A stretch of DNA of 57,430 bases. It comes from Pseudomonadota bacterium (GTDB lineage Bacteria; Pseudomonadota; Gammaproteobacteria; Arenicellales; UBA868). The notes beneath the pieces were generated by a model. It was given only the letters and a program-made list of their open reading frames with translations, ran no database searches and was not told where the DNA came from. The translations under genes and the position numbers were made by a program. Positions 1 through 57,430 of this stretch are shown here, in pieces; the first letter of the stretch is position 1, and the number at the start of each line of letters is the position of its first letter. Location of the stretch: assembly GCA_016845525.1 (NCBI GenBank), contig JAERSQ010000243.1:1-57430 (forward strand). The letters run 5' to 3'.

Positions 1-909
1 TCTGTAGACACCCCTACCCCCGATTCCGGGGCTGCCGCCCCGGAAAGCGCCTCCCACCAGGATGCTACCACCACTACTACATCCGAGTCGGCAGTCCCCA
101 CCGGGGCACCCTCCCCCACCCGGGCAGACGACCCGTGGCCCGAGGTCGATTGGGGTGGGTGGAACGGCACGGTGGATTCTTTGCCCGAGCAGTACCACGA
201 CATGGCTCATGGAGTCTCCGAGTGGTACCAACGGGATTACCAAAAGAAGAACGACGAGATTGCTGACCTCCGCATGATGTATGCGGCAATGTTGACGGGA
301 GAGGAAGACCCGCGCGTTGGTGAGCTAACGAAGCAACTCGAAGAACTCCAAACGCAATACGATTCGAAGGGCACGGAGTACGAAGAACTCCAGAAGACCC
401 TCGAACAGACCCAAGAGCACGCGGTCAAGGATTACGTTGACCAGTTCTGGCGTGAGCACAAAGAGCTTGCTCAAGACCAGGAAAAGCTCGCAAAGTTCGC
501 TCCTTTTCTTGAGGAGACGGAAGAACTCGGTGGGATGTGGGACGGTTATGTCGCCGCAGAACTCATCGAGTTGACTGATGAGGCCCGTCAAATCGCTATC
601 GAGGCGAAGAAGGACGGCGTCTCAGATTTTTACGCACTGAAGTTGGCGAAGGCACACGCTCAACTCGAAGAGGCTAAAGCCCAACCCCCCGCGCCCAGCG
701 CGGAGGAAGTCGCAGCCGCCCAGGCAAAGGCTGAGGAGGAGGCGAAAGCCAAAGCTCCTCGGACTGGAGCCAAGATTACAAATGGCGCGACTCGTTCATC
801 CCGCCCGAATGTGGCGAAAACAACGATGAATGACGCTAAGTCTTTAGACGAAATGAGAGTTCTTGCTGCTCGCCGTGCATTTTCTGTGCATGGTGGGGGG
901 CGGAAGTAG
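1..909 (+). CDS. Capsid assembly scaffolding protein (3' part)
   Basis: The frame is open from base 1 with no stop. A GTG at 172 is possible but has no clear ribosome binding site, so the start at 57401 is preferred. The N-terminal 55 residues are Pro/Thr/Ser/Ala-rich and look disordered; residues about 75-140 form a highly charged coiled coil, followed by an Ala/Glu-rich helix and a basic C-terminal tail ending in HGGGRK. A disordered head, coiled-coil middle and basic tail, placed directly before the major capsid gene, is the usual plan of tailed-phage scaffolds, whose C-terminus binds the coat protein. No protease motif is visible. The name rests on position and architecture. Confidence 0.65.
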   Translation, partial: SVDTPTPDSGAAAPESASHQDATTTTTSESAVPTGAPSPTRADDPWPEVDWGGWNGTVDSLPEQYHDMAHGVSEWYQRDYQKKNDEIADLRMMYAAMLTGEEDPRVGELTKQLEELQTQYDSKGTEYEELQKTLEQTQEHAVKDYVDQFWREHKELAQDQEKLAKFAPFLEETEELGGMWDGYVAAELIELTDEARQIAIEAKKDGVSDFYALKLAKAHAQLEEAKAQPPAPSAEEVAAAQAKAEEEAKAKAPRTGAKITNGATRSSRPNVAKTTMNDAKSLDEMRVLAARRAFSVHGGGRK

Positions 910-956
910 CTGGGGGATGTTCCCCCGTTCCTGACCCACAACTAAGGTAAAAATCA

Positions 957-2033
957 ATGGCAATCAATCCTGATGTTCTTGCATCTGCATTGCAAGACCT
1001 TGCTCCTGGGTACTCGGAACTATTCTCCCTGTGGCACCCCATTATGGAACGTGTCGTAAAACGTGGGAACATGGACCGAGCTACCTTGAAGGGCCCTTTC
1101 CGTGAGTTCGTGGTCGTGTCTGCTGGCCCGGGTACTGTTACCCAGGTCTTGACCGGCTCCGAGATTATCGCTGGTGGTCGCACCCAAGCGGCACAACGCG
1201 GTAACACCTTCGCTCCGCGTATGATTTACGCATTTGACGTTCCCGGTAAGGACCTCGCAGAGGCCAACGGCGAGAACGATCTGGCTAAGATCATCAAGCG
1301 TTACCCCGAGCTTGCTCTGTCTGACTTCCATGAGCGGATTTCAGACCAGATTGCTGCTGGTAACGGTACTGGCGTCGGTGGTTTCCTCACCCTAAACGGT
1401 GACACGACCTACAACCCCCAGGGCACTGCCCGCACGGGTGTGTTTGAGTTTGCGGCTCCCGCTGCTCAGAACGACACCGTGTTCAACCTGAACAAGCCCG
1501 CTGCCGCTGCCGGTGTCCCCGGTTGGTACAACCAGTATGGAAACATCTCGTCCTTCGCTACCGACGGTCGGGCCACCATGCGTCAGGTGTACTACGCTGC
1601 AAGCCGTCAAGGCTCTAAGGCAAGCGGTCCTGTGGACTTGCTCTTGGGCGACGAGACCTCGTACCTCAACTATGTGGACGACCTCGACGATCAGGTTCGC
1701 GTCATGCGGATTGAGGGCGATAAGGCCCCCGGTCAGCTTCGTCAGGGTATCCCCTTCCTTGAGGCGGACTTCTTCCTGGAAGACTCCATCGACACCACCC
1801 AGTTCTCTGGAACCGGTGCCAACGGCGTCATCTACATGCTGAAGACCGATACCTGGCACATGTACACGCTTGGACACGATTCCGGCATGGAGACCAAGGG
1901 CGATTTCGCCATTCGCGGTCCCATCCGTATTCCCGAGCAGGACATGTGGCGGTACGAATACGTCCTCAACATGGGCCTGTACTGTGACCAGCTTCGCGCC
2001 AATGGCGTCGTGGCCGGTGGCGCAACCCCGTAA
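957..2033 (+). CDS. Major capsid protein
   Basis: The product has 358 residues, in the normal size range for HK97-fold coat proteins, and lies immediately after the scaffold gene and before a small decoration-type gene. Its start is ATG with AAGGTA upstream. Codon use is strongly biased to C-ending codons, as expected for a very highly expressed gene. The protein is mixed alpha/beta with many Gly-rich loops (for example AAGNGTGVGG near residue 138). No short catalytic motif is expected. I assign it from order, size and codon bias; a structural search would test it. Confidence 0.75.
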   Translation: MAINPDVLASALQDLAPGYSELFSLWHPIMERVVKRGNMDRATLKGPFREFVVVSAGPGTVTQVLTGSEIIAGGRTQAAQRGNTFAPRMIYAFDVPGKDLAEANGENDLAKIIKRYPELALSDFHERISDQIAAGNGTGVGGFLTLNGDTTYNPQGTARTGVFEFAAPAAQNDTVFNLNKPAAAAGVPGWYNQYGNISSFATDGRATMRQVYYAASRQGSKASGPVDLLLGDETSYLNYVDDLDDQVRVMRIEGDKAPGQLRQGIPFLEADFFLEDSIDTTQFSGTGANGVIYMLKTDTWHMYTLGHDSGMETKGDFAIRGPIRIPEQDMWRYEYVLNMGLYCDQLRANGVVAGGATP

Positions 2034-2057
2034 CCCCAAAGTCATAGGAGAAACATC

Positions 2058-2573
2058 ATGGCTATTACTTCTGCGGCTGGTATTCAGTTTAATACCGTCA
2101 CTAATGAAAGTTCTGCGGCTGCGGACGATGCGTCTCAACTGGCTCCTCTGGGGTTCGAGTTGACCGTGCCAACTGCAAACGCGGGTGAGCAAACCTGGAT
2201 TTACGTCAAGGCTAATGGTGCCCTGGCTGCGGGCACAGTAGTCGCCCGTGGTGCTGGTACTGCGGCTCTGACGTATTCCGACGTAATCCCGGCTCCCACC
2301 ACCACTGGTGTGAATGGAGTTGTCGGGGTCGCAGTTCACGCTATCGGAGACAATGGCTTCGGATTCATCCTGAAGAAGGGTGTTTGCGGTGTCATCGCCG
2401 GAACGGGAACAATCGACGTGGATGAGTGCATCGTCGTCGATTCTACCGATGCGGGAACAGCAATGCGCGTCACAGCAGGTGCAGGTACGTCACTGGACCA
2501 GGGTTTCGGTTGGGCATCTGCCGATGCTGCCGCGACCGCTACGGCTCAGTGCTACATCAACTGCGTCGGCTAA
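2058..2573 (+). CDS. Head decoration-like protein
   Basis: This 171-residue protein is rich in Ala, Gly, Thr and Val, with repeated short beta strands and almost no charged helices. It starts at ATG behind AGGAGAAACATC. It resembles the beta-barrel head stabilisation proteins that often follow the coat gene (DUF2190-like pattern of 'xGTVVxxxx...GVxGVAxxxxxxG'). The protein at 18246 has a similar composition and order of motifs, so the phage may encode two related barrel proteins. Function is inferred from location and composition. Confidence 0.5.
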   Translation: MAITSAAGIQFNTVTNESSAAADDASQLAPLGFELTVPTANAGEQTWIYVKANGALAAGTVVARGAGTAALTYSDVIPAPTTTGVNGVVGVAVHAIGDNGFGFILKKGVCGVIAGTGTIDVDECIVVDSTDAGTAMRVTAGAGTSLDQGFGWASADAAATATAQCYINCVG

Positions 2574-2605
2574 GTTCGTCAAAGCTGCTGTAAACTTAGG
2601 AGAAC

Positions 2606-2639
2606 CCTCTCTCCTCCCGGGCAACCGGGGGGAGGGGGG
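2606..2639 (+). promoter_or_regulatory. Very stable hairpin with GCAA tetraloop
   Basis: A 15-bp stem (2606-2620 with 2625-2639, a few G-T wobbles) closes a GCAA loop of the GNRA class. It lies after the decoration gene and just before the ribosome binding site of the next gene. There is no run of T after it, so it is not a standard terminator. It could protect the capsid messenger from 3' decay or reduce expression downstream. Confidence 0.6.
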
Positions 2640-2662
2640 ACTCCGCACCGTTGGAGTGCGCC

Positions 2663-4240
2663 ATGAACCTCGGAGAAACTCGGAACGCAATCTTCTCTCA
2701 AGCAGATTGGCAGCCCAAGCAATCCAACGACGCACTCGCCCGAGTAAATAGGTTCATCAACCGGGCCTACTTCCAGTTGGCCGAAGAAGCCCCCTTCCTC
2801 TTTTTCGAGAAGCGAGTAGGCTTTGCAACACTACCCGATGACACCCCGGACACGGACGCTATCCGAGAGGCGACGGGTAATCCTTCTTTTCCTGCTGATA
2901 CTGTTGATGTAATCGCGAATGACCCTTGGGTTCTCCAACGCACCCTGGGCACAGGCGTAGCCGGAATCACCCTTTGGGATCAGACAGGCCGCTGGCGAGG
3001 CCGAATGATTGTCGTCACCGACCCCAACGGAGTTCAGCATCGTCGGCGAATCCGAGACATTTGGACCCAGGGCATAAATCAGCGAATCAGTCTCTATCGC
3101 CCCTGGAATAATGACACAGATACGCTCATGGACTGGCGTATCTATACAGAAGACTACTACCTCCCAGATGAGGTCATCGAAGTCAGTTCTATCCGCCTGT
3201 TCAAGAACAACCAAAACTGGCCCCTCGACATCATCGGGCAGTTGGAAGCCGAACAGTATTCCCTGGCAGATAATCCTTCCCAAGTGGGAAAGGGAGTTCC
3301 CAGGAGTGCGTTTCGGCGTTATCACCAGCAAATCGAGTCCCCCACAAGTACGCCCGTCGCCGTCCTCGGCGCGGCAGACCAGTGGCAAGGACCCGAGCCT
3401 GCCGGAGAGTTTGAATATTGCTTCACTTATTGCTGGGGATACCGGGACGACGATTTCCGGGATTTTGGGCCCGAGGGTATCTACACGGCTGCCCAGGCGA
3501 CCCCATCGAGGCGAGAGCCGCTTTGGGAGAGCAGCGCGAGCAAGACTGTCAAAATCATCAACACGAACAGCGACTCCCCGGGCACGGGAATCCGGCTGAC
3601 CCTCCCGGACATCGACTACATGCAAGGGTTTGGTCGCCCGGCAGATGCGCGGTACCGTCACTCAGGCTGGCGCAAACGGATCTATCGACGCCGAATCACC
3701 GTTGATGCCGTAAACTACAACACTCTTCCTCAGAAGTTCGGTGCTGCCCCCAACTATGGCGGCGCTCTTGCTCAGGAGACGCCCGATGCGTTTTACCTCA
3801 TCGCTGACGTAGACGGCAGCCTCGTGAACTTTATCGACGATGGTTCGGTGCTCCCCGACTACCATCGGAGGCTTCGGGATGTCCATGGATACCAGTCTAT
3901 TCGGCTCTATCCACGCCCTGATACTCGATATGAAGTAGACGTGCGCTGTATCCTCCGGCCCAAAGAGCTTGAGGATGACGGGGACGTACCAGAGATTCAC
4001 CCAGACGGGATGAACACTCTTCTCTATCGAGCACTCGCCTTCCTTTACGAATCCCAGGGGAATCTGGATCTCGCTGACCGGGCCCTCAATCGGTATCGTG
4101 AGCTTCTCTTTACGCTCACAAAGCGTTACGGAGACCTGAGATATCCCGGTGAGGTCCTCACTAAACGCCCGGCGCGAGCGGCTCGCGTCATTGACTCCCG
4201 GCGTCCTTGGAGACGCTGGTACAACCTGCCCAACTCATAG
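2663..4240 (+). CDS. Head-tail adaptor / tail tubular A-like protein
   Basis: The protein has 525 residues from ATG 2663, which is preceded by GGAG at a good distance; a TTG at 2651 would be an alternative. The first 60 residues are helical (ETRNAIFSQADW...), as in podovirus adaptor proteins that dock under the portal. The rest is a long beta-rich region with many Tyr, Trp and Arg. It is placed between the capsid genes and a nozzle-like gene, which fits an adaptor or gatekeeper. There is no diagnostic motif, so the role is inferred from position and N-terminal helices. Confidence 0.45.
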   Translation: MNLGETRNAIFSQADWQPKQSNDALARVNRFINRAYFQLAEEAPFLFFEKRVGFATLPDDTPDTDAIREATGNPSFPADTVDVIANDPWVLQRTLGTGVAGITLWDQTGRWRGRMIVVTDPNGVQHRRRIRDIWTQGINQRISLYRPWNNDTDTLMDWRIYTEDYYLPDEVIEVSSIRLFKNNQNWPLDIIGQLEAEQYSLADNPSQVGKGVPRSAFRRYHQQIESPTSTPVAVLGAADQWQGPEPAGEFEYCFTYCWGYRDDDFRDFGPEGIYTAAQATPSRREPLWESSASKTVKIINTNSDSPGTGIRLTLPDIDYMQGFGRPADARYRHSGWRKRIYRRRITVDAVNYNTLPQKFGAAPNYGGALAQETPDAFYLIADVDGSLVNFIDDGSVLPDYHRRLRDVHGYQSIRLYPRPDTRYEVDVRCILRPKELEDDGDVPEIHPDGMNTLLYRALAFLYESQGNLDLADRALNRYRELLFTLTKRYGDLRYPGEVLTKRPARAARVIDSRRPWRRWYNLPNS

Positions 4241-4251
4241 GAGTCCAAGAA

Positions 4252-4578
4252 ATGGATGACACCCTTATCGAAGCCCCCAAAATCATCACTGGTGCGATTT
4301 ACGAACGAGCGCGGAATGGAGAAACGGAGCAAGCCCAGTGCATCGCTCGCATTACGGAGTCTGGTCGCGTTTTCGGTTTGTTTCGCCGCTTTGGCCTCTC
4401 ATTTGAACGAATCCAGGAGTCCTCCGAGGAGATGATGTCCTGGAAGCTCCTCTGGGCTCCTTCCCACGAAGAAGCCCCCAAGCAAACAACTGTGGCGGCA
4501 CAAAAGGCGCAGAAGGTTAGCGAGCGTACCGGCAAGCCTACCCGCAAATACAACAAGCGCACGAAGAAGGCTGAATAG
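4252..4578 (+). CDS. Small virion-region protein, unknown
   Basis: This 108-residue protein begins at MDDTLIEAPK with TAGGAG upstream. The middle may be a compact alpha/beta fold (QCIARITESGRVFGLFRRFGL), and the last 40 residues are very basic (KPTRKYNKRTKK). Short proteins with a basic tail between adaptor and nozzle genes often bind DNA or other virion parts, but nothing here proves that. I do not recognise the family. Confidence 0.5.
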   Translation: MDDTLIEAPKIITGAIYERARNGETEQAQCIARITESGRVFGLFRRFGLSFERIQESSEEMMSWKLLWAPSHEEAPKQTTVAAQKAQKVSERTGKPTRKYNKRTKKAE

Positions 4579-4586
4579 GGGGAGGG

Positions 4587-6731
4587 ATGGCCGATGTTCG
4601 GCGAAGATTCAAGTCTGAAATCCTTCCGATTCGGGTTGAATCTTCAAGACTCATTCTCCCGGAGGACGTAGGCGCTCGGGTCGATAACATGTACCTCACA
4701 GAGGAAGGAACTCTCCGCTCTGTCTGGGGCCCGGTGCCGTATGTCCCCGATTATGGAAGTGGGTATCCGACATACACCAACATGAAAGGCGTCTTCCATG
4801 CCCGAGTGGGGAATGATGGGGAGCGCGACCTCCTGATTACTCAGGACAACGATAAGATTCGGGTCTTTGAGGGGTGGAACGCAGCGACGGGCACCCCGTG
4901 GCGCAACCTCATCGCGCCGGGTGGGACGGCCGCGAAGTTCAATGCAGACTTCGGGTCCGATGACAAGCCTCGATTCCCTTGTCAGTTTGAATCTACCCCG
5001 AACGGCGTAGTCATCATTCCTTCGGGTGAGTCCTCCCGAGCTTTCTTCTACGACGGGGACGCTGTGCTTCCCTTGGGCTACGCAAGCTCGCCCTCGGTGC
5101 CCGTGGGGCTCTCTCCCAAGTCCGCCGATGATGATTGGTACAATCACACGGGCGTGACCATGGCTGTTGGGGGGACGGTCCCCTCTACTTTTGGGCAGGG
5201 ACGCGTGGGAAGTGTTGCCCTCGACGCCGTCGGCACGGCCCAGTCAGGAAGAATCAACAAAGGAAGCTACCGCGCCGCAGTCCAATGGCTCGATAGGTGG
5301 GGGAACCTCTCCCCCCTCTCGGGCAGAAGCGGACCCGTAATCATCCCTGCGGTAGATGCGGATGCTATTGCGGCAACGACCGGCACCGCCGACGATAATC
5401 TCCATCAAATCATGTGGACCTCAATCCAACCCGGGCCGGATGGGACCGTTGGACGCATCCTTTGTCGGACTCAGGACGAAATCAACTCGGGCACCACAAA
5501 GCTCTTTGAAGTTCCCGCTTACGTTGAGCATGGGTTTCTCTCGCCAGCGACTCTCCCAGACAACGTCACCTTTAGTTTCCCAGATAATGTGGCAGACGGG
5601 TGGCTTGTCCGAGAGCCTGTTGAGCCTGTAGCGGTCTCTCCGTTCAAGCTCTACACCCTCGCTTTCGGGCGTGGTTGGGCAGCAAACTTCGACGGCGACC
5701 CGGGCAAACTCCACCCGACGATGCCGGGTCGGTGGGGGACATTCTTGGAGAATGAAGAGATTTATCCTGACCCCCGGGGGGCAGAAATCACTGGGCTCTG
5801 TCAGGTCCCCGAGGGGCTTCTGGTTTTCACCGAGAACACAACCTTCCTGGTCACAGTCTCTTATGGCGGCGACGGGTTCCAAACTCGAACTATCCACCCC
5901 AGCGTTGGGTGCGTAGCTCCTTCCTCGATTGGGATGATGCCCGACGGGACCGCAATGTGGCTTGGACGAGAGGGGTTCTTTGGGTATCAGGGAGGGCAAA
6001 TCGCGCTCCTTTCTGGAGACATTGACCGGGAAGTCCGCTCCTTCAATCGAAGCCGCCTTCTCCAGGCGGTCGCTGCCGTAGACGTTCGAGAAGGCAAGTA
6101 TCGGTGTTGGGTCGCCGCGAACGGTTCGCAACAGAACAATGTTTGCTGGCAGTACGACGCTTCGGGCTGGACTCAGCGGGACGATGTTGAAGCCGCAGGC
6201 GTGTGCGTCACCCAAGACCACCGCCACTACATGATCGCTGTCGGCCGGGCACAAGAAAGCGGCCAAAGCCCCACCGAAGGCGTGTGGCTCCTCGACCACC
6301 AAGTTCAATCCTGGGTCCCTACCCCCCGGGCATCTATGGTCCAAACCTCTTGGCTCCGGGCACCCTACTCCCAGACTCGGGGCTCTCCCCTCACTGTGTA
6401 CCTCTGGCTACGAGAAATGGAATCAGGGACAATCAATGTAGAGGTTGAACGGGACTGGAGGGCCGAAGTCACTCAGACTGCAACTGCCCCACTCCATCCT
6501 GCTGATGACTTCCCTCCCTTCTGGACCACAGACAATCTGGGCGGAGTAGATGCTGATGGGGACTTCCTCACTTGGAAGCATAGGCGTCCCTATTGGACTC
6601 GGGTAGATATTTTCGTGCCCAGCGCCGAGGTATTCCGCCTAAAAATAACTCACACAGGAGCTTGGGAGTTCATTGGGATGTCCTTCGACGAGACCCCGCA
6701 CCCCGATACCTTCAGGAGTGCCCCCAAATGA
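4587..6731 (+). CDS. Tail nozzle / tail tubular B-like protein
   Basis: This 714-residue protein is beta-rich, with repeated 'Gly-x-Leu-hydrophobic' strand pairs such as GLLVFTENTTFLV and GREGFFGYQGGQIALL, typical of the propeller-like nozzle proteins at the tip of podovirus tails. It starts at ATG after GGGGGAGGG. It ends with an ATGA overlap with the next gene, so the two are translationally coupled. The N-terminal motif (VDNMYLTEEGTLRSVWG) resembles the first strand of such nozzle proteins. Enzymatic motifs are absent. Confidence 0.5.
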   Translation: MADVRRRFKSEILPIRVESSRLILPEDVGARVDNMYLTEEGTLRSVWGPVPYVPDYGSGYPTYTNMKGVFHARVGNDGERDLLITQDNDKIRVFEGWNAATGTPWRNLIAPGGTAAKFNADFGSDDKPRFPCQFESTPNGVVIIPSGESSRAFFYDGDAVLPLGYASSPSVPVGLSPKSADDDWYNHTGVTMAVGGTVPSTFGQGRVGSVALDAVGTAQSGRINKGSYRAAVQWLDRWGNLSPLSGRSGPVIIPAVDADAIAATTGTADDNLHQIMWTSIQPGPDGTVGRILCRTQDEINSGTTKLFEVPAYVEHGFLSPATLPDNVTFSFPDNVADGWLVREPVEPVAVSPFKLYTLAFGRGWAANFDGDPGKLHPTMPGRWGTFLENEEIYPDPRGAEITGLCQVPEGLLVFTENTTFLVTVSYGGDGFQTRTIHPSVGCVAPSSIGMMPDGTAMWLGREGFFGYQGGQIALLSGDIDREVRSFNRSRLLQAVAAVDVREGKYRCWVAANGSQQNNVCWQYDASGWTQRDDVEAAGVCVTQDHRHYMIAVGRAQESGQSPTEGVWLLDHQVQSWVPTPRASMVQTSWLRAPYSQTRGSPLTVYLWLREMESGTINVEVERDWRAEVTQTATAPLHPADDFPPFWTTDNLGGVDADGDFLTWKHRRPYWTRVDIFVPSAEVFRLKITHTGAWEFIGMSFDETPHPDTFRSAPK

Positions 6732-7375
6732 GTTGGAGATTTCCTAAGTTTCCCATCAAGTCGGGGCGCATCCCAGACGTAGACGACACCAATGCGAACT
6801 TCTACGAAGTCGCAGAAGAAGTGGGTGGTAGCCTCAACGAGCACAACTGGGGGGTGGGCGCGATTACCGCGAAATCGGACCTTGCCCAGGACGCCTGCTT
6901 TGTTTGGCACTCAGCCTCCGGTGGGCCGAACCAAGAGCACGCCCAGATTGCTATTGACCCTGACTCCACGAAGGTCCCAGAGAGAACCGCATGGCGTCAA
7001 ATCGACGACGCGAAGTCCACGTTCACCTCCCCGGGCTGTTTGCTTTGGATTCACGCGAGCCTCCAAGTTGTTCAGGACCCCGACACCTCCGGTGGTGCAG
7101 GCTGGGCAGACGATAGTGGGTTCAACTTTGTGCTTGTAGGGATTGAAGTCGATGGCTACGTCATCCCGGAGTCCATCGTTGGGGGAGCCGAGCCCGACAA
7201 CGACCGCGCGTTCGGGGTCTTCTGGGGGGCGATGCCCCTCGCAACAGACATCGTTTTCCCGGTGGGCCCAGGGGAGCACACGGTCTCTATCGTCGTGAAA
7301 ACAGGCGCGAAGAAAGATGGGCGTGGCGTTCATGTCGATGATGCTGAGATTATCTGCCTGGAAATGAGGAGGTAA
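6728..7375 (+). CDS. Virion appendage protein 1 of 3
   Basis: The ATG overlaps the stop of the nozzle-like gene (ATGA), giving 215 residues. The N-terminus carries a short pattern, D-x-x-N-x-NFY ... G-x-LNEHNWG, that is echoed in the two following genes. The remainder looks like a jelly-roll: alternating beta strands, a Gly-rich turn and a late GEHTVSIVV strand as in tailed-phage fibre or whisker domains. It probably forms a surface or tail appendage. No catalytic motif is visible. Confidence 0.5.
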   Translation: MSWRFPKFPIKSGRIPDVDDTNANFYEVAEEVGGSLNEHNWGVGAITAKSDLAQDACFVWHSASGGPNQEHAQIAIDPDSTKVPERTAWRQIDDAKSTFTSPGCLLWIHASLQVVQDPDTSGGAGWADDSGFNFVLVGIEVDGYVIPESIVGGAEPDNDRAFGVFWGAMPLATDIVFPVGPGEHTVSIVVKTGAKKDGRGVHVDDAEIICLEMRR

Positions 7376-7377
7376 AC

Positions 7378-8109
7378 ATGGGCGAGTTTCTTTATGACCC
7401 CCTCGAAGAACCAGACTTGTTCAATGCCGTTTCGTTGAACAGCCGCTTCACGACCGGAGCCAACTCTGCTCAGGGAGCGGTCAACGACCTGACCGAGAAT
7501 GCCCCTGCTCCGGGTGCGTTCAACAACGAGCACCTCCCTACGCTGGTTCACTTCTCCGGCGGACAGAACGTAGGCTCCGCAGGCGCAGGTTCTCACACAT
7601 ACACGCACCTCGCAGGCGCTACGAACAACGATAATATTCCCGTAGACTGGACGGTCATCAACTCAGATGGAGACGCAGGTACGGGCACCGACCTTGAGGT
7701 GGATTTCGGCGCTCTCTTCAACCTCTCGGGCACCACCGTCCAGGGCGTCCTCGTCATGGCAGACCTTCAAATCCGAAGGTTCTACGACGCGGGGTCTTAT
7801 ACCTACAACCACGAAGCGGTCTTTATGATTCAAGTCTTCGACGGCGCGTCTTGGGTGAATATCCCAAGGACCCTCCGTTGGGCCCTTCAGGGCATCCGCT
7901 CGGGCAGTGCCGCCGAAACCGCGCAGCGGGACCAACTCATCAAAGTTCCCATTCGCACCCTCATCCGGGCCGATGACATCGGGAACAACACTATCGAAAA
8001 AGTACGCGTTGTCGTCTCCATCGGAAATGGAAACACCTCAAACACGGAAACTGTGGAACTCTGGTGGTGCCAACTCTCTGCGTTGGTGTTGCAGAGCACG
8101 AGGACATAA
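7378..8109 (+). CDS. Virion appendage protein 2 of 3
   Basis: 243 residues, ATG preceded by GAGGAGG two codons after the stop of the previous gene. Near the N-terminus it shows NSRFTTGA...VNDLTENAPAPGAFNNEHLP, related in spacing to the NFY/NEHN pattern of the gene before. The C-terminal two thirds read as a beta sandwich (VQGVLVMADLQIRRFYDAG, VRVVVSIGNG). It ends with a TAATG junction into the next gene. The likely role is a tail or head fibre subunit acting together with its two neighbours. Confidence 0.5.
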   Translation: MGEFLYDPLEEPDLFNAVSLNSRFTTGANSAQGAVNDLTENAPAPGAFNNEHLPTLVHFSGGQNVGSAGAGSHTYTHLAGATNNDNIPVDWTVINSDGDAGTGTDLEVDFGALFNLSGTTVQGVLVMADLQIRRFYDAGSYTYNHEAVFMIQVFDGASWVNIPRTLRWALQGIRSGSAAETAQRDQLIKVPIRTLIRADDIGNNTIEKVRVVVSIGNGNTSNTETVELWWCQLSALVLQSTRT

Positions 8110-8828
8110 TGGCTGACATTACCCTTTCTACATTCGTAAACGGTGTTCCCTCTGACCCATCAACGGTCGAGTCGAACTTCTATGCGCCCACCGCTGCGGG
8201 CACAGCATCCCTGGAAGCCATCAACGGGCACCTTGATAATGCCAACCGAGAAGCTGGTTGGGATATCAGTCGTTCCCACATCCAACAGGGGGCACAGTCT
8301 CGGGGGCAGGCCGTTGGTGGGAACATCAACATGGACTACTTTGGGGATGTCTTCAATGGGTGGACCCTCACAGAGGACGCCAGCAGCCCAGCAGAAGCAG
8401 ACAAGTTCTACCAAGTTATCCCTGGCGCAGCGATTACTTATTATCTGCCGTTCTCTCCGACATTGGTGGTGCTCTCCTGGTCTGTTCTTGTCGCTTCGCG
8501 GTATGACAAACAGGGGATTGCCTCTGACACAGACTTCGAGACTACCGCCTCCAGGATTCGGTTGTTCGTAAATGGCTCTCGCCAAGCGAACAAAGAGTTT
8601 CCCATCCCAGCAAAGGGTTTGGGTAACTCTGCGGGCCTCGACGGAAACTGGGATAGAACTTGGAGCGGATTCCTGCTCATCAATAATCCTGCCGCTGGGT
8701 GGCATAGCGCAAGCCTTCGAATCGTGAGTTTTCCCGAGACGAATGGAACCGTCGCCTCCATTACAGCGCGGCCAAATAACCAAGCTCGTGTGCGTGTCCG
8801 GCACATGGATTATGTATACTTTCGGTAG
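8109..8828 (+). CDS. Virion appendage protein 3 of 3
   Basis: 239 residues from the ATG at 8109, which overlaps the previous stop (TAATG). The N-terminus (TFVNGVPSDPSTVESNFYAP ... LEAINGHLDNAN) again repeats the NFY / N-x-HLDN theme of the two preceding proteins. The body is beta-rich and ends in RVRVRHMDYVYFR. The three neighbours probably come from duplication and build one appendage with different chains. No further function can be assigned. Confidence 0.5.
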   Translation: MADITLSTFVNGVPSDPSTVESNFYAPTAAGTASLEAINGHLDNANREAGWDISRSHIQQGAQSRGQAVGGNINMDYFGDVFNGWTLTEDASSPAEADKFYQVIPGAAITYYLPFSPTLVVLSWSVLVASRYDKQGIASDTDFETTASRIRLFVNGSRQANKEFPIPAKGLGNSAGLDGNWDRTWSGFLLINNPAAGWHSASLRIVSFPETNGTVASITARPNNQARVRVRHMDYVYFR

Positions 8829-8836
8829 GAGAAACC

Positions 8837-9319
8837 ATGGCTGCTTCTGACTACATCCCCTTTGCGAGTAACGTCCGATACGCAAAGCAGTTGGGCGAGG
8901 ATGTCCGTGCAATGAGGGAAGGGCGTTTGGGCCTCTCGGAAGCCGAAAAAGAGCGCATGGCCACGGCGCAGAAACGTGACGTTGGGCAGCAAATCGGAGC
9001 GATGCAGCAGGATATCGCCCAAGAAGCGCTCGCCGCCGGGGGTGGAGGTACTCCATCCGGGCAATACGCAAAGATGATGCAATCACTCGCAGAGTCTTCA
9101 GAAGAAGCGGGAGCACGCGGACGCCGGGCAGCAGAAGAGGCGAGTATGCAACTCGCAGAAGCCCGACGGCAGGAGACCATGGACCGCCTCAACCAGAAGC
9201 GCATGGAAAACCGCTCTCTTATTGAAAGTACGATTCTCAAGCCTGCCCTCAAACCCGTCGGAAATGCACTGGCGGGAGGCATTGAGCAAGGACTCGGTTC
9301 CCTATTCGGCGGGGCATAG
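8837..9319 (+). CDS. Internal virion protein, small helical
   Basis: 160 residues with a strong AGGAGAAACC ribosome binding site. It is almost entirely helical and rich in Ala, Glu, Arg and Gln, with a Gly-rich break (AGGGGTPSG) and a C-terminal amphipathic segment ending in IEQGLGSLFGGA. Position before two very large internal proteins matches the small core protein of podovirus ejection complexes. The assignment is by analogy to gene order only. Confidence 0.45.
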   Translation: MAASDYIPFASNVRYAKQLGEDVRAMREGRLGLSEAEKERMATAQKRDVGQQIGAMQQDIAQEALAAGGGGTPSGQYAKMMQSLAESSEEAGARGRRAAEEASMQLAEARRQETMDRLNQKRMENRSLIESTILKPALKPVGNALAGGIEQGLGSLFGGA

Positions 9320-9328
9320 GAGAAGAAG

Positions 9329-12259
9329 ATGGCAAACGGAAACCAGCGGGCGCAGCAAAACACGGCACTCCTCGACTACCCTCCTTTGTTGGAGGCAATG
9401 CACAGGTGGGACCAGCAGAAGAAGCTGGAAATGGCCGCTGCTGTGGGCGGAGAGGACTTCGCCCGCCGCTCTCTCCCACGCCCGCCTACCCCCATTGATC
9501 GCAATGCCCTTCGCCTGGACGCCATCGAGGTCCTCAACGAGCTTGCAAAAACAGAATCCCAACTCGCAAAGAACGTACAGCCCTCCAACCCGGCTGCTCT
9601 GCTCAATGCGATTCTCGATTATTACGGCACAGTAGCAAACGCTGAAGCCAGCAGTATTGGTTCCGTCAACTCTGCCCGAGTTCGTCAGTGGGGCGACCTT
9701 ACGCGGGATGCTTCTAAGCGTCTCACGGAAATCGAGGAGCAGCGTAACGCTGAAGTAGACGCAGCAGCACAAGGTGAAATCGCAGAAATGGCGGGTCTTC
9801 TTGCCGCCTCGGGCGAAGCACCCGAATCCGAGTTCTCGACGATGTTCTTGGATACGATTGCTCGTGCCCCCGAAGACCAGCAGATGGCGAGGCTCTCTTA
9901 CCTCCGCCGTTTGACGGGGTACGACGAAGCCTCCCTCACTGAACTGGCGCGGCGAGGAAGCGCGGGACTCTCAGAAGACCAACTTGACGTAGCGATGGGG
10001 AGGCTCCCAGAACGGGCAGCGAATCTCCAAGCCCGAGAAATGGGCGCTCGCCGAGACCTCCAAGAGGCGGGGCAGCACCTCGACCAAATCTTTGGTGGCA
10101 CAGGCCGGATGGCCCGCCTGGGCAACAACTTCCTGGAGCAACTCACGGGCGCTTTGTTTGGGGGCGACGATGTAGACGGGGATACAATCGCCCGCCTCCT
10201 CGGCATGACGGGACTCGAAGAAGTCCCAGAGAGCGCGTCGGGAGCACAAGCGCGGAGCATCATCGAAGATATGCTCGACTTCCCAGACGTTGACGCATGG
10301 CACACCTCCCTGGGCTGGGAACAGGAAGTCATGCACGGGAGTGGAGCAGAGCACGACATGTTCGTCGAGTTCGCTCGCCAACGTGGGTATGACGCGGAGA
10401 ACGATCCCCGAGGGACATTCAACCGCCTCGCAGCAGAATACCGCGCTTCTACTGCCCAGGAGTCTCGGTCATCTGACCTCAACTGGGCCTACAACGTGCT
10501 CCACGGAAATATCCCAGCCCGGGCAAGAGACTTCCTCAAAGCGAACTGGATTCGCGCTCGGGAAATGTTTCAGGGTTGGCCAGGAGTTCCCGGAGACGAC
10601 GATTGGGCTCGACTCGTAGCCGAAAAAGAAGGGCGTCCTCTGGAGGAAGTCCAGGCTGACCACCGGGCACGCCGCGAGCAGCACAACGCTCGTCAAGCTA
10701 CCCTCCAGGAACAAGGCCGCGAAGAAGCCCAACGCCAGCCGGGCGAAACCATCCAACAGCAGCAACAGGCAGGAGAACTCCAGCCCGAAGGGGCAGTGCC
10801 CGCTCCTCCCGCCGCAGGTGAGCCTGCTGCTCCTCCTGCCCCTCCCGCCGAGGCCGCAGTCCCAGAAGCACCATTCGACCCCGCCTCGATCCCGAACATG
10901 GCAGAACTCCAGCAAGCTGCCCGAGAACTCAGGGACGAGGGCGCTTTTGGAACGATGCTCGCCTCTGGGGAACAACTCACGGACGACGCTATCGTTGATT
11001 ACGTCCAAGAGCATTACCCGGACACGCCTCGTGAAGCCATTACCTGGGCAATGGCGAACCCCGATGCCGCACTCGGGCGGACGGGCTCGGATGGTTGGGC
11101 CGACTACACCCTCCACCAAGACGGACGCATCACCTTCACTCACCCCACCTCGGGCCAAGAAGTGACGGTGACGGAACGTCAGAGTGGCCCATACTGGGCC
11201 ATCCGGGCAAAGGCGTTCGGAGACGAAGTCCCCGAGGCGCACCGCCAATCAGTGGAAGCCGCCCACCAGAGAAATGTTGTTGCTCCCCAACAAGCCCAAG
11301 AGAGGCAAGTACGGGAGGGGATTTCAGGCCCCCGTGGGGAAGAGAAAACCTGGGTCCCAACAAAAGCGGATGGAAGCGAGGGGTTCTACGAGGTACGTCG
11401 GCCCGATGGAGCAGTGATGTACCTTGGGTCGGACGAGGAGACTATTATCTCCAACCCAGAGGCCATTCGGGCGCTCAACCGCAAGAAGTCCGGGACGGCA
11501 GGGGGTGCCGAACTAAATATCCCAGAACTACGGCTCCCCCGTCGAGTGGAGACTGCTGAAGCTCCCGCTCCGGCCGAAGTCCCAGCAGAACCCCAGGCAA
11601 ACCTGAGTCCGGGGTTCTTTGAGTCTCTTCCGGCTGCGCCCCAAGCTGCTCCCGCGCAGGCCGCTCCCCAAGTCGAACCTGCCGCTACGCCCGCTCCTGA
11701 ACCCGCCCCCGAGCCTACGAAAACTCCGCGCCCCGTTGTTGGTCCTCGACCAGCTACGGAATCTGGGCGGAGCGCCCAAGCGGAAACTCCTTCTGGTGGG
11801 GGAGGATTTGCCTCATTTATTGAGAGCGCAGCCTCCCAAGCTGAGGGCGAGCCCGCCGAAGATGGGGAAGCCGTCGCCAGCGCTGGAGCACCCTTACAGG
11901 AGCCTGCCCCCGCAGAAGAACCGGTAGAAAGGGAACAAGAAGAGGAAGAAGCGCCCCAACAGGCGGTTGCCGCCGCACCTCCCCCCTCTGTAGGCCCACG
12001 CCAAGAGCAAATGCCTGCGGCAACCCCAAGTGCAGCACCTAAAACTGCACCCGGAGTGACGAGCTTTGAGGCTCAAGCGCACAACATTACTCCGGCCTCT
12101 CCGAGCGCGATGGCTGCTTCCGTCCCCAGCTTGTCAATGGCTTCGGGAGCCACGGGAAGGGCTTCCTCCCCCCGGGCTCAGTACGGGAGAGCGAAGATGG
12201 ACGCCTTGACAGAAAGCCTCCGCCAAAGGATGGAGCAACAGCAACCCGTGGTGGGATAG
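9329..12259 (+). CDS. Large internal (ejection) protein, 976 aa
   Basis: The start is ATG behind AGGAGAAG. Residues 1-450 are helical with coiled-coil character. A Gln-rich and then Pro/Ala-rich linker spans about 455-520, a small folded domain with DYTLHQDGRITFTH lies near 590-610, and the last 230 residues are a low-complexity Pro/Ala/Glu linker ending in a helix. Long helical proteins with disordered linkers directly before a still larger protein fit the ejection proteins that podoviruses store inside the capsid. No lysozyme or transglycosylase motif was found by eye. Confidence 0.5.
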   Translation: MANGNQRAQQNTALLDYPPLLEAMHRWDQQKKLEMAAAVGGEDFARRSLPRPPTPIDRNALRLDAIEVLNELAKTESQLAKNVQPSNPAALLNAILDYYGTVANAEASSIGSVNSARVRQWGDLTRDASKRLTEIEEQRNAEVDAAAQGEIAEMAGLLAASGEAPESEFSTMFLDTIARAPEDQQMARLSYLRRLTGYDEASLTELARRGSAGLSEDQLDVAMGRLPERAANLQAREMGARRDLQEAGQHLDQIFGGTGRMARLGNNFLEQLTGALFGGDDVDGDTIARLLGMTGLEEVPESASGAQARSIIEDMLDFPDVDAWHTSLGWEQEVMHGSGAEHDMFVEFARQRGYDAENDPRGTFNRLAAEYRASTAQESRSSDLNWAYNVLHGNIPARARDFLKANWIRAREMFQGWPGVPGDDDWARLVAEKEGRPLEEVQADHRARREQHNARQATLQEQGREEAQRQPGETIQQQQQAGELQPEGAVPAPPAAGEPAAPPAPPAEAAVPEAPFDPASIPNMAELQQAARELRDEGAFGTMLASGEQLTDDAIVDYVQEHYPDTPREAITWAMANPDAALGRTGSDGWADYTLHQDGRITFTHPTSGQEVTVTERQSGPYWAIRAKAFGDEVPEAHRQSVEAAHQRNVVAPQQAQERQVREGISGPRGEEKTWVPTKADGSEGFYEVRRPDGAVMYLGSDEETIISNPEAIRALNRKKSGTAGGAELNIPELRLPRRVETAEAPAPAEVPAEPQANLSPGFFESLPAAPQAAPAQAAPQVEPAATPAPEPAPEPTKTPRPVVGPRPATESGRSAQAETPSGGGGFASFIESAASQAEGEPAEDGEAVASAGAPLQEPAPAEEPVEREQEEEEAPQQAVAAAPPPSVGPRQEQMPAATPSAAPKTAPGVTSFEAQAHNITPASPSAMAASVPSLSMASGATGRASSPRAQYGRAKMDALTESLRQRMEQQQPVVG

Positions 12260-12262
12260 TCA

Positions 12263-15200
12263 ATGGCCGACGAAAACGCCCCACAAGAGCAGGAGCAAGA
12301 GCGCCCTAAAACTGCGTTTGAAGAACTCCAGGAGAGGCTCCAGGAAATCGAAGAACGCCCCGAAGCATATGGGCCGCTTACGCGTATCCGCGCCGAACGT
12401 GAGGGAGTCCCACTTCCCGCCGACCTCCCAGCCCCCCAAACCCCTTTCCATCGGACACTCACGGAAAGAGCGGAGGCTACCCGCCAGGGTACGCAAGGCC
12501 CGGCGTTCGACTACGATATCTTTCGAGACACGGCCCGCGAAGCCGATCCAATCGGACCTCCTCCCCCCACTTCTCCCGGGCAGAGAACCGGACCCGTCAA
12601 CTATCTTGAGAGTGATGCCCCCCCAGCGGGGTGGAACCCAAGGCCCGATGAGATTTCTCGGCTTGTGGACGCCAATCTTCTCCGGGCAAACGAGGCCGGA
12701 AACCTTGACAGAGTGTGGGCTGCGGGGCGGGCCGATGCTGCGAAGCGGGGTGGCCTTGGGTGGGTTGACACGGCCCTCGGTGAAGAACTCATTACAGACG
12801 TTCAACGTGGGGAATCCGCAGTCCAGGCCGCGCTTTGGACCCAAGTTCCTGTTTCTCACATTCGCGGTGTTCCAGTAATCAACACCTATGAAATGAATCG
12901 CCAAGCCCAGGATCTCTGGTACTCGAAGATTCTCGAAGAAAAAGACATTACTCCAAGGACGGCTACGGCAGAACAAATCCAGGAGGCGAGGAATGAGGCA
13001 TCTCGCCGAGCCGCCCGGACGATGGCCCGGGTGATGCAAACGGGTGGTCGCCGTTTCTGGGCTGACCCCCTCGACCATGACATCACCGACGATATCATGG
13101 AGTCCAACAAACTCTGGCGCATGTTTCGCGCTCTCTCCAGCCCGGCCAGCTATGGGGCAGTAGGAGTTGGAACCCCCGACACTGACTTAGATGCAGTTGC
13201 TCGCAGCCAGTTGATTCTCTCGGGCCAACAACTCAAATATGAGAGTCCAATCTCTCTCTTCGGGCGTTTCGCGCCTTCTACTCTCCTGTCCGCAGCCGTA
13301 AGCACAGGAACCGCGCCCTGGTCACGCGAATCAGTCGAGGCCGTCCGGGCAGGAGAGGACATTGTCCTCCACATTGGGGATGTCGCAGATTGGATGTCCG
13401 GGGCTGAGGAGGGAGAGGCCCCCACCTGGGCAAAAGCGGCGAGTGGGCTGACCACCCTCGGAGTTATTCTGGTCGAGCCTGACCTGTTTTCCCTCGCTGG
13501 AATCCCAATGGGAAAGGGATCGAAACTCGTAAAAGCGACCCGAACGAGCAACCGAATGCGTCGGGCAGTTGCCGGAGCGGACACTGTCCGAGACGCGCTC
13601 CGCGCAGGGAATATCTCTGTGCCAGAAGCCGCCTCGCAACTCGAAGCACTCGACGCCGCCGTTGCTCGGGCTGTTGAACTCAACGCGGGCGCACAACTCC
13701 GCGTCGGGGGCGTCGTCAACGAGGAACTTGAACGGACGTATAAAACCGTAGAAGGTTTGCGAGAAAGAGCCACCACACTCCGGGCCGAAGCCGACGAGGC
13801 CCGCGCCGCTTATCAAGGCGCGGAGGGGGAAGCCGCAGCACTCCGGCTCACCGCTCAGGCTGCCGAGCAAGAACACGCGGGGGCTGTTCTCGGGGCGCTC
13901 GCAGCGGAATCGGAAAAGAACGCATACCTCATGTCCCAAGGACTCTCGTGGGAAGCCGCGAACCGAGTCACCTCCCGAGGCTCAATCCCAACACACACTC
14001 GGGCTGCCCGCGAAGCGAAGCGGATGGCGAAAGACCTTGAAAAGAAGGCCAACGCCCTGCGTAGGGAACACAGAGACGCACTCAACACTTACCAGAAAAA
14101 AGCCAACACCTTTGGGCAGGTGCTCCAACACCTCACTGAGGGCTTTCGGGCTGTGCCCGAGGCGACAACCCGCCGGGGCGCTCTCCGCGCCGAGTGGGAT
14201 GTTCTTGCCCGGGAAGGAAAGAAAGAGGGGCTTCGGGCTCCAACTATTGGCCAGGAAGTTTCGTTTCGCACGGAAGCCGGAGGCTTTTCTCGGGGAATCG
14301 TTGAGGATATTCAAGTACGCGGCCCCAAGGGCGGTCGCCTCTCAGGCCGCCCGCCAAAGACCGCCCCCAAAGAGGGGTATCAACTTGTTGTCACCGTCAA
14401 GACTCGGGACGGAGTCAAAGAGATTATCCATCCCTATCGAATCGGAGACCACGCCACCGCTCGGGCCACCAACGTCGCACGAGACGAGTTCCTTGAGTGG
14501 CACAATGTTGTCGCTCGGGCCGATGGGCCGCTGGAGCAAATCACCGTCTTCCAGAGGGGAGCCGAAGATGCGCGAGCAACAGCTAAGGCGCTCGCCGAAG
14601 GGGGCCCCGCAGCCCGGGCCGTAACAAACTACGAAGAGGCAATGGGAGTCCTCCGCGTTGCCCAGGATGAAGCAAAAACTACGGCTAAGTCAGCGAAAAC
14701 AGCCACCCGAAGCGAGGAAGACCTCCTCAATAAATGGGTGGGTAGGAGCGTAGCCCAGACAAAAACGGAACTCAAAGCCGCCAGCCGGGCCCGAATCCGA
14801 GACGTGTATTCGAATGCCGTGGATGAGGTTGCCCGGGGGTTGGATGCTTTTCGGGGGGAGGGGCTCGAAAAGCTGGGGATGGTCGCTGCCCGAGGACCAC
14901 TTGGGGCGATGAAGAATCTCCGTGCTGCCGGAAGGCTCAGCCGCGAAGATATCGCCCGTTGGGGGCAAGAAGTCTCAGACGAGGTCGTTGAGGACGCCTA
15001 CCGCGAGGTCGCCGGAAAATCCTTCAAGTTGGAGGGTGAGGCTCGAACCGCAACGGTTGATGCCCCTCAACTACTCGCTGACCTCGAAAAAGTCGCCGGT
15101 CGGGAGTTCGTAGAGGAGTACCTAAAAGCCGGAAAAGCCACCAGCCTCTCTAAAGCCGTAGAAGACGCGGCCACAAGCGGCGCTCCGATTACGCGTTCAT

Positions 15201-18148
15201 TCGAAGAAACCGCCCCTTTGATGGGAGAAGTCCGTGAACTCATCCGGGCTGGAGAGGCGAATCGCCTCTACCAAGATGCTACTCGTTGGGGACGCGCCAT
15301 ATTCGAGGGGTGGAATGACCTGAACCTCGTCCGAACCAAGGGCGGCAGGCTCACGTTGTGGGGCGATAGGCTCAAACGAAGAGTTCGTACCGCCGGGCGG
15401 CAAGGAAACAATATTGCTGTTCGAATGGGGGAAATGAACCAGGAGCTTGAAGCCGTAGTCACGGAAGTTGAGCGGCTGTTCAGTAGAGCCCAGCTTGAGT
15501 TGATGGAGGTCGGCCACGCCAAGCACCTCGGAGGTACCCCAGAGGCGAGGTTCATTACTTTCTTGGATGCTACAGAGAATCTTGGCCTCAAAGAAGGTAT
15601 GACTCGCTGGCTTTCAGCCACGGGCAACGGGTCCGCATACCAGAAAGGTGCGCTCCAGATGCTCGCAGACACACGCCTCGACCCGAGACTCGCGGCCAAA
15701 CGAGAAGTTGCTATCAAGCAGAACCGCCGGAGAATCAACGCTATCGTTGATGAGCGGCTCGGGAAACCCCTCGTCATGGATGGGGTCCGCATCCCCCGAA
15801 AAGAGATTGATGAACTCCTTGAAGGGCTCGACGATGACTTGTTAGCCTTGATGGCAAAGGGAGAAAACGTCGTAGACGGCGTACCCAAGGCACTCGTTGC
15901 CGTGTCTCGTATGTGGCTCCCGTCTTACGCTCTGAAGGCTTTCACCCAAGAAGAGGGAATCATTCTCCTGGGCATTGCCCGAGGAGCACTCCAAAAAGCC
16001 AAGACTTATGGGGAGTTCTCCCAGAGAATGCGCCGAGGAACCTACGCCATCCTGGGCAAAACAGCGTCGAACGCGCCGAAGGCGCACGCGTCCGGCGCAA
16101 CGGGTTTTATGCTCGCAGCCACCCTGGGCGAATACGGCCATCGAGTCGAAAGAGTCCTCGGAGCAAGTGTCGATGTGGACCAAGCGAGGGACATCAATCG
16201 AATCCTCACAGGCAACTTCGACGAAATCGAAGACCTCGACACCGCGATGGACGGCCTCGGCCGCTTGGGGATGCCCTTTACTCAGAAGGAAATCCTGGCC
16301 CATCGAGGGGTCGCAGATGGATTCAAGAGCATCGGGAAGAAGTCGCGGGAACTCGTAGAACTCGGAACCAAAAAGGGCGGCTCCTCTTTTGTGCCCAAGG
16401 TGCTCATCGACGAGATCGAGCAGCGGGCAGGAAGAATAGCAAAAGACCTGGAAGCTCTCCATGATGCGGGCCGTACTACAAGTTTCGCGGGAAGCGCAGC
16501 CCGGATGCACCTGAATCTCTGGCGGAGTTCGGCGGTCACGGGGCTTGGGCTCCCGAATCCTCGGTACTGGACCAACAATATCTTCGGTGATTTCTCCCAA
16601 CTTTGGATGGAAGAGGGCTTGGGGTTTGCTGCTCGCCGATCTTTCATCAACTTCCCGACGAATATTCCCTTCTTTGGACGAGCACTCCAACTCAAGTCTC
16701 TCTACCTCGCAGAAAAAGCGGCGGGGAGGTCGGGCAGGGCAGATGCACTGCCGGGGATGATGGAGACGATGCTCAACCCTCACCTGGGCCAAGTCTTCAA
16801 AGGCGAGGTGGGGCAGTTCGTCACAAAGAACGGCGATGTCGTTTCCTACGACCAACTCCGACTCTGGGCTCTCGAAGATGGAATCTCCGAGGCTTTCGTC
16901 CGAGAAGAACTTCTGGAGCTTTACTCTAAGGTAGGCGAGAGCTTCTCGAATCAGGCAAAAGAACTCGGCCAGTGGTGGCAGCGCCAAATCGGAGACCACG
17001 CAAGTCTGGTCCAAGAACGCCAACGTGTTGGAATGTATGCTGATTTGATTCAGCGCGGCATCCCCCGGGCAGAAGCCGCGAAGCGGACCAAGCGGGCGCT
17101 CTACGATTGGTCACATGGAATCGCCGAATGGGAAGCAAAAACAATCGCTCGGATTATTCCCTTCTGGCGTTTCTGGAGACTCTCCCTCAAGCAGACCGCA
17201 GACGCGTTCATGGAGCCTTTGGTTCGACCTTCAGGAGAAGTTTTCAAGAAGGCGATGGTCGGAAATACCAAGCTCGCTCGCCTACGGCAGCAACTCTATA
17301 TCTGGCCTTCTTTGCCTGACTTCATTTACCAGAAAGACATCAACGTTGGGATGACCACAGAAGAGAAGGTCAACCTCCTTGCCCGGGAGTTGTACCCAGA
17401 CTGGCAAGAGACCCGAGCAAAAGTGGGGGTCCTTCCAATCGACCCCGCACGTCGTCAGTACTACATGGAAATGTATGGGCGGGAGTACACTCACGAATCC
17501 TTGATGCTGCCTACTGTTACGGCAACAGACTCCTTCGACATGCTCTTTGCCCTCACATCGGGCCTTGGAATCCTTACGAGTAAGGTTGTAGAGCATATTC
17601 CCGGAGCGGACCGTTTCCTCCCGGGCCTCCAACTTGTTGGAGACCATGAAGCGCGTTTCTTCGAGCCACTGCTGAGTTCTGCTCACCCCGCGTTTGAGAC
17701 GCCGATTCGGTCTGCGCTCTCTTGGATGGGAGCAGACTTGGACTACACAGTCCAGGGGAGTCGCCGTTTTCTCGGGCCAACAGACGAGGATGCGTTCCGC
17801 CTACTTCCGTGGACCCGCTCCCAGATGCAGTATGACAAAGACCGTGGGCAGTGGTGGGTCCCCTCTGGGGTTTACTTGAACTGGCGAATGCTCCCCATCG
17901 CCTCAACCCAAATGTCCGGCTGGGTAGGCGCAGCCAAGAACCCCGAATGGGACAATGGGTTCTTTGCAGGAAGTACGATGATGCTCCGTAAACTTACGAG
18001 GTTTGGCGACCCCAGACCGTTCAATATGAATGACAGTCTGCGCGGAAGAATCATGGACATCCAAAAAGAATGGAACGAAGTCAAACAAGAGTTTGGCGAT
18101 GTCCGAAAAGCCGACAGAAGTATGAGAACTCGCGGAAGACGCGAATAA
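12263..18148 (+). CDS. Giant internal (ejection) protein, 1961 aa
   Basis: It begins three bases after the stop of the 976-residue protein and is the longest gene in the window. The first 90 residues are Pro/Gln-rich. A hydrophobic stretch near 395-420 (LTTLGVILVEPDLFSLAGIP) could enter a membrane. Coiled coils lie around 494-540 and 585-613, and helical segments continue to the basic C-terminus (SMRTRGRRE). Size, order and composition match the largest ejection protein of podoviruses, which forms the trans-envelope channel. I see no HExxH or transglycosylase motif. A tape-measure role is unlikely because no long-tail genes accompany it. Confidence 0.55.
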   Translation: MADENAPQEQEQERPKTAFEELQERLQEIEERPEAYGPLTRIRAEREGVPLPADLPAPQTPFHRTLTERAEATRQGTQGPAFDYDIFRDTAREADPIGPPPPTSPGQRTGPVNYLESDAPPAGWNPRPDEISRLVDANLLRANEAGNLDRVWAAGRADAAKRGGLGWVDTALGEELITDVQRGESAVQAALWTQVPVSHIRGVPVINTYEMNRQAQDLWYSKILEEKDITPRTATAEQIQEARNEASRRAARTMARVMQTGGRRFWADPLDHDITDDIMESNKLWRMFRALSSPASYGAVGVGTPDTDLDAVARSQLILSGQQLKYESPISLFGRFAPSTLLSAAVSTGTAPWSRESVEAVRAGEDIVLHIGDVADWMSGAEEGEAPTWAKAASGLTTLGVILVEPDLFSLAGIPMGKGSKLVKATRTSNRMRRAVAGADTVRDALRAGNISVPEAASQLEALDAAVARAVELNAGAQLRVGGVVNEELERTYKTVEGLRERATTLRAEADEARAAYQGAEGEAAALRLTAQAAEQEHAGAVLGALAAESEKNAYLMSQGLSWEAANRVTSRGSIPTHTRAAREAKRMAKDLEKKANALRREHRDALNTYQKKANTFGQVLQHLTEGFRAVPEATTRRGALRAEWDVLAREGKKEGLRAPTIGQEVSFRTEAGGFSRGIVEDIQVRGPKGGRLSGRPPKTAPKEGYQLVVTVKTRDGVKEIIHPYRIGDHATARATNVARDEFLEWHNVVARADGPLEQITVFQRGAEDARATAKALAEGGPAARAVTNYEEAMGVLRVAQDEAKTTAKSAKTATRSEEDLLNKWVGRSVAQTKTELKAASRARIRDVYSNAVDEVARGLDAFRGEGLEKLGMVAARGPLGAMKNLRAAGRLSREDIARWGQEVSDEVVEDAYREVAGKSFKLEGEARTATVDAPQLLADLEKVAGREFVEEYLKAGKATSLSKAVEDAATSGAPITRSFEETAPLMGEVRELIRAGEANRLYQDATRWGRAIFEGWNDLNLVRTKGGRLTLWGDRLKRRVRTAGRQGNNIAVRMGEMNQELEAVVTEVERLFSRAQLELMEVGHAKHLGGTPEARFITFLDATENLGLKEGMTRWLSATGNGSAYQKGALQMLADTRLDPRLAAKREVAIKQNRRRINAIVDERLGKPLVMDGVRIPRKEIDELLEGLDDDLLALMAKGENVVDGVPKALVAVSRMWLPSYALKAFTQEEGIILLGIARGALQKAKTYGEFSQRMRRGTYAILGKTASNAPKAHASGATGFMLAATLGEYGHRVERVLGASVDVDQARDINRILTGNFDEIEDLDTAMDGLGRLGMPFTQKEILAHRGVADGFKSIGKKSRELVELGTKKGGSSFVPKVLIDEIEQRAGRIAKDLEALHDAGRTTSFAGSAARMHLNLWRSSAVTGLGLPNPRYWTNNIFGDFSQLWMEEGLGFAARRSFINFPTNIPFFGRALQLKSLYLAEKAAGRSGRADALPGMMETMLNPHLGQVFKGEVGQFVTKNGDVVSYDQLRLWALEDGISEAFVREELLELYSKVGESFSNQAKELGQWWQRQIGDHASLVQERQRVGMYADLIQRGIPRAEAAKRTKRALYDWSHGIAEWEAKTIARIIPFWRFWRLSLKQTADAFMEPLVRPSGEVFKKAMVGNTKLARLRQQLYIWPSLPDFIYQKDINVGMTTEEKVNLLARELYPDWQETRAKVGVLPIDPARRQYYMEMYGREYTHESLMLPTVTATDSFDMLFALTSGLGILTSKVVEHIPGADRFLPGLQLVGDHEARFFEPLLSSAHPAFETPIRSALSWMGADLDYTVQGSRRFLGPTDEDAFRLLPWTRSQMQYDKDRGQWWVPSGVYLNWRMLPIASTQMSGWVGAAKNPEWDNGFFAGSTMMLRKLTRFGDPRPFNMNDSLRGRIMDIQKEWNEVKQEFGDVRKADRSMRTRGRRE

Positions 18149-18185
18149 CTCGACAGGATTTCAGGAACACGGTAAGGTTCTGATA

Positions 18186-18225
18186 CCCAGGTAGAGAATC
18201 TGGGCCTCGGGTGAAGATACCCGAG
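18186..18225 (+). promoter_or_regulatory. Two consecutive intergenic hairpins
   Basis: CCCAG/CTGGG (18186-18190 with 18200-18204) is followed at once by CTCGGGT/ACCCGAG (18206-18212 with 18219-18225) with a six-base loop. They occupy the 97-base gap after the giant internal protein gene. No T run follows, so they are more likely messenger-stabilising or processing structures than a terminator. Confidence 0.5.
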
Positions 18226-18245
18226 AAGACTCGTTAGGAGTAACG

Positions 18246-18695
18246 ATGCCAAATCTAAAGTCTAAGTGGCTCAAGCCTTCCCGTAACGTCCCCTATGCTG
18301 AGGGGATTCTCGTATACAACGGTACGGGCTCGACTATTGCTGCCAACCTCCTCGTTCGTATTGACGGCTCCGGCCTCCAAGGCGGTGGCCTCAAGATGGC
18401 TATTGCCCGGGCAACCACTGCTCAGTTGGGTGGAAAGGTTCCGCTGTTTGTTACGAAGCACTCCATTCCCGATGGAAAGTGGGGTGTTGTTCTCCCCTGG
18501 GCAATCCTCCAGAACGTAGACACAAGTGCTGCCGCAAACGCAGGTGATGCTGTGTATCTCCGCGATGCCGCTACGGGCGTTTGGGACACCAGCGCGGGGA
18601 CCGTCGGCCGGGCTGTTGGGATTGTCCTCACAAAGGACGCCTCCACGGGTGTTGTGTGGCTCTGTCCTGGCATGTTCAACTTCGCCACCATCTAA
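18246..18695 (+). CDS. Second decoration-like beta-barrel protein
   Basis: 149 residues, ATG behind TTAGGAGTAACG. It is rich in Gly, Ala, Val and Thr with few charged residues after the basic N-terminus. The order 'ILVYNGTGSTIAANLLVRI ... VGIVLTKDASTGVVWLCPG' matches the plan of the protein at 2058 (a 'GTVVARG' strand, then 'GVVGVAV', then a late Gly-rich strand). It may decorate the head or cap an appendage. It is a separate transcription neighbour of the tail genes, after a hairpin-bearing gap. Confidence 0.45.
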   Translation: MPNLKSKWLKPSRNVPYAEGILVYNGTGSTIAANLLVRIDGSGLQGGGLKMAIARATTAQLGGKVPLFVTKHSIPDGKWGVVLPWAILQNVDTSAAANAGDAVYLRDAATGVWDTSAGTVGRAVGIVLTKDASTGVVWLCPGMFNFATI

Positions 18696-18709
18696 ACAGG
18701 GAGGCGGTC

Positions 18710-19102
18710 GTGCCCGCAAATATTCAAAAGAAGCTCTGGGTCCGCGTGGGCCCAGCAAGCGACCCGAACCATGTGGGTACGACCCCCGTTTCCTTTACTA
18801 TTGAGGATGTCCCATGCCGAGGGTGGATTCGACGCTGCCGAGCGAAGATTACCTCGGGTACTGGAACTCAGGTTGCTGTGAAGGTGTGGGAGTCTGCGTC
18901 GGGATCTGGGAACTTTGACCAGATTCTCGCCTACTCCCTTACCTCGAACCCGATGGACTCGGAGGAGGACCCTGGAGTTTACTACTCTGTGCCTTCGGGG
19001 ACTAACCTAAAGAGAGGCACCCTCTATGGACAAGTTGAGACCAACAACGCCCACAACACGGACGTGGTCGCGCTCCAACTTGATATTGAGCCCGCCATTT
19101 AG
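18710..19102 (+). CDS. Small beta-rich virion protein, unknown
   Basis: I start it at GTG 18710, seven bases after AGGGAGG, giving 130 residues. An upstream ATG at 18581 would overlap the previous gene by more than 100 bases and lacks a binding site. The sequence has evenly spaced strands (VSFTIEDVPCRGWIRRCRAKI, TQVAVKVWESASG) and reads like a small beta sandwich, possibly a tail or fibre connector. Family not recognised. Confidence 0.5.
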   Translation: MPANIQKKLWVRVGPASDPNHVGTTPVSFTIEDVPCRGWIRRCRAKITSGTGTQVAVKVWESASGSGNFDQILAYSLTSNPMDSEEDPGVYYSVPSGTNLKRGTLYGQVETNNAHNTDVVALQLDIEPAI

Positions 19103-19110
19103 GGGGGGTA

Positions 19111-20352
19111 GTGGGAGCGCCCGGATATCAAGTAAGAGGAGGCAGGGAACGCCCACGGGTCCCCTCCGAGGGTAATCCCTACTACACCGAAGAGGCTCTC
19201 AGGGTCCTCGCCGCAGTATATTCTTGGAACGAGGTCCAGCGTCTTCTCCGCGAGGAGATCGAAAAGGGCGTTGACCCAGAAGAGGCAAAACAGGACCTCA
19301 TGCAGCCCCATTGGGGTGCAGAGGCTTGGATGTTCGAGCCCCTGCCGGAGAGCCCCCAGGAACGTGAACGGTTCTTCTCAGAGAATGCCCCCAAGACCCA
19401 AGAAGAACTCCAAGTGGTCTTTCCTCGGTATTGGCTAATCAAGCCCGAGCACGTCGGGGGGGTCCAACAAGGAGTAGACCCCTTCAATGTGAATGAGGAG
19501 GAAAACCCCAACTCGGTTGCCATCATTGATGCTGACGACAGGTGGAAGGGAGCCCTCCTCACCAACCCGGAAACGGGAGAGCAGCAGTGGCGTTATTCCC
19601 TGGAGCCTGTTCCACCCCCAGAAGAGGAGCCGACGCTTTTCATGGGGGGAACTCTGGCGGGACCCCTTTGGGCACTCGCCCACCATGGGGTAACAAAACA
19701 ATGGCCCGAAACCCGAGCCCGGCTTGCTGAAGATACCGCAGCCCGCCTGCGAGGAGACCCTGAATACCAACGAGGGTATTGGGAAGAAATGGGGAGGCTC
19801 CAAGACAGGCGGGGGGACATTATTTCCGAAGCGGGGGGATACGAAGGCACCTTCGGTGCAGCCCGAGAGGTGCAAGACCTCGCCCCTCGGTTTTTTCGGG
19901 ACGCAGTCCCTCACTTCCTCGGTAGCGCAACCGGAGCAGGGCAAATACGGGCGGCCATGGCTGGAGTCCCCCACCAACTGGAGAGGACAACCGCAGGCGG
20001 AGAAGTAGAGAGGGGAAAGGCAGGACGCCTTGGGGTAGCGGAAGCCCGCCAAGAGGTAGCCCGTAGGATGAGAGAACAGCAGAGCGGCTTAGAAAGAGCC
20101 CAACAAGAGTACGACGCTGGCGAACTCTCCGCACAGGATTATCAGGAACGAATAGGCCATCTTCTCGGCCTCCAACGAACCGCCGAACTCCAAGATCGAG
20201 CCCAAAGCACTCCACCCACCCTGGGCAGAGAACCGGAAACGGAACCCCAAGTTTCTGCGCCTCCCCAATCACCTCCAACACTTCAAGCACCCCAAGAGCA
20301 GGAACTCCAGCCGATTCGAAGGCGTAGGCAGTATACGGGAGAAGAATACTGA
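19111..20352 (+). CDS. Virion-region protein of 413 aa, unknown
   Basis: A GTG start at 19111 follows a purine-rich GGGGGGG tract. The N-terminal 200 residues are mixed alpha/beta, with a segment rich in Trp and acidic residues. Residues about 205-225 (TLAGPLWALAHHGVTKQW) are hydrophobic. The C-terminal half is a charged helix (ARQEVARRMREQQSGLERAQQEYDAG) and ends in a Pro/Gln-rich tail. It lies between decoration-like and fibre genes and shares an overlapping TGATG with the next gene. I can assign no function. Confidence 0.45.
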   Translation: MGAPGYQVRGGRERPRVPSEGNPYYTEEALRVLAAVYSWNEVQRLLREEIEKGVDPEEAKQDLMQPHWGAEAWMFEPLPESPQERERFFSENAPKTQEELQVVFPRYWLIKPEHVGGVQQGVDPFNVNEEENPNSVAIIDADDRWKGALLTNPETGEQQWRYSLEPVPPPEEEPTLFMGGTLAGPLWALAHHGVTKQWPETRARLAEDTAARLRGDPEYQRGYWEEMGRLQDRRGDIISEAGGYEGTFGAAREVQDLAPRFFRDAVPHFLGSATGAGQIRAAMAGVPHQLERTTAGGEVERGKAGRLGVAEARQEVARRMREQQSGLERAQQEYDAGELSAQDYQERIGHLLGLQRTAELQDRAQSTPPTLGREPETEPQVSAPPQSPPTLQAPQEQELQPIRRRRQYTGEEY

Positions 20353-20678
20353 TGGCTAAGAAGACTCTCCCTGGGCACCACGACCCCGAAAAACGGGACT
20401 ACAAGGGCGAATATGCCCAGTACCACGGAAAACCCGAGCAAAAGAAACGCCGCGCGGCCCGGAATAAGGCTCGCCGCCGGGCAGAGAAAGCCGGACGCGT
20501 AAGCAAAGGTGACGGGAAAGACGTTCACCATAAAGACGGCAACCCGACGAACAATAGCTCCAAGAATGTTCAGGTAATGAGCAAAGAAAAAAACCGGGGG
20601 ATGTCTGCGCCCGACAACCTCAAAAAGAAAAGACGAAGTGCCCTACACTCCTCCGCTCGGAGCAAAATGGGCAAGTAG
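20352..20678 (+). CDS. Small basic HNH-like protein
   Basis: 108 residues, extremely basic. Residues 57-72 read VHHKDGNPTNNSSKNV, which matches the HNH finger pattern H-H-x-D-x-N-x-x-N-N ... N-[VL]. Small HNH-like proteins of this size with a Lys/Arg-rich body and the phrase KGDGKDV are common among podovirus structural genes. They may act as DNA-packaging-linked nickases or as virion proteins. Only one possible zinc-binding Cys/His pair is present, so catalytic activity is uncertain. Confidence 0.55.
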   Translation: MAKKTLPGHHDPEKRDYKGEYAQYHGKPEQKKRRAARNKARRRAEKAGRVSKGDGKDVHHKDGNPTNNSSKNVQVMSKEKNRGMSAPDNLKKKRRSALHSSARSKMGK

Positions 20679-20729
20679 GAGGACGGAAGTTAGTTTCTGT
20701 CCAGCCCAACACCTACAAGGAAAACCCCA

Positions 20730-21236
20730 ATGACCCGTATTTCTCCCGCACCGTCAGGGGCAGACCAAAGATGGCAGTCTCCTGTAGCGGACCAAGCCAG
20801 TCTTCCCGTAGCAGGCAACACCCATGGAGATATTCGAGAGGTCCTCGACGATGGCGACGGAAAAGTTGCCCTATACGAGTGGACTGGCTCTGCCTGGATA
20901 AAAATCGCAGACCCGGATTTCATCGACGGGTCAATAAATGCTAACTATCGGGCCGTAACCTCTGGCTCGTCCCCCTACTCCATGATGGTGAACGATTATT
21001 TCTTGGGGGTTGATACCTCAGAGGGGACAGTAACCATCAACCTATCTACGGCATCTGCTGCAAAAGCGGGGAGAATCATCGTTATTACTGATGAGGGGGG
21101 GAACGCGAGCGTAAATGCGATAACAGTAGCGGCGTCTGAGGGGGAGACCATAAATGGGAGTGCTTCTTTTTCCCTAAATACTCCCCGAGCATCTGTAAGT
21201 TTGTACAGTACTGGAAGTTCTTGGTTTATTTACTGA
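20730..21236 (+). CDS. Tail fibre protein with beta module
   Basis: 168 residues, ATG behind AAGGAAAAC. The C-terminal 80 residues form a beta module (YFLGVDTSEGTVTINL ... ETINGSASF ... VSLYSTGSSWFIY) that recurs at the ends of the proteins at 21347 and 22974. The N-terminus contains a short EWTGSAWIKI strand pair often seen in phage fibres. The protein probably belongs to the receptor-binding apparatus. The module is described further under findings. Confidence 0.55.
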   Translation: MTRISPAPSGADQRWQSPVADQASLPVAGNTHGDIREVLDDGDGKVALYEWTGSAWIKIADPDFIDGSINANYRAVTSGSSPYSMMVNDYFLGVDTSEGTVTINLSTASAAKAGRIIVITDEGGNASVNAITVAASEGETINGSASFSLNTPRASVSLYSTGSSWFIY

Positions 21237-21346
21237 TTTTCTCTTCTTGCCCTAAGAAAGGGAGCGTGGTACAGATTTACGGGGTTCACGCACTCATCCA
21301 AGAGTCAACTACAATCTCCGCTTGAGTGCGGAAAGGGAAATAATCC

Positions 21347-22948
21347 ATGTCATTCCTGCATCCCAAAGCAACTTCGTCTGCTTATGGTGTCGTTACTATC
21401 GCGAACGGTACCCAGGCCGAAGGTACTTCCAATAAAAACGCAGCCAGCGGTTACTGCGGCCTTGAGGCTGATGGTGAAGTTGGTGCTTCCCAGCTTCAGG
21501 GAGAACTTTCTGCCCTCATGGGGCTGACCTCCGCTGCTGACAAGCTGGCCTATTACACCGGCTCCGGTACTGCTGCCCTCGCAGACTTCTCGTCTTTCGG
21601 TCGCTCCTTGGTGGACGATGCCAACGCTTCCGCTGCCCGCAGCACCTTGGGCCTTGCCATCGGAACCGATGTTCAAGCCTATGATGCTGATTTGGCAGAG
21701 TTGGCTGGCCTCAGTGATGCTGACGGCAACTTCATCGTCGGTTCCGCTGCCGGTTGGGTTGCAGAGTCGGGAGCTACCGCTCGCACCAGCCTTGGTCTGG
21801 GCGACGTAGCCGTCGAAAACCTGAGTGCAATGCCCGCCATGACCATGAGCGGCGCTTTGACCCTCAATGGCGACCCCTTGAACGATAACCACGCAGCCAA
21901 CAAGGCTTATGTGGACAATCTGGCTGCGGGCCTCCACTGGAAGGATTCCGTCAAGGCAGCTTCGACCGCAAACTTGGACCTTTCTGGTGTTGAGACCATT
22001 GACGGGATTTCTGTCAGTGCTGGCGACCGCGTTCTGGTCAAGAGCCAGAGTTCGGCAGCAGAGAACGGCATCTACGTCGTAGCTGCTGGCGCTTGGGCTC
22101 GCTCAAGTGACATGGACGGCGCAGATGAGTTTGCTGGTTCTGCTGTGTTTGTTCGCGAGGGTACTGTAAACGCTGATTCAGGCTGGACCTGCACCAACGA
22201 CAGCAACCCCAATGTGGGTACCGATGCAGTCAACTTTGCTCAGTTCTCTGGCGCGGGTGCAATCACGGCTGGTGATGGACTCGCTAAGTCAGGCAACACT
22301 CTCAGCGTAAATGTGGCGAGTGGCCTTGAGATTTCTGGTGACAACGTCCAGATTTCTGCTGGTGGAGTTACGACAAGCCACTTGGCTAACGACGCCGTCA
22401 CCGGACCCAAAATCGCTGCTGGTGAGATCGCAAACTCCCACATTGGGGGAGCGGCTGCTATTGCTTATAGCAAGTTGAACCTCACGGGTGCAGTGCTGAA
22501 CGCCGACTTGGCTGGTTCTATTGCTAATGGCAAGCTCGCTAACAGCAGTGTGACCATTGGTGCCGGTTCGGTGTCCCTCGGTGGGTCCTTGACCAACATC
22601 ATCCCCGCAACTAACGGTGACGATCTCGGCTCAAATGGCTCTCGTTGGGATATGTACTCCCGGGGAATGCACGTCGGAATCGTGGCTCCCAAGACGGCGA
22701 ACTACACTGCTGCTGCGTCGGACTACCTGATTCCTTGCAACGCAAGTGGCGGCGACTTCACAGTGAGTCTCCCCGCCATCGGCGATGGTGGACAGGTGTT
22801 CGTGGTCAAGAGCATTAGCACTGGTACGGTAAGCGTCGATGCCAATGGTCTTCAGACCATCGACGGCTCGGCCTCCGCCGTGGATCTTCTGCCTGGAGCA
22901 TCTGTCTCTCTTGTGAGTGATGGCAGTTCTGGCTGGATGATCATCTAA
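21347..22948 (+). CDS. Main tail fibre protein
   Basis: 533 residues. Evidence includes the fibre signature [12 protein letters not shown] near residue 185, followed by a domain with [20 protein letters not shown] that is frequent in phage tail fibres, then repeated short turns ([25 protein letters not shown]) typical of a triple beta-helical shaft. The last 80 residues hold the same beta module as the two neighbouring genes. It has its own 110-base leader with a purine-rich binding site. This is the best candidate for the host-recognition fibre. Confidence 0.75.
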
Positions 22949-22973
22949 GTCAACCCGAGAGAGGGATTCGCGT

Positions 22974-23312
22974 ATGGCATACAAGCACGACGGTCAAAGC
23001 TCGGTTTCGAGCCCCCAAGTTCTTGGCTGCCTACGCGTCTCCCCCCTCGAATCGCCTTACGCGGTAGAAGGCCACGAGCAACTGCTGCTCATCGACGCTT
23101 CCCAAGGGAATGTCGTTATTCAGTTACCTCCCTGTGCTGAAAGTACAGGGAGGCTCATCGGAATCAAGGTCTCTGCCCTCGGGGCGACTTTCAAGGTCCA
23201 CGTCATGGGCCATAACTTCGAAAGAATCGACGGCGTGGGGCAGTACACGATGGAGTTGTACTCGGCCGCCACGCTTTTCTCTGATGGTGAGGGATGGCAC
23301 ATCATTTCCTAA
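22974..23312 (+). CDS. Fibre tip / beta-module protein
   Basis: 112 residues, consisting mostly of the beta module shared with the C-termini of the proteins at 20730 and 21347: EQLLLIDASQGNVVIQLPP, then a strand, then RIDGVGQYTMELYSAATLFSDGEGWHIIS. Its ATG follows GAGAGAGGG. A free-standing copy of the fibre C-terminal module suggests a tip protein, chaperone or interchangeable receptor-binding domain. No other motif is present. Confidence 0.55.
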   Translation: MAYKHDGQSSVSSPQVLGCLRVSPLESPYAVEGHEQLLLIDASQGNVVIQLPPCAESTGRLIGIKVSALGATFKVHVMGHNFERIDGVGQYTMELYSAATLFSDGEGWHIIS

Positions 23313-23330
23313 CCCCCAGGGGGATGATAA

Positions 23331-23522
23331 GTGGAGACAGAGAAGATGCAGGAACTTGCTGTTGAAGTGGCCGTACTGGGCCAAAAAATGCGGGCCCAGG
23401 AGGCAAGAATGAAGACGGTAGAAGAGGATATTCGCTCTCTCCGGTCCCACTTAGACCGAGGGCTCGGAATCCTGGGCTTCTTGATTATTACTGTCCCCGT
23501 TTCGCTCCACTTCTTGGCGTGA
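23331..23522 (+). CDS. Holin-like protein (XhlA type)
   Basis: 63 residues from GTG 23331. The first 40 residues form a charged heptad-like helix (ELAVEVAVLGQKMRAQEARM...), and the last 20 are one transmembrane segment (GILGFLIITVPVSLHFLA). A soluble helix followed by a single C-terminal membrane helix is the plan of XhlA-type holin partners. It opens a cassette of small membrane proteins next to a peptidase-like gene, which supports a lysis role. Confidence 0.55.
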   Translation: METEKMQELAVEVAVLGQKMRAQEARMKTVEEDIRSLRSHLDRGLGILGFLIITVPVSLHFLA

Positions 23523-23525
23523 AAA

Positions 23526-23687
23526 ATGGAGTCGGACCTCGCCGCTCAGTTACTTGAACTTGGTATTACAGGGCTATTCCTGGCCTACCTCGTGTGGCAG
23601 AACAAACAGCTTCTCGCCAAGTTAGATACTTGGCAGGAGAAATACGAGTCTCTCCTGGAGAAACTTATCTTGGAGAAGGACGAATGA
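23526..23687 (+). CDS. Small membrane protein, lysis cassette (53 aa)
   Basis: ATG 23526 opens a 53-residue frame ending at TGA 23687, only four bases after the previous stop. It has an N-terminal membrane helix (LLELGITGLFLAYLVW) and a charged C-terminal helix (KLDTWQEKYESLLEKLILEKDE). Its stop overlaps the start of the peptidase-like gene (ATGA), so the two are coupled. Likely a holin, antiholin or holin partner. Confidence 0.6.
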   Translation: MESDLAAQLLELGITGLFLAYLVWQNKQLLAKLDTWQEKYESLLEKLILEKDE

Positions 23688-24268
23688 GTTTGCTGCCGCC
23701 GCTCCTTGCCCAGGTAGAGAAGCTGGGCTTCAAAGCATTCACTAAGGGCGCATACAACCTCAACATCATTGGGATTCGCTCAAAGCAGCGAGTGGCCAAT
23801 GAGTTCGATGACCTAATGTGCTGTGTTTACCGTGAAAGTAAAGACGGCCCCTTCATCGCGAAATACTGGCCGTGTACTACAGACCCGGGCACCTACTGGC
23901 TGGAGAATCCCATGCGAGTGGATGGAACCGCCATCATGGCCCCCGGGCAGTACCGAGGAGCCTATAGGCTCGACCTCCACGCAGGAAAATACGAGGCGCT
24001 CTGCCAAAGAGAAGCCCCAATCAAGGTTTTCCGGGATTCGAACAGAGATGAAATCCTCGATATGGAGCCCGATTCTCTCGCGGAGGGGTTCTTTGGCTGT
24101 AATATCCACAAAGCAGGAAAGCACTCCACCCAAGTAAATAAGTGGAGTGCCGGATGCCAAGTGTTGCGGGAGGGGGACTTCTACGAGTTGATGGCGCTCG
24201 TCTACAAGCAAATCGAGCATCACCCAACGTGGACTAAGTTTACCTACACGCTTATTGAAGAGTGGTAA
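23684..24268 (+). CDS. YkuD-like cell wall peptidase (endolysin candidate)
   Basis: I start at ATG 23684 (GGAGAAGGA upstream), giving 194 residues; upstream in-frame codons would cover the previous gene. Residues about 139-160 contain NIHKAGKH ... WSAGCQV, which fits the His ... Ser-x-Gly-Cys active site of YkuD-type L,D-transpeptidases and related phage peptidases. Residues about 60-90 hold the family phrase TDPGTYWLENPM. There is no signal peptide, so export needs the membrane proteins next to it. It most likely cuts or rearranges peptidoglycan at lysis. Confidence 0.6.
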   Translation: MSLLPPLLAQVEKLGFKAFTKGAYNLNIIGIRSKQRVANEFDDLMCCVYRESKDGPFIAKYWPCTTDPGTYWLENPMRVDGTAIMAPGQYRGAYRLDLHAGKYEALCQREAPIKVFRDSNRDEILDMEPDSLAEGFFGCNIHKAGKHSTQVNKWSAGCQVLREGDFYELMALVYKQIEHHPTWTKFTYTLIEEW

Positions 24269-24278
24269 GGAGGTCGCT

Positions 24279-24821
24279 ATGCGCCGAATCACTGAAATCG
24301 CTGTTCTTATTTCCCTGGGAGTGCTTCTCCCCCTGAGTGTTGCTCTCGCGGAAGACGAAGTCATCCCCGTCGGGTCCGAGGCTCCGGTCGAAGTCGTCGA
24401 AGTCGTCGAAGCCGACGAAGAGTCCGAGGAGGCACCCGAAGAAGAGGGGGAAGCCGAAGAGTCCGAGGCTGAAGATGCTGAAGAGGCAGTCCCAGAGAGT
24501 TTCGATGAAGCTGTCGATGATGTCTCCCTCACTCTCCAGGCGATTGAGAGCAAGAACTGGCCGGTGGCGGCTGGTTTTATTCTCATGCTTCTTGTCTTCG
24601 TTGGCAATAAGTTTGGTTTGAAGGACAAAGTTGGCCCCAAGCGAGTCCCACTGGTCGCCCTGGTTGTTGCCCTTCTGGGCACGACGGGGGCCGGACTTGC
24701 GATGGGAGTTCCACTCTGGACGGCTGTTGCCCAGGGGATGTCTGCGGGGCTCGCCGCAATCGGTAGTTGGGAAGTTCTCTTCAAGAGTCTCCTCAATAAG
24801 GAAGAGGCCGCCGAAGAATAA
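24279..24821 (+). CDS. Signal-peptide membrane protein, acidic linker
   Basis: The start is ATG 24279 behind a perfect AAGGAGG; 180 residues. It begins with a classical signal sequence (MRRITEIAVLISLGVLLPLS). A strongly acidic, Glu-rich periplasmic linker follows, then membrane segments near residues 90-110 (WPVAAGFILMLLVFVG) and 125-170. It could be a holin or a lysis-timing factor. Family not recognised, but its place in the lysis cassette is clear. Confidence 0.5.
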   Translation: MRRITEIAVLISLGVLLPLSVALAEDEVIPVGSEAPVEVVEVVEADEESEEAPEEEGEAEESEAEDAEEAVPESFDEAVDDVSLTLQAIESKNWPVAAGFILMLLVFVGNKFGLKDKVGPKRVPLVALVVALLGTTGAGLAMGVPLWTAVAQGMSAGLAAIGSWEVLFKSLLNKEEAAEE

Positions 24822-25081
24822 TGGAGGCAGTCCTTCCAATAGTCGGCGCGATTATTTCGGTAATCGGGATGGCAGTCTTGAGTTACCTCTCTCGAAGAGA
24901 CAGGCGGCTCTCAGACGAGGCCATCCGCGCCGCTATTCTGAAGGGCCAACAGGCAGCCCGAACCGCCATCGTCGAGTCTGCGGACGAGGATGTACGGGAA
25001 ATCCGAGAGATTCTCAAAGAGGATGACGCAGAGGAAACTCTCGCTGATATGCTCAACTCTCTGAATCCCGGAGAAGAGTAA
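24821..25081 (+). CDS. Small membrane-anchored helical protein
   Basis: 86 residues, ATG overlapping the stop before it (TAATG). The N-terminal 25 residues are one membrane helix (VLPIVGAIISVIGMAVLSYL); the rest is a highly charged helix. One N-terminal anchor with a long charged helix is the usual plan of an inner-membrane spanin or holin partner. Assignment as a spanin-type protein is plausible but not proven. Confidence 0.45.
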   Translation: MEAVLPIVGAIISVIGMAVLSYLSRRDRRLSDEAIRAAILKGQQAARTAIVESADEDVREIREILKEDDAEETLADMLNSLNPGEE

Positions 25082-25539
25082 TGCGGTGGGGGAGGAGTTG
25101 TCGTCGGAGTTGGGCCCGGTGGCGGCGTGGGGGTTGGTTGTGCCTGCTTCCTTTCCTTTCCCACTCCTCCACCGCTCTCTCTACCGAGCCCCCTCCCGAG
25201 CCTCAACCAAACGAGCCGGTCGAAAACGAATGCCCGGAAGCTACACCCCTTCCCGAGGAGTTTAGCTGCCGGGGAGTGGCAGTCCCCTCCTCGCAAGTGG
25301 CGGATTTGCTGGCATGGAGGGTCTATTCGGGGGAACTGCGTGAACTCTACCGTTTGGACACAACAGCCTGTGAATCCGAGAGGGACGCACTCTCCGCGCA
25401 GCTTCACATTGCCAACAATCCCCCCTTCAATGAACTCCCCGGCGTCCAACGCTGGTCCGGCCGGGCAGAGGGGGCCGTGGTTGGAATCTTAGTGGGCGCT
25501 CTTGGGTGGGTTATTCTCGATTCTTATCTCCGCGAATAA
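25081..25539 (+). CDS. Exported lysis-region protein, possible spanin
   Basis: 152 residues; the start overlaps the previous stop (TAATG). A basic N-terminus and hydrophobic core (GGWLCLLPFLSHSS) look like a signal sequence; a Pro-rich linker follows. Residues about 95-120 form a helix with paired Cys (TACESERDALSAQLHIANN), and a C-terminal membrane helix (GAVVGILVGALGWVILDSYL) closes it. A Pro-rich linker plus helix fits outer-membrane or unimolecular spanins, but there is no clear lipobox. It ends the rightward transcript. Confidence 0.45.
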   Translation: MRWGRSCRRSWARWRRGGWLCLLPFLSHSSTALSTEPPPEPQPNEPVENECPEATPLPEEFSCRGVAVPSSQVADLLAWRVYSGELRELYRLDTTACESERDALSAQLHIANNPPFNELPGVQRWSGRAEGAVVGILVGALGWVILDSYLRE

Positions 25540-25568
25540 GCACGGCATAAGACCGAAAATAAAAGAGG

Positions 25569-25641
25569 CTGGGGCGGCAGGACTCGAACCTACAACCTCC
25601 TGATTAACAGTCAGGCGTTCTGCCAGTTGAACTACACCCCA
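25569..25641 (-). tRNA. tRNA-Asn (anticodon GTT)
   Basis: The minus strand folds into a complete cloverleaf: a seven-pair acceptor stem (TGGGGTG with CGCCCCA, one G-T pair), a D arm, an anticodon stem CCTGA/TCAGG around the loop CTGTTAA (anticodon GTT), and a T arm with GGTTCGAGTCC. The discriminator base is G, usual for bacterial tRNA-Asn. The 3' CCA is not encoded. It lies at the end of the leftward operon, in the gap where the two transcripts meet. Confidence 0.95.
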
Positions 25642-25652
25642 ACACTCCAGAT

Positions 25653-26984
25653 TCAGTCAACCTTTATCTCCAAAGGCTCGCCCTCGGTACGGTCGATTTC
25701 AACGTACTTCCAAGAAGCGCGTCGTCGGCCCCGAGGTTTGATGGTGGACATCACGAGGACCTGACAGGGAGCCTTTTCCAAGACTTCCATCGTTCGGCCC
25801 AGGGTTCCACTATCCCACATACGGTCATCGACAACGATAAGGGCTTCGTCGTCGCTTAGTGCCGCCGCGATTGCCGCCAATACCCGGGCTTCCGTGCTCC
25901 CAGAAAGGGCCGTGTGGCGTGTGCCATCTCGTTCAAGCCCAATCACCAGAGACTTACTCAAGGGAACTATGGAAAAGAGCAACTTTTCCTCCCCGGGCAG
26001 GAACGCGGAAACGCGTTCAATGAAGTCGTCCGCGACTTTGCTGATTGCAGCGAACATAAGAGCGAGGAGCGTGTCTTTTAGCTTCTTCAGGCCATCCTTT
26101 AGTCCAGAGGCGCGGACTTCCCCGTTCTTTGCTGCGATGGCAACGCGGGAGAGTCTCCTATTCAGCAGCGCCTCGGCCAAGTCGGACCCGACCTCTTCTG
26201 TGGCAGGAATCCGAGAGACAGCGTCGTCCCCCCCAAGCATATCCACGAGGTGCCGCAGCACCTCCCGGGCCTGAAGCGACGGATTCGATTTGTACTCCAA
26301 GTACAACTCACGAACAACATCCCTCATTTGGGCCCGATGGAGGCTATTCCACACCCCGGCGAGTTCATCGTCCGAGATATTCTGGACCATGCCCAAAGAC
26401 TCAAGGGCAATCTGCCCGGCCTTGGCGATGCTGGTTTGTTCCCTCTGAAACTTACCGATTCGCTCGACCAAGTCAGCAAGACTTACTTTCTTGCCGTCCA
26501 GCGGGCACACCAAAACAAGGGCTTCGTGTAGCTCCCCGGGCACCCGGTCCAGTAGCTCTTGGACATCGAGGGGCTCACAGAGCGCACGCCAGAAGTATTT
26601 GCCTTGGGTCTCAGCACTCCCGGACATCACTCCATGGAGTTCAGCGACACTAAGCACCGCGCCGTTCTTTCCTTCGCGCTTCGCCCGCTTGCCTCGTGCC
26701 AACGTCCAGTTGCAGCATTCTCCGTCACTCAGGTCGGCCCGAACGGCGCACGCTTCCCGGTCTTGGGGAATCAGGGCTGACAAAAGCGAGCCGTCTTTGA
26801 TGGGTTTATCCCGATAAAGCAGTCCGTAGGCCCCTCCTGTCCGGGCAAGCTGCGCTGCCTCAGCGATTGCGCTCTTTCCAGACTCGTTGTTGCCTACAAG
26901 AAGAGTGTGCTTCCCGAGGTCAACGCTGTACTCTTCGCCATTCGGGCTTTTCACGTTCGTAGTGATTTTTTCGATGTAGCTCAT
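25653..26984 (-). CDS. SMC/RecF-like ATPase
   Basis: The start is ATG 26984 behind GGAGGAAGC, giving 443 residues; a longer frame has no binding site. The Walker A motif GNNESGKS is near residue 33, an ABC-type signature ALSGSTEAR near 360, and Walker B EALIVVDD near 380, where the usual catalytic Glu is Asp. The expected H-loop His reads Ser (VMSTIK). The middle is helical but has no long coiled coil, so it is closer to RecF or OLD-type ATPases than to SbcC. It could act in recombination or in exclusion of other phages. It is coupled by ATGA to the HTH gene before it. Confidence 0.6.
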   Translation of the reverse strand: MSYIEKITTNVKSPNGEEYSVDLGKHTLLVGNNESGKSAIAEAAQLARTGGAYGLLYRDKPIKDGSLLSALIPQDREACAVRADLSDGECCNWTLARGKRAKREGKNGAVLSVAELHGVMSGSAETQGKYFWRALCEPLDVQELLDRVPGELHEALVLVCPLDGKKVSLADLVERIGKFQREQTSIAKAGQIALESLGMVQNISDDELAGVWNSLHRAQMRDVVRELYLEYKSNPSLQAREVLRHLVDMLGGDDAVSRIPATEEVGSDLAEALLNRRLSRVAIAAKNGEVRASGLKDGLKKLKDTLLALMFAAISKVADDFIERVSAFLPGEEKLLFSIVPLSKSLVIGLERDGTRHTALSGSTEARVLAAIAAALSDDEALIVVDDRMWDSGTLGRTMEVLEKAPCQVLVMSTIKPRGRRRASWKYVEIDRTEGEPLEIKVD

Positions 26985-27232
26985 GCTTCCTCCTTCGAAC
27001 CTTCTCGGGCATAGAGCATTGCAAGGGCGGCTCCGTTTGCCCGGGATGGGTATGATGCTCCCGACTTCCATCGGTGCAGCGATTGCACGCTGGGGTGGGC
27101 TCCACAAAGGAAATCTCCCATCCCAACGCAGATTTGCTCGTGTGAAAGGCCGAAACTGAGTAGCTCCCGAATGATTCGGGGGGCATCAGTCTGGGCTATC
27201 ACGCGAGCCTCAAGGGTTGGTTTGTTCGCCAT
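26981..27232 (-). CDS. Small helix-turn-helix protein
   Basis: 83 residues from ATG 27232; AAGGAG lies at the correct distance inside the last codons of the previous gene. The sequence ELLSFGLSHEQICVGMGDFL ... QSLHRWKSG contains a helix-turn-helix with the typical 'S-x-x-x-LxRWxxG' recognition helix seen in Cro/XRE-like proteins. It overlaps the previous gene by 23 bases and the following ATPase gene by ATGA. It may bind DNA to control its own operon or guide the ATPase. Confidence 0.5.
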   Translation of the reverse strand: MANKPTLEARVIAQTDAPRIIRELLSFGLSHEQICVGMGDFLCGAHPSVQSLHRWKSGASYPSRANGAALAMLYAREGSKEEA

Positions 27233-27713
27233 CTTCATTCTCCTTGAATGGGAGTGGAAGCTGGCGAGCAGACTCACACTTGTAGCCTCCCTGCCAATCA
27301 TCCACGTCATAGGGGTAAACTTGGGTGATTCGGTTTAGGGAGGCGACGACTTCTCCGTCCTCCTTCTCCCGAGTAGAAATCAGGAAGACTGGACGCCCGG
27401 CTTTGACGGCGTGCCCCACAATCTGGGCCGTCGCCCGGCCAACGTACTGGGTCGGAATCACAATGAAGTCATAGTAGGGCTTCCGAGTCATCGCGTGCTC
27501 ACGCTTTATGATGCTCTTTGCCCAAGCATCCCAGTCACCCCGACAGTGAATCTTGAAGTCGTCTCTCCCGCAAATCACAGATATCTTCAGGTCCTTGCCT
27601 ACGTTCGAGCCCTTAGATTTCACCAGTTCTCGGATAGTCCTGCACCCCTGGGCAATCGACTTGTCGTCATCGCCCGAAGCGTGCGCGTAGAATACTCGTA
27701 TGTTCTTGCTCAT
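27210..27713 (-). CDS. TIR / deoxyribosyltransferase-like protein
   Basis: 167 residues from ATG 27713 (GGGGGAAGA upstream; ATGA overlap). It reads as a Rossmann-like alpha/beta fold: IRVFYAHASGDDD as strand 1, KISVICGRDDF as a later strand, and IVIPTQYVGRATAQIVGHAV, then AGRPVFLI. The 'Gly-x-x-Thr-x-x-x-x-x-x-Ala ... Gly-x-Pro-Val' phrase recalls nucleoside deoxyribosyltransferase, DUF4406 and TIR-like families, which cut nucleosides or NAD. The catalytic Glu is not obvious, so activity is uncertain. Function unknown. Confidence 0.4.
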   Translation of the reverse strand: MSKNIRVFYAHASGDDDKSIAQGCRTIRELVKSKGSNVGKDLKISVICGRDDFKIHCRGDWDAWAKSIIKREHAMTRKPYYDFIVIPTQYVGRATAQIVGHAVKAGRPVFLISTREKEDGEVVASLNRITQVYPYDVDDWQGGYKCESARQLPLPFKENEDGEQTNP

Positions 27714-28270
27714 TCTTCCCCCCAAGGCTTGCCGTCTCCGGTGCCACCACAGCGGCGGCATTCTACTTCCTCAAAGTCCGCGCCAAGGTCTATGTCGAGC
27801 CTCCCGGAACCATGGCAGAAGTCACAAGGCATAGGTCTGCCAGTCGCCTTGCGTAGCCGCTCGCAGACTGACCAGGCAATGTCCCCCCACTCGACCTCCT
27901 TCTCTATCGCGGCGTCCCACTCTCGCTCATCGCCTGGGCCACCGTGACAATACTGCCTCCACATGCCGAGCACGCTGATCTCTCGGTTGATCGCATCCAG
28001 GTACTCCCGCCTGGATGTGTCCTCGGACGGCGTTTGGGCGCTTTCTTCGTGCAGATCGTTCAGCAGGTCACAGACCCTATCGGCTTCGGCTGAGATCGAA
28101 TCTGGTATGTACCAGTTATCCTTCTCGTCCTTCTCGCCACTCCAAAACGCCACCACATCCGGGTCGTCACGGTGATAGCCCGGCCCGGTCTTGCCGTGTT
28201 CGGGGTGCTGGGTATCATTGATGCCGATGCACCCAGAGCAAAACATAATCGCATATCGTCTCTCAGACAT
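27710..28270 (-). CDS. Zinc-binding protein with DnaJ-type CxxCxGxG motifs
   Basis: 186 residues from ATG 28270 behind GGAGGAAGC. Its C-terminus has two zinc-binding repeats, CDFCHGSG and CRRCGGTG, of the CxxCxGxG class known from DnaJ. A Cys pair also lies near the N-terminus (FCSGCIG). There is no J domain, so it is not a DnaJ. Isolated zinc repeats of this kind are found in small phage adaptor proteins. Role unknown. Confidence 0.55.
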   Translation of the reverse strand: MSERRYAIMFCSGCIGINDTQHPEHGKTGPGYHRDDPDVVAFWSGEKDEKDNWYIPDSISAEADRVCDLLNDLHEESAQTPSEDTSRREYLDAINREISVLGMWRQYCHGGPGDEREWDAAIEKEVEWGDIAWSVCERLRKATGRPMPCDFCHGSGRLDIDLGADFEEVECRRCGGTGDGKPWGEE

Positions 28271-28490
28271 TAGCTTCCTCCAATAGTAGCCAATACTCCC
28301 ATTCTTCACGCGGTACGGTTTCGCCATGGACGATGGCCCTGACGGCAAGAGTCCTCGCCTCGACCAAGTCTTCTCTCTCCCTCTCCAGCGAGCGTTGACG
28401 GAGCCTCACCCGCCTGGATTCCTCTTCCACCAAGTCCACCAAGAGGCGTCGAAGCCGGGTGACTTCTGCCTCAAGCTCTTTCTTTGTCAT
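28263..28490 (-). CDS. Small coiled-coil protein
   Basis: 75 residues from ATG 28490 with GGAGGAAAGT upstream. The first 55 residues are a near-continuous charged helix (ELEAEVTRLRRLLVDLVEEESRR), probably a dimer-forming coiled coil. The C-terminus contains EEWEYWLLLEE. It overlaps both neighbours by a few bases and is part of the tightly packed operon behind the polymerase. No function can be given. Confidence 0.55.
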   Translation of the reverse strand: MTKKELEAEVTRLRRLLVDLVEEESRRVRLRQRSLEREREDLVEARTLAVRAIVHGETVPREEWEYWLLLEEANV

Positions 28491-28578
28491 CACTTTCCTC
28501 CTTGCGGTGCTTGTGGCAATAGCCCTCGGGACCACGAGACTTGACGCCGCAGACATGGCATGTGTTTGTTCCGCTCAT
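28471..28578 (-). CDS. 35-residue zinc-knuckle protein
   Basis: ATG 28578, behind GGGAGGGGTGAGG, opens a 35-residue frame ending at TGA 28471. It reads MSGTNTCHVCGVKSRG then GYCHKHRK, giving a Cys-x2-Cys ... Cys-x2-His set that could bind one zinc. Its start overlaps the previous stop (ATGA) and its end overlaps the next gene. The good ribosome binding site and the exact overlaps argue that it is real. Confidence 0.55.
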   Translation of the reverse strand: MSGTNTCHVCGVKSRGPEGYCHKHRKEESDDKERA

Positions 28579-28874
28579 TCCTCACCCCTCCCAGAAATAG
28601 CTCTCGCCCGAACCGCTGAGTACACATCGACGATCTCTTGTTGCAGTTTGGCTGCTTGCCGTTCAATAACCTTTGATGTTTCAGCGTTTATTGCCGCCTC
28701 TCGGAACAAAGCCGGTGTGATTGGCGTGTCCCGAAAAGCCAAACTCATCAACTCCAGTTCTGCATCGCCACTTGCTACGACTTGATCTGCCATCCTGCGA
28801 AATGACTCTGCAAGCTGCGCCGTCAAAGATCGGTACTCGGCTTTCAAGTCCTCGAAGTCTTCATCTCTTGTCAT
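28575..28874 (-). CDS. Small helical protein, unknown
   Basis: 99 residues from ATG 28874 (GAGGTG upstream). A longer start inside the polymerase gene is possible but lacks a binding site. It is predicted all-helical (LKAEYRSLTAQLAESFRRMADQVVASG, then KVIERQAAKLQQEIVDVY), with even spacing of leucines that suggests a coiled coil. It is the first gene after the polymerase. Function unknown. Confidence 0.5.
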   Translation of the reverse strand: MTRDEDFEDLKAEYRSLTAQLAESFRRMADQVVASGDAELELMSLAFRDTPITPALFREAAINAETSKVIERQAAKLQQEIVDVYSAVRARAISGRGEE

Positions 28875-28935
28875 TTGGCACCTCAATAAGACCACGCGGA
28901 AAGTGGCATAGGGTTTCTGGATTCCAGTGCGTCTT

Positions 28936-31449
28936 TCATACTTCACTCCATCGTTGTCCAATGTCGGCTTCTGCTGTGTAGTCGAGCAATGCCCCACGTT
29001 TGCGGCGTCGGTTCATCGCTGTCTCAAGAATCTCGGCAGCTTCTTCCGCCTTATCTTCGGGCACCTCAAGGTAAAGGGCATCGTGCCCGTGGTTGATTAG
29101 CCACTCCACGGGGATGGTCTTCCCTCCCGGGCAGAGAGCCGAAGTTGCAAACCAATCTTGGGGGCCGTAAACGAGTTCAATCATCCCCTCGTTTACGATG
29201 GAAACTCCACCAGACTGGATGGGGTGATTCACAAGCTCGTTGATTTTATCCTCGTTACGGAAATACCTCCGACGACCCCAGAGCGTATCGCCAATAAAGC
29301 CCTCTCTTCGATACTTGTTCTCAATCATTCGCCACCACTTTGGAATCTCGGGGTCGGCGCGTTTGAGCCCTTCGACGACTTGCCTCACGTCTTCCAGGGC
29401 AAGGTGAGCGAAAATCAAGTTGCCCGTGTCGTCCTCCACAGAGACAACCTGCTCGTGGATTCTCTTGGTCGAAGCTGCGTATTGCCAAGCATAGCGGCAG
29501 TTCTTAGTAATGTCCCGAGTGCTCTTGAATGTACCTTTTCCCTTCTTCCTGCGCTCCTCGGGTGCCCCGGGCAAAGACCAAACCTCCTTCCCATAGATGA
29601 CTTCCATTGTCTCATTGTGGGGGTCGAGTCCCTCATTGATGATTCGGAGGGAATGCTGCGCGTTCGCCTCCTCGGCAATCAGGCGTAACTCCAACTGGTC
29701 CATGTCTGCTCCGACGAGGACATATCCTTCCCGGGCAATGAAGATGTCTCGGAGGGACTTAGGGATATTCTGCATATTTGGATTACTTGAAGAATATCGG
29801 CCTGTTGCGGGGAGCCTGTTGTAGCAGGGGTGGACCCGCTTGATTCCTTTTTCAATCAAAGGTCGGACGTAGGTGCCCAGGAGTTTTGTTACCTTTCGGT
29901 ACGACCGAACGGAACGCAAGAACACTTCCCGTTCTTTACTCAGCCCATAGTGAACAATCATCGTGCGGAGAGTCTCGTCATCTGTACTTGGGTCCCCGGT
30001 CTTCTCCGAGTAGTGATGAGGAGCGAGCCCCCAATCATCGAACAGGAGCTTCGCCATTTGGCGTGTGCTTTGGGGATTGAACTTCTGTCCGGCAACACTT
30101 TTACATACAGCAAGCTGTTTCTTTGCTTCCGTGTCCAAGGTGAACATGTGTTCAGCAGCGCGTTCCTGGTCTACCTCCATGCCTACAGATTGCATATAAG
30201 TACCGAGTGACTGGAGCGTGTGCTCCCTGGACAAGAGGTGCTGTTGGGAGCGCCGCTTTACGTCTCGCATAAGCGGCTTTGCAATCCGGGCCGTAACGCA
30301 AACATCCTTCCCACAATAAATGTGTAACTCTTCGTCGGTCTTTGCTTGGACGGCGGTGTGGTCTGCCTTCCACGCTTCCGGGTTATCTGTGTAAAACGAC
30401 CCGACAAATCCAAGATTGTGGGGAAGCTCATTGTCAGCGAGAAGATGGAGAAGAATAGTGTCTGCGGCCAAAACTGGACGAGCCCGCAACCACTGTTCCA
30501 TGGCCAAACGGTCATACTGACCAGCGTTGTGGCCTATGAGGGGGGTGCCGGGAGTTGAGGCAAAGTCACGGAGAATATCTTTGACCTCCTCCTCCCTCTC
30601 CGGGCTAAGAAAAGGCGTCCCGTCGATACTTCTGATTTCGACAACCAGCGCCTCATCTGCGTTACCGATTCCAACGCATCGGACCTTCGCTGTCATGGGG
30701 TCAATCCCATCAGTCTCCAGGTCGTAAGCAATGGGTTTCCCCACCCGGGCAAGATGAGCCAAGATGGCGCTGATTTCTTTGGGGTCTCGGGACCGAGTTA
30801 TTTTCGGCTCTTTCCAGTCCAGATTCCCCGCGAAATATTTGAAGGCTTTCGCCAAGTCGTGTCTGAACACTTCTCGGTATGCCTGCTGGCGAATCACAAA
30901 CGCGGGGTGCATGGTGTACCCTACTTTCAAGACGACTTCCGGGTCCCAGGGAGCGACGACATCCTCGCATCCCCCTCGGATATTCATAATAGAGACATCG
31001 CCACCACGGATGGCTTTCGCCGCCGTCTTGCCCAGGCAGATGATGTTCGTGATTCCAGTTGCTTTTAGCTCCTCGTACAGGAGGCTTTTACATGCATCAG
31101 CCGGACGTTTGAGCAGACGCGCTTCCGTCTTCTCCTCCCGGGCCTTCTTCTCGCGTCGGCGGTTAGTCCGCGAGACACGGATGTTTACGGCGTCCAAGTC
31201 GTTCTTGGGCGGTCGGCACCGGACCGCATTCGTGATGTGACACTCATCGCGGCGCACGTCGATTGCGTTCAACGCACGCTGAAGCTCAAGCCCCGACGGG
31301 CCAACGAAGGGGCGGCCTTCAACGGTCTCGTGCATCCCGGGTGCTTCTCCCAAGAGAATCACTCGGTCCTCACTGTGCGTTTCCGCCAGCACCGGCTCGC
31401 CGGTCTGACCCGCTTTGAGCGGGCAGTTATCACATGTTTTACAGTACAT
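28936..31449 (-). CDS. Uracil-DNA glycosylase / DNA polymerase A fusion
   Basis: 837 residues from ATG 31449; a TTG at 31461 falls in the T run of a hairpin. Residues 1-220 form a family 4-type uracil-DNA glycosylase: GEAPG near 34, GRPFVG, RCRPP near 78 and HPAF near 181, with four Cys (about 6, 9, 78, 120) that fit a [4Fe-4S] cluster. A 3'-5' exonuclease follows (DLETD near 243, YCGKD). The polymerase has motif A DMDQLELR and motif B R-x3-K-x3-Y, with Tyr at the Phe762 position of E. coli Pol I. Motif C reads HDA where HDE is usual. It copies the phage genome and may remove uracil. Confidence 0.9.
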   Translation of the reverse strand: MYCKTCDNCPLKAGQTGEPVLAETHSEDRVILLGEAPGMHETVEGRPFVGPSGLELQRALNAIDVRRDECHITNAVRCRPPKNDLDAVNIRVSRTNRRREKKAREEKTEARLLKRPADACKSLLYEELKATGITNIICLGKTAAKAIRGGDVSIMNIRGGCEDVVAPWDPEVVLKVGYTMHPAFVIRQQAYREVFRHDLAKAFKYFAGNLDWKEPKITRSRDPKEISAILAHLARVGKPIAYDLETDGIDPMTAKVRCVGIGNADEALVVEIRSIDGTPFLSPEREEEVKDILRDFASTPGTPLIGHNAGQYDRLAMEQWLRARPVLAADTILLHLLADNELPHNLGFVGSFYTDNPEAWKADHTAVQAKTDEELHIYCGKDVCVTARIAKPLMRDVKRRSQQHLLSREHTLQSLGTYMQSVGMEVDQERAAEHMFTLDTEAKKQLAVCKSVAGQKFNPQSTRQMAKLLFDDWGLAPHHYSEKTGDPSTDDETLRTMIVHYGLSKEREVFLRSVRSYRKVTKLLGTYVRPLIEKGIKRVHPCYNRLPATGRYSSSNPNMQNIPKSLRDIFIAREGYVLVGADMDQLELRLIAEEANAQHSLRIINEGLDPHNETMEVIYGKEVWSLPGAPEERRKKGKGTFKSTRDITKNCRYAWQYAASTKRIHEQVVSVEDDTGNLIFAHLALEDVRQVVEGLKRADPEIPKWWRMIENKYRREGFIGDTLWGRRRYFRNEDKINELVNHPIQSGGVSIVNEGMIELVYGPQDWFATSALCPGGKTIPVEWLINHGHDALYLEVPEDKAEEAAEILETAMNRRRKRGALLDYTAEADIGQRWSEV

Positions 31450-31464
31450 TGGTTGGGCCAAAAA

Positions 31465-31532
31465 GGGGGCGGGGCCTGGTACACCGCACCACCATTAGGT
31501 GGACGCTTTATTGATTAGTGTTCCCCGCCCCC
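31465..31532 (-). promoter_or_regulatory. Hairpin attenuator before the polymerase
   Basis: On the minus strand GGGGGCGGGG (31523-31532) pairs perfectly with CCCCGCCCCC (31465-31474), followed by TTTTT (31460-31464). The 48-base loop contains a second perfect hairpin (CCACC/GGTGG around TAAT). It has the form of an intrinsic terminator with an unusually large loop. The polymerase ATG follows 11 bases after the T run and has no Shine-Dalgarno, so this element probably lowers or controls polymerase synthesis. The rest of the 224-base gap (31462-31685) holds another hairpin (CCCCCG/CGGGGG) and a five-codon frame behind GGGAGG (31608-31625). Confidence 0.65.
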
Positions 31533-31685
31533 GAAGAGAGGGTGGAGTCGCTTCTGCTGAAACACCTCATCAAAGTGAAAAAGCACGACTCCATAAGAGT
31601 GAGGCATCTATTTGGTCACAGACATGCCTCCCTGCTCTGCCGTTTTCGACCCCCGGACAAGAGACGGGGGCACAGACCAAGAGTC

Positions 31686-32222
31686 TTAGCTCATCAAGAA
31701 CTCAAACTCATCTCCTCCCGCTTCTTCCTTAGCAGCAACGATTGGGGTTCCGTTGCTTCCGTTGGCAGTGGCGGGGGTCTCCTCCACCTTGAAGTCGGTG
31801 GGGGCGGAAGAAGAAAGCGCCTTCTTCATTTGGGTGTAGTATTGCTCGTTGACATAACGGTAGTCAGGGTAGCTACCTTCGACGGGCTGGCCATTCGCAC
31901 CCAGTTGGGGAGCGGTGTAGTTGAAGTGAACAGTCTTGCCGTTCAGCTTGTCGAATGGGAACTTGATTTTCCCACTCAACTTTGTCTCGGGCACTCCGGC
32001 AGAAACCAGGAAGCCCATCAGGAAAGGCATTGCCTTTTCAGACAACGAGAAGCTGTCCCGGTGACGGATTCCGTTCGTCAGCATGTAGCAATACAGACGG
32101 TTGGATTCTTCGTAGTGACGAAACTCCACAATCTGGGCCGTGTGGAGGCCGGTGTCAAGGTAGCCGAGTCCCGCCCCAGCAGGGGTGTGACCGGTAAAGT
32201 CGAGTTCAATGGTTACAGACAT
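31686..32222 (-). CDS. Single-stranded DNA-binding protein (DUF669-like)
   Basis: 178 residues, ATG behind TAGGAGTC. The N-terminal 110 residues are a likely OB-type beta fold, then a Tyr-rich segment (DYRYVNEQYYTQ) that could stack on bases. The C-terminus is Ala/Thr-rich and ends in the acidic-hydrophobic tail GGDEFEFLMS, the type used by SSBs to recruit partners. It sits next to a Sak4-like ATPase and the polymerase, the usual setting for phage SSBs. Confidence 0.6.
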   Translation of the reverse strand: MSVTIELDFTGHTPAGAGLGYLDTGLHTAQIVEFRHYEESNRLYCYMLTNGIRHRDSFSLSEKAMPFLMGFLVSAGVPETKLSGKIKFPFDKLNGKTVHFNYTAPQLGANGQPVEGSYPDYRYVNEQYYTQMKKALSSSAPTDFKVEETPATANGSNGTPIVAAKEEAGGDEFEFLMS

Positions 32223-32285
32223 TTTTGACTCCTAAGTCTAAGTCTGGGGGTGAAACCCACAACACACACGCGAGTGGGAAAAGTT

Positions 32286-32360
32286 GGGCTGGGGCCTCCG
32301 CGACCCATACAGGAACAAAGGACCAACAAAGTCCTGCGGGGGGACTCCCGACCCCAGCCC
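32286..32360 (-). promoter_or_regulatory. Hairpin between Sak4-like and SSB genes
   Basis: GGGCTGGGG (minus strand, 32352-32360) pairs with CCCCAGCCC (32286-32294), followed by AACTTTT. The 57-base loop holds an inner hairpin AGGAC/GTCCT. It has the same plan as the element before the polymerase: a GC-rich closing stem, a large loop with an inner hairpin, then U residues. It likely trims transcription between the two genes. The loop sequence TTTGTTGGTCCTTT is the exact complement of the leader of the gene at 42530 (see findings). Confidence 0.6.
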
Positions 32361-32373
32361 GGTAAAGTTGAGA

Positions 32374-33324
32374 CTAAGCAAAGAGCGCATCCTCTTCTTC
32401 AGCAGAAGTAAAGGCTCGGAGGACATCCACTTCTTGGTAGTGAGCAATCGTTGCTCGGTGGAGACCGTCTTGGAGAGCCCATCGAATGTGAGGCAGTTTC
32501 CTCTTTCCAATGAGTTTCTGGGAAGCGGCTTGGATTACCTCGGGCCAGTTCTCGATTCCAGCTTCAAGGATTTTCTCGCTGACTCCCTGGGCAACCTTGT
32601 CAATCCATTCAAGGCCCTTGGGATAAGGGACAACATACCCTGCGGCTCGAAGACCCTCTGCGATATTCATCGGGGCCTTGCCCGGGAAGACTGAGAGGCG
32701 GTCCCCAGAAACATAGTCGGGGAGGGGCTCAAAACAGAGTTGGTACTTCCACGGTGCAGCGGAAGCCTCGAACATCGCGCGTCCGATTACGTCCACCATA
32801 CCGCTGAACTTTTCCGGCAGTTGGCCGGGGAGCGCCGGTCCACCACGAATGAACTTTCCGCTGGAGGTACGGGGGGGTTGTTCGTGGCAGTTGAAGATGA
32901 CGATTGAACCTTGGGCCGTTGCGGCACGGGCCGCATCCCGGGCTGCCAACACGTCCCTCGTAAGCGCCGACCACATGCTGGAGCGTCCCTTCGTGCTTTC
33001 GTACTCATTGATTGTGGTCTCCACGATAAGTGAGAAGTCGTCAATAACAATGGAGGGAACTCCCCCTTTGTTTACTGCTTTCTCAATCTGAGTAATCGCT
33101 TCGGGCACCGTTCGGGCCGGAAGAATGTTCAGCTTCTCGATTCCGAGGAACCGTGAAGCGGACATGAGCCCGGCGGGGTCTCCGATAAAGACTCCTGTTG
33201 CTCCGGCTGCTGCGGACGCGACGGTCTTTCCGGCTTTGCTCGGTCCGTAGAGGCAGATGAATACGCCCCCATTTGACCCACTACTGCGGCCATTGGAGCC
33301 ATTAGCTCCATTGTTCGTTGCCAT
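32374..33324 (-). CDS. Sak4-like RecA-fold ATPase
   Basis: 316 residues, ATG behind AGGAG. After a Gly/Asn/Ser-rich leader, the Walker A motif GPSKAGKT lies at residues 27-34 and Walker B (SIVIDDFS) near 95. The protein contains a conserved 'SIVIFNCHEQPPR' segment typical of phage Sak4-type recombination ATPases. It should promote annealing or strand exchange together with the SSB encoded next to it, and the nuclease at 34313 could provide ends. It is one of the core replication genes. Confidence 0.7.
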   Translation of the reverse strand: MATNNGANGSNGRSSGSNGGVFICLYGPSKAGKTVASAAAGATGVFIGDPAGLMSASRFLGIEKLNILPARTVPEAITQIEKAVNKGGVPSIVIDDFSLIVETTINEYESTKGRSSMWSALTRDVLAARDAARAATAQGSIVIFNCHEQPPRTSSGKFIRGGPALPGQLPEKFSGMVDVIGRAMFEASAAPWKYQLCFEPLPDYVSGDRLSVFPGKAPMNIAEGLRAAGYVVPYPKGLEWIDKVAQGVSEKILEAGIENWPEVIQAASQKLIGKRKLPHIRWALQDGLHRATIAHYQEVDVLRAFTSAEEEDALFA

Positions 33325-33361
33325 GATTTTCTCCTAAACACACACAGGTTTGAGTACCGTA

Positions 33362-33628
33362 TCATAGTTCTCGGAGCGAAGCTCGCACCCATTTGCCTGG
33401 GATGCCAACAAGCCCACTAAGTTTCCATTCCACGGGTTCTAAGTCATAAATCGAAAAGGTCTTGTACTGAGGTAAGTCGCCGAAAGGCCCATCTTGGTGG
33501 GGGTGGGGAGTCAACGTGTACCGTTCTTCCCCCCCTTTTTCCTCCATCATTACGGTCGTACCTACCCACCCGTCGGGGGTCCGAAAGTACGCGTAGTGCG
33601 GAGGACTGCCCAGAGTAGGGAAACTCAT
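33362..33628 (-). CDS. Small protein, unknown (88 aa)
   Basis: Start ATG 33628, coupled by ATGA to the small gene before it, giving 88 residues. The protein is beta-rich with several aromatic residues (HYAYFRTPDGWVGTTVMM, FSIYDLEPVEWKLSG). It may be a small OB- or SH3-like domain. No motif identifies it. It ends just before the Sak4-like gene. Confidence 0.5.
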   Translation of the reverse strand: MSFPTLGSPPHYAYFRTPDGWVGTTVMMEEKGGEERYTLTPHPHQDGPFGDLPQYKTFSIYDLEPVEWKLSGLVGIPGKWVRASLREL

Positions 33629-33789
33629 TTCTTCGCCGCCAAGTCTTGGATTGCGTTGAGCTTGTCTTTCAGCTTCGCCACTTCCTTCAAGAGCGCAGTG
33701 ATGTCTCTTCCCATCCGGGCATTTGCGCCCTCCGGGTATCGCCCCTGGTAGCACTCGTCGTGTCTCTTCTGGATATCTCGCATACTCAT
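33625..33789 (-). CDS. 54-residue helical protein
   Basis: ATG 33789 opens a 54-residue frame to TGA 33625. Both ends overlap neighbours by ATGA, the same coupling used across the operon, which supports it as a gene. The C-terminal half is a charged helix (ITALLKEVAKLKDKLNAIQD) likely to form a coiled coil; the N-terminus has DIQKRHDECYQGRYPEG. Function unknown. Confidence 0.55.
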   Translation of the reverse strand: MSMRDIQKRHDECYQGRYPEGANARMGRDITALLKEVAKLKDKLNAIQDLAAKK

Positions 33790-34316
33790 CCCACAAACTC
33801 CACGGGCTTCTTACCACTCATCACACGTAGGCTGTTCCACGCGATTAGTGCTTCCGGCTCAGTTGAAAGGGGTGGGGAATCCAAAAGAATCTCTTGGATA
33901 AGACTTGCGAGCGCCTGCTCCCGGAGGGGGGGGTATGCAATAAGCTCCCGCAGTTGAACGAGACTCTCTCTTCTCACGAAGATGTGCCCGTGCGGGCAGC
34001 GGAGAGTAATAACGACTCTCCCCTCGATAGGGTTGTTACTGAAGTGCGTCCCGGCCATCGGCTTGTTGAACCAAGCGTCTGAAGCCACTCGATATCCCAC
34101 CAAGAGGAACTCGTGAGTACAACGCGGCACGCTTGCCGTAGCGGCATTCAGGTCAGGGGTCTCAACCCCAAAGGTTTCGTCGATGTCGGGCATCAGATAA
34201 TGCTGGAAGAAACTCATTGAGTTGTCTTCTCCAACAAACTCAACCACGGTTTCTTTTTCGCGGCCCTCTTCGAGAAGATAGAAAAGAATCGTCCTGAACT
34301 CCTCCTCGACAGTCAT
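33786..34316 (-). CDS. Replication-operon protein, unknown (176 aa)
   Basis: Starts at ATG 34316, overlapping the stop of the nuclease gene (ATGA). The protein is mixed alpha/beta with a possible metal site CTHEFLL ... CPHGH. The C-terminal third is helical (LREQALASLIQEILLD). I do not recognise it. The tight coupling to the nuclease suggests a partner role. Confidence 0.5.
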   Translation of the reverse strand: MTVEEEFRTILFYLLEEGREKETVVEFVGEDNSMSFFQHYLMPDIDETFGVETPDLNAATASVPRCTHEFLLVGYRVASDAWFNKPMAGTHFSNNPIEGRVVITLRCPHGHIFVRRESLVQLRELIAYPPLREQALASLIQEILLDSPPLSTEPEALIAWNSLRVMSGKKPVEFVG

Positions 34317-35134
34317 GGCTCACTCCCAAAGCGGCACAAGTCGTAAGCGTCACACGCTCCGTACTTCCCGAAGCAGGTTTGGTTGTTCAGAGCCATTGGC
34401 CACTCTTCCGTGGGCTTTCCTTCCCACCGGGCAATCCGCCGTTCGCCCTCTTCAATGACGCTAACGAAATGCCGCAGTGCTTGCGGCGCAGGCTCCAGAG
34501 CCCGGCGGTCAAAGTCATAGGGAGTAGAGAGCTTCACTCGGTTTACGAGAACTCCAGCGAAGTGTTCTTTGTACTTGGCTTTTCCGAACAGTTGGTATCC
34601 GATGAACTGCCCATCGAGGATGTGTTGGCGGAGGGTCTTGGAGTTGAGTCGATACGCGCTTTTGTGGTCTACAATCCACACGCGGTCGTTGTGGTCAGCC
34701 ACAATCAAGTCCGCTCGCTGCGTATATAGGTGCTTCTCCTTCCCCAGATGAGCACGCAACTCTTCTTCTACCTCCAAGACCCTCCAGTTTTCACCCAACC
34801 AGTTGTTTACATAGGCGTAGTAGGCATCAACGATTTGAGGAACGGCTGCCAACCAAAGTGTGGATTCTTCTGCGTTCTTCAGCGCGAGAGCTTCAATCGC
34901 CTCCTCGGGCCGAAGCCAGTCGTCTGGGTTCCCACCGGTCTGCTTCTCCTTGATTCGTTGGTAGTGATGAGCCAAGCCGATGTGCAGGAGCGAGCCGTTT
35001 ACGAGCGGAGAAGAAATAGGGAACTTGAGTCCTTCGATTTCTTTCCACGCAAACAAGCGTGGGCAGCGAATAGCATTTTGAATGCGATGCCAACCACGCT
35101 CAGAGCGTCCCGCATCAAGCAACTTGGGAGTCAT
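34313..35134 (-). CDS. Cas4/RecB-like Fe-S nuclease
   Basis: 273 residues from ATG 35134 behind TAAGGTGG. The PD-(D/E)XK nuclease core is visible: GSLLHIGLAHH near residue 47, VLEVEEEL, then RADLI ... WIVDHKSA (Asp and Asp-His-Lys). Four Cys, one at 24 and three at 254, 261 and 267 (C-x6-C-x5-C), match the [4Fe-4S] clamp of Cas4 and AddB nucleases. It likely resects DNA ends during recombination-linked replication. It is the first gene behind a possible promoter with operator-like palindrome. Confidence 0.75.
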   Translation of the reverse strand: MTPKLLDAGRSERGWHRIQNAIRCPRLFAWKEIEGLKFPISSPLVNGSLLHIGLAHHYQRIKEKQTGGNPDDWLRPEEAIEALALKNAEESTLWLAAVPQIVDAYYAYVNNWLGENWRVLEVEEELRAHLGKEKHLYTQRADLIVADHNDRVWIVDHKSAYRLNSKTLRQHILDGQFIGYQLFGKAKYKEHFAGVLVNRVKLSTPYDFDRRALEPAPQALRHFVSVIEEGERRIARWEGKPTEEWPMALNNQTCFGKYGACDAYDLCRFGSEP

Positions 35135-35161
35135 TGATACCACCTTACCTACTACACCTTG

Positions 35162-35215
35162 AGTATAACATGTGATACCCACCTGGGTACCACTTGATTG
35201 TCAAGAGGATGTCAA
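35162..35215 (-). promoter_or_regulatory. Control region before the nuclease gene
   Basis: On the minus strand an extended -10 element (TGTTATACT, TATACT at 35162-35167) is preceded directly by a 22-base near-perfect palindrome (35171-35192, arms GTGATACCCA and TGGGTACCAC). Further upstream are two TTGACA repeats 11 bases apart (+ strand TGTCAAG at about 35199 and 35210). The same TTGACA repeats occur four times at 48808-48850. The arrangement suggests an activated or repressed promoter driving the nuclease and the genes after it. Confidence 0.5.
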
Positions 35216-35243
35216 GCACCCCCATGACCATCACACCTATGTT

Positions 35244-35519
35244 CTATGCCTTCTTTCGGGAGGAACGCTTCACTGGGGGGCGCTTTCCAACGACTTTCTT
35301 CTTGGGCTTTGCGGGCGCAGCAGCAGCGGCCTTAGCTTTCTCTTCCTCGCGGGAGTCATAGAGTCCCATCTTCTGTAGCCCGGCGAGTGTGCTGTAGAAC
35401 TGCTGGACAATCGAAAAGGCGATGTCTGGGTCCTTTGCCTTATCCTGGGCAAGCTGGGCGATAGCAGCCCGGAGGGCTCTATCCAAGTCTCGGTACGCGT
35501 TCTGTTCAATCTCAATCAT
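35244..35519 (-). CDS. Small protein with basic tail
   Basis: 91 residues from ATG 35519, with AAGGAG six bases upstream. Residues 1-55 are helical (DRALRAAIAQLAQDKAKDPD); the last 35 are an Ala/Lys/Arg-rich tail (KPKKKVVGKRPPVKRSSRKK) able to bind nucleic acid. It overlaps no partner but follows the SNF2-type gene closely. It could be a DNA-binding cofactor of the helicase. Confidence 0.5.
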   Translation of the reverse strand: MIEIEQNAYRDLDRALRAAIAQLAQDKAKDPDIAFSIVQQFYSTLAGLQKMGLYDSREEEKAKAAAAAPAKPKKKVVGKRPPVKRSSRKKA

Positions 35520-35530
35520 TTGATTCTCCT

Positions 35531-38191
35531 TCACCCATTTCCGGGCAGTGATATTTGAGCAATACGCTCAAGCAAGCGAAGGCTTGCGCCTTCAGATTCG
35601 TCAACTCCTCCGAGCGCACCCTCGATTTCGTTCGCCGCAGCGTCCTCAGCGATTTCTCCGACGTGGGGGAGCTTGTCCAACAACAAGTCAGCGACATGCT
35701 CGTCAGCAGTCTGCCGAGCTATCACATAGGACACCAGGACGGGTCTCTTCTGCCCGAGGCGGGAAAACCTCCCCTCCCATTGGATGACTTTATCAGGAGT
35801 CCAAGGGAGCATGGAGATTAGTGCGAGGTCTGTGTCTTGCAAATCTACGCTTTCACCCCAAGCATCGCCCGTTCCAACCAGTAGGGCCGCGCCCTCCCGG
35901 GCCATGTACTCATTGCGGATGGTGTCTCGGTCACTCGGGTCAGTGCCCCCGTGTGCCCACCACATTTCGGCGTCGATGGCTGAAGCAGTGACGGCTTTGT
36001 TCAATCGGGCCGCAAGCCGCTCGCAATCAATCCTACGGCCAGTAAAAACTACTACCTTCTGGCCTGACTTGAGCGCGGTAATAACTCTGTCCTCGACGTA
36101 CTTGTGCTTCCGGGACGCAGCCTCCATGAGCAGCGTTTCGAAGTAGCTCTCCCGGGCTGATTCGTCGCCGCCGCTCGCCGCTTTCGCTGCCCGGGCAAGG
36201 TCACGCTTCATCGCGGAGGGTTTGTTCTGTTCTGCCAAAGACAGGCGCACGACTTCCCTGCGTTTCTTGGGCAAGTGCTTGTTCACCTCTTCCCGCTTCA
36301 CTCGGCACTTCACAAAGCCCAGGCGGTCACGGAGTTCGTGGGCATTACTCAACCCGTTGTACTCGTAGCCGTAGCCATTGTGTTGCCCAGCGCAGTTGTG
36401 ACTTCCGAGCCCGTCTGTGATGAAGTTGCCGGTTTCGGTTTTGATGCACGCAAGTTCTCCCGGGCCCATCGGTTCGATGCGGACAATCTTGTCATAGCCG
36501 GGAGCACCGATGTGGGCACGTCGGGGGGAAGAGTCAATCTTCCGAATCAATGCTGGCCGTACTGTCCCGAAGAATCGAAGCCTTTCCCAAGTACCCCCTC
36601 GGATGTAAATAGCCTTTTCACTTGCGGTGTAGGTGAATCCCCACACTTCAAGAGCAGTCTGAATAAACTGCCAAATCTTAGGGTTGACTCGCCTATGCTG
36701 TGCGATGACATTCTGCGAGCCCTCGGCGTCGTAGATGCCCGCGAGCCACCCTCGGCAAAACTCCTTCTCGGATTCCCGAGGAAGGACGATATCCTCATAG
36801 GCGGCTTTCGTGTAGAAGCCCAGACGGTATATGCCATCTTTCTGCTGCACGATAGGGCGTGGAGCCCAAGACAGGGCTTGGGCGTAGCCATGTGCTCTTT
36901 CCAGGTGGGGAAGTTCTTTGGCGTGGGCTGTGACGCTTCTCCTCAGTCCTCGGCTCGATTCCGAGGCTCGGACGTGGCCATCGCCGTCGACGAGCCCTCG
37001 GAGATAACCCCGCATGTACTGCTCGCCCTCCTCAGGTTCGGGTAGACGGGCAGCGTCGTAGCCCAAAGGGATGATGTGCTTGATCGGCCTGCGCCACTTC
37101 TGCCGGTGCATTTCTGTGAACAGAGGCATGTAGGGTCGCTTAGAATGGGGATGGTAGTTCACCCACCATTGGTGATCGGGGGAGCATACAACTGTTTTGC
37201 CGGATTCCAGGTGGACACGAACACGAGGGCCTTCAACCCGAAAGGTTTCCAGAACCTTTGTAGGATGGACTGCACGGTTCTTTTTCCCGTGGTCCCGACC
37301 CCATCCCATGACTTCATCACCAACTTGAATGTCAGCTATTGCGCGGTAGGTGCCATCGGCCATGAGTACGGGAGCTTTGGGCTCCAGACAATACCTCATC
37401 CCAAACTGGAAGAAGGAACCCCACTGCCAGGGCTCGACCAAATCGAGTTGAGTCCACAGGTCGCGCACTCTGCCCGGGATGGGAGTGGCTGTGAGGCCGA
37501 GCTTTCGGGCGGCAACCTCGGCAATCTGCCGGGCAGAATCCAAGGAGTTCCCGAGGCCCTCGTAGCGAATGCTCCCGTCCTCCAACACCGTAGCTTTCGT
37601 ATGCTTGGGGCGACGGAGCCAGTGAATCTCATCCCACACAATCACCTCGGGCCGAAACGCCACGAGCGCTTCACGCCAATACTTGATGGTTTCCCATGCG
37701 GTGATGTAGAGAGTGTCTTCCCGGAGTTCTATTCCACCACGCGGGGGTGTTTGGCCCAGCAGTAGCTTAGGTTTCAGGGTCGTGTATCGCTCGCATTGTT
37801 CTGCCCAAGTCCCCCGGGCCGCAGCCTTGGTGACGATGAGCTTTGGTCCCGTACCCGCTACAGCACACGCGTAGACCAAACCCACGAGAGTCTTGCCTGC
37901 TCCAGGCGGGGCCCAGACGTGCCCCCCGGGCACAGCGAGGGCTTTGCGGAGCAACCTTTTCTGGTGGTCCTTTGCGAAACCACGCAGGTCTCCCCGCAGT
38001 AGTTCACCCGAAAGCGCAGCGGCAATCGTGCCGTCTCCGCACACTCCAGCGACAGGAGAACCCCAACCAATAACTGAATGGGCGTTCAGTGGTACTCGGA
38101 ATCCCCGCCCGCTTTTGTTCTGCCAGATACCAGGGATGTCTTCGGCACCGGGAGGAACACTCCCAGTGAATACAAATGTTTTGTTGGGCAT
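35531..38191 (-). CDS. SNF2/SMARCAL1-like helicase with intein
   Basis: 886 residues including an intein at 268-599. The host protein (554 residues after splicing) has Walker A APPGAGKT, a DEIH box (VIVWDEIHW), GLTATPI as motif III and a C-terminal 'R-x-x-RLGQ' motif VI. The joined sequence across the intein, RYC-x-G-x7-Y-x-G-x-SN, matches the conserved SMARCAL1-like block. It is an SF2 translocase that probably remodels replication forks. Start ATG follows the AAAGGACC leader. Confidence 0.85.
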   Translation of the reverse strand: MPNKTFVFTGSVPPGAEDIPGIWQNKSGRGFRVPLNAHSVIGWGSPVAGVCGDGTIAAALSGELLRGDLRGFAKDHQKRLLRKALAVPGGHVWAPPGAGKTLVGLVYACAVAGTGPKLIVTKAAARGTWAEQCERYTTLKPKLLLGQTPPRGGIELREDTLYITAWETIKYWREALVAFRPEVIVWDEIHWLRRPKHTKATVLEDGSIRYEGLGNSLDSARQIAEVAARKLGLTATPIPGRVRDLWTQLDLVEPWQWGSFFQFGMRYCLEPKAPVLMADGTYRAIADIQVGDEVMGWGRDHGKKNRAVHPTKVLETFRVEGPRVRVHLESGKTVVCSPDHQWWVNYHPHSKRPYMPLFTEMHRQKWRRPIKHIIPLGYDAARLPEPEEGEQYMRGYLRGLVDGDGHVRASESSRGLRRSVTAHAKELPHLERAHGYAQALSWAPRPIVQQKDGIYRLGFYTKAAYEDIVLPRESEKEFCRGWLAGIYDAEGSQNVIAQHRRVNPKIWQFIQTALEVWGFTYTASEKAIYIRGGTWERLRFFGTVRPALIRKIDSSPRRAHIGAPGYDKIVRIEPMGPGELACIKTETGNFITDGLGSHNCAGQHNGYGYEYNGLSNAHELRDRLGFVKCRVKREEVNKHLPKKRREVVRLSLAEQNKPSAMKRDLARAAKAASGGDESARESYFETLLMEAASRKHKYVEDRVITALKSGQKVVVFTGRRIDCERLAARLNKAVTASAIDAEMWWAHGGTDPSDRDTIRNEYMAREGAALLVGTGDAWGESVDLQDTDLALISMLPWTPDKVIQWEGRFSRLGQKRPVLVSYVIARQTADEHVADLLLDKLPHVGEIAEDAAANEIEGALGGVDESEGASLRLLERIAQISLPGNG
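36395..37390 (-). mobile_element. Intein with LAGLIDADG endonuclease (helicase)
   Basis: 332 residues. It starts at Cys 268 (CLEPKAPVLMADGTYRAI) and ends at GLGSHN, with Cys as the next residue, so all splicing residues (Cys1, His-Asn, Cys+1) are present. The two LAGLIDADG motifs, LRGLVDGDG and LAGIYDAEG, keep their acidic residues, so the homing nuclease could be active. It is inserted inside the conserved RY-C block of the helicase, a site that tolerates no scar, as typical of inteins. Confidence 0.85.
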
Positions 38192-38209
38192 TGTCTTGGT
38201 CCTTTAGTT

Positions 38210-40528
38210 TTATTCGGCTGCGCCTTGTGCTCCGTCAGCCACTCCGGGCATCTGAACGATTTTCTCTTCTTCTCTTTTTACTCGCATTCCAGTGTAAGAC
38301 TGGAAGCGTCGGCCCCCAGACTGTACCCACTGAACGGCTACACCACTCTGGGCAAGGAACCCGAGCCGCAAAGCGGCCTCGGCCTTGATGTCTCGGCGAC
38401 CGTTCCGTTCGCACCATGTACGGTACGCGCCGTACAAGAGTTCACATGGAATAATGCCGCGTCCCATCGCAACGTCTCCTCCCTTGAGTCCCATGTAGTC
38501 GGGGCCAGGGGGATAATCAGACAGCGCAGCGGCAACGCCAACCTCTTCCACCAAATCTGTGAAGTGGTCTACGCTCCCTCGGGATGCTTCTTGCAGCAGT
38601 CTTCGAGCCGGAGCAGCGTATGGCTTGGAAATCAAACGGTAGTCTACTTCCAGGGCATGTAGTTCCGCAGCGAATGCGCGGACTTCCAGGGCAAAGGAAC
38701 GAGAGTAGCGTCCGGTCTTGGGGTTGAAGCACCCAGCCAACATGCGTCGGTAATCCCAGTCGCAACTCCCGGGCATGAGAACCGTGAAGCGGCGGTCGTT
38801 CTTCTCCAGCAATAGTGGGCGTCGGTCATTAGAAGTGAGCCACCAGGACATCCTGTTGTCTACTTCCGTCCGGGCTGCGTAAGGAGCCCGGCAGGGAATG
38901 CGGTCGTCAGTGATGTAGGACTTCAAGGCCGGGATGACAGCATCGCCGTCCCGGGTGCCAGACACAGCTATCTCGTCAGCGAGGACCAAGAGTCGGGTGA
39001 CAAAAGAAGCATTGAAGGAGTCTCGGAGAGAACGGTTTGAGACAACCGCGCTGTTTCTTTCGCCGATGATGCTCCCGAGCATCCGACCGAACATGGACTT
39101 CCCGATTCCCTGTTGGGGGGACATGGAAAGGACGGCTACCATCGAGCGGCGTTCGGGATGCTGAACAAGAGAGGCGCACCAATGCTTGAGCCACTTCACT
39201 GCGTCTTCGTCGTTACCGCATAGGACATCCATCATCTGTTCGATACGGTCGTACTCTCCCTTCAAGGGCTGGATGTCAGGCTTGGCATACAAGTTCAATC
39301 GAGGGCCTGCGCCTTCGTCATAGACGATTGGGCCACGAGAAGAGTCACAGGAGAACCCGTAGACTTGGCGTGAGAGAACGTGGTCAATCAGAGCGTTAGC
39401 GTGTCGCCCGTCGAGTCCGTCGGAGAGTTTGCCGATGAGGTGATTCTGGATTCCATCCTTTCGGAGCGGAGAACCTACTTGCCACGCACCTTGGTCCCGG
39501 CGGTAGAAAACATTCTGGGGGGCATTGAACACAATGTTCGCGTCAACGTAGGAGCGGAGCCTATCGGGTACTTCTTCCAGGAGTTCCTTGCGTTTGCGGA
39601 CAGAATGCGCGGCTCCCTTACCTGAACCTTTCTTCCCAACCTTCTTGCCGTCTCCTCCTCGGAGCCAAAACTGGGACTTGTCGTGGTCGTGTCGTTCACT
39701 CGTACACATGAGGAAAGCGCGACCATCGTTCATCACGCGCAGGAAAGCGCTTCCAAAGGATGCGTCCTCTTGGAAGGGACAAGCGCACTTGTGCTTCCCC
39801 TTGCCCAGGGTAACGAGTTCCCCGACGGAGACAATGTCCTCTCCATCCTCGGAAACGGTCAACACAGTGGAGGCAGTGAGGAGCATCCCACCAGAAGTCC
39901 CATCACCCGTGCCCGCACCCACTTCACCTGAAGTCTCTTTTGTTTCTGCCATCAATGAATCCACACACAAAGAAGGAAAGGATACATTGAGATAACCCTG
40001 AAAGGAAGCACCTGTGCGACGAATCGGGATTGCATAGTGGCGGGCTAAGTCTGAGCACCCAGTGTCAACGCCTTCCGCATAGCCGATTAGGTCCAGAGCA
40101 CGGGCTCGGACTTCTGCAAACTCTTCTCGCTCCACGGGCCGAGAGGGGAACAAGACAACCCGATAGCGCGGGGCGTCGTCCTCGTGGGACCATGTTGTGT
40201 AGAGAGCAAAAGCAAGACCCACCTCGGATTTGAGGTGCTCGAACATATGCTCGATAGTCCAGCGGGGGTGGTCATAATCAAAGACGAGAGCAGAGAGTTG
40301 TTTGACGTTCTTGTTTGCTCTCCGCGCCTCTTGCCCAGAGGGGGGATATAGAGCAGGCGACCAGCACGGGAGCTTCTTCTTCGGAAAGTCCTGGCGTCTC
40401 CAGGGCGGAGAGAGGAAGAACGTCTCCAGTTGTGTTAGTTGCTTGACAATAATACTGCACGGTTGTACAGTAGTGAAGCCACCTCGGAACAGGGACATGT
40501 TCCAAGGGAGCCAAGTAGGTTCATTCAC
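38210..40528 (-). CDS. Primase (AEP) - SF3 helicase fusion
   Basis: 772 residues. The N-terminal half resembles an archaeo-eukaryotic primase: FDYDHP near residue 84 for metal binding, RYRVVLFPSRPV, and DTGCSDLARHYAIP. A possible zinc ribbon lies near 240-280 (CACPF ... CTSERH). The C-terminal half is an SF3-type helicase with Walker A QQGIGKSMFG near 470, Walker B LVLADEI near 514 and the sensor TSNDRRP near 565 with an arginine finger (NDRRF). It primes and opens the replication fork. A GTG one codon upstream could also serve as start. Confidence 0.8.
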   Translation of the reverse strand: MNEPTWLPWNMSLFRGGFTTVQPCSIIVKQLTQLETFFLSPPWRRQDFPKKKLPCWSPALYPPSGQEARRANKNVKQLSALVFDYDHPRWTIEHMFEHLKSEVGLAFALYTTWSHEDDAPRYRVVLFPSRPVEREEFAEVRARALDLIGYAEGVDTGCSDLARHYAIPIRRTGASFQGYLNVSFPSLCVDSLMAETKETSGEVGAGTGDGTSGGMLLTASTVLTVSEDGEDIVSVGELVTLGKGKHKCACPFQEDASFGSAFLRVMNDGRAFLMCTSERHDHDKSQFWLRGGDGKKVGKKGSGKGAAHSVRKRKELLEEVPDRLRSYVDANIVFNAPQNVFYRRDQGAWQVGSPLRKDGIQNHLIGKLSDGLDGRHANALIDHVLSRQVYGFSCDSSRGPIVYDEGAGPRLNLYAKPDIQPLKGEYDRIEQMMDVLCGNDEDAVKWLKHWCASLVQHPERRSMVAVLSMSPQQGIGKSMFGRMLGSIIGERNSAVVSNRSLRDSFNASFVTRLLVLADEIAVSGTRDGDAVIPALKSYITDDRIPCRAPYAARTEVDNRMSWWLTSNDRRPLLLEKNDRRFTVLMPGSCDWDYRRMLAGCFNPKTGRYSRSFALEVRAFAAELHALEVDYRLISKPYAAPARRLLQEASRGSVDHFTDLVEEVGVAAALSDYPPGPDYMGLKGGDVAMGRGIIPCELLYGAYRTWCERNGRRDIKAEAALRLGFLAQSGVAVQWVQSGGRRFQSYTGMRVKREEEKIVQMPGVADGAQGAAE

Positions 40529-40542
40529 GATTGACTCCGATA

Positions 40543-40578
40543 CCCCGCATCCCCACCCAATCCTCGGGGGGTGCGGGG
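40543..40578 (+). terminator. Hairpin between two replication genes
   Basis: CCCCGCATCCCC (40543-40554) pairs with GGGGTGCGGGG-type sequence (40566-40578) over about 12 pairs and is followed on the plus strand by TTTCCTTT. It would stop rightward (antisense) transcription. On the leftward messenger it is a strong hairpin without a U run and may control the ratio of the DNA-binding protein to the primase. Confidence 0.5.
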
Positions 40579-40594
40579 TTTCCTTTAGGGTAGA

Positions 40595-41116
40595 TTAGTC
40601 GATGATGCCACAACGCTTTGGGTGAAACCAAGCCAAAGGTCTGTCACCTTCGCGCCGTACTTGCCTGCGGATAAAGCCGTGGTGCCTCAGCAACCGAGAA
40701 AGTTGGTTCTTGTAGGCTTTCGGGCGCACTACCATCTCCGGGCCGACAGCGCCGATGAGGTCATCAAGTGTGAAGCCATAGTCACCGAGGTCCCAAGCTA
40801 CAGCGAGCACAGCGGCGGGCTTGGGGTACTCTTCTGCTCCAATCTCCCGGGCAGTGTTGCGGTCAGCGAGGTCTCCCATCAAGAGGGGCCAGTGCCAGAC
40901 GCCATCGACAGCGAGTTGTAGGGCTCGGGTCGCGGCTTCCAGGCGAGAGCATCCTACTTGCCGGGCAAGTTCCTCAGAGAGGTGAGCCATCTTCCGTTTG
41001 AGGGAAGTGCCTTCGGTGGCTTCCTGCTCGGCTTGGAGGGCTCCTTGTTGGATGCGCTCGAAGTCCCTTTTCGTTGCGTCCTCAATGGTTTCGAGTGGGG
41101 TGTGTTCTTGATTCAT
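40595..41116 (-). CDS. First replication-operon protein, probable DNA-binding
   Basis: 173 residues, ATG behind CTGGAGCCC. It has a coiled N-terminal helix (ERIQQGALQAEQEATEG), a helical middle with a possible HTH (LARQVGCSRLEAATRALQLA), and a basic C-terminal winged-helix-like end (AYKNQLSRLLRHHGFIRRQVRREG). As the first gene of the leftward replication operon it could be a regulator or origin-binding protein. It is not a known family by eye. Confidence 0.5.
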   Translation of the reverse strand: MNQEHTPLETIEDATKRDFERIQQGALQAEQEATEGTSLKRKMAHLSEELARQVGCSRLEAATRALQLAVDGVWHWPLLMGDLADRNTAREIGAEEYPKPAAVLAVAWDLGDYGFTLDDLIGAVGPEMVVRPKAYKNQLSRLLRHHGFIRRQVRREGDRPLAWFHPKRCGIID

Positions 41117-41220
41117 GCTGGGCTCCAGTTGGAGGGTGTGTTGGGGGGTGTGTTGGGGGTTTGTCTAATAACTTATAACAAGAGGGCTTGGGGTGTCTGA
41201 AACTTAGGGGACGGTTTGAA

Positions 41221-41244
41221 TCAATCTAACTGTTGATTGCTCAT
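41221..41244 (-). CDS. Possible seven-residue leader peptide
   Basis: A seven-codon frame (MSNQQLD, then stop) follows a perfect AAGGAGG at six to seven bases. No other gene starts nearby. A well-placed binding site before such a short frame suggests a leader peptide affecting the next gene, or a decoy ribosome site. The region is otherwise non-coding. Confidence 0.35.
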   Translation of the reverse strand: MSNQQLD

Positions 41245-41391
41245 GGTTGACTCCTCCTTAATGGTTTGGGGAAGAAAAAAAGTTAGTTGATAGTTAGTCA
41301 CATAGTGATTTCAGGTACTTCTAACAACAAATAACGTTGGTTGACAGACCAGCGGGGTGAAATGGGGGGGTTGAACCTCTTCAATCATGTC

Positions 41392-41419
41392 AGTATAACC
41401 CGGATATATGTCATCGCAA
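41392..41419 (-). promoter_or_regulatory. Leftward replication-operon promoter
   Basis: On the minus strand TTGCGA (-35, 41414-41419) and TATACT (-10, 41392-41397) are 16 bases apart, a good sigma-70-like match. The surrounding DNA is more AT-rich than the genome. Transcription would run through the leader peptide into the gene at 41116 and the whole replication operon. Confidence 0.5.
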
Positions 41420-41434
41420 CCCCCTATTTTTGGC

Positions 41435-41484
41435 GTCACTCAAGTACTCGGGAGTACACAAGTGACACCTGAACATATGTTCAG
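41435..41484. promoter_or_regulatory. Two palindromic operator candidates
   Basis: A 32-base imperfect palindrome (41435-41466: GTCACT, CAA, GTACTC, GG, then mirrored GAGTAC, ACA, AGTGAC) is followed by a perfect 16-base palindrome CTGAACATATGTTCAG (41469-41484). They lie 20 to 70 bases upstream of the -35 element of the leftward promoter, a typical place for activator or repressor binding. No regulator gene can be named. Confidence 0.55.
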
Positions 41485-41506
41485 AGTACACGCTTGACGC
41501 AGCGGC

Positions 41507-41533
41507 GCAGCGGCACTCCCCGACAGGGCTATC
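41507..41533 (-). repeat. GCAGCGGCA...GCTATC element, copy 1
   Basis: GCAGCGGCA is followed after 12 bases by GCTATC; a second GCAGCGGC-like unit lies just before it. This copy sits above the promoter region of the replication operon. The other three copies (46771, 47674, 48133) use an 11-base gap. Confidence 0.55.
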
Positions 41534-41538
41534 ACTCG

Positions 41539-41559
41539 CCCCCCAGCAGGGCTGGGGGG
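41539..41559. promoter_or_regulatory. Nine-pair hairpin CCCCCCAGC/GCTGGGGGG
   Basis: A perfect nine-pair stem with the loop AGG lies between the operator region and the terminator. It has no T run on either side. It may reinforce the neighbouring terminator. Confidence 0.5.
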
Positions 41560-41600
41560 TGGGGTGATTCAGTGCCCCAGGCGCAGGGCAAATAAAAGGT

Positions 41601-41628
41601 GCCTCCCCCCGACGGCCCGGGAGGAGGC
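41601..41628 (-). terminator. Bidirectional intrinsic terminator
   Basis: The stem GCCTCC...GGAGGC with inner G-C pairs (about 11 pairs, six-base loop) is followed by ACCTTTTATTT on the minus strand and by TTCTTTT on the plus strand. It therefore ends the leftward small-gene/MoxR operon and would also stop rightward transcription. This is the strongest terminator in the window. Downstream lies the control region of the next leftward operon. Confidence 0.8.
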
Positions 41629-41711
41629 TTCTTTTAGGCTCAGCAAATCGCGGAAAGTAGGGAAAGAAAGAGCAGCATAAAGAGCAGCGTTCCTATTGTC
41701 CCCACGGTTTT

Positions 41712-42530
41712 CTATCCGGCCATTGCTTCAAGCAAAGCGACACAAGCCGCGCTCTCCACTTCCGACGCTCGACTCCGCAATCCTTCCAGCGTCTTCCCGA
41801 GAATCTCTTCGTAGTTCGCAACGAGAGAATCCAGTTCTTGTGCGTCTTTCTCCCGTGTCTTCAGGGCCCGCTTCCCGAGTTCCCCCTCCTCCAAGTCAGA
41901 CTCCAGCTTTGCCAGTTGGTTTTCGACTTGAATCACGAGGGAATCGCACACGGCTTCAACCGTGTTTTCATCCGTCGTCGTTTTCATCTTCCACGTCACG
42001 TTCCCAGAACGCGCCCGTTCAACAACGTCTACAATCTGCTCCCACTTCTCGGCGCTTGAATCTGGAATCCAATAGAATCCTCCCCTGGGCCGTAGGGGAA
42101 TACCGTTTAGCTCCCGGGCCGCCCGCACGAGAACGCCTCCGAGTTTCGCCGCAGTTACCAACTTCTTTTCAAAGCGGTAGGTATCCGAGACGGCTTCCCT
42201 CAATGGATGGTCCATAGGATTGGAGAACAGTTTTCCATCTACCAAGCCCATTCGGACTTCTTCGTCGTATTCCATTTCATCACCGGACGCGTCTTCATTG
42301 ACAACGGCGTAGCCGACGATTCCTTTGAGCGGACGAATCAGAGTTCGCTTGCCGGGAAAGTGATGCGCCAAAGCCCGGCGCAACGCTTGGGAATCCTCCT
42401 GCACCTCGGGCAGAAGGTGAAGCCAGCCGATTTCCTCGAATCCATCGCGCAAGACTTCAATGTTTGTTCCGTCGGTCAAACTCCAGAACACTGTGATTCC
42501 GTTGTATTTGATTTTCTTTTCTACTGACAT
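41712..42530 (-). CDS. DUF6744-like phage protein
   Basis: 272 residues, ATG behind AAAGGACCAACAAA. The phrase RPRGGFYWIPDSSAEKWEQIVDVVE near 150 resembles the 'R-x-GG-x-[YF]-x-[VI]P' block of DUF6744-type phage proteins, and the last third is a long coiled coil. Such proteins occur beside MoxR/VWA genes in other phages, as here. Their function is unknown. It is the last gene before the terminator at 41.6 kb. Confidence 0.45.
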   Translation of the reverse strand: MSVEKKIKYNGITVFWSLTDGTNIEVLRDGFEEIGWLHLLPEVQEDSQALRRALAHHFPGKRTLIRPLKGIVGYAVVNEDASGDEMEYDEEVRMGLVDGKLFSNPMDHPLREAVSDTYRFEKKLVTAAKLGGVLVRAARELNGIPLRPRGGFYWIPDSSAEKWEQIVDVVERARSGNVTWKMKTTTDENTVEAVCDSLVIQVENQLAKLESDLEEGELGKRALKTREKDAQELDSLVANYEEILGKTLEGLRSRASEVESAACVALLEAMAG

Positions 42531-42628
42531 TTTGTTGGTCCTTTACTAAAGGTGAATGATGCTTGATTGCACCAGACTACCTACCCGCCCCAAAGGAAAG
42601 ACGGATAGGTAGCAGGGAGAATCAAGAA

Positions 42629-44077
42629 TCAATCCTCTACAACGATAGGATGAATCCAGCGGGGAATACTGTGCTCCCCACAATGTTTTCCAATCAGACA
42701 AGCTACGACTGGAACGCGGATATCTCCCTCTCGGGGCCACGGCGTGTAACCGTCAGTCAGTACAACGATACACTGGGGCCGCGATTCCAAGGCCCGTTGA
42801 ATCAGGGGAACCATGTTTGTTCCCCCGCGCCCAACGAGCGAGACGTTTCCAACGCTCGTTACCTTTTCCGCGAAACCAACCTGGGTGTCCCCAGTAACGA
42901 CCATTGCGGAAGCACCAACCGCGCGTAGAATCCCGGAGCATTCAGAGCAGCAAGCCGCCAAATCTTCGTCCGACATTGAGCCGGACGTATCAATCACAAC
43001 GGCTACATCCACCCTGGGCCGAAAGACGGCGGGAAGAATCACATTCCCCGAGACGCTCGACTGTCGTCGCGAGCGCTTAGAGTAAGTGTAGTTCGACGCG
43101 CCCAAAGCGCGGTCCCGAGATTCGCGGATGAACTGCTGAAGCTTGGACTGCCATGGAATCTTAGGTGGCGAAACTTCAGCCCCAGCCCAGGATTCCCAGT
43201 GTCCGGGAACGGTTCCACGAATGCGAGCCGATTCCTGAATCTCTCGGGCCGTAGCCTTTCGGATGGAATCGTCATCCCCAGCGCGAACGCCGGGAATCTC
43301 GCCATCTTCCGTCGGAGGAGGAAGTTCCCAATCGCGCTTGCCCTTTGTCGTCCCGGGCAAATCGCCGCCCAGCGGGTTTTCTTCCGCTACGCGCTTGTTC
43401 CGTTCCCCGCGCCTATTGCTTTCGCCGTTTCCCTTCCCTTCTCCCGGGCTATCCCCTCCGGGCCCTTGTCCGGGTTCGCCATCCTCGCAAGGCTCACCGC
43501 CCTCACCCGAATCTTCCTCGGGCCATTCCATCCACTTGTAGAAATACTCGAAAGTCTCGGCAGTGTTTCGAGGGAAACAAGCACCAGTCCTACGGTCTAC
43601 AAGTTTCTCGGGCCAGACGCAATCCTCGGGTAAGTGTGCCCGGAGGTATTTATCCTGGCCGTTGATTTCCGCGTCCGTCGCGAGATTCGCGCGGACGGGA
43701 TTCGGGGCTTCCCCCCTTGGGCCGAAAGGGAGCGCAGCTAACCGTTCGGGGTGTCGGCGTAACCAGTGCCAAGTTTCATGGATGAAAGAAGCGATTGAGG
43801 ATTCAATCGACTCTAAGACTTCCGGGTCATCTCCCGCGACTACCTCGGGGTCAAAGTAGATTCGCGCGTATTTATCCATTGCCCAAGAGGCTCCAGACTT
43901 GAAGCGCAATCCCCAAACAGGGATCGGAGTCATAGCGTAGAGGCCGCGTCCGAGCATGGGATATTCACGGACAGCGCCGACTCGAACCGTAGCGATTCGA
44001 ACGAGCGCTTTCTCCATGATTTTCGGGTCCTCTTCTGCCAACACAGAGAGGATTTCTTTAGGTGCAAACTGGGTCAT
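42629..44077 (-). CDS. HExxH metallopeptidase-like and VWA protein
   Basis: 482 residues, ATG behind AAAGGACCACGAAA. Residues about 97-101 read HETWH, the HExxH zinc motif of the metallopeptidase-like domain often fused to VWA proteins (DUF2201 type). A long acidic, Gly-rich linker follows. The C-terminal 140 residues are a von Willebrand A domain with the MIDAS motif DTSGSMS near 360, GGTNM and LTDGYTPWP. Such proteins act with MoxR-type AAA+ ATPases to load metals or remodel protein complexes; its MoxR partner lies at 45354. Confidence 0.8.
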   Translation of the reverse strand: MTQFAPKEILSVLAEEDPKIMEKALVRIATVRVGAVREYPMLGRGLYAMTPIPVWGLRFKSGASWAMDKYARIYFDPEVVAGDDPEVLESIESSIASFIHETWHWLRRHPERLAALPFGPRGEAPNPVRANLATDAEINGQDKYLRAHLPEDCVWPEKLVDRRTGACFPRNTAETFEYFYKWMEWPEEDSGEGGEPCEDGEPGQGPGGDSPGEGKGNGESNRRGERNKRVAEENPLGGDLPGTTKGKRDWELPPPTEDGEIPGVRAGDDDSIRKATAREIQESARIRGTVPGHWESWAGAEVSPPKIPWQSKLQQFIRESRDRALGASNYTYSKRSRRQSSVSGNVILPAVFRPRVDVAVVIDTSGSMSDEDLAACCSECSGILRAVGASAMVVTGDTQVGFAEKVTSVGNVSLVGRGGTNMVPLIQRALESRPQCIVVLTDGYTPWPREGDIRVPVVACLIGKHCGEHSIPRWIHPIVVED

Positions 44078-44111
44078 TTTCGTGGTCCTTTAGTTTGTTA
44101 GGGGTTGAGGT

Positions 44112-45005
44112 TTAGAAAGGCCGAGCATGATACTGGAGTTCCCCGAAAGCATTTCGGGTCAAGCAGCACCAGATGGTAGCGATAGAACCGTTGCTCGCAT
44201 TGTACTGGAACGCTTTGACGGCTGGCGGATAGTCAATCCCCGGCGGCCATGAAGATCGGCATGGGACTTCAATGGGAATAAGATTGTGGCGAGCCAGGAC
44301 TTCCGCGTATTCTGTTTTGGCGATTCCTTTCAGCCACGTCATAGCTTCACGCGGCCCGTCAAAGTAGGAATAAGCCCGAGAGTCCTTCGGCGCACCGAGA
44401 GTTCGGAGCATTTTCTTCGCCGTAAACTTTCGGATTTCCCGAGAACGACTCCACTGGTCGTACCGGTCGCCAATCTTCCGGCGGCTCCTCGTGACAAAGC
44501 CGCCTTTGAGAGCCCAGGACGGTACGTCTTTCTCTCCCGGGCCGACAATGAAAATGCGGTCGCGGTTTCGCCGGGAGATTTGAATCTTCCGAGCTTCTTT
44601 CACCGCAGGCCGCAAGTCTTTCGGGAGCATTGAAAGCATTAGGCCGGGAGTCAGTTCCCGAGAAGACCGGTTTTCGAAAACCTCGGAAAGCCAGGGATGC
44701 TCATCGCTCAAATCCCAGTAGCTCCGATAGGAATCCTGGCTCAGATACCATTGCCACCAAAGACGAATCTCAAAGCAACGGCACCGGAGGTTTGGGTCCA
44801 GAAGCCGCAAGACTTCAATCTCTCCCGCGTCTTCCGGCTTATGATTGTGGAGAATCAATCGCCCGTTCAAAACCGACACGGTATGGCGCGAAGACATACA
44901 GTTCACGCGAGCTATCACGGGGGATTGTGTTCTGTTCTTTCGGGCTGCTTTTGAGGCCCGCTCTACTCGGCACAAATGCCGTTCCTGGTATCTTTCTTCA
45001 TACAT
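44112..45005 (-). CDS. Unknown protein in the MoxR-VWA module
   Basis: 297 residues, ATG behind AAAGGACCAAAGAAA. It is basic, rich in Arg, Ser and Trp, with a Cys cluster (LRCRCFEIRLWWQWYL) and several helices (SWALKGGFVTRSRRKIGDRYDQWSRSREIR). The basic character suggests binding to nucleic acid. It is inserted between the VWA gene and the MoxR gene, so it may be a substrate or partner of that pair. No family recognised. Confidence 0.5.
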   Translation of the reverse strand: MYEERYQERHLCRVERASKAARKNRTQSPVIARVNCMSSRHTVSVLNGRLILHNHKPEDAGEIEVLRLLDPNLRCRCFEIRLWWQWYLSQDSYRSYWDLSDEHPWLSEVFENRSSRELTPGLMLSMLPKDLRPAVKEARKIQISRRNRDRIFIVGPGEKDVPSWALKGGFVTRSRRKIGDRYDQWSRSREIRKFTAKKMLRTLGAPKDSRAYSYFDGPREAMTWLKGIAKTEYAEVLARHNLIPIEVPCRSSWPPGIDYPPAVKAFQYNASNGSIATIWCCLTRNAFGELQYHARPF

Positions 45006-45105
45006 TTTCTTTGGTCCTTTGTAGGTAAATCCTGTTTGAGTACAGGCTAAACGCGGCCCCTAAACCCTAATCATCCCGGGCAAAGGGACTGCGTTGCGTC
45101 TACGC

Positions 45106-45339
45106 TCAAACGCCATGCTCCGCACAGGACTCTTCCACGAGTTCGACCAACGGGTCTTGCTCAGTTTCCGCAAAGCATTCCGGGCAAAGCCCGTCTTCAA
45201 TGTCTTCCTCGTTAAAGTTCTCGCCGCAATCCCCACACGTCACAAAGAAATGTTCAGTGTGCCAATATTCGCGGTTTGAACGTAGGGAATCATGCTCATC
45301 CCAGGGAGACATTGTTTTCCAGTAGTCATAATCAGACAT
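45106..45339 (-). CDS. Small zinc-ribbon protein
   Basis: 77 residues from ATG 45339, behind AAAGGGGGG. A GTG at 45357 overlapping the previous stop (GTGA) would add six residues. It contains TCGDCGENFNEEDIEDGLCP then EC, a two-pair zinc ribbon (CxxC ... CxxC), and an acidic C-terminus. It is coupled to the MoxR gene and may be an adaptor. Function unknown. Confidence 0.55.
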   Translation of the reverse strand: MSDYDYWKTMSPWDEHDSLRSNREYWHTEHFFVTCGDCGENFNEEDIEDGLCPECFAETEQDPLVELVEESCAEHGV

Positions 45340-45353
45340 AGTCCGCCCCCCTT

Positions 45354-46496
45354 TCACTGGTCTTTCTTCAAGAGCCCAAGGTCCTTGAACATTTCGCCAA
45401 AGATTCGAGCTTCAGAGGGAATATGCTTCCGCAAGTGTTTCCCCTCGGGAGTCTGCATGAGTTTCGCCAGGGTTTGGGCTGCAATCATTGCCTTGTCTTT
45501 GTGGGGCGTTCCATCGGAACGTCCAATGACAACCCACGCCGCCTTCCAATCGTTCATCTTTTTGGTGCCTGAAACATAGGCCGCGATTGACTGGTAGAAC
45601 ATGAACGCAATGTCCGAGCGGACGGGAATCTCGGTGTCCGAGGGATTCGCCAGAATCTCGGAGGGCTCCGGGATATGCTCGCGCAAAGTGTAGTAGCCCA
45701 TAAACTCCGAGCCGATTCGCTGACCAATCGTTCCCTCCGCAATCAAGCGGATTGCATGGCGAGAAGCGCCGTTCCCCTGAGCAGCAGACAACGCTTTCGC
45801 AAGGTTTGTCCAGGAGCGCGGAGTCGGACGCGGCTTGTTTAGATACTCTCGTGTGGGAGCTACGCGGAACGCGCCTCCTGTAGAGTTAGCCGAGATTGTA
45901 TCCGAGCTTGTCTCACCTTGACGGCGCAAGAATCCGACACAAAGCGCGGCTTGTTCGGCTGGAGCCCAACGCCCCGAAACCATGCCGTCACACCAGAAGT
46001 CAAAATCCAGTTGCCAGTCAAAGTGAACCATTCGCGTGCAAACAGGCGGAGCCAAGTCTGTAGCGTTCACGGCGATATCGGGCGGATTCGCCGCGATAAC
46101 AAAGCGAACCAGATTCGGGTCCAGTTCCACGTCCCCAGCGATATGCTCGGAAAGCAGCGTTAGCAGCGTTGCCAGAACAGCGCCGGGAGAACAAGTTACC
46201 TCGTCAATAAAGATTAGGTAGTGTTCCCCTCGGGCTGAATACTCCAGGGCTTCGCGGATTGCCCGGTGAACGGGAACGCGGGAAGCTACGCCGGAATCGT
46301 CAACGCTAATCGCGCCGCCGATGTCAGTTGGGTCCATGTTCGAACCATTCACAATCCAGCCGCCCCACTTCCGTCGGGCAATCTCGGAACGGATGAAGGA
46401 AGTTTTCCCTTCACCGTCCGCGCCCCAAAGAATCGGGACAAGGTTAGCGTCAATGGCCGTTCGCACGGCCTCAATCGTTTCAGTCATTCGTGACAT
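45354..46496 (-). CDS. MoxR-type AAA+ ATPase
   Basis: 380 residues, ATG behind AAAGGACCATACAAA. Walker A WGADGEGKTSF is near residue 25, Walker B YLIFIDEVTCSP near 95, sensor 1 FVIAANPP near 130 and an arginine in CTRMVHFDW as putative finger. The pattern is that of MoxR/CoxD ATPases, which work with VWA proteins; the VWA partner is encoded at 42629. A helical C-terminal domain follows. It probably remodels a phage or host target. Confidence 0.8.
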   Translation of the reverse strand: MSRMTETIEAVRTAIDANLVPILWGADGEGKTSFIRSEIARRKWGGWIVNGSNMDPTDIGGAISVDDSGVASRVPVHRAIREALEYSARGEHYLIFIDEVTCSPGAVLATLLTLLSEHIAGDVELDPNLVRFVIAANPPDIAVNATDLAPPVCTRMVHFDWQLDFDFWCDGMVSGRWAPAEQAALCVGFLRRQGETSSDTISANSTGGAFRVAPTREYLNKPRPTPRSWTNLAKALSAAQGNGASRHAIRLIAEGTIGQRIGSEFMGYYTLREHIPEPSEILANPSDTEIPVRSDIAFMFYQSIAAYVSGTKKMNDWKAAWVVIGRSDGTPHKDKAMIAAQTLAKLMQTPEGKHLRKHIPSEARIFGEMFKDLGLLKKDQ

Positions 46497-46584
46497 TTTG
46501 TATGGTCCTTTGCTTTTCCACTAAGCGAGATTGCCAGCGGCCCAAACGCTCCCCCCGAGAAAGAGGGAAGCGCTTGTGTCGTTG

Positions 46585-46752
46585 TCATTCTGCAATGATT
46601 TCAATAGTCTTGAGCTTTTCCAGGAGCGAATCTATTTGCTCCAACGTTCGAAGATAGCGCTCCGATTCCGGTCCGCTCATTTCCAGGAGTTGCCCGCCAA
46701 AGAAGGCGAGCGCCTGAAGAATCAGGGAGTATTCCTTTGCGGTTAGTTGCAT
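46585..46752 (-). CDS. 55-residue helical protein
   Basis: ATG 46752 with AAAGGA nine bases upstream opens a 55-residue frame to TGA 46585. It has the helices TAKEYSLILQALAFFGGQLLEM and RYLRTLEQIDSLLEKLK separated by SGPESE. This is a clear two-helix hairpin, likely a small regulator or membrane-surface protein. It is preceded by the repeated GCAGCGGCA element. Confidence 0.5.
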   Translation of the reverse strand: MQLTAKEYSLILQALAFFGGQLLEMSGPESERYLRTLEQIDSLLEKLKTIEIIAE

Positions 46753-46770
46753 TTGAAGCGTTCCTTTCGA

Positions 46771-46800
46771 GCAGCGGCATACGCGCTCGGGCTATCCCGA
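46771..46800 (-). repeat. GCAGCGGCA...GCTATC element, copy 2
   Basis: GCAGCGGCAT, then ten bases, then GCTATC. On the minus strand it can fold CTCGGG/CCCGAG around ATAG. It lies directly before the ribosome binding site of the 55-residue gene. Its GCTATC overlaps the stop codon of the possible 21-residue peptide gene. Confidence 0.55.
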
Positions 46801-46857
46801 GAGGGATGTGATGGGGAGAAGTAGAAGGGAGAAACAGATAAAAGCCGGGATGAACAC
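46792..46857 (-). CDS. Possible 21-residue membrane peptide
   Basis: A GTG codon at 46857 follows the AAAGGACC leader used by other genes of this operon, with six bases between. It opens a 21-residue frame that is almost all hydrophobic (FIPAFICFSLLLLPIT). Size and hydrophobicity suggest a membrane peptide, such as a toxin or a signal for inhibition. Only the leader supports translation. Confidence 0.4.
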   Translation of the reverse strand: MFIPAFICFSLLLLPITSLSG

Positions 46858-46911
46858 TTGGCTGGTCCTTTGTTCGGGGGAAGGGAGAATGGATTGGAAG
46901 CGGAGCGCTTT

Positions 46912-47115
46912 CTAATCCTGGGCAAAGAGGAGCCGGAAAGTCGAGTCGTCGCAGAATGATGAAAAGGAATAGAGCCGAAAAGGCTCATCCCCAAAAACAC
47001 GACGGCACCGCCGGATTGCTCCGGCGGTGGTCTTGAGTTCAAAGAGGAATCTCCCGTTGGAGCCGCAAGGCTCCGAGCCGAGAATGCTCGTTCCGGCGTG
47101 CGCGTAGAATCTCAT
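46912..47115 (-). CDS. 67-residue protein over three hairpins
   Basis: ATG 47115 overlaps the previous stop (ATGA) and is followed by 67 codons. It reads as a small beta protein with LFELKTTAGAIRRCRRVFGD and LYSFSSFCDDSTFRLLF. The DNA of this gene contains three perfect hairpins (46972-46986, 47006-47029 and 47059-47074), which could regulate it or form a structured RNA. The coupling to its neighbour favours a coding role. Confidence 0.5.
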   Translation of the reverse strand: MRFYAHAGTSILGSEPCGSNGRFLFELKTTAGAIRRCRRVFGDEPFRLYSFSSFCDDSTFRLLFAQD

Positions 47116-47402
47116 TGGTCATTTCCTTGAATGGTAGTGTGGAGTCTTTCAGCGAGGATGAGCGGGAAGACTTCCCCCCGTTCCGCGTACTCATAGACGG
47201 CTTGGATAAGCTCTCGGAGCTTTGCATCGCGGAGCGCCATTTCCTGTAGCCGTGCTTGTACTTTAGCGTGAACCTCGTTTTGCTTTGCGAGAGCCCGCTC
47301 AAGAGCGTTGCGGCCTTCTTTGGCTGCCCGCTCCCATTCGGCTTTCTCAGCGTTTACTTTTGTGAGGTAGTCTCTGAAAGAGAGTTGAGCGTAGCAGTCC
47401 AT
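47112..47402 (-). CDS. Small coiled-coil protein (96 aa)
   Basis: 96 residues, start ATG overlapping the previous stop (TAATG). Residues 15-60 are a long charged coiled coil (VNAEKAEWERAAKEGRNALERALAK), followed by helices KLRELIQAVYEYAERGEV. It is an all-helical small protein without further motif. It may pair with its neighbours in the operon. Confidence 0.55.
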   Translation of the reverse strand: MDCYAQLSFRDYLTKVNAEKAEWERAAKEGRNALERALAKQNEVHAKVQARLQEMALRDAKLRELIQAVYEYAERGEVFPLILAERLHTTIQGNDQ

Positions 47403-47653
47403 TAGTTATGCTCCTGGGCATGGGAAGCCGGAAAGACGGAAAGGGAAAAGCCGCCGAGAGCTTGTTCGACAAACTCCAGCGATTCGTGGTGAGCCGAACG
47501 AATCGCGGATTCGAAACGGGCGGGATTGAATCGGGGGTTGTCCGAACGGAAGAATGGAACAAACTCTGCTCCGATTTCCAGTTTGGCCTCAAGCGAGATA
47601 TTCGCGCATCCGAGGATGGCAGCGATTTCTGAGTAGTGTTTATGCGTAAACAT
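47402..47653 (-). CDS. Small phage protein MFTHKHYSEIA type (83 aa)
   Basis: 83 residues from ATG 47653, behind AAAGGACCATCCACA; an in-frame ATG at 47683 inside the GCAGCGGCA element would add ten residues. The N-terminus 'MFTHKHYSEIAAIL' and the segment 'FFRSDNPRFNPARFESA' belong to a recurrent small-protein type of lytic phages, otherwise of unknown function. It is coupled to the next gene. Confidence 0.5.
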   Translation of the reverse strand: MFTHKHYSEIAAILGCANISLEAKLEIGAEFVPFFRSDNPRFNPARFESAIRSAHHESLEFVEQALGGFSLSVFPASHAQEHN

Positions 47654-47673
47654 TGTGGATGGTCCTTTGCTTT

Positions 47674-47703
47674 GCAGCGGCATATCCCCACGGGCTATCC
47701 CGG
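47674..47703 (-). repeat. GCAGCGGCA...GCTATC element, copy 3
   Basis: GCAGCGGCAT, ten bases, then GCTATC; on the minus strand CGGG and CCCG can pair around ATAG. It sits immediately before the AAAGGACC leader of the 83-residue gene. Confidence 0.55.
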
Positions 47704-47760
47704 AGGGAGGATTGTGGGTAGAGCGGAATGCTCTGTAGTGCGAGAATCTCAGCGCACACG

Positions 47761-47788
47761 AAAGCTCCCGAGTTTCCCCGGGAGCTTT
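47761..47788 (-). terminator. Terminator-like hairpin
   Basis: AAAGCTCCCG pairs perfectly with CGGGAGCTTT over ten base pairs around an eight-base loop. The short T tracts on both sides are weak. It lies after the 28-residue peptide gene and before the next leader, so it probably reduces rather than stops leftward transcription. Confidence 0.6.
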
Positions 47789-47805
47789 GGTTTGGGCTGA
47801 GCGTT

Positions 47806-47892
47806 CTATTGTTTGGGGAGAACCAGAACCCCGAGAACGAAAAGCCCGAGAACGGTCCAGATTAGAAAGGTGGTTTCCAAGATTTCAAACAT
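47806..47892 (-). CDS. 28-residue membrane peptide
   Basis: ATG 47892 with GGGAGAAAACC upstream starts a 28-codon frame to TAG 47806. It is one membrane helix, TTFLIWTVLGLFVLGVLVL, with an acidic N-terminus and a short positive end (PKQ). It overlaps the end of the gene before it. A single-helix peptide like this may modify the host membrane or regulate lysis. Confidence 0.5.
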   Translation of the reverse strand: MFEILETTFLIWTVLGLFVLGVLVLPKQ

Positions 47893-48088
47893 TGGTTTTC
47901 TCCCGCTCATTCTTCGCCATGAGTGCTGCGTATGCAATGCGCGTTTCATTCCGAAAAAACGCGGGTCCTTGGCACGGGGGAATGGAGAGTAGAGCGGACA
48001 TGATACGCGCACGCGCGATAGCGGGAAGCGCCTGAAACATTAGGTCAATAGGGCAAAGGTCCGTGGGATAGTCGGAAGGTTTGGGCAT
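47885..48088 (-). CDS. Small protein, unknown (67 aa)
   Basis: 67 residues from ATG 48088 with GGAG upstream; an in-frame ATG further upstream in the GCAGCGGCA element would add 18. It contains DLCPIDLMFQALPAIARARIMSA, then a helix with TRIAYAALMAKNE. It overlaps the 28-residue peptide gene by eight bases, which suggests coupling. Function unknown. Confidence 0.5.
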   Translation of the reverse strand: MPKPSDYPTDLCPIDLMFQALPAIARARIMSALLSIPPCQGPAFFRNETRIAYAALMAKNEREKTNV

Positions 48089-48132
48089 TTTGTTAGCTCC
48101 GTGGAAGAAAAAAAGCGGTAACGTGCAGCGAT

Positions 48133-48162
48133 GCAGCGGCATATCGTCACCGGCTATCATTT
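48133..48162 (-). repeat. GCAGCGGCA...GCTATC element, copy 4
   Basis: GCAGCGGCAT, ten bases, then GCTATC; TCACC and GGTGA can pair around the loop, changed together compared with the other copies. It lies in the leader of the 67-residue gene, about 45 bases upstream. Confidence 0.55.
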
Positions 48163-48226
48163 GGTGAGGAAGGGAAAAGGGGATTGAAAGTCAGGACGGC
48201 CAGAAGGCCAAGGCGCAAGAAAACCC

Positions 48227-48244
48227 CCAAGCCCGAAGGCTTGG
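48227..48244 (-). terminator. UUCG-loop terminator
   Basis: On the minus strand CCAAGCC-TTCG-GGCTTGG forms a seven-pair stem with the very stable UUCG tetraloop, followed by GGGTTTTC. It ends the transcript of the 152-residue gene. Just beside it (about 48234-48267) the unit GAAGGCTTG is repeated four times. Confidence 0.7.
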
Positions 48245-48272
48245 AGGCTTGAAGGCTTGAAGGCTTGCGCGA

Positions 48273-48731
48273 TTACTGATTGAGCATTTCCAGGATTTGG
48301 GCCTTGGAAAGCCCGAGCGCAGCAAGCTTGTCAATGCTCGCTTTTGCTTCGCGCTCTTTCCGTGCTTTCTCGCGTCGCGCTTTTTCCTTTGCGCCAATCT
48401 GGCCCATATCGCTCATGGCGTGTTCGACCTTTCGCACGTCACGGTCGCTCGCGATAACCGCGTGAAGGGAGACAAGCTCTTCTCCACCTACGCTGAAAAT
48501 CCAGCGCTTGCGCTCCGCGTCATACTTGCGCGAGACGTTCCGAGCGCTCGCAATGACGACGTGCCCAGCCTGTTGGGTTTCCCAGTTATTCGCATTCACG
48601 TCTACGGTTTCACCATCACGCTCTGTCGTAGTCGCCCCACGGACGGGTTTAACGAGCGTTAGGGTTGAAAGCTCTCCCGAAACGAGCGGAGCAACTTTGC
48701 GAGCGGTTTTTTCTACATTTTTAGCTGACAT
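48273..48731 (-). CDS. First gene of the leftward small-gene operon (152 aa)
   Basis: 152 residues, ATG behind AAAGGACCAAAAA. The N-terminus is basic (MSAKNVEKTARKVA). A beta-rich middle (GHVVIASARNVSRKYDAERKRWIFSVG) is followed by a strongly charged helix (KEKARREKARKEREAK) and a helical end. The charged helix may bind nucleic acid or proteins. Being first behind the divergent control region, it is probably an early gene. Confidence 0.55.
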   Translation of the reverse strand: MSAKNVEKTARKVAPLVSGELSTLTLVKPVRGATTTERDGETVDVNANNWETQQAGHVVIASARNVSRKYDAERKRWIFSVGGEELVSLHAVIASDRDVRKVEHAMSDMGQIGAKEKARREKARKEREAKASIDKLAALGLSKAQILEMLNQ

Positions 48732-48807
48732 TTTTTGGTCCTTTGGTTTTGGCCACTTGGGAGAATCCCACTGGCTAAGTACAGACTAACATTCTGAGGT
48801 TTGTTTG

Positions 48808-48850
48808 TGTCAAGCAAATGTCAAGGGAATGTCAAGCAGATGTCAAGGGG
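48808..48850 (-). repeat. Four TTGACA repeats, 11 bp apart
   Basis: On the plus strand TGTCAAG occurs at 48808, 48819, 48830 and 48841, one helical turn apart; the minus strand reads TTGACA each time, the -35 consensus. Two further copies with the same spacing lie before the nuclease gene at 35.2 kb. They are likely binding sites for a phage regulator or origin protein, or stacked -35 elements of the early leftward promoter. Confidence 0.6.
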
Positions 48851-48864
48851 CAAGGGGGGGCTAT

Positions 48865-49285
48865 CCTCGCTCCGCTCGCTCACTACGTTCGCTCGCTCCG
48901 CGAGGTTGTTTTCCGCTACGCTCGGTGCCCTCACGCTAAAGCGCTCGGGCTTCGCCGTAGCTCCCCCTCCGGGGGGCTCCGGGGTAACGCGCTCGCTGGT
49001 CGCTCGCACTCACCCCTACTCGGGCACGCGTTCGCTATCGCTCACTATGTGTGCCCACTGTCGCGCGGTACGGGGCTACGCCCCTACGCGCTCCTCGCTC
49101 CCCTGCGGTCCGCTCCCCTCCGGGGGTGTGGATCCGGCAAGCCGGGGGGCCTCTCCCTCACGGTCGAGGGCTCGTTCGCTTCGCTCCGCGAAGCTCACTC
49201 GGACGACACGAGCTACGCTCGTGCTCTGCCCTCTTGGGCGCTCCGCTCCCTCCGGTCGCTACGCACCCATCCCCGGCTCCGCCGG
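48865..49285. repeat. Dense array of small hairpins
   Basis: The region is non-coding and packed with short perfect stems that mostly have TCC or TAC as loop. Examples are CCTCGC/GCGAGG (48865-48905), CCCCC-TCC-GGGGG (48963-48975), GGGGC-TAC-GCCCC (49072-49084), CCGGC-AA-GCCGG (49134-49145), GCTTCGC-TCC-GCGAAGC (49178-49194), CACGAGC-TAC-GCTCGTG (49207-49223) and CCGGC-TCC-GCCGG (49273-49285). Long open frames here have low-complexity products and no binding sites. It lies at the divergence point of the two programmes. Confidence 0.7.
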
Positions 49286-49309
49286 TTCCGGTTCCCGGTT
49301 ATACCCCCT

Positions 49310-49368
49310 CTTTCACGCGAGACTATTTTTTGGGGTGACTAACAACTTCTCTCTCACGCGAGACTATT
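49310..49368 (+). promoter_or_regulatory. Tandem 18-bp direct repeats before the packaging operon
   Basis: CTYTCACGCGAGACTATT occurs at 49310-49327 and 49351-49368, 41 bases apart (about four helical turns). The second copy ends 16 bases before the ATG of the gene at 49385. These repeats are probably the promoter or activator sites for rightward late transcription. No regulator is known. Confidence 0.55.
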
Positions 49369-49384
49369 CAAGTTATCCTGCGGT

Positions 49385-50365
49385 ATGCCTGGAAAGAAGA
49401 AGCCGAGAAGGACGGATGCGTGGACGGAGTTGTTGAGGACTCCGGCTTTCGCGAAGCCGGAAGGGAGGGGGCAGAAGAAGTTGCCTCCGAGGACGAAGTT
49501 GGCGCATGTGCTCTTGGGTTTGGGTTTGCACCCACCGATTGTGCTGGGGACGCGTACCTTCCCCGGGCAGAGGAAGGACGAGGGGAACCGGATTCGCAGT
49601 ACGATTGCGAATAATGCGCTGTTCGCGAGCAGTGCGTTTGGGGTGACGATGGGAGTGGCGCATCAGGATTGGACCCCCCGGGCAAAAGCAGCGTTCAACC
49701 TGGAAGACCCGCCGAGTCCGTATGAGGTGGCTACTTATACGCTGGGGCAGTATGGGCTGGGGACGCCAGCGCCGTTTTCTTCAGCCACCCGGGCAAAGAA
49801 GCCGCACGCGACGAGAAGGTTTTTTCAGGGGATTGCGGGTAGAGCACCGAGGTTGCACACGAGTGCGTTTATGTGGTGGCTGATTGGGGTGGGGGATGAG
49901 GCGATAGAGGAGGTTATTCCTGGGTGGGAGCAAGTGCGGGCGGATTATATTCGGGTGCTGATGGAGACGAGTTCCTTTGCGATGTGGGCGCTGGGGGCGG
50001 ATTTGACGCCTATTGTGAGGTCTCCGCGCCATGCGCGGGCGCTGTTGACTGAGGACGTGGAGTTCAGGGCCGAGCGCAAGGAGATATTTAGTAGTACATA
50101 TGTGCAGACACTCCTCCGCCTGGGCAAGAGAGCCAGACCCGTCAGCCGCGTACTGCCAACTCTGTCTCCGGTGTACGCCACGATGGCGGAGAAGGAGCAG
50201 ACGGAGTTCTTATTGCCAGAGATTTGGCAGGGGGAACTCGAACGAGTCCGTGGGAATATGTGGTGGAACGTGGTAGGACTGAAAATGTACCCCAATCGGA
50301 AGGAGCGCATTCAGCACCGGGATGGGGGATTTACGTTTCAGTTGGAGGGGAGGAGAGTATTATGA
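49385..50365 (+). CDS. Packaging-operon protein with deviant codon use (326 aa)
   Basis: 326 residues; it opens the rightward packaging operon. The N-terminus is very basic (MPGKKKPRRTDAW); hydrophobic helices follow (LAHVLLGLGLHPPIVLG, FMWWLIGVGDEA). Its codons end mostly in G (TTG, AGG, GCG, ACG) while the other late genes prefer C endings, so it may have been acquired separately. It overlaps the next gene by ATGA. Its place next to terminase suggests a packaging or head role, but no motif supports this. Confidence 0.45.
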   Translation: MPGKKKPRRTDAWTELLRTPAFAKPEGRGQKKLPPRTKLAHVLLGLGLHPPIVLGTRTFPGQRKDEGNRIRSTIANNALFASSAFGVTMGVAHQDWTPRAKAAFNLEDPPSPYEVATYTLGQYGLGTPAPFSSATRAKKPHATRRFFQGIAGRAPRLHTSAFMWWLIGVGDEAIEEVIPGWEQVRADYIRVLMETSSFAMWALGADLTPIVRSPRHARALLTEDVEFRAERKEIFSSTYVQTLLRLGKRARPVSRVLPTLSPVYATMAEKEQTEFLLPEIWQGELERVRGNMWWNVVGLKMYPNRKERIQHRDGGFTFQLEGRRVL

Positions 50366-50940
50366 ACGACGATCTGGACGAAGTGCTCGATTTACTCGAC
50401 GCGGAGGACGACGTTCCGCCCGTGGAACTAACGAGGACTAATGAGTCGTCAGGTACTCCTTCCTCTGGGCTGAAAAGGGGCGAAAAGGGACCAACGAAAA
50501 GCCAGGTTGAACCTGGACAATCAGCGATTGTTCCTGCTCCTGACGACAATCAAAGTCTACTGAGTGTTGAGGCGCTTCAGAAGTTGGCTGCTGATGCTGA
50601 GTATAACGAGCAGAGCCTACCTGCTTCCTTCCTCTCGAATGCCGCGCCGCATTTGCATAACACCCATGGAATCGTTGATTTCGCTACAACCGTTTGCCTT
50701 GCTGTAGCGAGGGGAGAGATTCAGATAAAGCAAAGTGCTGAACTCCGCAAGTGGGCCGAACTAATGTATACCTGTGTGGTGGCTTCTCAACCTAATCAGA
50801 ATAATGTCCAAGTGAACTATGTGGAGCAGTTGATTCAGCTTGCCGGAGGCGAGGAAGCAATGCAACCCGAAGTTCTTGATGTCCGAGATGCCATTACTGC
50901 TTCTCACCCAACACCCCGCAAAAAAGCTCAGGGTGAGTAG
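50362..50940 (+). CDS. Terminase small subunit candidate
   Basis: 192 residues from ATG 50362, behind GGAGGGGAGGAG. An acidic N-terminus (DLDEVLDLLDAEDD) is followed by a Ser/Pro-rich linker, then helices including LRKWAELMYTCVV and VNYVEQLIQLAGGEEAM. Small-terminase proteins are usually placed directly before the large subunit and oligomerise through helices like these. There is no obvious HTH at the N-terminus, so the call rests mainly on position. Confidence 0.45.
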   Translation: MNDDLDEVLDLLDAEDDVPPVELTRTNESSGTPSSGLKRGEKGPTKSQVEPGQSAIVPAPDDNQSLLSVEALQKLAADAEYNEQSLPASFLSNAAPHLHNTHGIVDFATTVCLAVARGEIQIKQSAELRKWAELMYTCVVASQPNQNNVQVNYVEQLIQLAGGEEAMQPEVLDVRDAITASHPTPRKKAQGE

Positions 50941-53756
50941 TGAGCCAAGCGAACGCAGCACAGCTACTCAACACGCTCCGTTCTCCTGCCCGGGCACTCC
51001 AGGCATTTGGGGAGGTGCATGATCAGAGGACGGGTAGGTTCATAAAATACAACCCTACGGCGATTACCCACGAACTTCAGCACGCGGTTCTCGACTACAT
51101 GTCGAATACTCCGAGGCTCCCGACGGGCGAGACCGTTTTCCTCTCCCTTTTGGGCTACCGTCAGGCAGGAAAATCCCTCACTACGGAGTACGCAGCCTAT
51201 TGTAAAGCAGCCTTCATCCCGGGCTGGGACCATGTATGTATCGCCGACAATCGTGACCGTGCGGACTACCTCCACAAACGTGTTCACTATTTGCACCAAA
51301 GGTGGCCGGAATCGTTGCGTTCCAAGTCAATGGCTACCCGAGAGAGTAGGCAGCTTACCTTTGACCCCCTCCAGGGCGGGAAGATGCGTGTCCTCTCCGC
51401 AGAGTCGGGAGCGGTCGGTGTCGGTCAATCACCCGATTCCTTCCACGCTTGCCTTGGCAAAGGGACAATGGTTCTCTGTGGAGAGACAGGAGCCCTCCGA
51501 CCCATCGAAGAGTTTCGAGTAGGAGACTTGGTCCGAACTCACTCTGGGCAGACTGCGCCGATCACCTACATCTCGTCTAAGGAAAAGATGGCGTGGAGGG
51601 TGAAGCTCTTCGGATTCGCGGAGCCGCTCACCGTCACTCCCGAGCATAAGCTTTGGACCAATCAAGGGTGGCTCACCCTCCAGGAAGTGGCTGAACGGAA
51701 GGCCCGAGTGGGGTTTCCGATCCTTCGCCCTTCCGGGCAAGTGCGAGAACTCCCGTTCGAGCAGCCAGTAGTCGAGCGCCCACAAGGAGGAGGCTCCAAT
51801 GAAGTTGGGATCCCCGAGACTGTTCACCTAACCTATCCCCTGGGCAAACTTGTCGGCCTCTACTTGGCTGAGGGCTCGATGCACTCTGAGCGGTCGGTGA
51901 CCTTTAGTGTTCATTGGGATGAGGTAAGCCGAACAGTCGACTGGCTCGATGAGGAGCGGTTTCTATTCACGAACGCCACCTTCAACTTCCGGGCAAACTC
52001 ACAGACCGCGACGGTGTACGTTTCTGGGCGCTCCTTCGCCCACTTCCTCCGGAATCTCGTAGGGGAAAAGGATGAGAAGAGATTCCCCGATAGATGGTGG
52101 GAGATGCCCGAGGAGTTCGTTCGGGGAATCGTCCATGGCTACCTTTCGGGTGATGGGCACTCGAATAAGCATAAGTACAATCGGAGGATCACGCTTACCT
52201 CGATTCGGTCGGCTACCATCACTGGACTTCGGGATGCCCTGGCTGGCCTGGGCTACGGGTGGGGCACAATCCGCAGGCGGAAGGCAGGGAATCACTATGG
52301 CCGTAACTGTCAGGAAGCCTGGATTCTCGATCTTTGCGGTTCAGGGGTAGACCGACTTGCCCGGGACCTTGGGTGGGAGTCACCTCCTCGAACACGCCGG
52401 GGTGTAACGAAGAACTGGAATCTGGAAGAGGATGGGGAGCACGTCTGGGTAGCAATTCAAGACGTGCAGCCTCTCCCTGGACTCCAAGAAGTCTATGACT
52501 TTGAGGTAGGCCACGAGGATCATAGCTACTGCCTCGCCCACATCGCTGTGTCCAACTCGGAGGTTCACCTCTGGTCAGACTTCTCGGGCTCCATGTTCCT
52601 TATCAACCCGTCGCTCATCAACAGGCGAGAGGCACTTGTTGTCTTCGAAGCCACCCCTTGGGAGCGAAACTGTGCTTGGCACGACCACTATGTCATGGCC
52701 AAACAGGGTTCAGGACGCCATATCGCGAAGTTTTTCCCCTTCTGGGACGGAAAACTCAACGCACGGCCCACCCCAAAGGACTTCCAGCCCACAAACGAGG
52801 AGGTTGAACTCCTAAACAGGTACCAATCCTTGGGCCTAACGACGGATAACCTTACTTTTCGGCGATTCATCATGGACACGGACCCCGAGGTCCGCCGAAA
52901 TCCCGAAATGTTCGGGGTGATGTACCCATTTGACGACCTCTCGTGCTGGATTGCGTCCGCAAATGCCGCGATTCCCCAACATTGCCTCGAAAAACACCTC
53001 AAGAAAGAGCTTCAACCCTGGTCTGGGCCGTATATGGAGTACGAAATGCCCGAAGCGGGGGCGATTTATGTGATTGGAGTCGATCCGAGTGGATATGCGG
53101 CCCGAGACCACGCCTCTTTCCAGGTTTTGAAGTGCTGGAAGGACGAATGGACGCAAGTTGCGTCCTTCGCGGAGCATATTGACCCCCTTTCCTTCACAAA
53201 TCAGCTTCTTCGGGCCGCGAATCGCTATAATCAGGCCACAATCTGCGTAGAGAGCAATGGTGTGGGCCAATCTGTGCTCGCATTGCTCCAAGAGCGCGAT
53301 TACCGTAATGTTTACTATGAAGCGCGGTTCAAGCCCGGATTCACGAGCACATCCAAGTCTCTTGACCAAGCAACAGGTTGGTTGATTGATGGATTGCTCG
53401 ACGAGCTTGTCCTGAACGACCGGGATCTGCTGGAGCAGCTTCAGACGTACAAGAACGACAAACGCACGGAAGAAAGCCCAGCCTCGGAGATACTTCGAGG
53501 TGCTTCCAGCAACAAACGCCGAGATCGACATCACTGGGATAAGGTTTCTGCGCTGTTGATGGCTGTAGTCGCTGCCCGCCGGGCACCTGTCCGCGAAAAG
53601 CCCGGGGCAAACCTCAAAGGTCCCGACGAGAATGTGATTATGTTCACCGGCATGAGTTACGATGAGCAGGAACACTACCGCAAGAAACTCGCGGAAGATA
53701 AACAACCCACTCGGAAAAAACTGTCTTATAGGTCTGTCCGTAAGAGGAGACGCTGA
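50940..53756 (+). CDS. terL: Terminase large subunit with intein
   Basis: 938 residues including an intein at 171-539; the mature protein has 569. The ATPase has Walker A GYRQAGKS (71-78), and the sequence joined across the intein, DSFHA-SEVHLW, is the Walker B region with its catalytic Glu. The C-terminal RNase H-like nuclease shows IGVDPSG near 713, ICVESNG near 770 and HHWDKVSALL near 865. GTG start after TAG, as in a coupled operon. It packages the DNA into the capsid through the portal encoded at 54596. Confidence 0.9.
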   Translation: MSQANAAQLLNTLRSPARALQAFGEVHDQRTGRFIKYNPTAITHELQHAVLDYMSNTPRLPTGETVFLSLLGYRQAGKSLTTEYAAYCKAAFIPGWDHVCIADNRDRADYLHKRVHYLHQRWPESLRSKSMATRESRQLTFDPLQGGKMRVLSAESGAVGVGQSPDSFHACLGKGTMVLCGETGALRPIEEFRVGDLVRTHSGQTAPITYISSKEKMAWRVKLFGFAEPLTVTPEHKLWTNQGWLTLQEVAERKARVGFPILRPSGQVRELPFEQPVVERPQGGGSNEVGIPETVHLTYPLGKLVGLYLAEGSMHSERSVTFSVHWDEVSRTVDWLDEERFLFTNATFNFRANSQTATVYVSGRSFAHFLRNLVGEKDEKRFPDRWWEMPEEFVRGIVHGYLSGDGHSNKHKYNRRITLTSIRSATITGLRDALAGLGYGWGTIRRRKAGNHYGRNCQEAWILDLCGSGVDRLARDLGWESPPRTRRGVTKNWNLEEDGEHVWVAIQDVQPLPGLQEVYDFEVGHEDHSYCLAHIAVSNSEVHLWSDFSGSMFLINPSLINRREALVVFEATPWERNCAWHDHYVMAKQGSGRHIAKFFPFWDGKLNARPTPKDFQPTNEEVELLNRYQSLGLTTDNLTFRRFIMDTDPEVRRNPEMFGVMYPFDDLSCWIASANAAIPQHCLEKHLKKELQPWSGPYMEYEMPEAGAIYVIGVDPSGYAARDHASFQVLKCWKDEWTQVASFAEHIDPLSFTNQLLRAANRYNQATICVESNGVGQSVLALLQERDYRNVYYEARFKPGFTSTSKSLDQATGWLIDGLLDELVLNDRDLLEQLQTYKNDKRTEESPASEILRGASSNKRRDRHHWDKVSALLMAVVAARRAPVREKPGANLKGPDENVIMFTGMSYDEQEHYRKKLAEDKQPTRKKLSYRSVRKRRR
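51450..52556 (+). mobile_element. Intein with LAGLIDADG endonuclease (terminase)
   Basis: 369 residues from Cys 171 (CLGKGTMVLCGETGALRPI) to Asn 539, followed by Ser as +1 residue. Block B reads TPEHK; LAGLIDADG motifs LVGLYLAEG and VHGYLSGDG retain the acidic residues; block F is VYDFEVGHEDHSY. The C-terminal residues are AVSN, so the usual penultimate His is Ser. It interrupts the Walker B region of the terminase, so packaging depends on splicing. Confidence 0.85.
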
Positions 53757-54091
53757 TGCCACTTCCCGTTGTCGCCGCTATTTTGGCTAAAATCGGAGCA
53801 GCCGCAGCCGCAGGCGGAACCGCCGCTGGTGCCGCTGGCGCTGGAGCAGCAGGAGCGGCTGGGGCGGGAGCGGGCTCGGCGCTCGGCGCTCTTGGAGGAG
53901 CGGGCGGAGCAGCGAAAGGTGCTGCCGCCTTGGGTAAAATCGCCGAGGTAGCGAAGAAGGTTCCCCTTGGAGGAAAAGGGGGCAGCGAGCCCTCCGCTCC
54001 ACAACCCCGGTACGACGTTCGAATGGATAAGCCAGCGCAAATGCGCCACGAGGCTGCCCGGAAGGCATTAGACTCGCTGAGGGTAAAATGA
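53756..54091 (+). CDS. Ala/Gly-rich small virion-region protein
   Basis: 111 residues. The first 70 are extremely Ala/Gly-rich (AAAAAGGTAAGAAGAGAAGA), then a basic helical end (QMRHEAARKALDSLRVK). The composition could be a membrane-inserting segment or a flexible linker. It lies between terminase and portal, in the packaging operon, and overlaps the next gene by four bases. Function unknown. Confidence 0.5.
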   Translation: MPLPVVAAILAKIGAAAAAGGTAAGAAGAGAAGAAGAGAGSALGALGGAGGAAKGAAALGKIAEVAKKVPLGGKGGSEPSAPQPRYDVRMDKPAQMRHEAARKALDSLRVK

Positions 54092-54342
54092 GCGAGCCCA
54101 CCAAGCCCGCCGAGCCTGAAATCTATCGGGACCCCACCCGAGACGTGGCGATGATTTCGTTAGGGCCCTATGTGACGATGTCACTCCCGATGATTTTCTT
54201 CTCGAAATATGGGCCCGTCCATGCGGACTGGGAAGAACTCCACGAAAAGCTCAACGAACTTTATGCTCTCCTCACCCTGGGCCACCCCCCGAAGGGGGGA
54301 GTGACGCTCGCGGAAGTCCTGGGAGTGGCGAAGGAAGAATAA
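54088..54342 (+). CDS. Small protein between terminase and portal (84 aa)
   Basis: 84 residues; ATGA overlap with the gene before and TAATG with the gene after. It contains a hydrophobic beta-type segment (VAMISLGPYVTMSLPMIFF) and a helix (DWEELHEKLNELYALLTLG). It may be a small head or portal accessory protein. Not recognised. Confidence 0.5.
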   Translation: MSEPTKPAEPEIYRDPTRDVAMISLGPYVTMSLPMIFFSKYGPVHADWEELHEKLNELYALLTLGHPPKGGVTLAEVLGVAKEE

Positions 54343-54596
54343 TGGCACAAGACGAGACCCCGATTGAAACTCCCCTGAAGATGCTCCGGCAGCAAGTAAT
54401 CGAAAAGATTCAAAAGCAGAGCCGAGACGCCCGCCAGCAAACGCAGGCCGATGTAGCCGAGGGTGCGACAACTGAGCCTCCCCAACCGACCGCTGGCTCT
54501 CAGACCCCCCCATATATAGTAGCACTCGAAAGTATCTCTCCTGGCGCTCCCGCAGACGCCCCAGTAGAGCAGGAATACAGTGAGGGAGAAGCATAA
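54342..54596 (+). CDS. Small helical protein before the portal (84 aa)
   Basis: 84 residues. A helix (LRQQVIEKIQKQSRDARQQT) is followed by a disordered Pro/Thr/Glu-rich tail. Coupled to both neighbours by TAATG-type overlaps. It may be a portal or scaffold partner. Function unknown. Confidence 0.5.
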   Translation: MAQDETPIETPLKMLRQQVIEKIQKQSRDARQQTQADVAEGATTEPPQPTAGSQTPPYIVALESISPGAPADAPVEQEYSEGEA

Positions 54597-56437
54597 TGCT
54601 AACGACGAAGCAGATTCAGGGGTTGATTGATACCCACAAGGCAAAGTCCCATTTGGACCAACGGAAATGGGACCAAGTCCGCGCTTGGTATACCAGCGAG
54701 TCCGCACTCACTACTGGGGATGTTCCCCAGGGAGCGGGCTCCCCGTCCGGCGAATCTGAAGACCTTTCGATGGAGACGAACTATCCCTACGCCTTCGTAG
54801 ATACGATGGTCGCGAACATTTGCCCAAACAACCCCGAGGTTACGGTCAATGCCCGCCGGAAACAACTCCACGAGCCAGCGAAATACCGGCAAGCCCTTAT
54901 CAATGACACCCTCAGCCGAGTAGACGCCCACCGGATTCTCTGGCGTGCCGCTACGATGGCGAGTGTTTATCCCCGCTCTTTTGTGAAGACCGTCTGGAAC
55001 TTCCGCAAGCGTTCCCCCGATTTCCTGGTCTGTGACCCCCGATTTGTCTGGTACGACATGACCGCCGAACGGTGGGAAGATATCCGATACCTCATTGAGG
55101 TCACGGTGCTTACGCGGGATGACTTCAACTCTCGGGTCAAGTCGGACGGCAAGAAGGACCGAGCCTACGATGCCCGGGTTGCGGAGAAAAGCCAGTTCGG
55201 CGCTTATCCTGAGTGGCTCCGAGACCGGATGCAGGACCGGAATCTGATGAACGACTCCTCGAAGGAGGTGTTCGAGTGGGTCACGGTCTATGAGATTTAC
55301 GACTTCTCTGGCGACGGTCGGTACTACCACTTCCTCGAAGACGTAGATGAGCCTCTATTCGCTGGGGACCTCCCCTACCGATTCGTTCGGAATCCATTTC
55401 ACCGAGTTGCCTTCAACGATAATCTCCAAGACATCGGCGGCTTGAGCGACGTAGCGTTGATTGCTCCAGTCCTGGAGAGGCTCAATGAGTTGGATACGCT
55501 GATGCTCTGGTTTGCCCAGACCAGCATTCCGATTACGCTCCTCAACTCCGGGCTGTGCGACAACCCCGAGCGGGTGCGGTCGCAACTACGCAACTCCACC
55601 ACCCCGGGCTCAATCGTCGAGATTGCCGGAAAGGCGAACGCAAGCATTGGAGACATCATTGGGCACACCCAAACCCCAAGCCTCTCCCCCGAGTTCATCG
55701 CAACCCGAGACCGTTGCATCCAAATCATCGAGTTTATCCTGGGTATTCCCCAGTATTCTCGGGGAGTTGTCGGTGTCAGTGATGTGGCAACCGAGGTCGC
55801 CCTCGCGGATACTGCGACGAGGACTCGTAATGGTCGCCGCCAGAAGGAAATCTACGACCTCATCGGGTGGCAGGCCCAAGCCATCACCGGGCTCTACGAG
55901 GAGTTCCTCGCGGACGACGAGATTCTCCCGGTTCGCCTCCTGGGCCAGTCGGAAATGATTGAGATTACTCGCGCTTCGATGCTTGCCCGGGAGGTTCAAG
56001 CTGCGAAGGGAGAGGACCCCCTGGAGTATGACTACAACGCTGTTGCCTACTCTCCCACTGAGAACAACAGGCTCGTCCAGTTGCGTAACCTTCAGCAGTT
56101 CTTCCCTCTGCTTTCTCAGTCCCCGGATGTAAACCAGAGCGCACTCACGCGTAAGTTGCTGGAACTCCTACAGATGGAAGACATCATCAAGGACGAGCAG
56201 CAGCTTGCAGCGGAAGCCCAGCAAGCCCAAATGCAGGCCCAGCAAGCTCAAATGCCTCAACCTCAACCCGGGCAGGGAGCCGGAGACACAATCGCAAGTG
56301 GTGCTCTCCCCCCGGGCAGTGAGCCCGTGATGCCTCCGCTCCCGGGCGGAGTCGGTGCCGGAGGTGGGCAGAGTCCGCTTACGGGATTTGGCGGCGCTCC
56401 TTTTGACCTCAATCCTGACATTCCAAGGAATCAATAA
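54596..56437 (+). CDS. Portal protein
   Basis: 613 residues, behind GAGGGAGAAG. It follows terminase and precedes the scaffold and coat genes, the classical order. The helical N-terminus leads into the conserved phrase 'YPYAFVDTMVANICPNNPEV', typical of portal proteins, then 'PRFVWYDMTAERWEDIRYLIE' and the long helix near 460-520. The C-terminus is a Gln-rich coil plus a Pro/Gly tail. It forms the 12-mer DNA entry ring in the capsid vertex. Confidence 0.8.
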   Translation: MLTTKQIQGLIDTHKAKSHLDQRKWDQVRAWYTSESALTTGDVPQGAGSPSGESEDLSMETNYPYAFVDTMVANICPNNPEVTVNARRKQLHEPAKYRQALINDTLSRVDAHRILWRAATMASVYPRSFVKTVWNFRKRSPDFLVCDPRFVWYDMTAERWEDIRYLIEVTVLTRDDFNSRVKSDGKKDRAYDARVAEKSQFGAYPEWLRDRMQDRNLMNDSSKEVFEWVTVYEIYDFSGDGRYYHFLEDVDEPLFAGDLPYRFVRNPFHRVAFNDNLQDIGGLSDVALIAPVLERLNELDTLMLWFAQTSIPITLLNSGLCDNPERVRSQLRNSTTPGSIVEIAGKANASIGDIIGHTQTPSLSPEFIATRDRCIQIIEFILGIPQYSRGVVGVSDVATEVALADTATRTRNGRRQKEIYDLIGWQAQAITGLYEEFLADDEILPVRLLGQSEMIEITRASMLAREVQAAKGEDPLEYDYNAVAYSPTENNRLVQLRNLQQFFPLLSQSPDVNQSALTRKLLELLQMEDIIKDEQQLAAEAQQAQMQAQQAQMPQPQPGQGAGDTIASGALPPGSEPVMPPLPGGVGAGGGQSPLTGFGGAPFDLNPDIPRNQ

Positions 56438-56871
56438 TGCCCACATACAATGGTCGATGTGCCCAACACGGGGAGTTCGAAGATTTGATGAAAATCTCCC
56501 ATTACATCGAACAAGACGGTCTTTTTTGTCCCGAGTGTGGTGAGAAGGCCGCCACCATTATTTCTGCTGTCCCAGTAATAGGGGCGATGCCGAGCAAACC
56601 GATTGTAATAGACCAGATCGGACAGACTTTTACGTCCGAGGCCGAGAAGCGTGCGTATTTCGCGAAGAGGCCCGACAGGACATTAGTAGACCCCAATGAT
56701 TCTGCTTTCATAAATCACAAAGACCTCGCTCGCGAGCGGGCGGAGAAGAAGGCAAAACAGATGGGATTCCGGGATGTTGAGGACCGGAGAACGAGAAAGA
56801 AGCGCGAACTAAAACGCCGAAGAGAAATCTCCAACGGCGACAAGAAAATCTCTGTCGTGACCGCTTCGTGA
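56437..56871 (+). CDS. Zinc-ribbon protein after the portal
   Basis: 144 residues. The N-terminus reads MPTYNGRCAQHGEFEDLM and FCPECG, which matches the FmdB-type zinc ribbon (C-x2-H/C ... CPxCG). The C-terminal half is highly basic (RRTRKKRELKRRREIS). It may bind DNA at the portal or regulate late genes. It ends about 100 bases before the next gene, which has its own promoter. Confidence 0.55.
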   Translation: MPTYNGRCAQHGEFEDLMKISHYIEQDGLFCPECGEKAATIISAVPVIGAMPSKPIVIDQIGQTFTSEAEKRAYFAKRPDRTLVDPNDSAFINHKDLARERAEKKAKQMGFRDVEDRRTRKKRELKRRREISNGDKKISVVTAS

Positions 56872-56914
56872 GTCCTTCCTCCTGGGCAAACTTCCGTTAC
56901 TCCTATAAGGTTGC

Positions 56915-56943
56915 TTGACGGGTGGTCCTCTTTTAGGTAGAAA
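56915..56943 (+). promoter_or_regulatory. Promoter before scaffold and capsid genes
   Basis: TTGACG (56915-56920) and TAGAAA (56938-56943) are exactly 17 bases apart. This is a fair sigma-70-like promoter in the 97-base gap. It would drive the acidic protein, the scaffold and the capsid genes, which need high expression. Confidence 0.5.
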
Positions 56944-56968
56944 CTGAATATCTCAGGAGAAAAATCTC

Positions 56969-57397
56969 ATGGCCGATAAAATGCCTTACGAAAAAAAGGA
57001 GAGTTCCGACATGGAAGAAGCTGAAGTAGCTGAAATGCCGGACACTGGCGATGCCGGAGATATGAGCCTGGGTGAGGTCGAAGAGGCTTCGGTAGAAGAG
57101 GAGATGCCCGAGGGAGAGGAATACCCCCCCGAAGAGGGCGAAGAGGGTGGAATGGAGTACGCATCCTTTGAGGAAGGCGCAATGGGCCTGCTCGAAGAGT
57201 GGCAACCCACTACCCCCGAGGGTGAGAAATACAAAGCCGACCTTCAGGAGCTTTACGAGAAGTTCCACGGTGGCGGCGAGGAAGACATGGGCCCGATGGA
57301 GTACGAGGGAGGCGGACTCGCCCCCAAGGCTTTCGGGTTCCAGATTGGCGTGATGGGAAAAGAAGCTGCGAAGCGTGCGATGGGAGGCAAGGAGTAA
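56969..57397 (+). CDS. Acidic protein before the scaffold gene
   Basis: 142 residues, ATG behind CAGGAG. The N-terminal 70 residues are extremely acidic (EEAEVAEMPDTGDAG..., EEGEEGG), then a helix (GEKYKADLQELYEKFHGG) and a basic Lys-rich end (GKEAAKRAMGGKE). It ends four bases before the scaffold GTG. An acidic partner of capsid or scaffold is plausible. Family not recognised. Confidence 0.5.
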   Translation: MADKMPYEKKESSDMEEAEVAEMPDTGDAGDMSLGEVEEASVEEEMPEGEEYPPEEGEEGGMEYASFEEGAMGLLEEWQPTTPEGEKYKADLQELYEKFHGGGEEDMGPMEYEGGGLAPKAFGFQIGVMGKEAAKRAMGGKE

Positions 57398-57400
57398 TCC

Positions 57401-57430
57401 GTGGAGCCTAACACCCCAGCCCCCCAAACC
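57401..57430 (+). CDS. Scaffolding protein, 5' end (continues at base 1)
   Basis: A GTG codon at 57401 sits six bases after AAGGAG, a good ribosome binding site, and starts ten codons (VEPNTPAPQT) that run off the window end without a stop. These join in frame with the open frame that begins at base 1, which carries on in the same Pro/Thr-rich style. I infer that this is the true start of the scaffold gene and that the window is a circular genome opened inside it. The whole protein would be 312 residues. The preceding gene stops four bases upstream, as expected inside one operon. Confidence 0.7.
   Translation, partial: MEPNTPAPQT

Follow-up and report, generated by a model that had tools for sequence, protein, structure and literature searches.

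Results

Genes and signals at the locus

We examined five minus-strand genes within the window (the whole 57,430-nucleotide stretch of DNA that was analysed), where the original prediction had placed a MoxR ATPase and an HExxH-VWA partner. The open reading frames of this pair were confirmed, both well above chance, and are listed in Table 1 with the other features of the operon. Profile searches for the expected families matched AAA_5, DUF2201_N, DUF2201 and DUF6744 (PF20529).

Table 1. Features of the ATPase-VWA operon; positions are those of the window.
Feature	Positions	Strand	Remarks
AAAGGACC extended Shine-Dalgarno of ATPase gene	46504..46511	-	
MoxR-type AAA+ ATPase, 380 aa	45354..46496	-	distant homologue of N4 gp24
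Acidic zinc-ribbon-like protein, 83 aa (45106)	45106..45357	-	GTG start overlaps ATPase stop codon
AAAGGACC extended Shine-Dalgarno of 44112	45013..45020	-	
Basic protein, 297 aa (44112)	44112..45005	-	between the pair genes, same operon; pI 9.85, no family match
AAAGGACC extended Shine-Dalgarno of VWA gene	44084..44091	-	
Zinc-metallopeptidase-like (HETWH...D) + linker + VWA with complete MIDAS, 482 aa	42629..44077	-	distant N4 gp25 homologue
AAAGGACC extended Shine-Dalgarno of 41712	42537..42544	-	
DUF6744 protein (41712)	41712..42530	-	last gene of operon; PF20529 32.7 bits vs cut-off 27
Predicted intrinsic terminator, 3' of 41712	41601..41628	-	12-bp stem, 9 G-C pairs, T-rich tail; pattern match only

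The sequence AAAGGACC lies 6-7 nt 5' of the starts of 41712, 42629, 44112 and 45354 and is absent before the GTG start of 45106, so that the proposal of one leader shared by all five genes holds for four of them. It is over-represented (11 observed vs 2.8 expected) and also precedes the helicase gene (35531) and 48273. Being common to several genes of the minus arm, these two included, it was rejected as the mark of a regulon or gene set; it is a general extended Shine-Dalgarno of that arm. The predicted terminator is probably the end of the operon.

The ATPase

The ATPase was matched by AAA_5 of Pfam (2.6e-7) and PHROG 1297 'ATPase' (E=5.4e-38), and was found by phmmer with coliphage N4 gp24 (2.1e-11); the bpMoxR match in the Pfam profile search stayed below its cut-off. 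Walker A GADGEGKT (residues 25-32), Walker B FIDE and sensor-1 N137 were read directly, along with R155, a candidate Arg finger, and R227. Within an alignment of phage and bacterial ATPases, G28, G30, K31, N137 and R227 were present in 41/41 proteins and R155 in 39/41. The confident AlphaFold2 model (pLDDT 85, pTM 0.80) has the helix-2 insert beta-hairpin typical of MoxR (strands 62-65 and 71-74, flanked by helices 56-60 and 78-88) and an all-helical lid (helical region 226-372). Its best PDB folds were the NorQ hexamer, NorQ-NorD and CbbQ, the top 18 matches (E 2.6e-9 to 4e-7) all being entries for NorQ or CbbQ2; a sequence search of PDB found no relative of the ATPase or of the VWA protein.

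The metallopeptidase-VWA protein

The VWA protein was matched by DUF2201_N 'putative metallopeptidase' (8.7e-19) and DUF2201 'VWA-like' (9.9e-19) of Pfam, by PHROG 1314 (E=1.5e-41) and, using phmmer, by N4 gp25 (4.3e-11). A linker rich in Gly, Pro, Ser and acidic residues (about residues 186-262) joins its two domains. The zinc site lies in HETWHWLRRH (100-109; HETWH at 100-104), with the invariant D135 as candidate third zinc ligand, and the MIDAS is complete (D363, S365, S367, T420, D442). Among aligned VWA proteins the MIDAS D/S/S/T/D was kept in 47/47, as was the H/H/D of the zinc site, whereas the catalytic Glu was kept in 44/47; it was lost in Pseudomonas phage 98PfluR60PP (HLAMH) and was also missing from three Desulfuromonadales-type bacterial homologues. 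Proteolysis may therefore not be universal for this protein, as judged from these substitutions. The protein model (pLDDT 77) is of moderate confidence: VWA-domain folds were among its best PDB matches, its best BFVD match had 30% identity (E 4.9e-26), and it shows a short beta hairpin (390-406) and, in a non-quantitative comparison, no clearly extended pore-plugging 'finger'.

Distribution, linkage and phylogeny

About one in a hundred sequenced phage records contains the pair: tblastn with N4 gp24 and gp25 matched 803 and 651, respectively, of 50,697. The two genes were together in 19/19 phage loci from annotated records and in 76/81 IMG/VR loci, and in 75 of the 76 two-gene IMG/VR loci both were on one strand with the ATPase gene upstream. 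The ATPase and VWA distance matrices were correlated (r=0.69, 0/5000 permutations), which may reflect shared descent only. The IMG/VR relatives were reached via the MAG C252 homologue, since the window proteins, used as direct queries, found no relative there. A 9-row alignment held no stretch conserved enough for scanning. The pair thus persists across relatives with its Walker and MIDAS residues intact, as anticipated: neither a failure to co-occur nor a loss of these residues was found, with the MIDAS in 47/47 and the Walker A Lys and sensor-1 Asn in 41/41.

A pair of this family is also encoded by the source MAG itself (contig C230). Acquisition from the host was considered and rejected: the host pair falls within a separate bacterial clade (support 100/100 for VWA, 99/99 for ATPase) and the window pair lies outside it. 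The end branches of the window proteins were the longest of 36 for VWA and the second longest of 36 for the ATPase (4.6 and 6.4 changes per column).

The neighbouring genes

The product of 44112 is a basic unknown, as described originally; it had no Pfam, PHROG or NCBIfam match and zero tblastn matches in phages. The assignment of 41712 as DUF6744-like was borne out by its PF20529 score. For 45106, the CxxC...CxxC pattern of a zinc ribbon is there, and LIM, HypA and Zn-ribbon profiles matched below threshold, none of them above its cut-off.

The original prediction had also enlisted these three genes as parts of the machine. Relatives of 44112 and 41712 (by tblastn) and of all three (by phmmer) were not found near other pairs; their membership is unsupported because none was found beside a pair in the relatives searched. 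DUF6744 was tried as a third subunit and rejected, as it occurred in 1/64 records with the pair, that of Moorella phage MTATph1, where 33 kb separate the two; it was found in G000 alone among 299 genomes searched in the phylum. About 20 IMG/VR phages have a DUF3150-type protein between the ATPase and VWA genes, and 44112 and 41712 were rejected as its counterparts, hhalign against the DUF3150-type profile having found no alignment. The association of 44112 and 41712 with the pair is not conserved, and the accessory genes around the pair vary, as the window illustrates.

Discussion

Relation to known systems

The existence of the pair is confirmed and its conservation among phages is wide, and the window copy is a very divergent member of the N4 gp24/gp25 type. 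It shares with N4 gp24/gp25 (PHROG 1297 / 1314, Schitoviridae) the two families, their order, orientation and key residues, and replication genes on the arm of the pair; the N4 DNA polymerase is detectable in the window. It differs in the other genes between the pair, in its longer linker and in sequence (about 18-20% identity). The window phage was not filed as Schitoviridae because the giant virion RNA polymerase was not detected (a partial N4 vRNAP query found nothing among the window ORFs by phmmer); a tblastn search of the phage collection found no match to the window portal. A PHROG-derived annotation labels gp25 'HNH endonuclease', a name at odds with its metallopeptidase + VWA family. 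The presence of such a pair in a phage is thus not new, the more so as a jumbo-phage counterpart was published in 2021.

This counterpart, in group 2.2 jumbo phages, has the same domain arrangement as the window pair, a MoxR ATPase with a vWA protein bearing an N-terminal metallopeptidase (Iyer et al. 2021, PMC7824862); it was proposed for virion assembly and is often found by structural genes, whereas the window pair lies on the replication arm of a 57-kb contig. Acidianus two-tailed virus also has a viral MoxR + VWA pair, p618/p892, implicated in tail development (PMC3893208, PMC7824862), but this is an archaeal virus and its system is without the peptidase domain (PMC7824862). Bacterial chromosomal MoxR-DUF2201 pairs (the host MAG contig C230, Sedimenticola, Thiogranum) have the same domains in adjacent genes but form the separate, strongly supported clade described above, where the NxAxD motif is mostly DxACD. 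NorQ-NorD and CbbQ-CbbO resemble the window pair in their MoxR fold and MIDAS-bearing VWA partner, but NorD and CbbO are not DUF2201 proteins and their clients are cellular enzymes (cNOR, Rubisco). We know of no zincin domain in NorD.

Proposed mechanism and alternative readings

We consider it about 60% probable that these two genes encode a phage remodelling machine of the MoxR/VWA class and N4 gp24/gp25 type, with a phage-made complex of mid-infection as its client. By analogy with NorQ-NorD and CbbQ-CbbO, the ATPase would form a hexameric ring onto which the VWA protein would dock; the MIDAS metal would bind an acidic group on the target protein, and ATP hydrolysis by the ring, passed via the VWA domain, would pull on or reshape the target (NorQD is the mechanistic precedent, PMC9976466). 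The N-terminal zincin domain lies at the position of the target-specifying domain of NorD; it probably recognises the target and, in the majority of lineages, either cuts it or keeps hold of it. The target is most likely a complex of replication, packaging or virion assembly, as suggested by the genes around the pair and by its timing in N4: there, gp24/25 belong to the middle genes (PMC4193335); the next operon in the window encodes a primase, and neighbours of the pair in IMG/VR relatives are mainly primase/helicase, DnaB, DNA polymerase and terminase.

A rival role, the assembly of a structural protein of the virion or its maturation by proteolysis, is possible but less probable. It is the published proposal for group 2.2 jumbo phages, made by analogy with p618/p892 (PMC7824862), and the pair adjoins virion or structural genes in RaK2, CBB, S-TIM54 and RHEph22, while the RPP1 homologues are near a second structural module (PMC4193335). 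In PA5oct, the annotation of the ATPase gene includes an 'ESI-MS/MS' note, and ATV ORF892 is among the BFVD matches of the VWA protein, but this match is weak (E 4e-5) and a peptidase domain is, by the published account, missing from the ATV system. Replication genes are nearest to the pair in most IMG/VR relatives and in 98PfluR60PP, PG11, Kc283, DEV and the window, which argues against this role. The remodelling or degradation of a host complex early in infection, as originally suggested, appears unlikely: bacterial MoxR/VWA pairs do remodel cellular enzymes (RavA-ViaA, NorQD; PMC3893208, PMC9976466), and a host client could exist since the source MAG has its own pair, but the middle timing in N4, the mostly replicative setting in relatives and the descent of the phage pair apart from the host pair speak against it. 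Moreover, pairs of this kind are found in phages whose hosts differ widely, an argument for a target borne by the phage, and neither an early promoter nor a host target was found.

Two further readings carry less weight. MoxR and vWA domains are both used in conflict systems (PMC7159879), and an anti-defence or conflict function related to the MoxR-vWA ternary systems was considered; it is improbable, as the five window proteins had no PADLOC match, no VMAP- or FtsH-type third component was found among them (Pfam, NCBIfam, PADLOC), and bpMoxR remained sub-threshold. The very long window branches could represent the relaxed constraint of a decayed, non-functional remnant, but both reading frames are full length with all active-site residues kept and their own ribosome-binding sites, so that this is hardly credible.

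A more specific form of the phage remodelling machine is doubtful: an ATP-driven, metal-site-gated protease-remodeller dedicated to the phage replication complex, with a basic protein private to the window and a zinc ribbon recruited there as adaptors. It might, for example, load, take apart or mature an assembly of primase-helicase or polymerase; to our knowledge, no MoxR/VWA system is dedicated to a replication complex.

The literature that we found on N4 gp24/25 reports no function, interaction, activity or phenotype. The pair occurs in many phages, this model coliphage among them, and the window adds one very divergent example; the distinction between invariant residues (MIDAS, Walker A, zinc ligands) and the peptidase Glu, which can be lost, opens the function of the pair to direct tests in N4.

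Identity and spread of the gene pair

Both ORFs were found where the original prediction had placed them, and its naming of a MoxR ATPase with a HExxH-VWA partner agreed with the families found by hmmscan (see table) and with a reading of the key residues, all of which are present in both window proteins. By sequence comparison, the two are homologues of coliphage N4 gp24 and gp25: when a set of N4 early/middle proteins was compared with the window ORFs by phmmer, the pair was matched (2.1e-11 and 4.3e-11), and the sole other ORF matched was the DNA polymerase. Among 50,697 phage records searched by tblastn, N4 gp25 matched 651 and gp24 matched 803 (some weak ATPase matches may be other AAA+ proteins); the matches span Schitoviridae, rV5-like phages, cyanophages and others, including the jumbo phages RaK2, CBB, PA5oct, Phosso and Bacillus phage G. 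The N4-like forms have been listed since 2009 as "putative ATPase, AAA superfamily" and "vWFA superfamily", without assigned function (PMC2784036), and the MoxR gene of a cyanophage was assigned to the CGN subfamily (PMC9964418). The window pair is an unusually divergent new example of a known, widespread phage gene pair.

PHROG 1314, a metallopeptidase/VWA family, carries the label "HNH endonuclease", which RefSeq copies for N4 gp25 and which has spread to its relatives in RefSeq phage annotation. The window VWA protein gave no match to an HNH domain; its domains are zincin-like and VWA, and the label looks wrong for the family.

The ATPase and VWA genes were both present in 19/19 phage loci from annotated records and in 17/17 others, which came from the window, the MAG and related bacterial genomes. 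In IMG/VR, where some "viral" contigs may be bacterial (one has an acyl-CoA dehydrogenase gene adjoining the pair), the ATPase was near the VWA gene in 76/81 loci, upstream and on the same strand in 75 of those 76; four of the five loci without it lie at contig starts, and at locus L061 it was absent within 5.4 kb upstream. Bacterial contigs had the ATPase in 64/77 cases, with seven absences not due to contig ends. The residues of MIDAS, the VWA metal site, were unchanged in all 47 aligned proteins, as were the HExxH histidines and D135; the HExxH glutamate was kept in 44 of the 47, and the Walker A lysine and sensor-1 asparagine in 41/41. Thus neither lack of co-occurrence in relatives nor loss of MIDAS or Walker residues, the outcomes named beforehand as refuting, was seen. 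Loss of the HExxH glutamate with MIDAS kept was observed in Pseudomonas phage 98PfluR60PP (L005 6476-7702, HLAMH) and at loci L184, L199 and L202 (HAxxH or HLxxH).

The ATPase model was good (pLDDT 85, pTM 0.80), with a NorQ hexamer, NorQ-NorD complexes and CbbQ2 as best PDB matches. The VWA-protein model was of moderate confidence (pLDDT 77, pTM 0.59); its VWA part matched known VWA domains. For the whole model, matches were to predicted metallopeptidase/VWA proteins of phages (30% identity and E 4.9e-26 for the best), plus a weak one to ATV ORF892. Residues about 186-262 form a low-confidence, acidic linker rich in Gly, Pro and Ser.

Neighbouring genes and other features of the window

The pair had also been proposed to form a five-gene machine with 44112 (basic protein), 45106 (zinc ribbon) and 41712 (DUF6744). 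This was not borne out: 44112 and 41712 had no tblastn relatives in the 50,697 phage records, none of the three had a phmmer match near other pairs, and DUF6744 occurred in only 1/64 pair-bearing records, far from the pair. Judged from these searches, the genes around the pair do not form a conserved module. The AAAGGACC leader, taken as a mark of the set, is the strong Shine-Dalgarno of at least six genes in that arm. About 20 IMG/VR phages (loci L048, L055, L058, L060 and L108 among them) have a DUF3150-type protein between the ATPase and VWA genes, which looks like a third component in a sub-lineage; 44112 was considered as its counterpart from its same place between the pair genes, but does not align to it.

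Features of the window, with strand and domain content
Feature	Position	Strand	Remarks
MoxR-type ATPase	45354-46496	-	AAA_5; PHROG 1297 "ATPase", 5.4e-38
Metallopeptidase-like/VWA protein	42629-44077	-	DUF2201_N (putative metallopeptidase), DUF2201 (VWA-like); PHROG 1314, 1.5e-41
Terminator-like hairpin	41601-41628	-	probably ends operon from 41712 to at least 46496
DNA polymerase, family A	28936-31461	-	PF03167 domain of the uracil-DNA-glycosylase superfamily at the N terminus (residues 31-193, E 3e-20), then 3'-5' exonuclease and polymerase domains; apparent UDG-polymerase fusion
SNF2-type helicase	35531-38191	-	inserted Hint and LAGLIDADG domains, intein-like
Large terminase, 938 aa	50940-53756	+	weak matches to Hint (171-234) and LAGLIDADG (392-441); probably a second intein
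Tandem repeats	48808-48849		about four, 11 bp (TGTCAAG + 4 nt), intergenic between two divergent arms; possible operator or origin iterons
GC-rich stretch	48866-49300		adjoins tandem repeats; CGCTCGCT-type repeats, likewise possible operator or origin iterons
tRNA-Asn (GTT)	25567-25641	-	boundary of two arms

Origin and host

Two more pairs were found in the MAG that includes the window: its own chromosomal pair, on contig C230, and a third, on contig C252. In the trees, the bacterial pairs group in a single, strongly supported clade that excludes the window pair, whose branch is among the longest. The C230 VWA protein has its close relatives (83-96% identity) in Acidiferrobacter-like gammaproteobacterial MAGs, which makes it probable that this MAG is of the same kind; it is no more than a candidate host of the window phage, since viral contigs can be mis-binned. 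For the window portal protein, neither 99 other genomes of the group nor the phage collection yielded a relative. The C252 MoxR/VWA pair (L036 7797-10049) is also phage-like, and is more canonical than that of the window; its VWA protein matches PHROG 1314 at 7e-102, and its Walker B is DD, not DE.

Discussion

In NorQ-NorD, a single VWA protein is bound at the pore of a MoxR hexamer. Its MIDAS is the binding site for the client, not for the ring, and client specificity was suggested to come from a variable N-terminal domain (PMC9976466). By analogy, the phage ATPase would form a hexamer with one VWA protein at the pore and the MIDAS of that protein on the client; the zincin domain of the DUF2201-type protein sits at the N-terminal position of the variable domain of NorD. 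Because MIDAS is strictly kept and the peptidase glutamate is occasionally lost, conservation suggests that in such pairs client binding may be essential and cleavage optional.

The original prediction had placed the pair early in infection, in remodelling a host complex. N4 gp24 and gp25 are middle genes (PMC4193335), a timing that, by homology, argues against a role in early host take-over. Across phages, the neighbours of the pair are mostly replication genes and, in some cases, terminase or virion genes. From this neighbourhood, and from the spread of the pair over phages whose hosts are many and unrelated, we infer that its client would be phage-made.

Follow-up and report, generated by a model that had tools for sequence, protein, structure and literature searches.

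Hairpins with a shared loop type fill the spacer between divergent replication and packaging genes in an uncultured phage genome

Results

Gene layout around the spacer

The window (the whole stretch of DNA analyzed, 57,430 nucleotides) is contig C243 of a bin and carries the genome of an uncultured phage. The leftward genes are replication genes, encoding a primase/helicase-like protein, a helicase with an intein, PolA with a UDG domain, and a Sak4-like protein. The rightward genes encode packaging and structural proteins, namely a terminase with an intein, the portal, the head, and the adaptor. The helicase at 35531-38191 also matches Hint/LAGLIDADG, the PolA-type DNA polymerase (28936-31461, minus strand) carries a fused domain of the uracil-DNA glycosylase superfamily, and a tRNA-Asn gene (25567-25641, minus strand) is located where the rightward and the leftward gene sets converge. 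No 16S gene was found in the bin, and the bin does not show the host, since phage DNA can be binned with contigs of an organism that the phage does not infect.

The hairpin array is held in a spacer of 653 bases that runs from the start codon of the first leftward gene (48731, minus strand) to the first rightward gene, p1 (49385). This layout confirms the original prediction that the array separates leftward and rightward transcription units. The features are listed in Table 1. For p1, no family and no solved relative was found, and Foldseek with its fold model (mean pLDDT 72.8) returned nothing at E <=0.001. The assignment of p1 as a small terminase or an initiator was dropped, having no family, structure, or Foldseek support.

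Table 1 Features of the spacer and of the adjoining genes in the window.
Feature	Position	Strand	Description
First leftward gene	48273-48731	-	152 aa, no family match
Four TTGACA boxes (TGTCAA on +)	48808-48849	-	11 bp apart; left edge of array
Hairpin array	48862-49300		70% GC
Hairpin	48892-48904		5 bp, loop TCC on + (GGA on -)
Hairpin	48963-48975		5 bp, loop TCC on + (GGA on -)
Longer hairpin	49022-49056		Outer stem has homologs in L002 and L013
Hairpin	49072-49084		5 bp, loop TAC on + (GTA on -)
Hairpin	49115-49125		4 bp, loop TCC on +
Hairpin	49155-49170		5 bp, 6-base loop; the non-triloop one
Hairpin	49178-49194		7 bp, loop TCC on + (GGA on -)
Hairpin	49207-49223		7 bp, loop TAC on + (GTA on -)
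Hairpin	49273-49285		5 bp, loop TCC on + (GGA on -)
Conserved block	49262-49330	+	CATCCCC, ~25 variable bases, then TTATACCCCCTCTTTCACGCGAGACTATTTT
Second copy of block core	49349-49368	+	95% identical over 20 bases; window only
TATCCT, -10-like	49374-49379	+	5 bases before p1 ATG
p1, first rightward gene	49385-50365	+	326 aa; kept in relatives
Large terminase subunit with intein	50940-53756	+	Relatives skip residues ~171-539
Portal protein	54596-56437	+	Used in the scans for relatives

Hairpin content of the array

At least seven perfect stems, placed back to back and mostly with the same triloop, had been noted. Between 48865 and 49285, exactly seven perfect triloop hairpins with a stem of at least 4 bp were found. 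The observation is thus real, but neighboring hairpins do not always adjoin, and gaps between them reach ~95 bases. The claim that the stems differ and the loops are alike was borne out, since all seven loops are TCC or TAC and all are closed by a C-G pair. When read on the minus strand, each of the seven triloops is GNA closed by C-G (C[GNA]G), which on the plus strand is C[TNC]G.

The array (48862-49300) was compared with 1000 dinucleotide shuffles of its own sequence. At a stem of at least 5 bp, six triloops are present and 6/6 are C[TNC]G; the shuffles contained 0.04 on average and 2 at the maximum, and none of the 1000 reached six. When all perfect hairpins with loops of 3-8 bases and stems of 5 bp or more were counted, the array contained seven against a shuffle mean of 2.6, a number reached by 4/1000 shuffles. 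The proposed check by structure prediction gave the same picture: the array folds better than the shuffles with RNA and DNA parameters on both strands, and by RNA parameters the effect is stronger on the minus strand. The z values for the RNA folding energy were -6.7 (minus strand) and -4.1 (plus strand), and those for the DNA folding energy were -2.7 and -3.1.

The expectation that the array is noncoding also held. Open reading frames of 116, 163, and 163 codons cross it on the plus strand as GC-rich sequence permits, though no shared frame or peptide was seen when the translations from 11 regions were inspected by eye rather than by a formal codon test. Peptide likeness with the relatives was limited to the places where the conserved DNA block adjoining the array is itself kept. 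DNA similarity to the array region was not detected among 50,697 phage records, and the single 34-base match among plasmids was taken as chance.

Comparison of the spacer in relatives

No relative of the phage was found by DNA or portal protein among the same 50,697 phage records. The relatives used here are environmental viral contigs; a first portal scan gave 16 loci, and 80 loci were retained from the 137 matches of a deeper scan. One Myxococcales bin chromosome (L041, CP070713) was added. As a relative lying within a bacterial bin chromosome, it is a possible prophage and a clue to the host.

The spacer was readable in full in the window, L002, L003, L007, L010, L013, and L042, and in part in L004, L006, L012, and L017. 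For L040 and L041, the stretch before p1 or its counterpart was compared, and the left borders are not fixed. Because contig ends truncate L012 and L004, neither was counted as an absence. The spacer comparison did not include L011, a near-copy of L010, or L020-L039, most of which are duplicates or chance hits. In each of the seven fully read members, the site lies between divergent units, and the spacer length is 417-787 bases (7/7). This retention suggests that the spacer is useful for something. The contigs of L004, L006, L012, and L017 stop within the hairpin spacer or next to it; the hairpins perhaps break the assembly there.

Hairpins with a stem of 5 bp or more and a loop of 3-8 bases were counted in 12 regions, with 500 shuffles for each. 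The counts were exceptional in the window (7 against a shuffle mean of 2.6), L002 (8 against 2.4), L013 (13 against 2.9), L006 (10 against 2.6), and L007 (8 against 1.9), and each was reached by at most 2/500 shuffles. A moderate excess was found in L010 and L042, with five hairpins each, reached by 20/500 and 21/500 shuffles. The counts of L003, L040, L041, L004, and L012 were not exceptional, those of the first three being reached by 141, 106, and 102 of the 500 shuffles; L003 and L041 nonetheless fold better than their shuffles, with z ~ -4. A clean presence or absence of arrays, in which L007, L010, and L042 had appeared array-free from the energies of partial spacers, was dropped because the whole or nearly whole spacers of these three contain hairpins. 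As the proposed comparison in relatives showed, the same spacer is often hairpin-rich, and its sequence is rewritten. The worry that the array is a misassembly or a contamination does not hold, as hairpin-rich sequence is present at the same site in independently assembled relatives.

The loop type was then counted in the same 12 regions. TNC triloops numbered six in the window, three in L002, three in L006, two in L013, one in L041, and zero in the seven other regions, among them L007, L010, and L042, whose hairpins have other loops. They are therefore frequent only in the window, L002, L006, and L013. When the arrays of the window, L002, L003, L006, L013, L040, and L041 were pooled, TNC made up 15/27 of the triloop hairpins (stem 5+) compared with 109/1743 elsewhere in the same set of loci, a background that includes near-identical loci (e.g. 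L010/L011, L067/L068, L074-L076). Without the window, the source of the idea, the fraction in the arrays was 9/21 (Fisher p ~3e-6, with hairpins and loci not fully independent). The orientation is mostly uniform in the seven arrays, with a TNC:GNA ratio of 15:2 on the plus strand.

Sequence turnover and paired changes

Hairpins common to the window, L002, and L013 can be recognized, with homology judged by eye from flanks and order, and their pairs are altered on both sides of the stem. In the outer stem 49022-49056, two pairs are changed on both sides relative to L013; in the stem 49072-49084, two pairs are changed on both sides relative to the L002 counterpart; and in the stem 49207-49223, one pair is changed relative to L013. 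The spacers of L003, L007, and L013 are greatly different despite a portal identity of 87-92%, which indicates that the turnover of the spacer is fast. The pattern of differing stems and like loops was also observed within another phage: at 3090-3200 of L013, three tandem hairpins ~43 bases apart share the loop TAAAC on three different perfect stems.

These paired changes keep alive the proposal of a structured noncoding RNA, or an RNA decoy, transcribed through the array. RNA folding also speaks for it, with minimum z values of -9.5 in the window (minus strand), -7.3 in L002, and -7.1 in L006, as does an identical 13-mer, GGGGGGGCTATCC, at the left array edges of the window (48854-48866) and L013 (2958-2970), which includes a -10-like TATCC and is a possible rightward -10 or a shared border. 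However, the array stems are almost purely Watson-Crick. G-U pairs are few on either strand, accounting for 6.6% (plus) and 6.5% (minus) of the predicted pairs compared with 12.1% and 10.2% in the shuffles. Only two single-mismatch stems are informative, and they give no strand signal because one is G-T and the other A-C. At gathering thresholds, Rfam matched only the tRNA-Asn in the window and gave no family for the array, a common global fold was not seen across six folded arrays, and the consensus promoter scan gave no promoter for the array. The decoy idea is weakened by these results, and an RNA function is unlikely.

Conserved block and promoter-like elements

Sequence conservation resides in a non-hairpin block beside the array and upstream of p1, whereas the letters of the array turn over. 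The block is kept in the p1 group wherever the site is readable, and the rough consensus of its 3' part in the relatives is TTATACCCCCTCTTTCACGCGCGACCATTTTTG. A block profile built from 11 relatives, which match it by construction, hit 13/87 records at E <1e-3, the other two being the near-copy L011 and, weakly, the truncated L017. A degenerate block pattern run over the viral collection found 12 stretches, eight of them in this phage group, including one on a contig not seen before, which encodes p1. The stretches in L020, L022, L023, and L028 were rejected as chance, having none of the phage proteins searched.

The block is likely a regulator site of the late promoter, judging from its placement and the nearby -10-like TATCCT. 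The p1 transcript start, as suggested by the position of TATCCT, would make p1 probably leaderless; the consensus promoter scan found no sigma-70 site.

A packaging (pac) signal was among the original suggestions, and a pac or cos site upstream of the packaging genes was considered. The array does precede p1 and the large terminase gene, and the adjoining block is strongly conserved. However, the conserved element is that block and the array turns over. In addition, matching contig ends were found in 3/4 near-full-length relatives, exact over 123 bases in L003 and as shared 25-mers in L007 and L040, with none in L010. The same sequence at both ends, with the block 4-11 kb inside, indicates circular or permuted genomes opened elsewhere. 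A packaging signal is therefore disfavored and very unlikely.

The TTGACA boxes at the other edge of the array may mark the leftward promoter region. Pairs of TGTCAA boxes with the same 11-bp spacing also occur in L003, L010, L013 (imperfect), and L042; stacked -35 boxes are one possibility for these elements and a regulator site another, and their 11-bp spacing is reminiscent of a Pho box. The same repeated boxes could be read as part of a phage replication origin with initiator or primase-loading hairpins. The divergent junction adjoins the replication operon (primase/helicase, PolA, Sak4-like), and the cumulative GC skew has a minimum near 46 kb and rises afterwards. However, the skew does not discriminate an origin because it also follows gene orientation, the boxes are TTGACA-like and fit promoters, and the hairpins vary in sequence and number among the relatives. 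An origin at this site is quite unlikely.

Discussion

The best explanation, a tentative one, is that the array is a DNA-level spacer of extrudable hairpins between divergent early and late promoters, perhaps one that buffers supercoils. Early (leftward) and late (rightward) promoters would flank a spacer filled with short perfect inverted repeats. Divergent transcription produces negative supercoils between promoters, which makes extrusion plausible here. As the spacer became strongly negatively supercoiled by divergent transcription, the hairpins would extrude, and C[GNA]G on the leftward strand would let stems of 5-7 bp do so at physiological negative supercoiling. The extruded hairpins would then take up supercoils and would likely isolate the two promoters from each other. 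In favor of this explanation are the uniform loop rule of the window's triloops, the TNC enrichment and strand bias across the pooled arrays, the almost purely Watson-Crick stems, the paired changes, the location between divergent units, and the finding that the array does not recur in the bin's other contigs.

The loop requirement comes from the promoter hairpins of phage N4, for which the C:G closing pair and the G and A at the loop ends are reported to be needed for extrusion from supercoiled DNA (PMC4496689). The original statement that no standard feature class fits the array was too strong, as C[GNA]G on the minus strand is that published rule. Short stems and a GNA triloop closed by C-G on one strand are common to both systems, and 7/7 array triloops with stems of 4 bp or more have such loops. 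In contrast, the array has six or seven clustered hairpins and N4 has three separate early promoters, an N4-type polymerase was not detected for this phage, and the GNA strand of the array is the template of the late rather than the early genes.

The likeness raises the question of whether the hairpins are N4-like promoters read by a virion RNA polymerase. The C[GNA]G loops, the stems of 5-7 bp, and the use of one strand, the template of the rightward operon ahead, would suit such promoters. However, the single-subunit RNA polymerase family was not matched in the window, and the single PF00940 match in the bin is on another contig. For the two largest proteins of the virion region (976 and 1961 aa), neither solved structures (E up to 1) nor Pfam and PHROG families (E 0.01) gave a match, and a search for relatives of the 1961-aa protein found none. 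An N4-type virion RNA polymerase was thus not found by family or structure matching, by which a very diverged one may escape. Promoters of this kind are extremely improbable here.

For the spacer of extrudable hairpins, template switching during replication is proposed to create the stems and restore their pairing, so that sequence is lost while palindromy is kept. Template switching is described as able to make and mend perfect stems with multibase paired changes (PMC8794818). The array shares the perfect stems and the multibase paired changes with those cases; they are RNA genes, whereas the array is clustered in one noncoding DNA spacer and is biased toward one loop class and one strand.

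The strongest rival explanation is purely neutral. In the long noncoding spacer of a compact genome, fold-back DNA would prompt template switching that makes and perfects hairpins again and again, GNA loops would be favored as the most stable fold-back, and the array would be a mutational by-product without function. The perfect stems and paired changes agree with the published description of template switching (PMC8794818), the fast turnover among relatives with nearly alike portals fits as well, and lagging-strand folding could give the strand bias. Against this stand the retention of the spacer in every fully read member and the recurrence of the hairpin excess at the site. The neutral origin is possible, yet less likely than the spacer of extrudable hairpins. 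It still counts against a functional DNA spacer that neutral template switching explains perfect stems without function, that frequent TNC triloops are confined to four of the regions compared, and that the hairpin numbers of L003, L040, and L041 do not stand out from their shuffles.

Other hairpin clusters were also considered. Bacterial REP/BIME sequences are clusters of extragenic palindromes, which is their likeness to the array. Unlike them, the array has no repeated unit, and its pattern is not amplified in the other contigs of the bin. GCTNCGC pairs gave 25 matches in the bin compared with 31 for the reversed control, and 9/25 are in the phage contig, all but one of them within the array. 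A genomic repeat of the bin is thus not seen, which removes this form of the contamination worry, and a host repeat was rejected as far as the bin, which may not be the host, shows. Intrinsic terminators are likewise GC-rich hairpins between transcription units; however, one terminator-like site was found in 48700-49450, the same as in shuffles, and terminators are unneeded at the array because the flanking units diverge. Narrow full-text queries of open-licence papers returned no description of an array of this kind, which is weak evidence of absence.

A further version of the supercoiling idea is a sensor. Divergent transcription or gyrase would make the spacer negatively supercoiled, the GNA hairpins would extrude from one strand, the host single-strand-binding protein would open the opposite strand, and these events would toggle early to late transcription at the conserved block. 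This version is improbable.

The array looks neither like a gene nor like any known signal, but like a structural DNA spacer. As such, it would exemplify palindromy, loop type, and strand recurring at one place despite sequence turnover, in a phage group that has no match in the phage records searched. The relatives provide a natural set of rewritten hairpin clusters with which selection and template switching can be tested as the keeper of perfect hairpins, and a test bed for whether extrudable hairpins insulate divergent promoters. If the array is neutral, it would be a warning against taking compensatory changes as proof of RNA.
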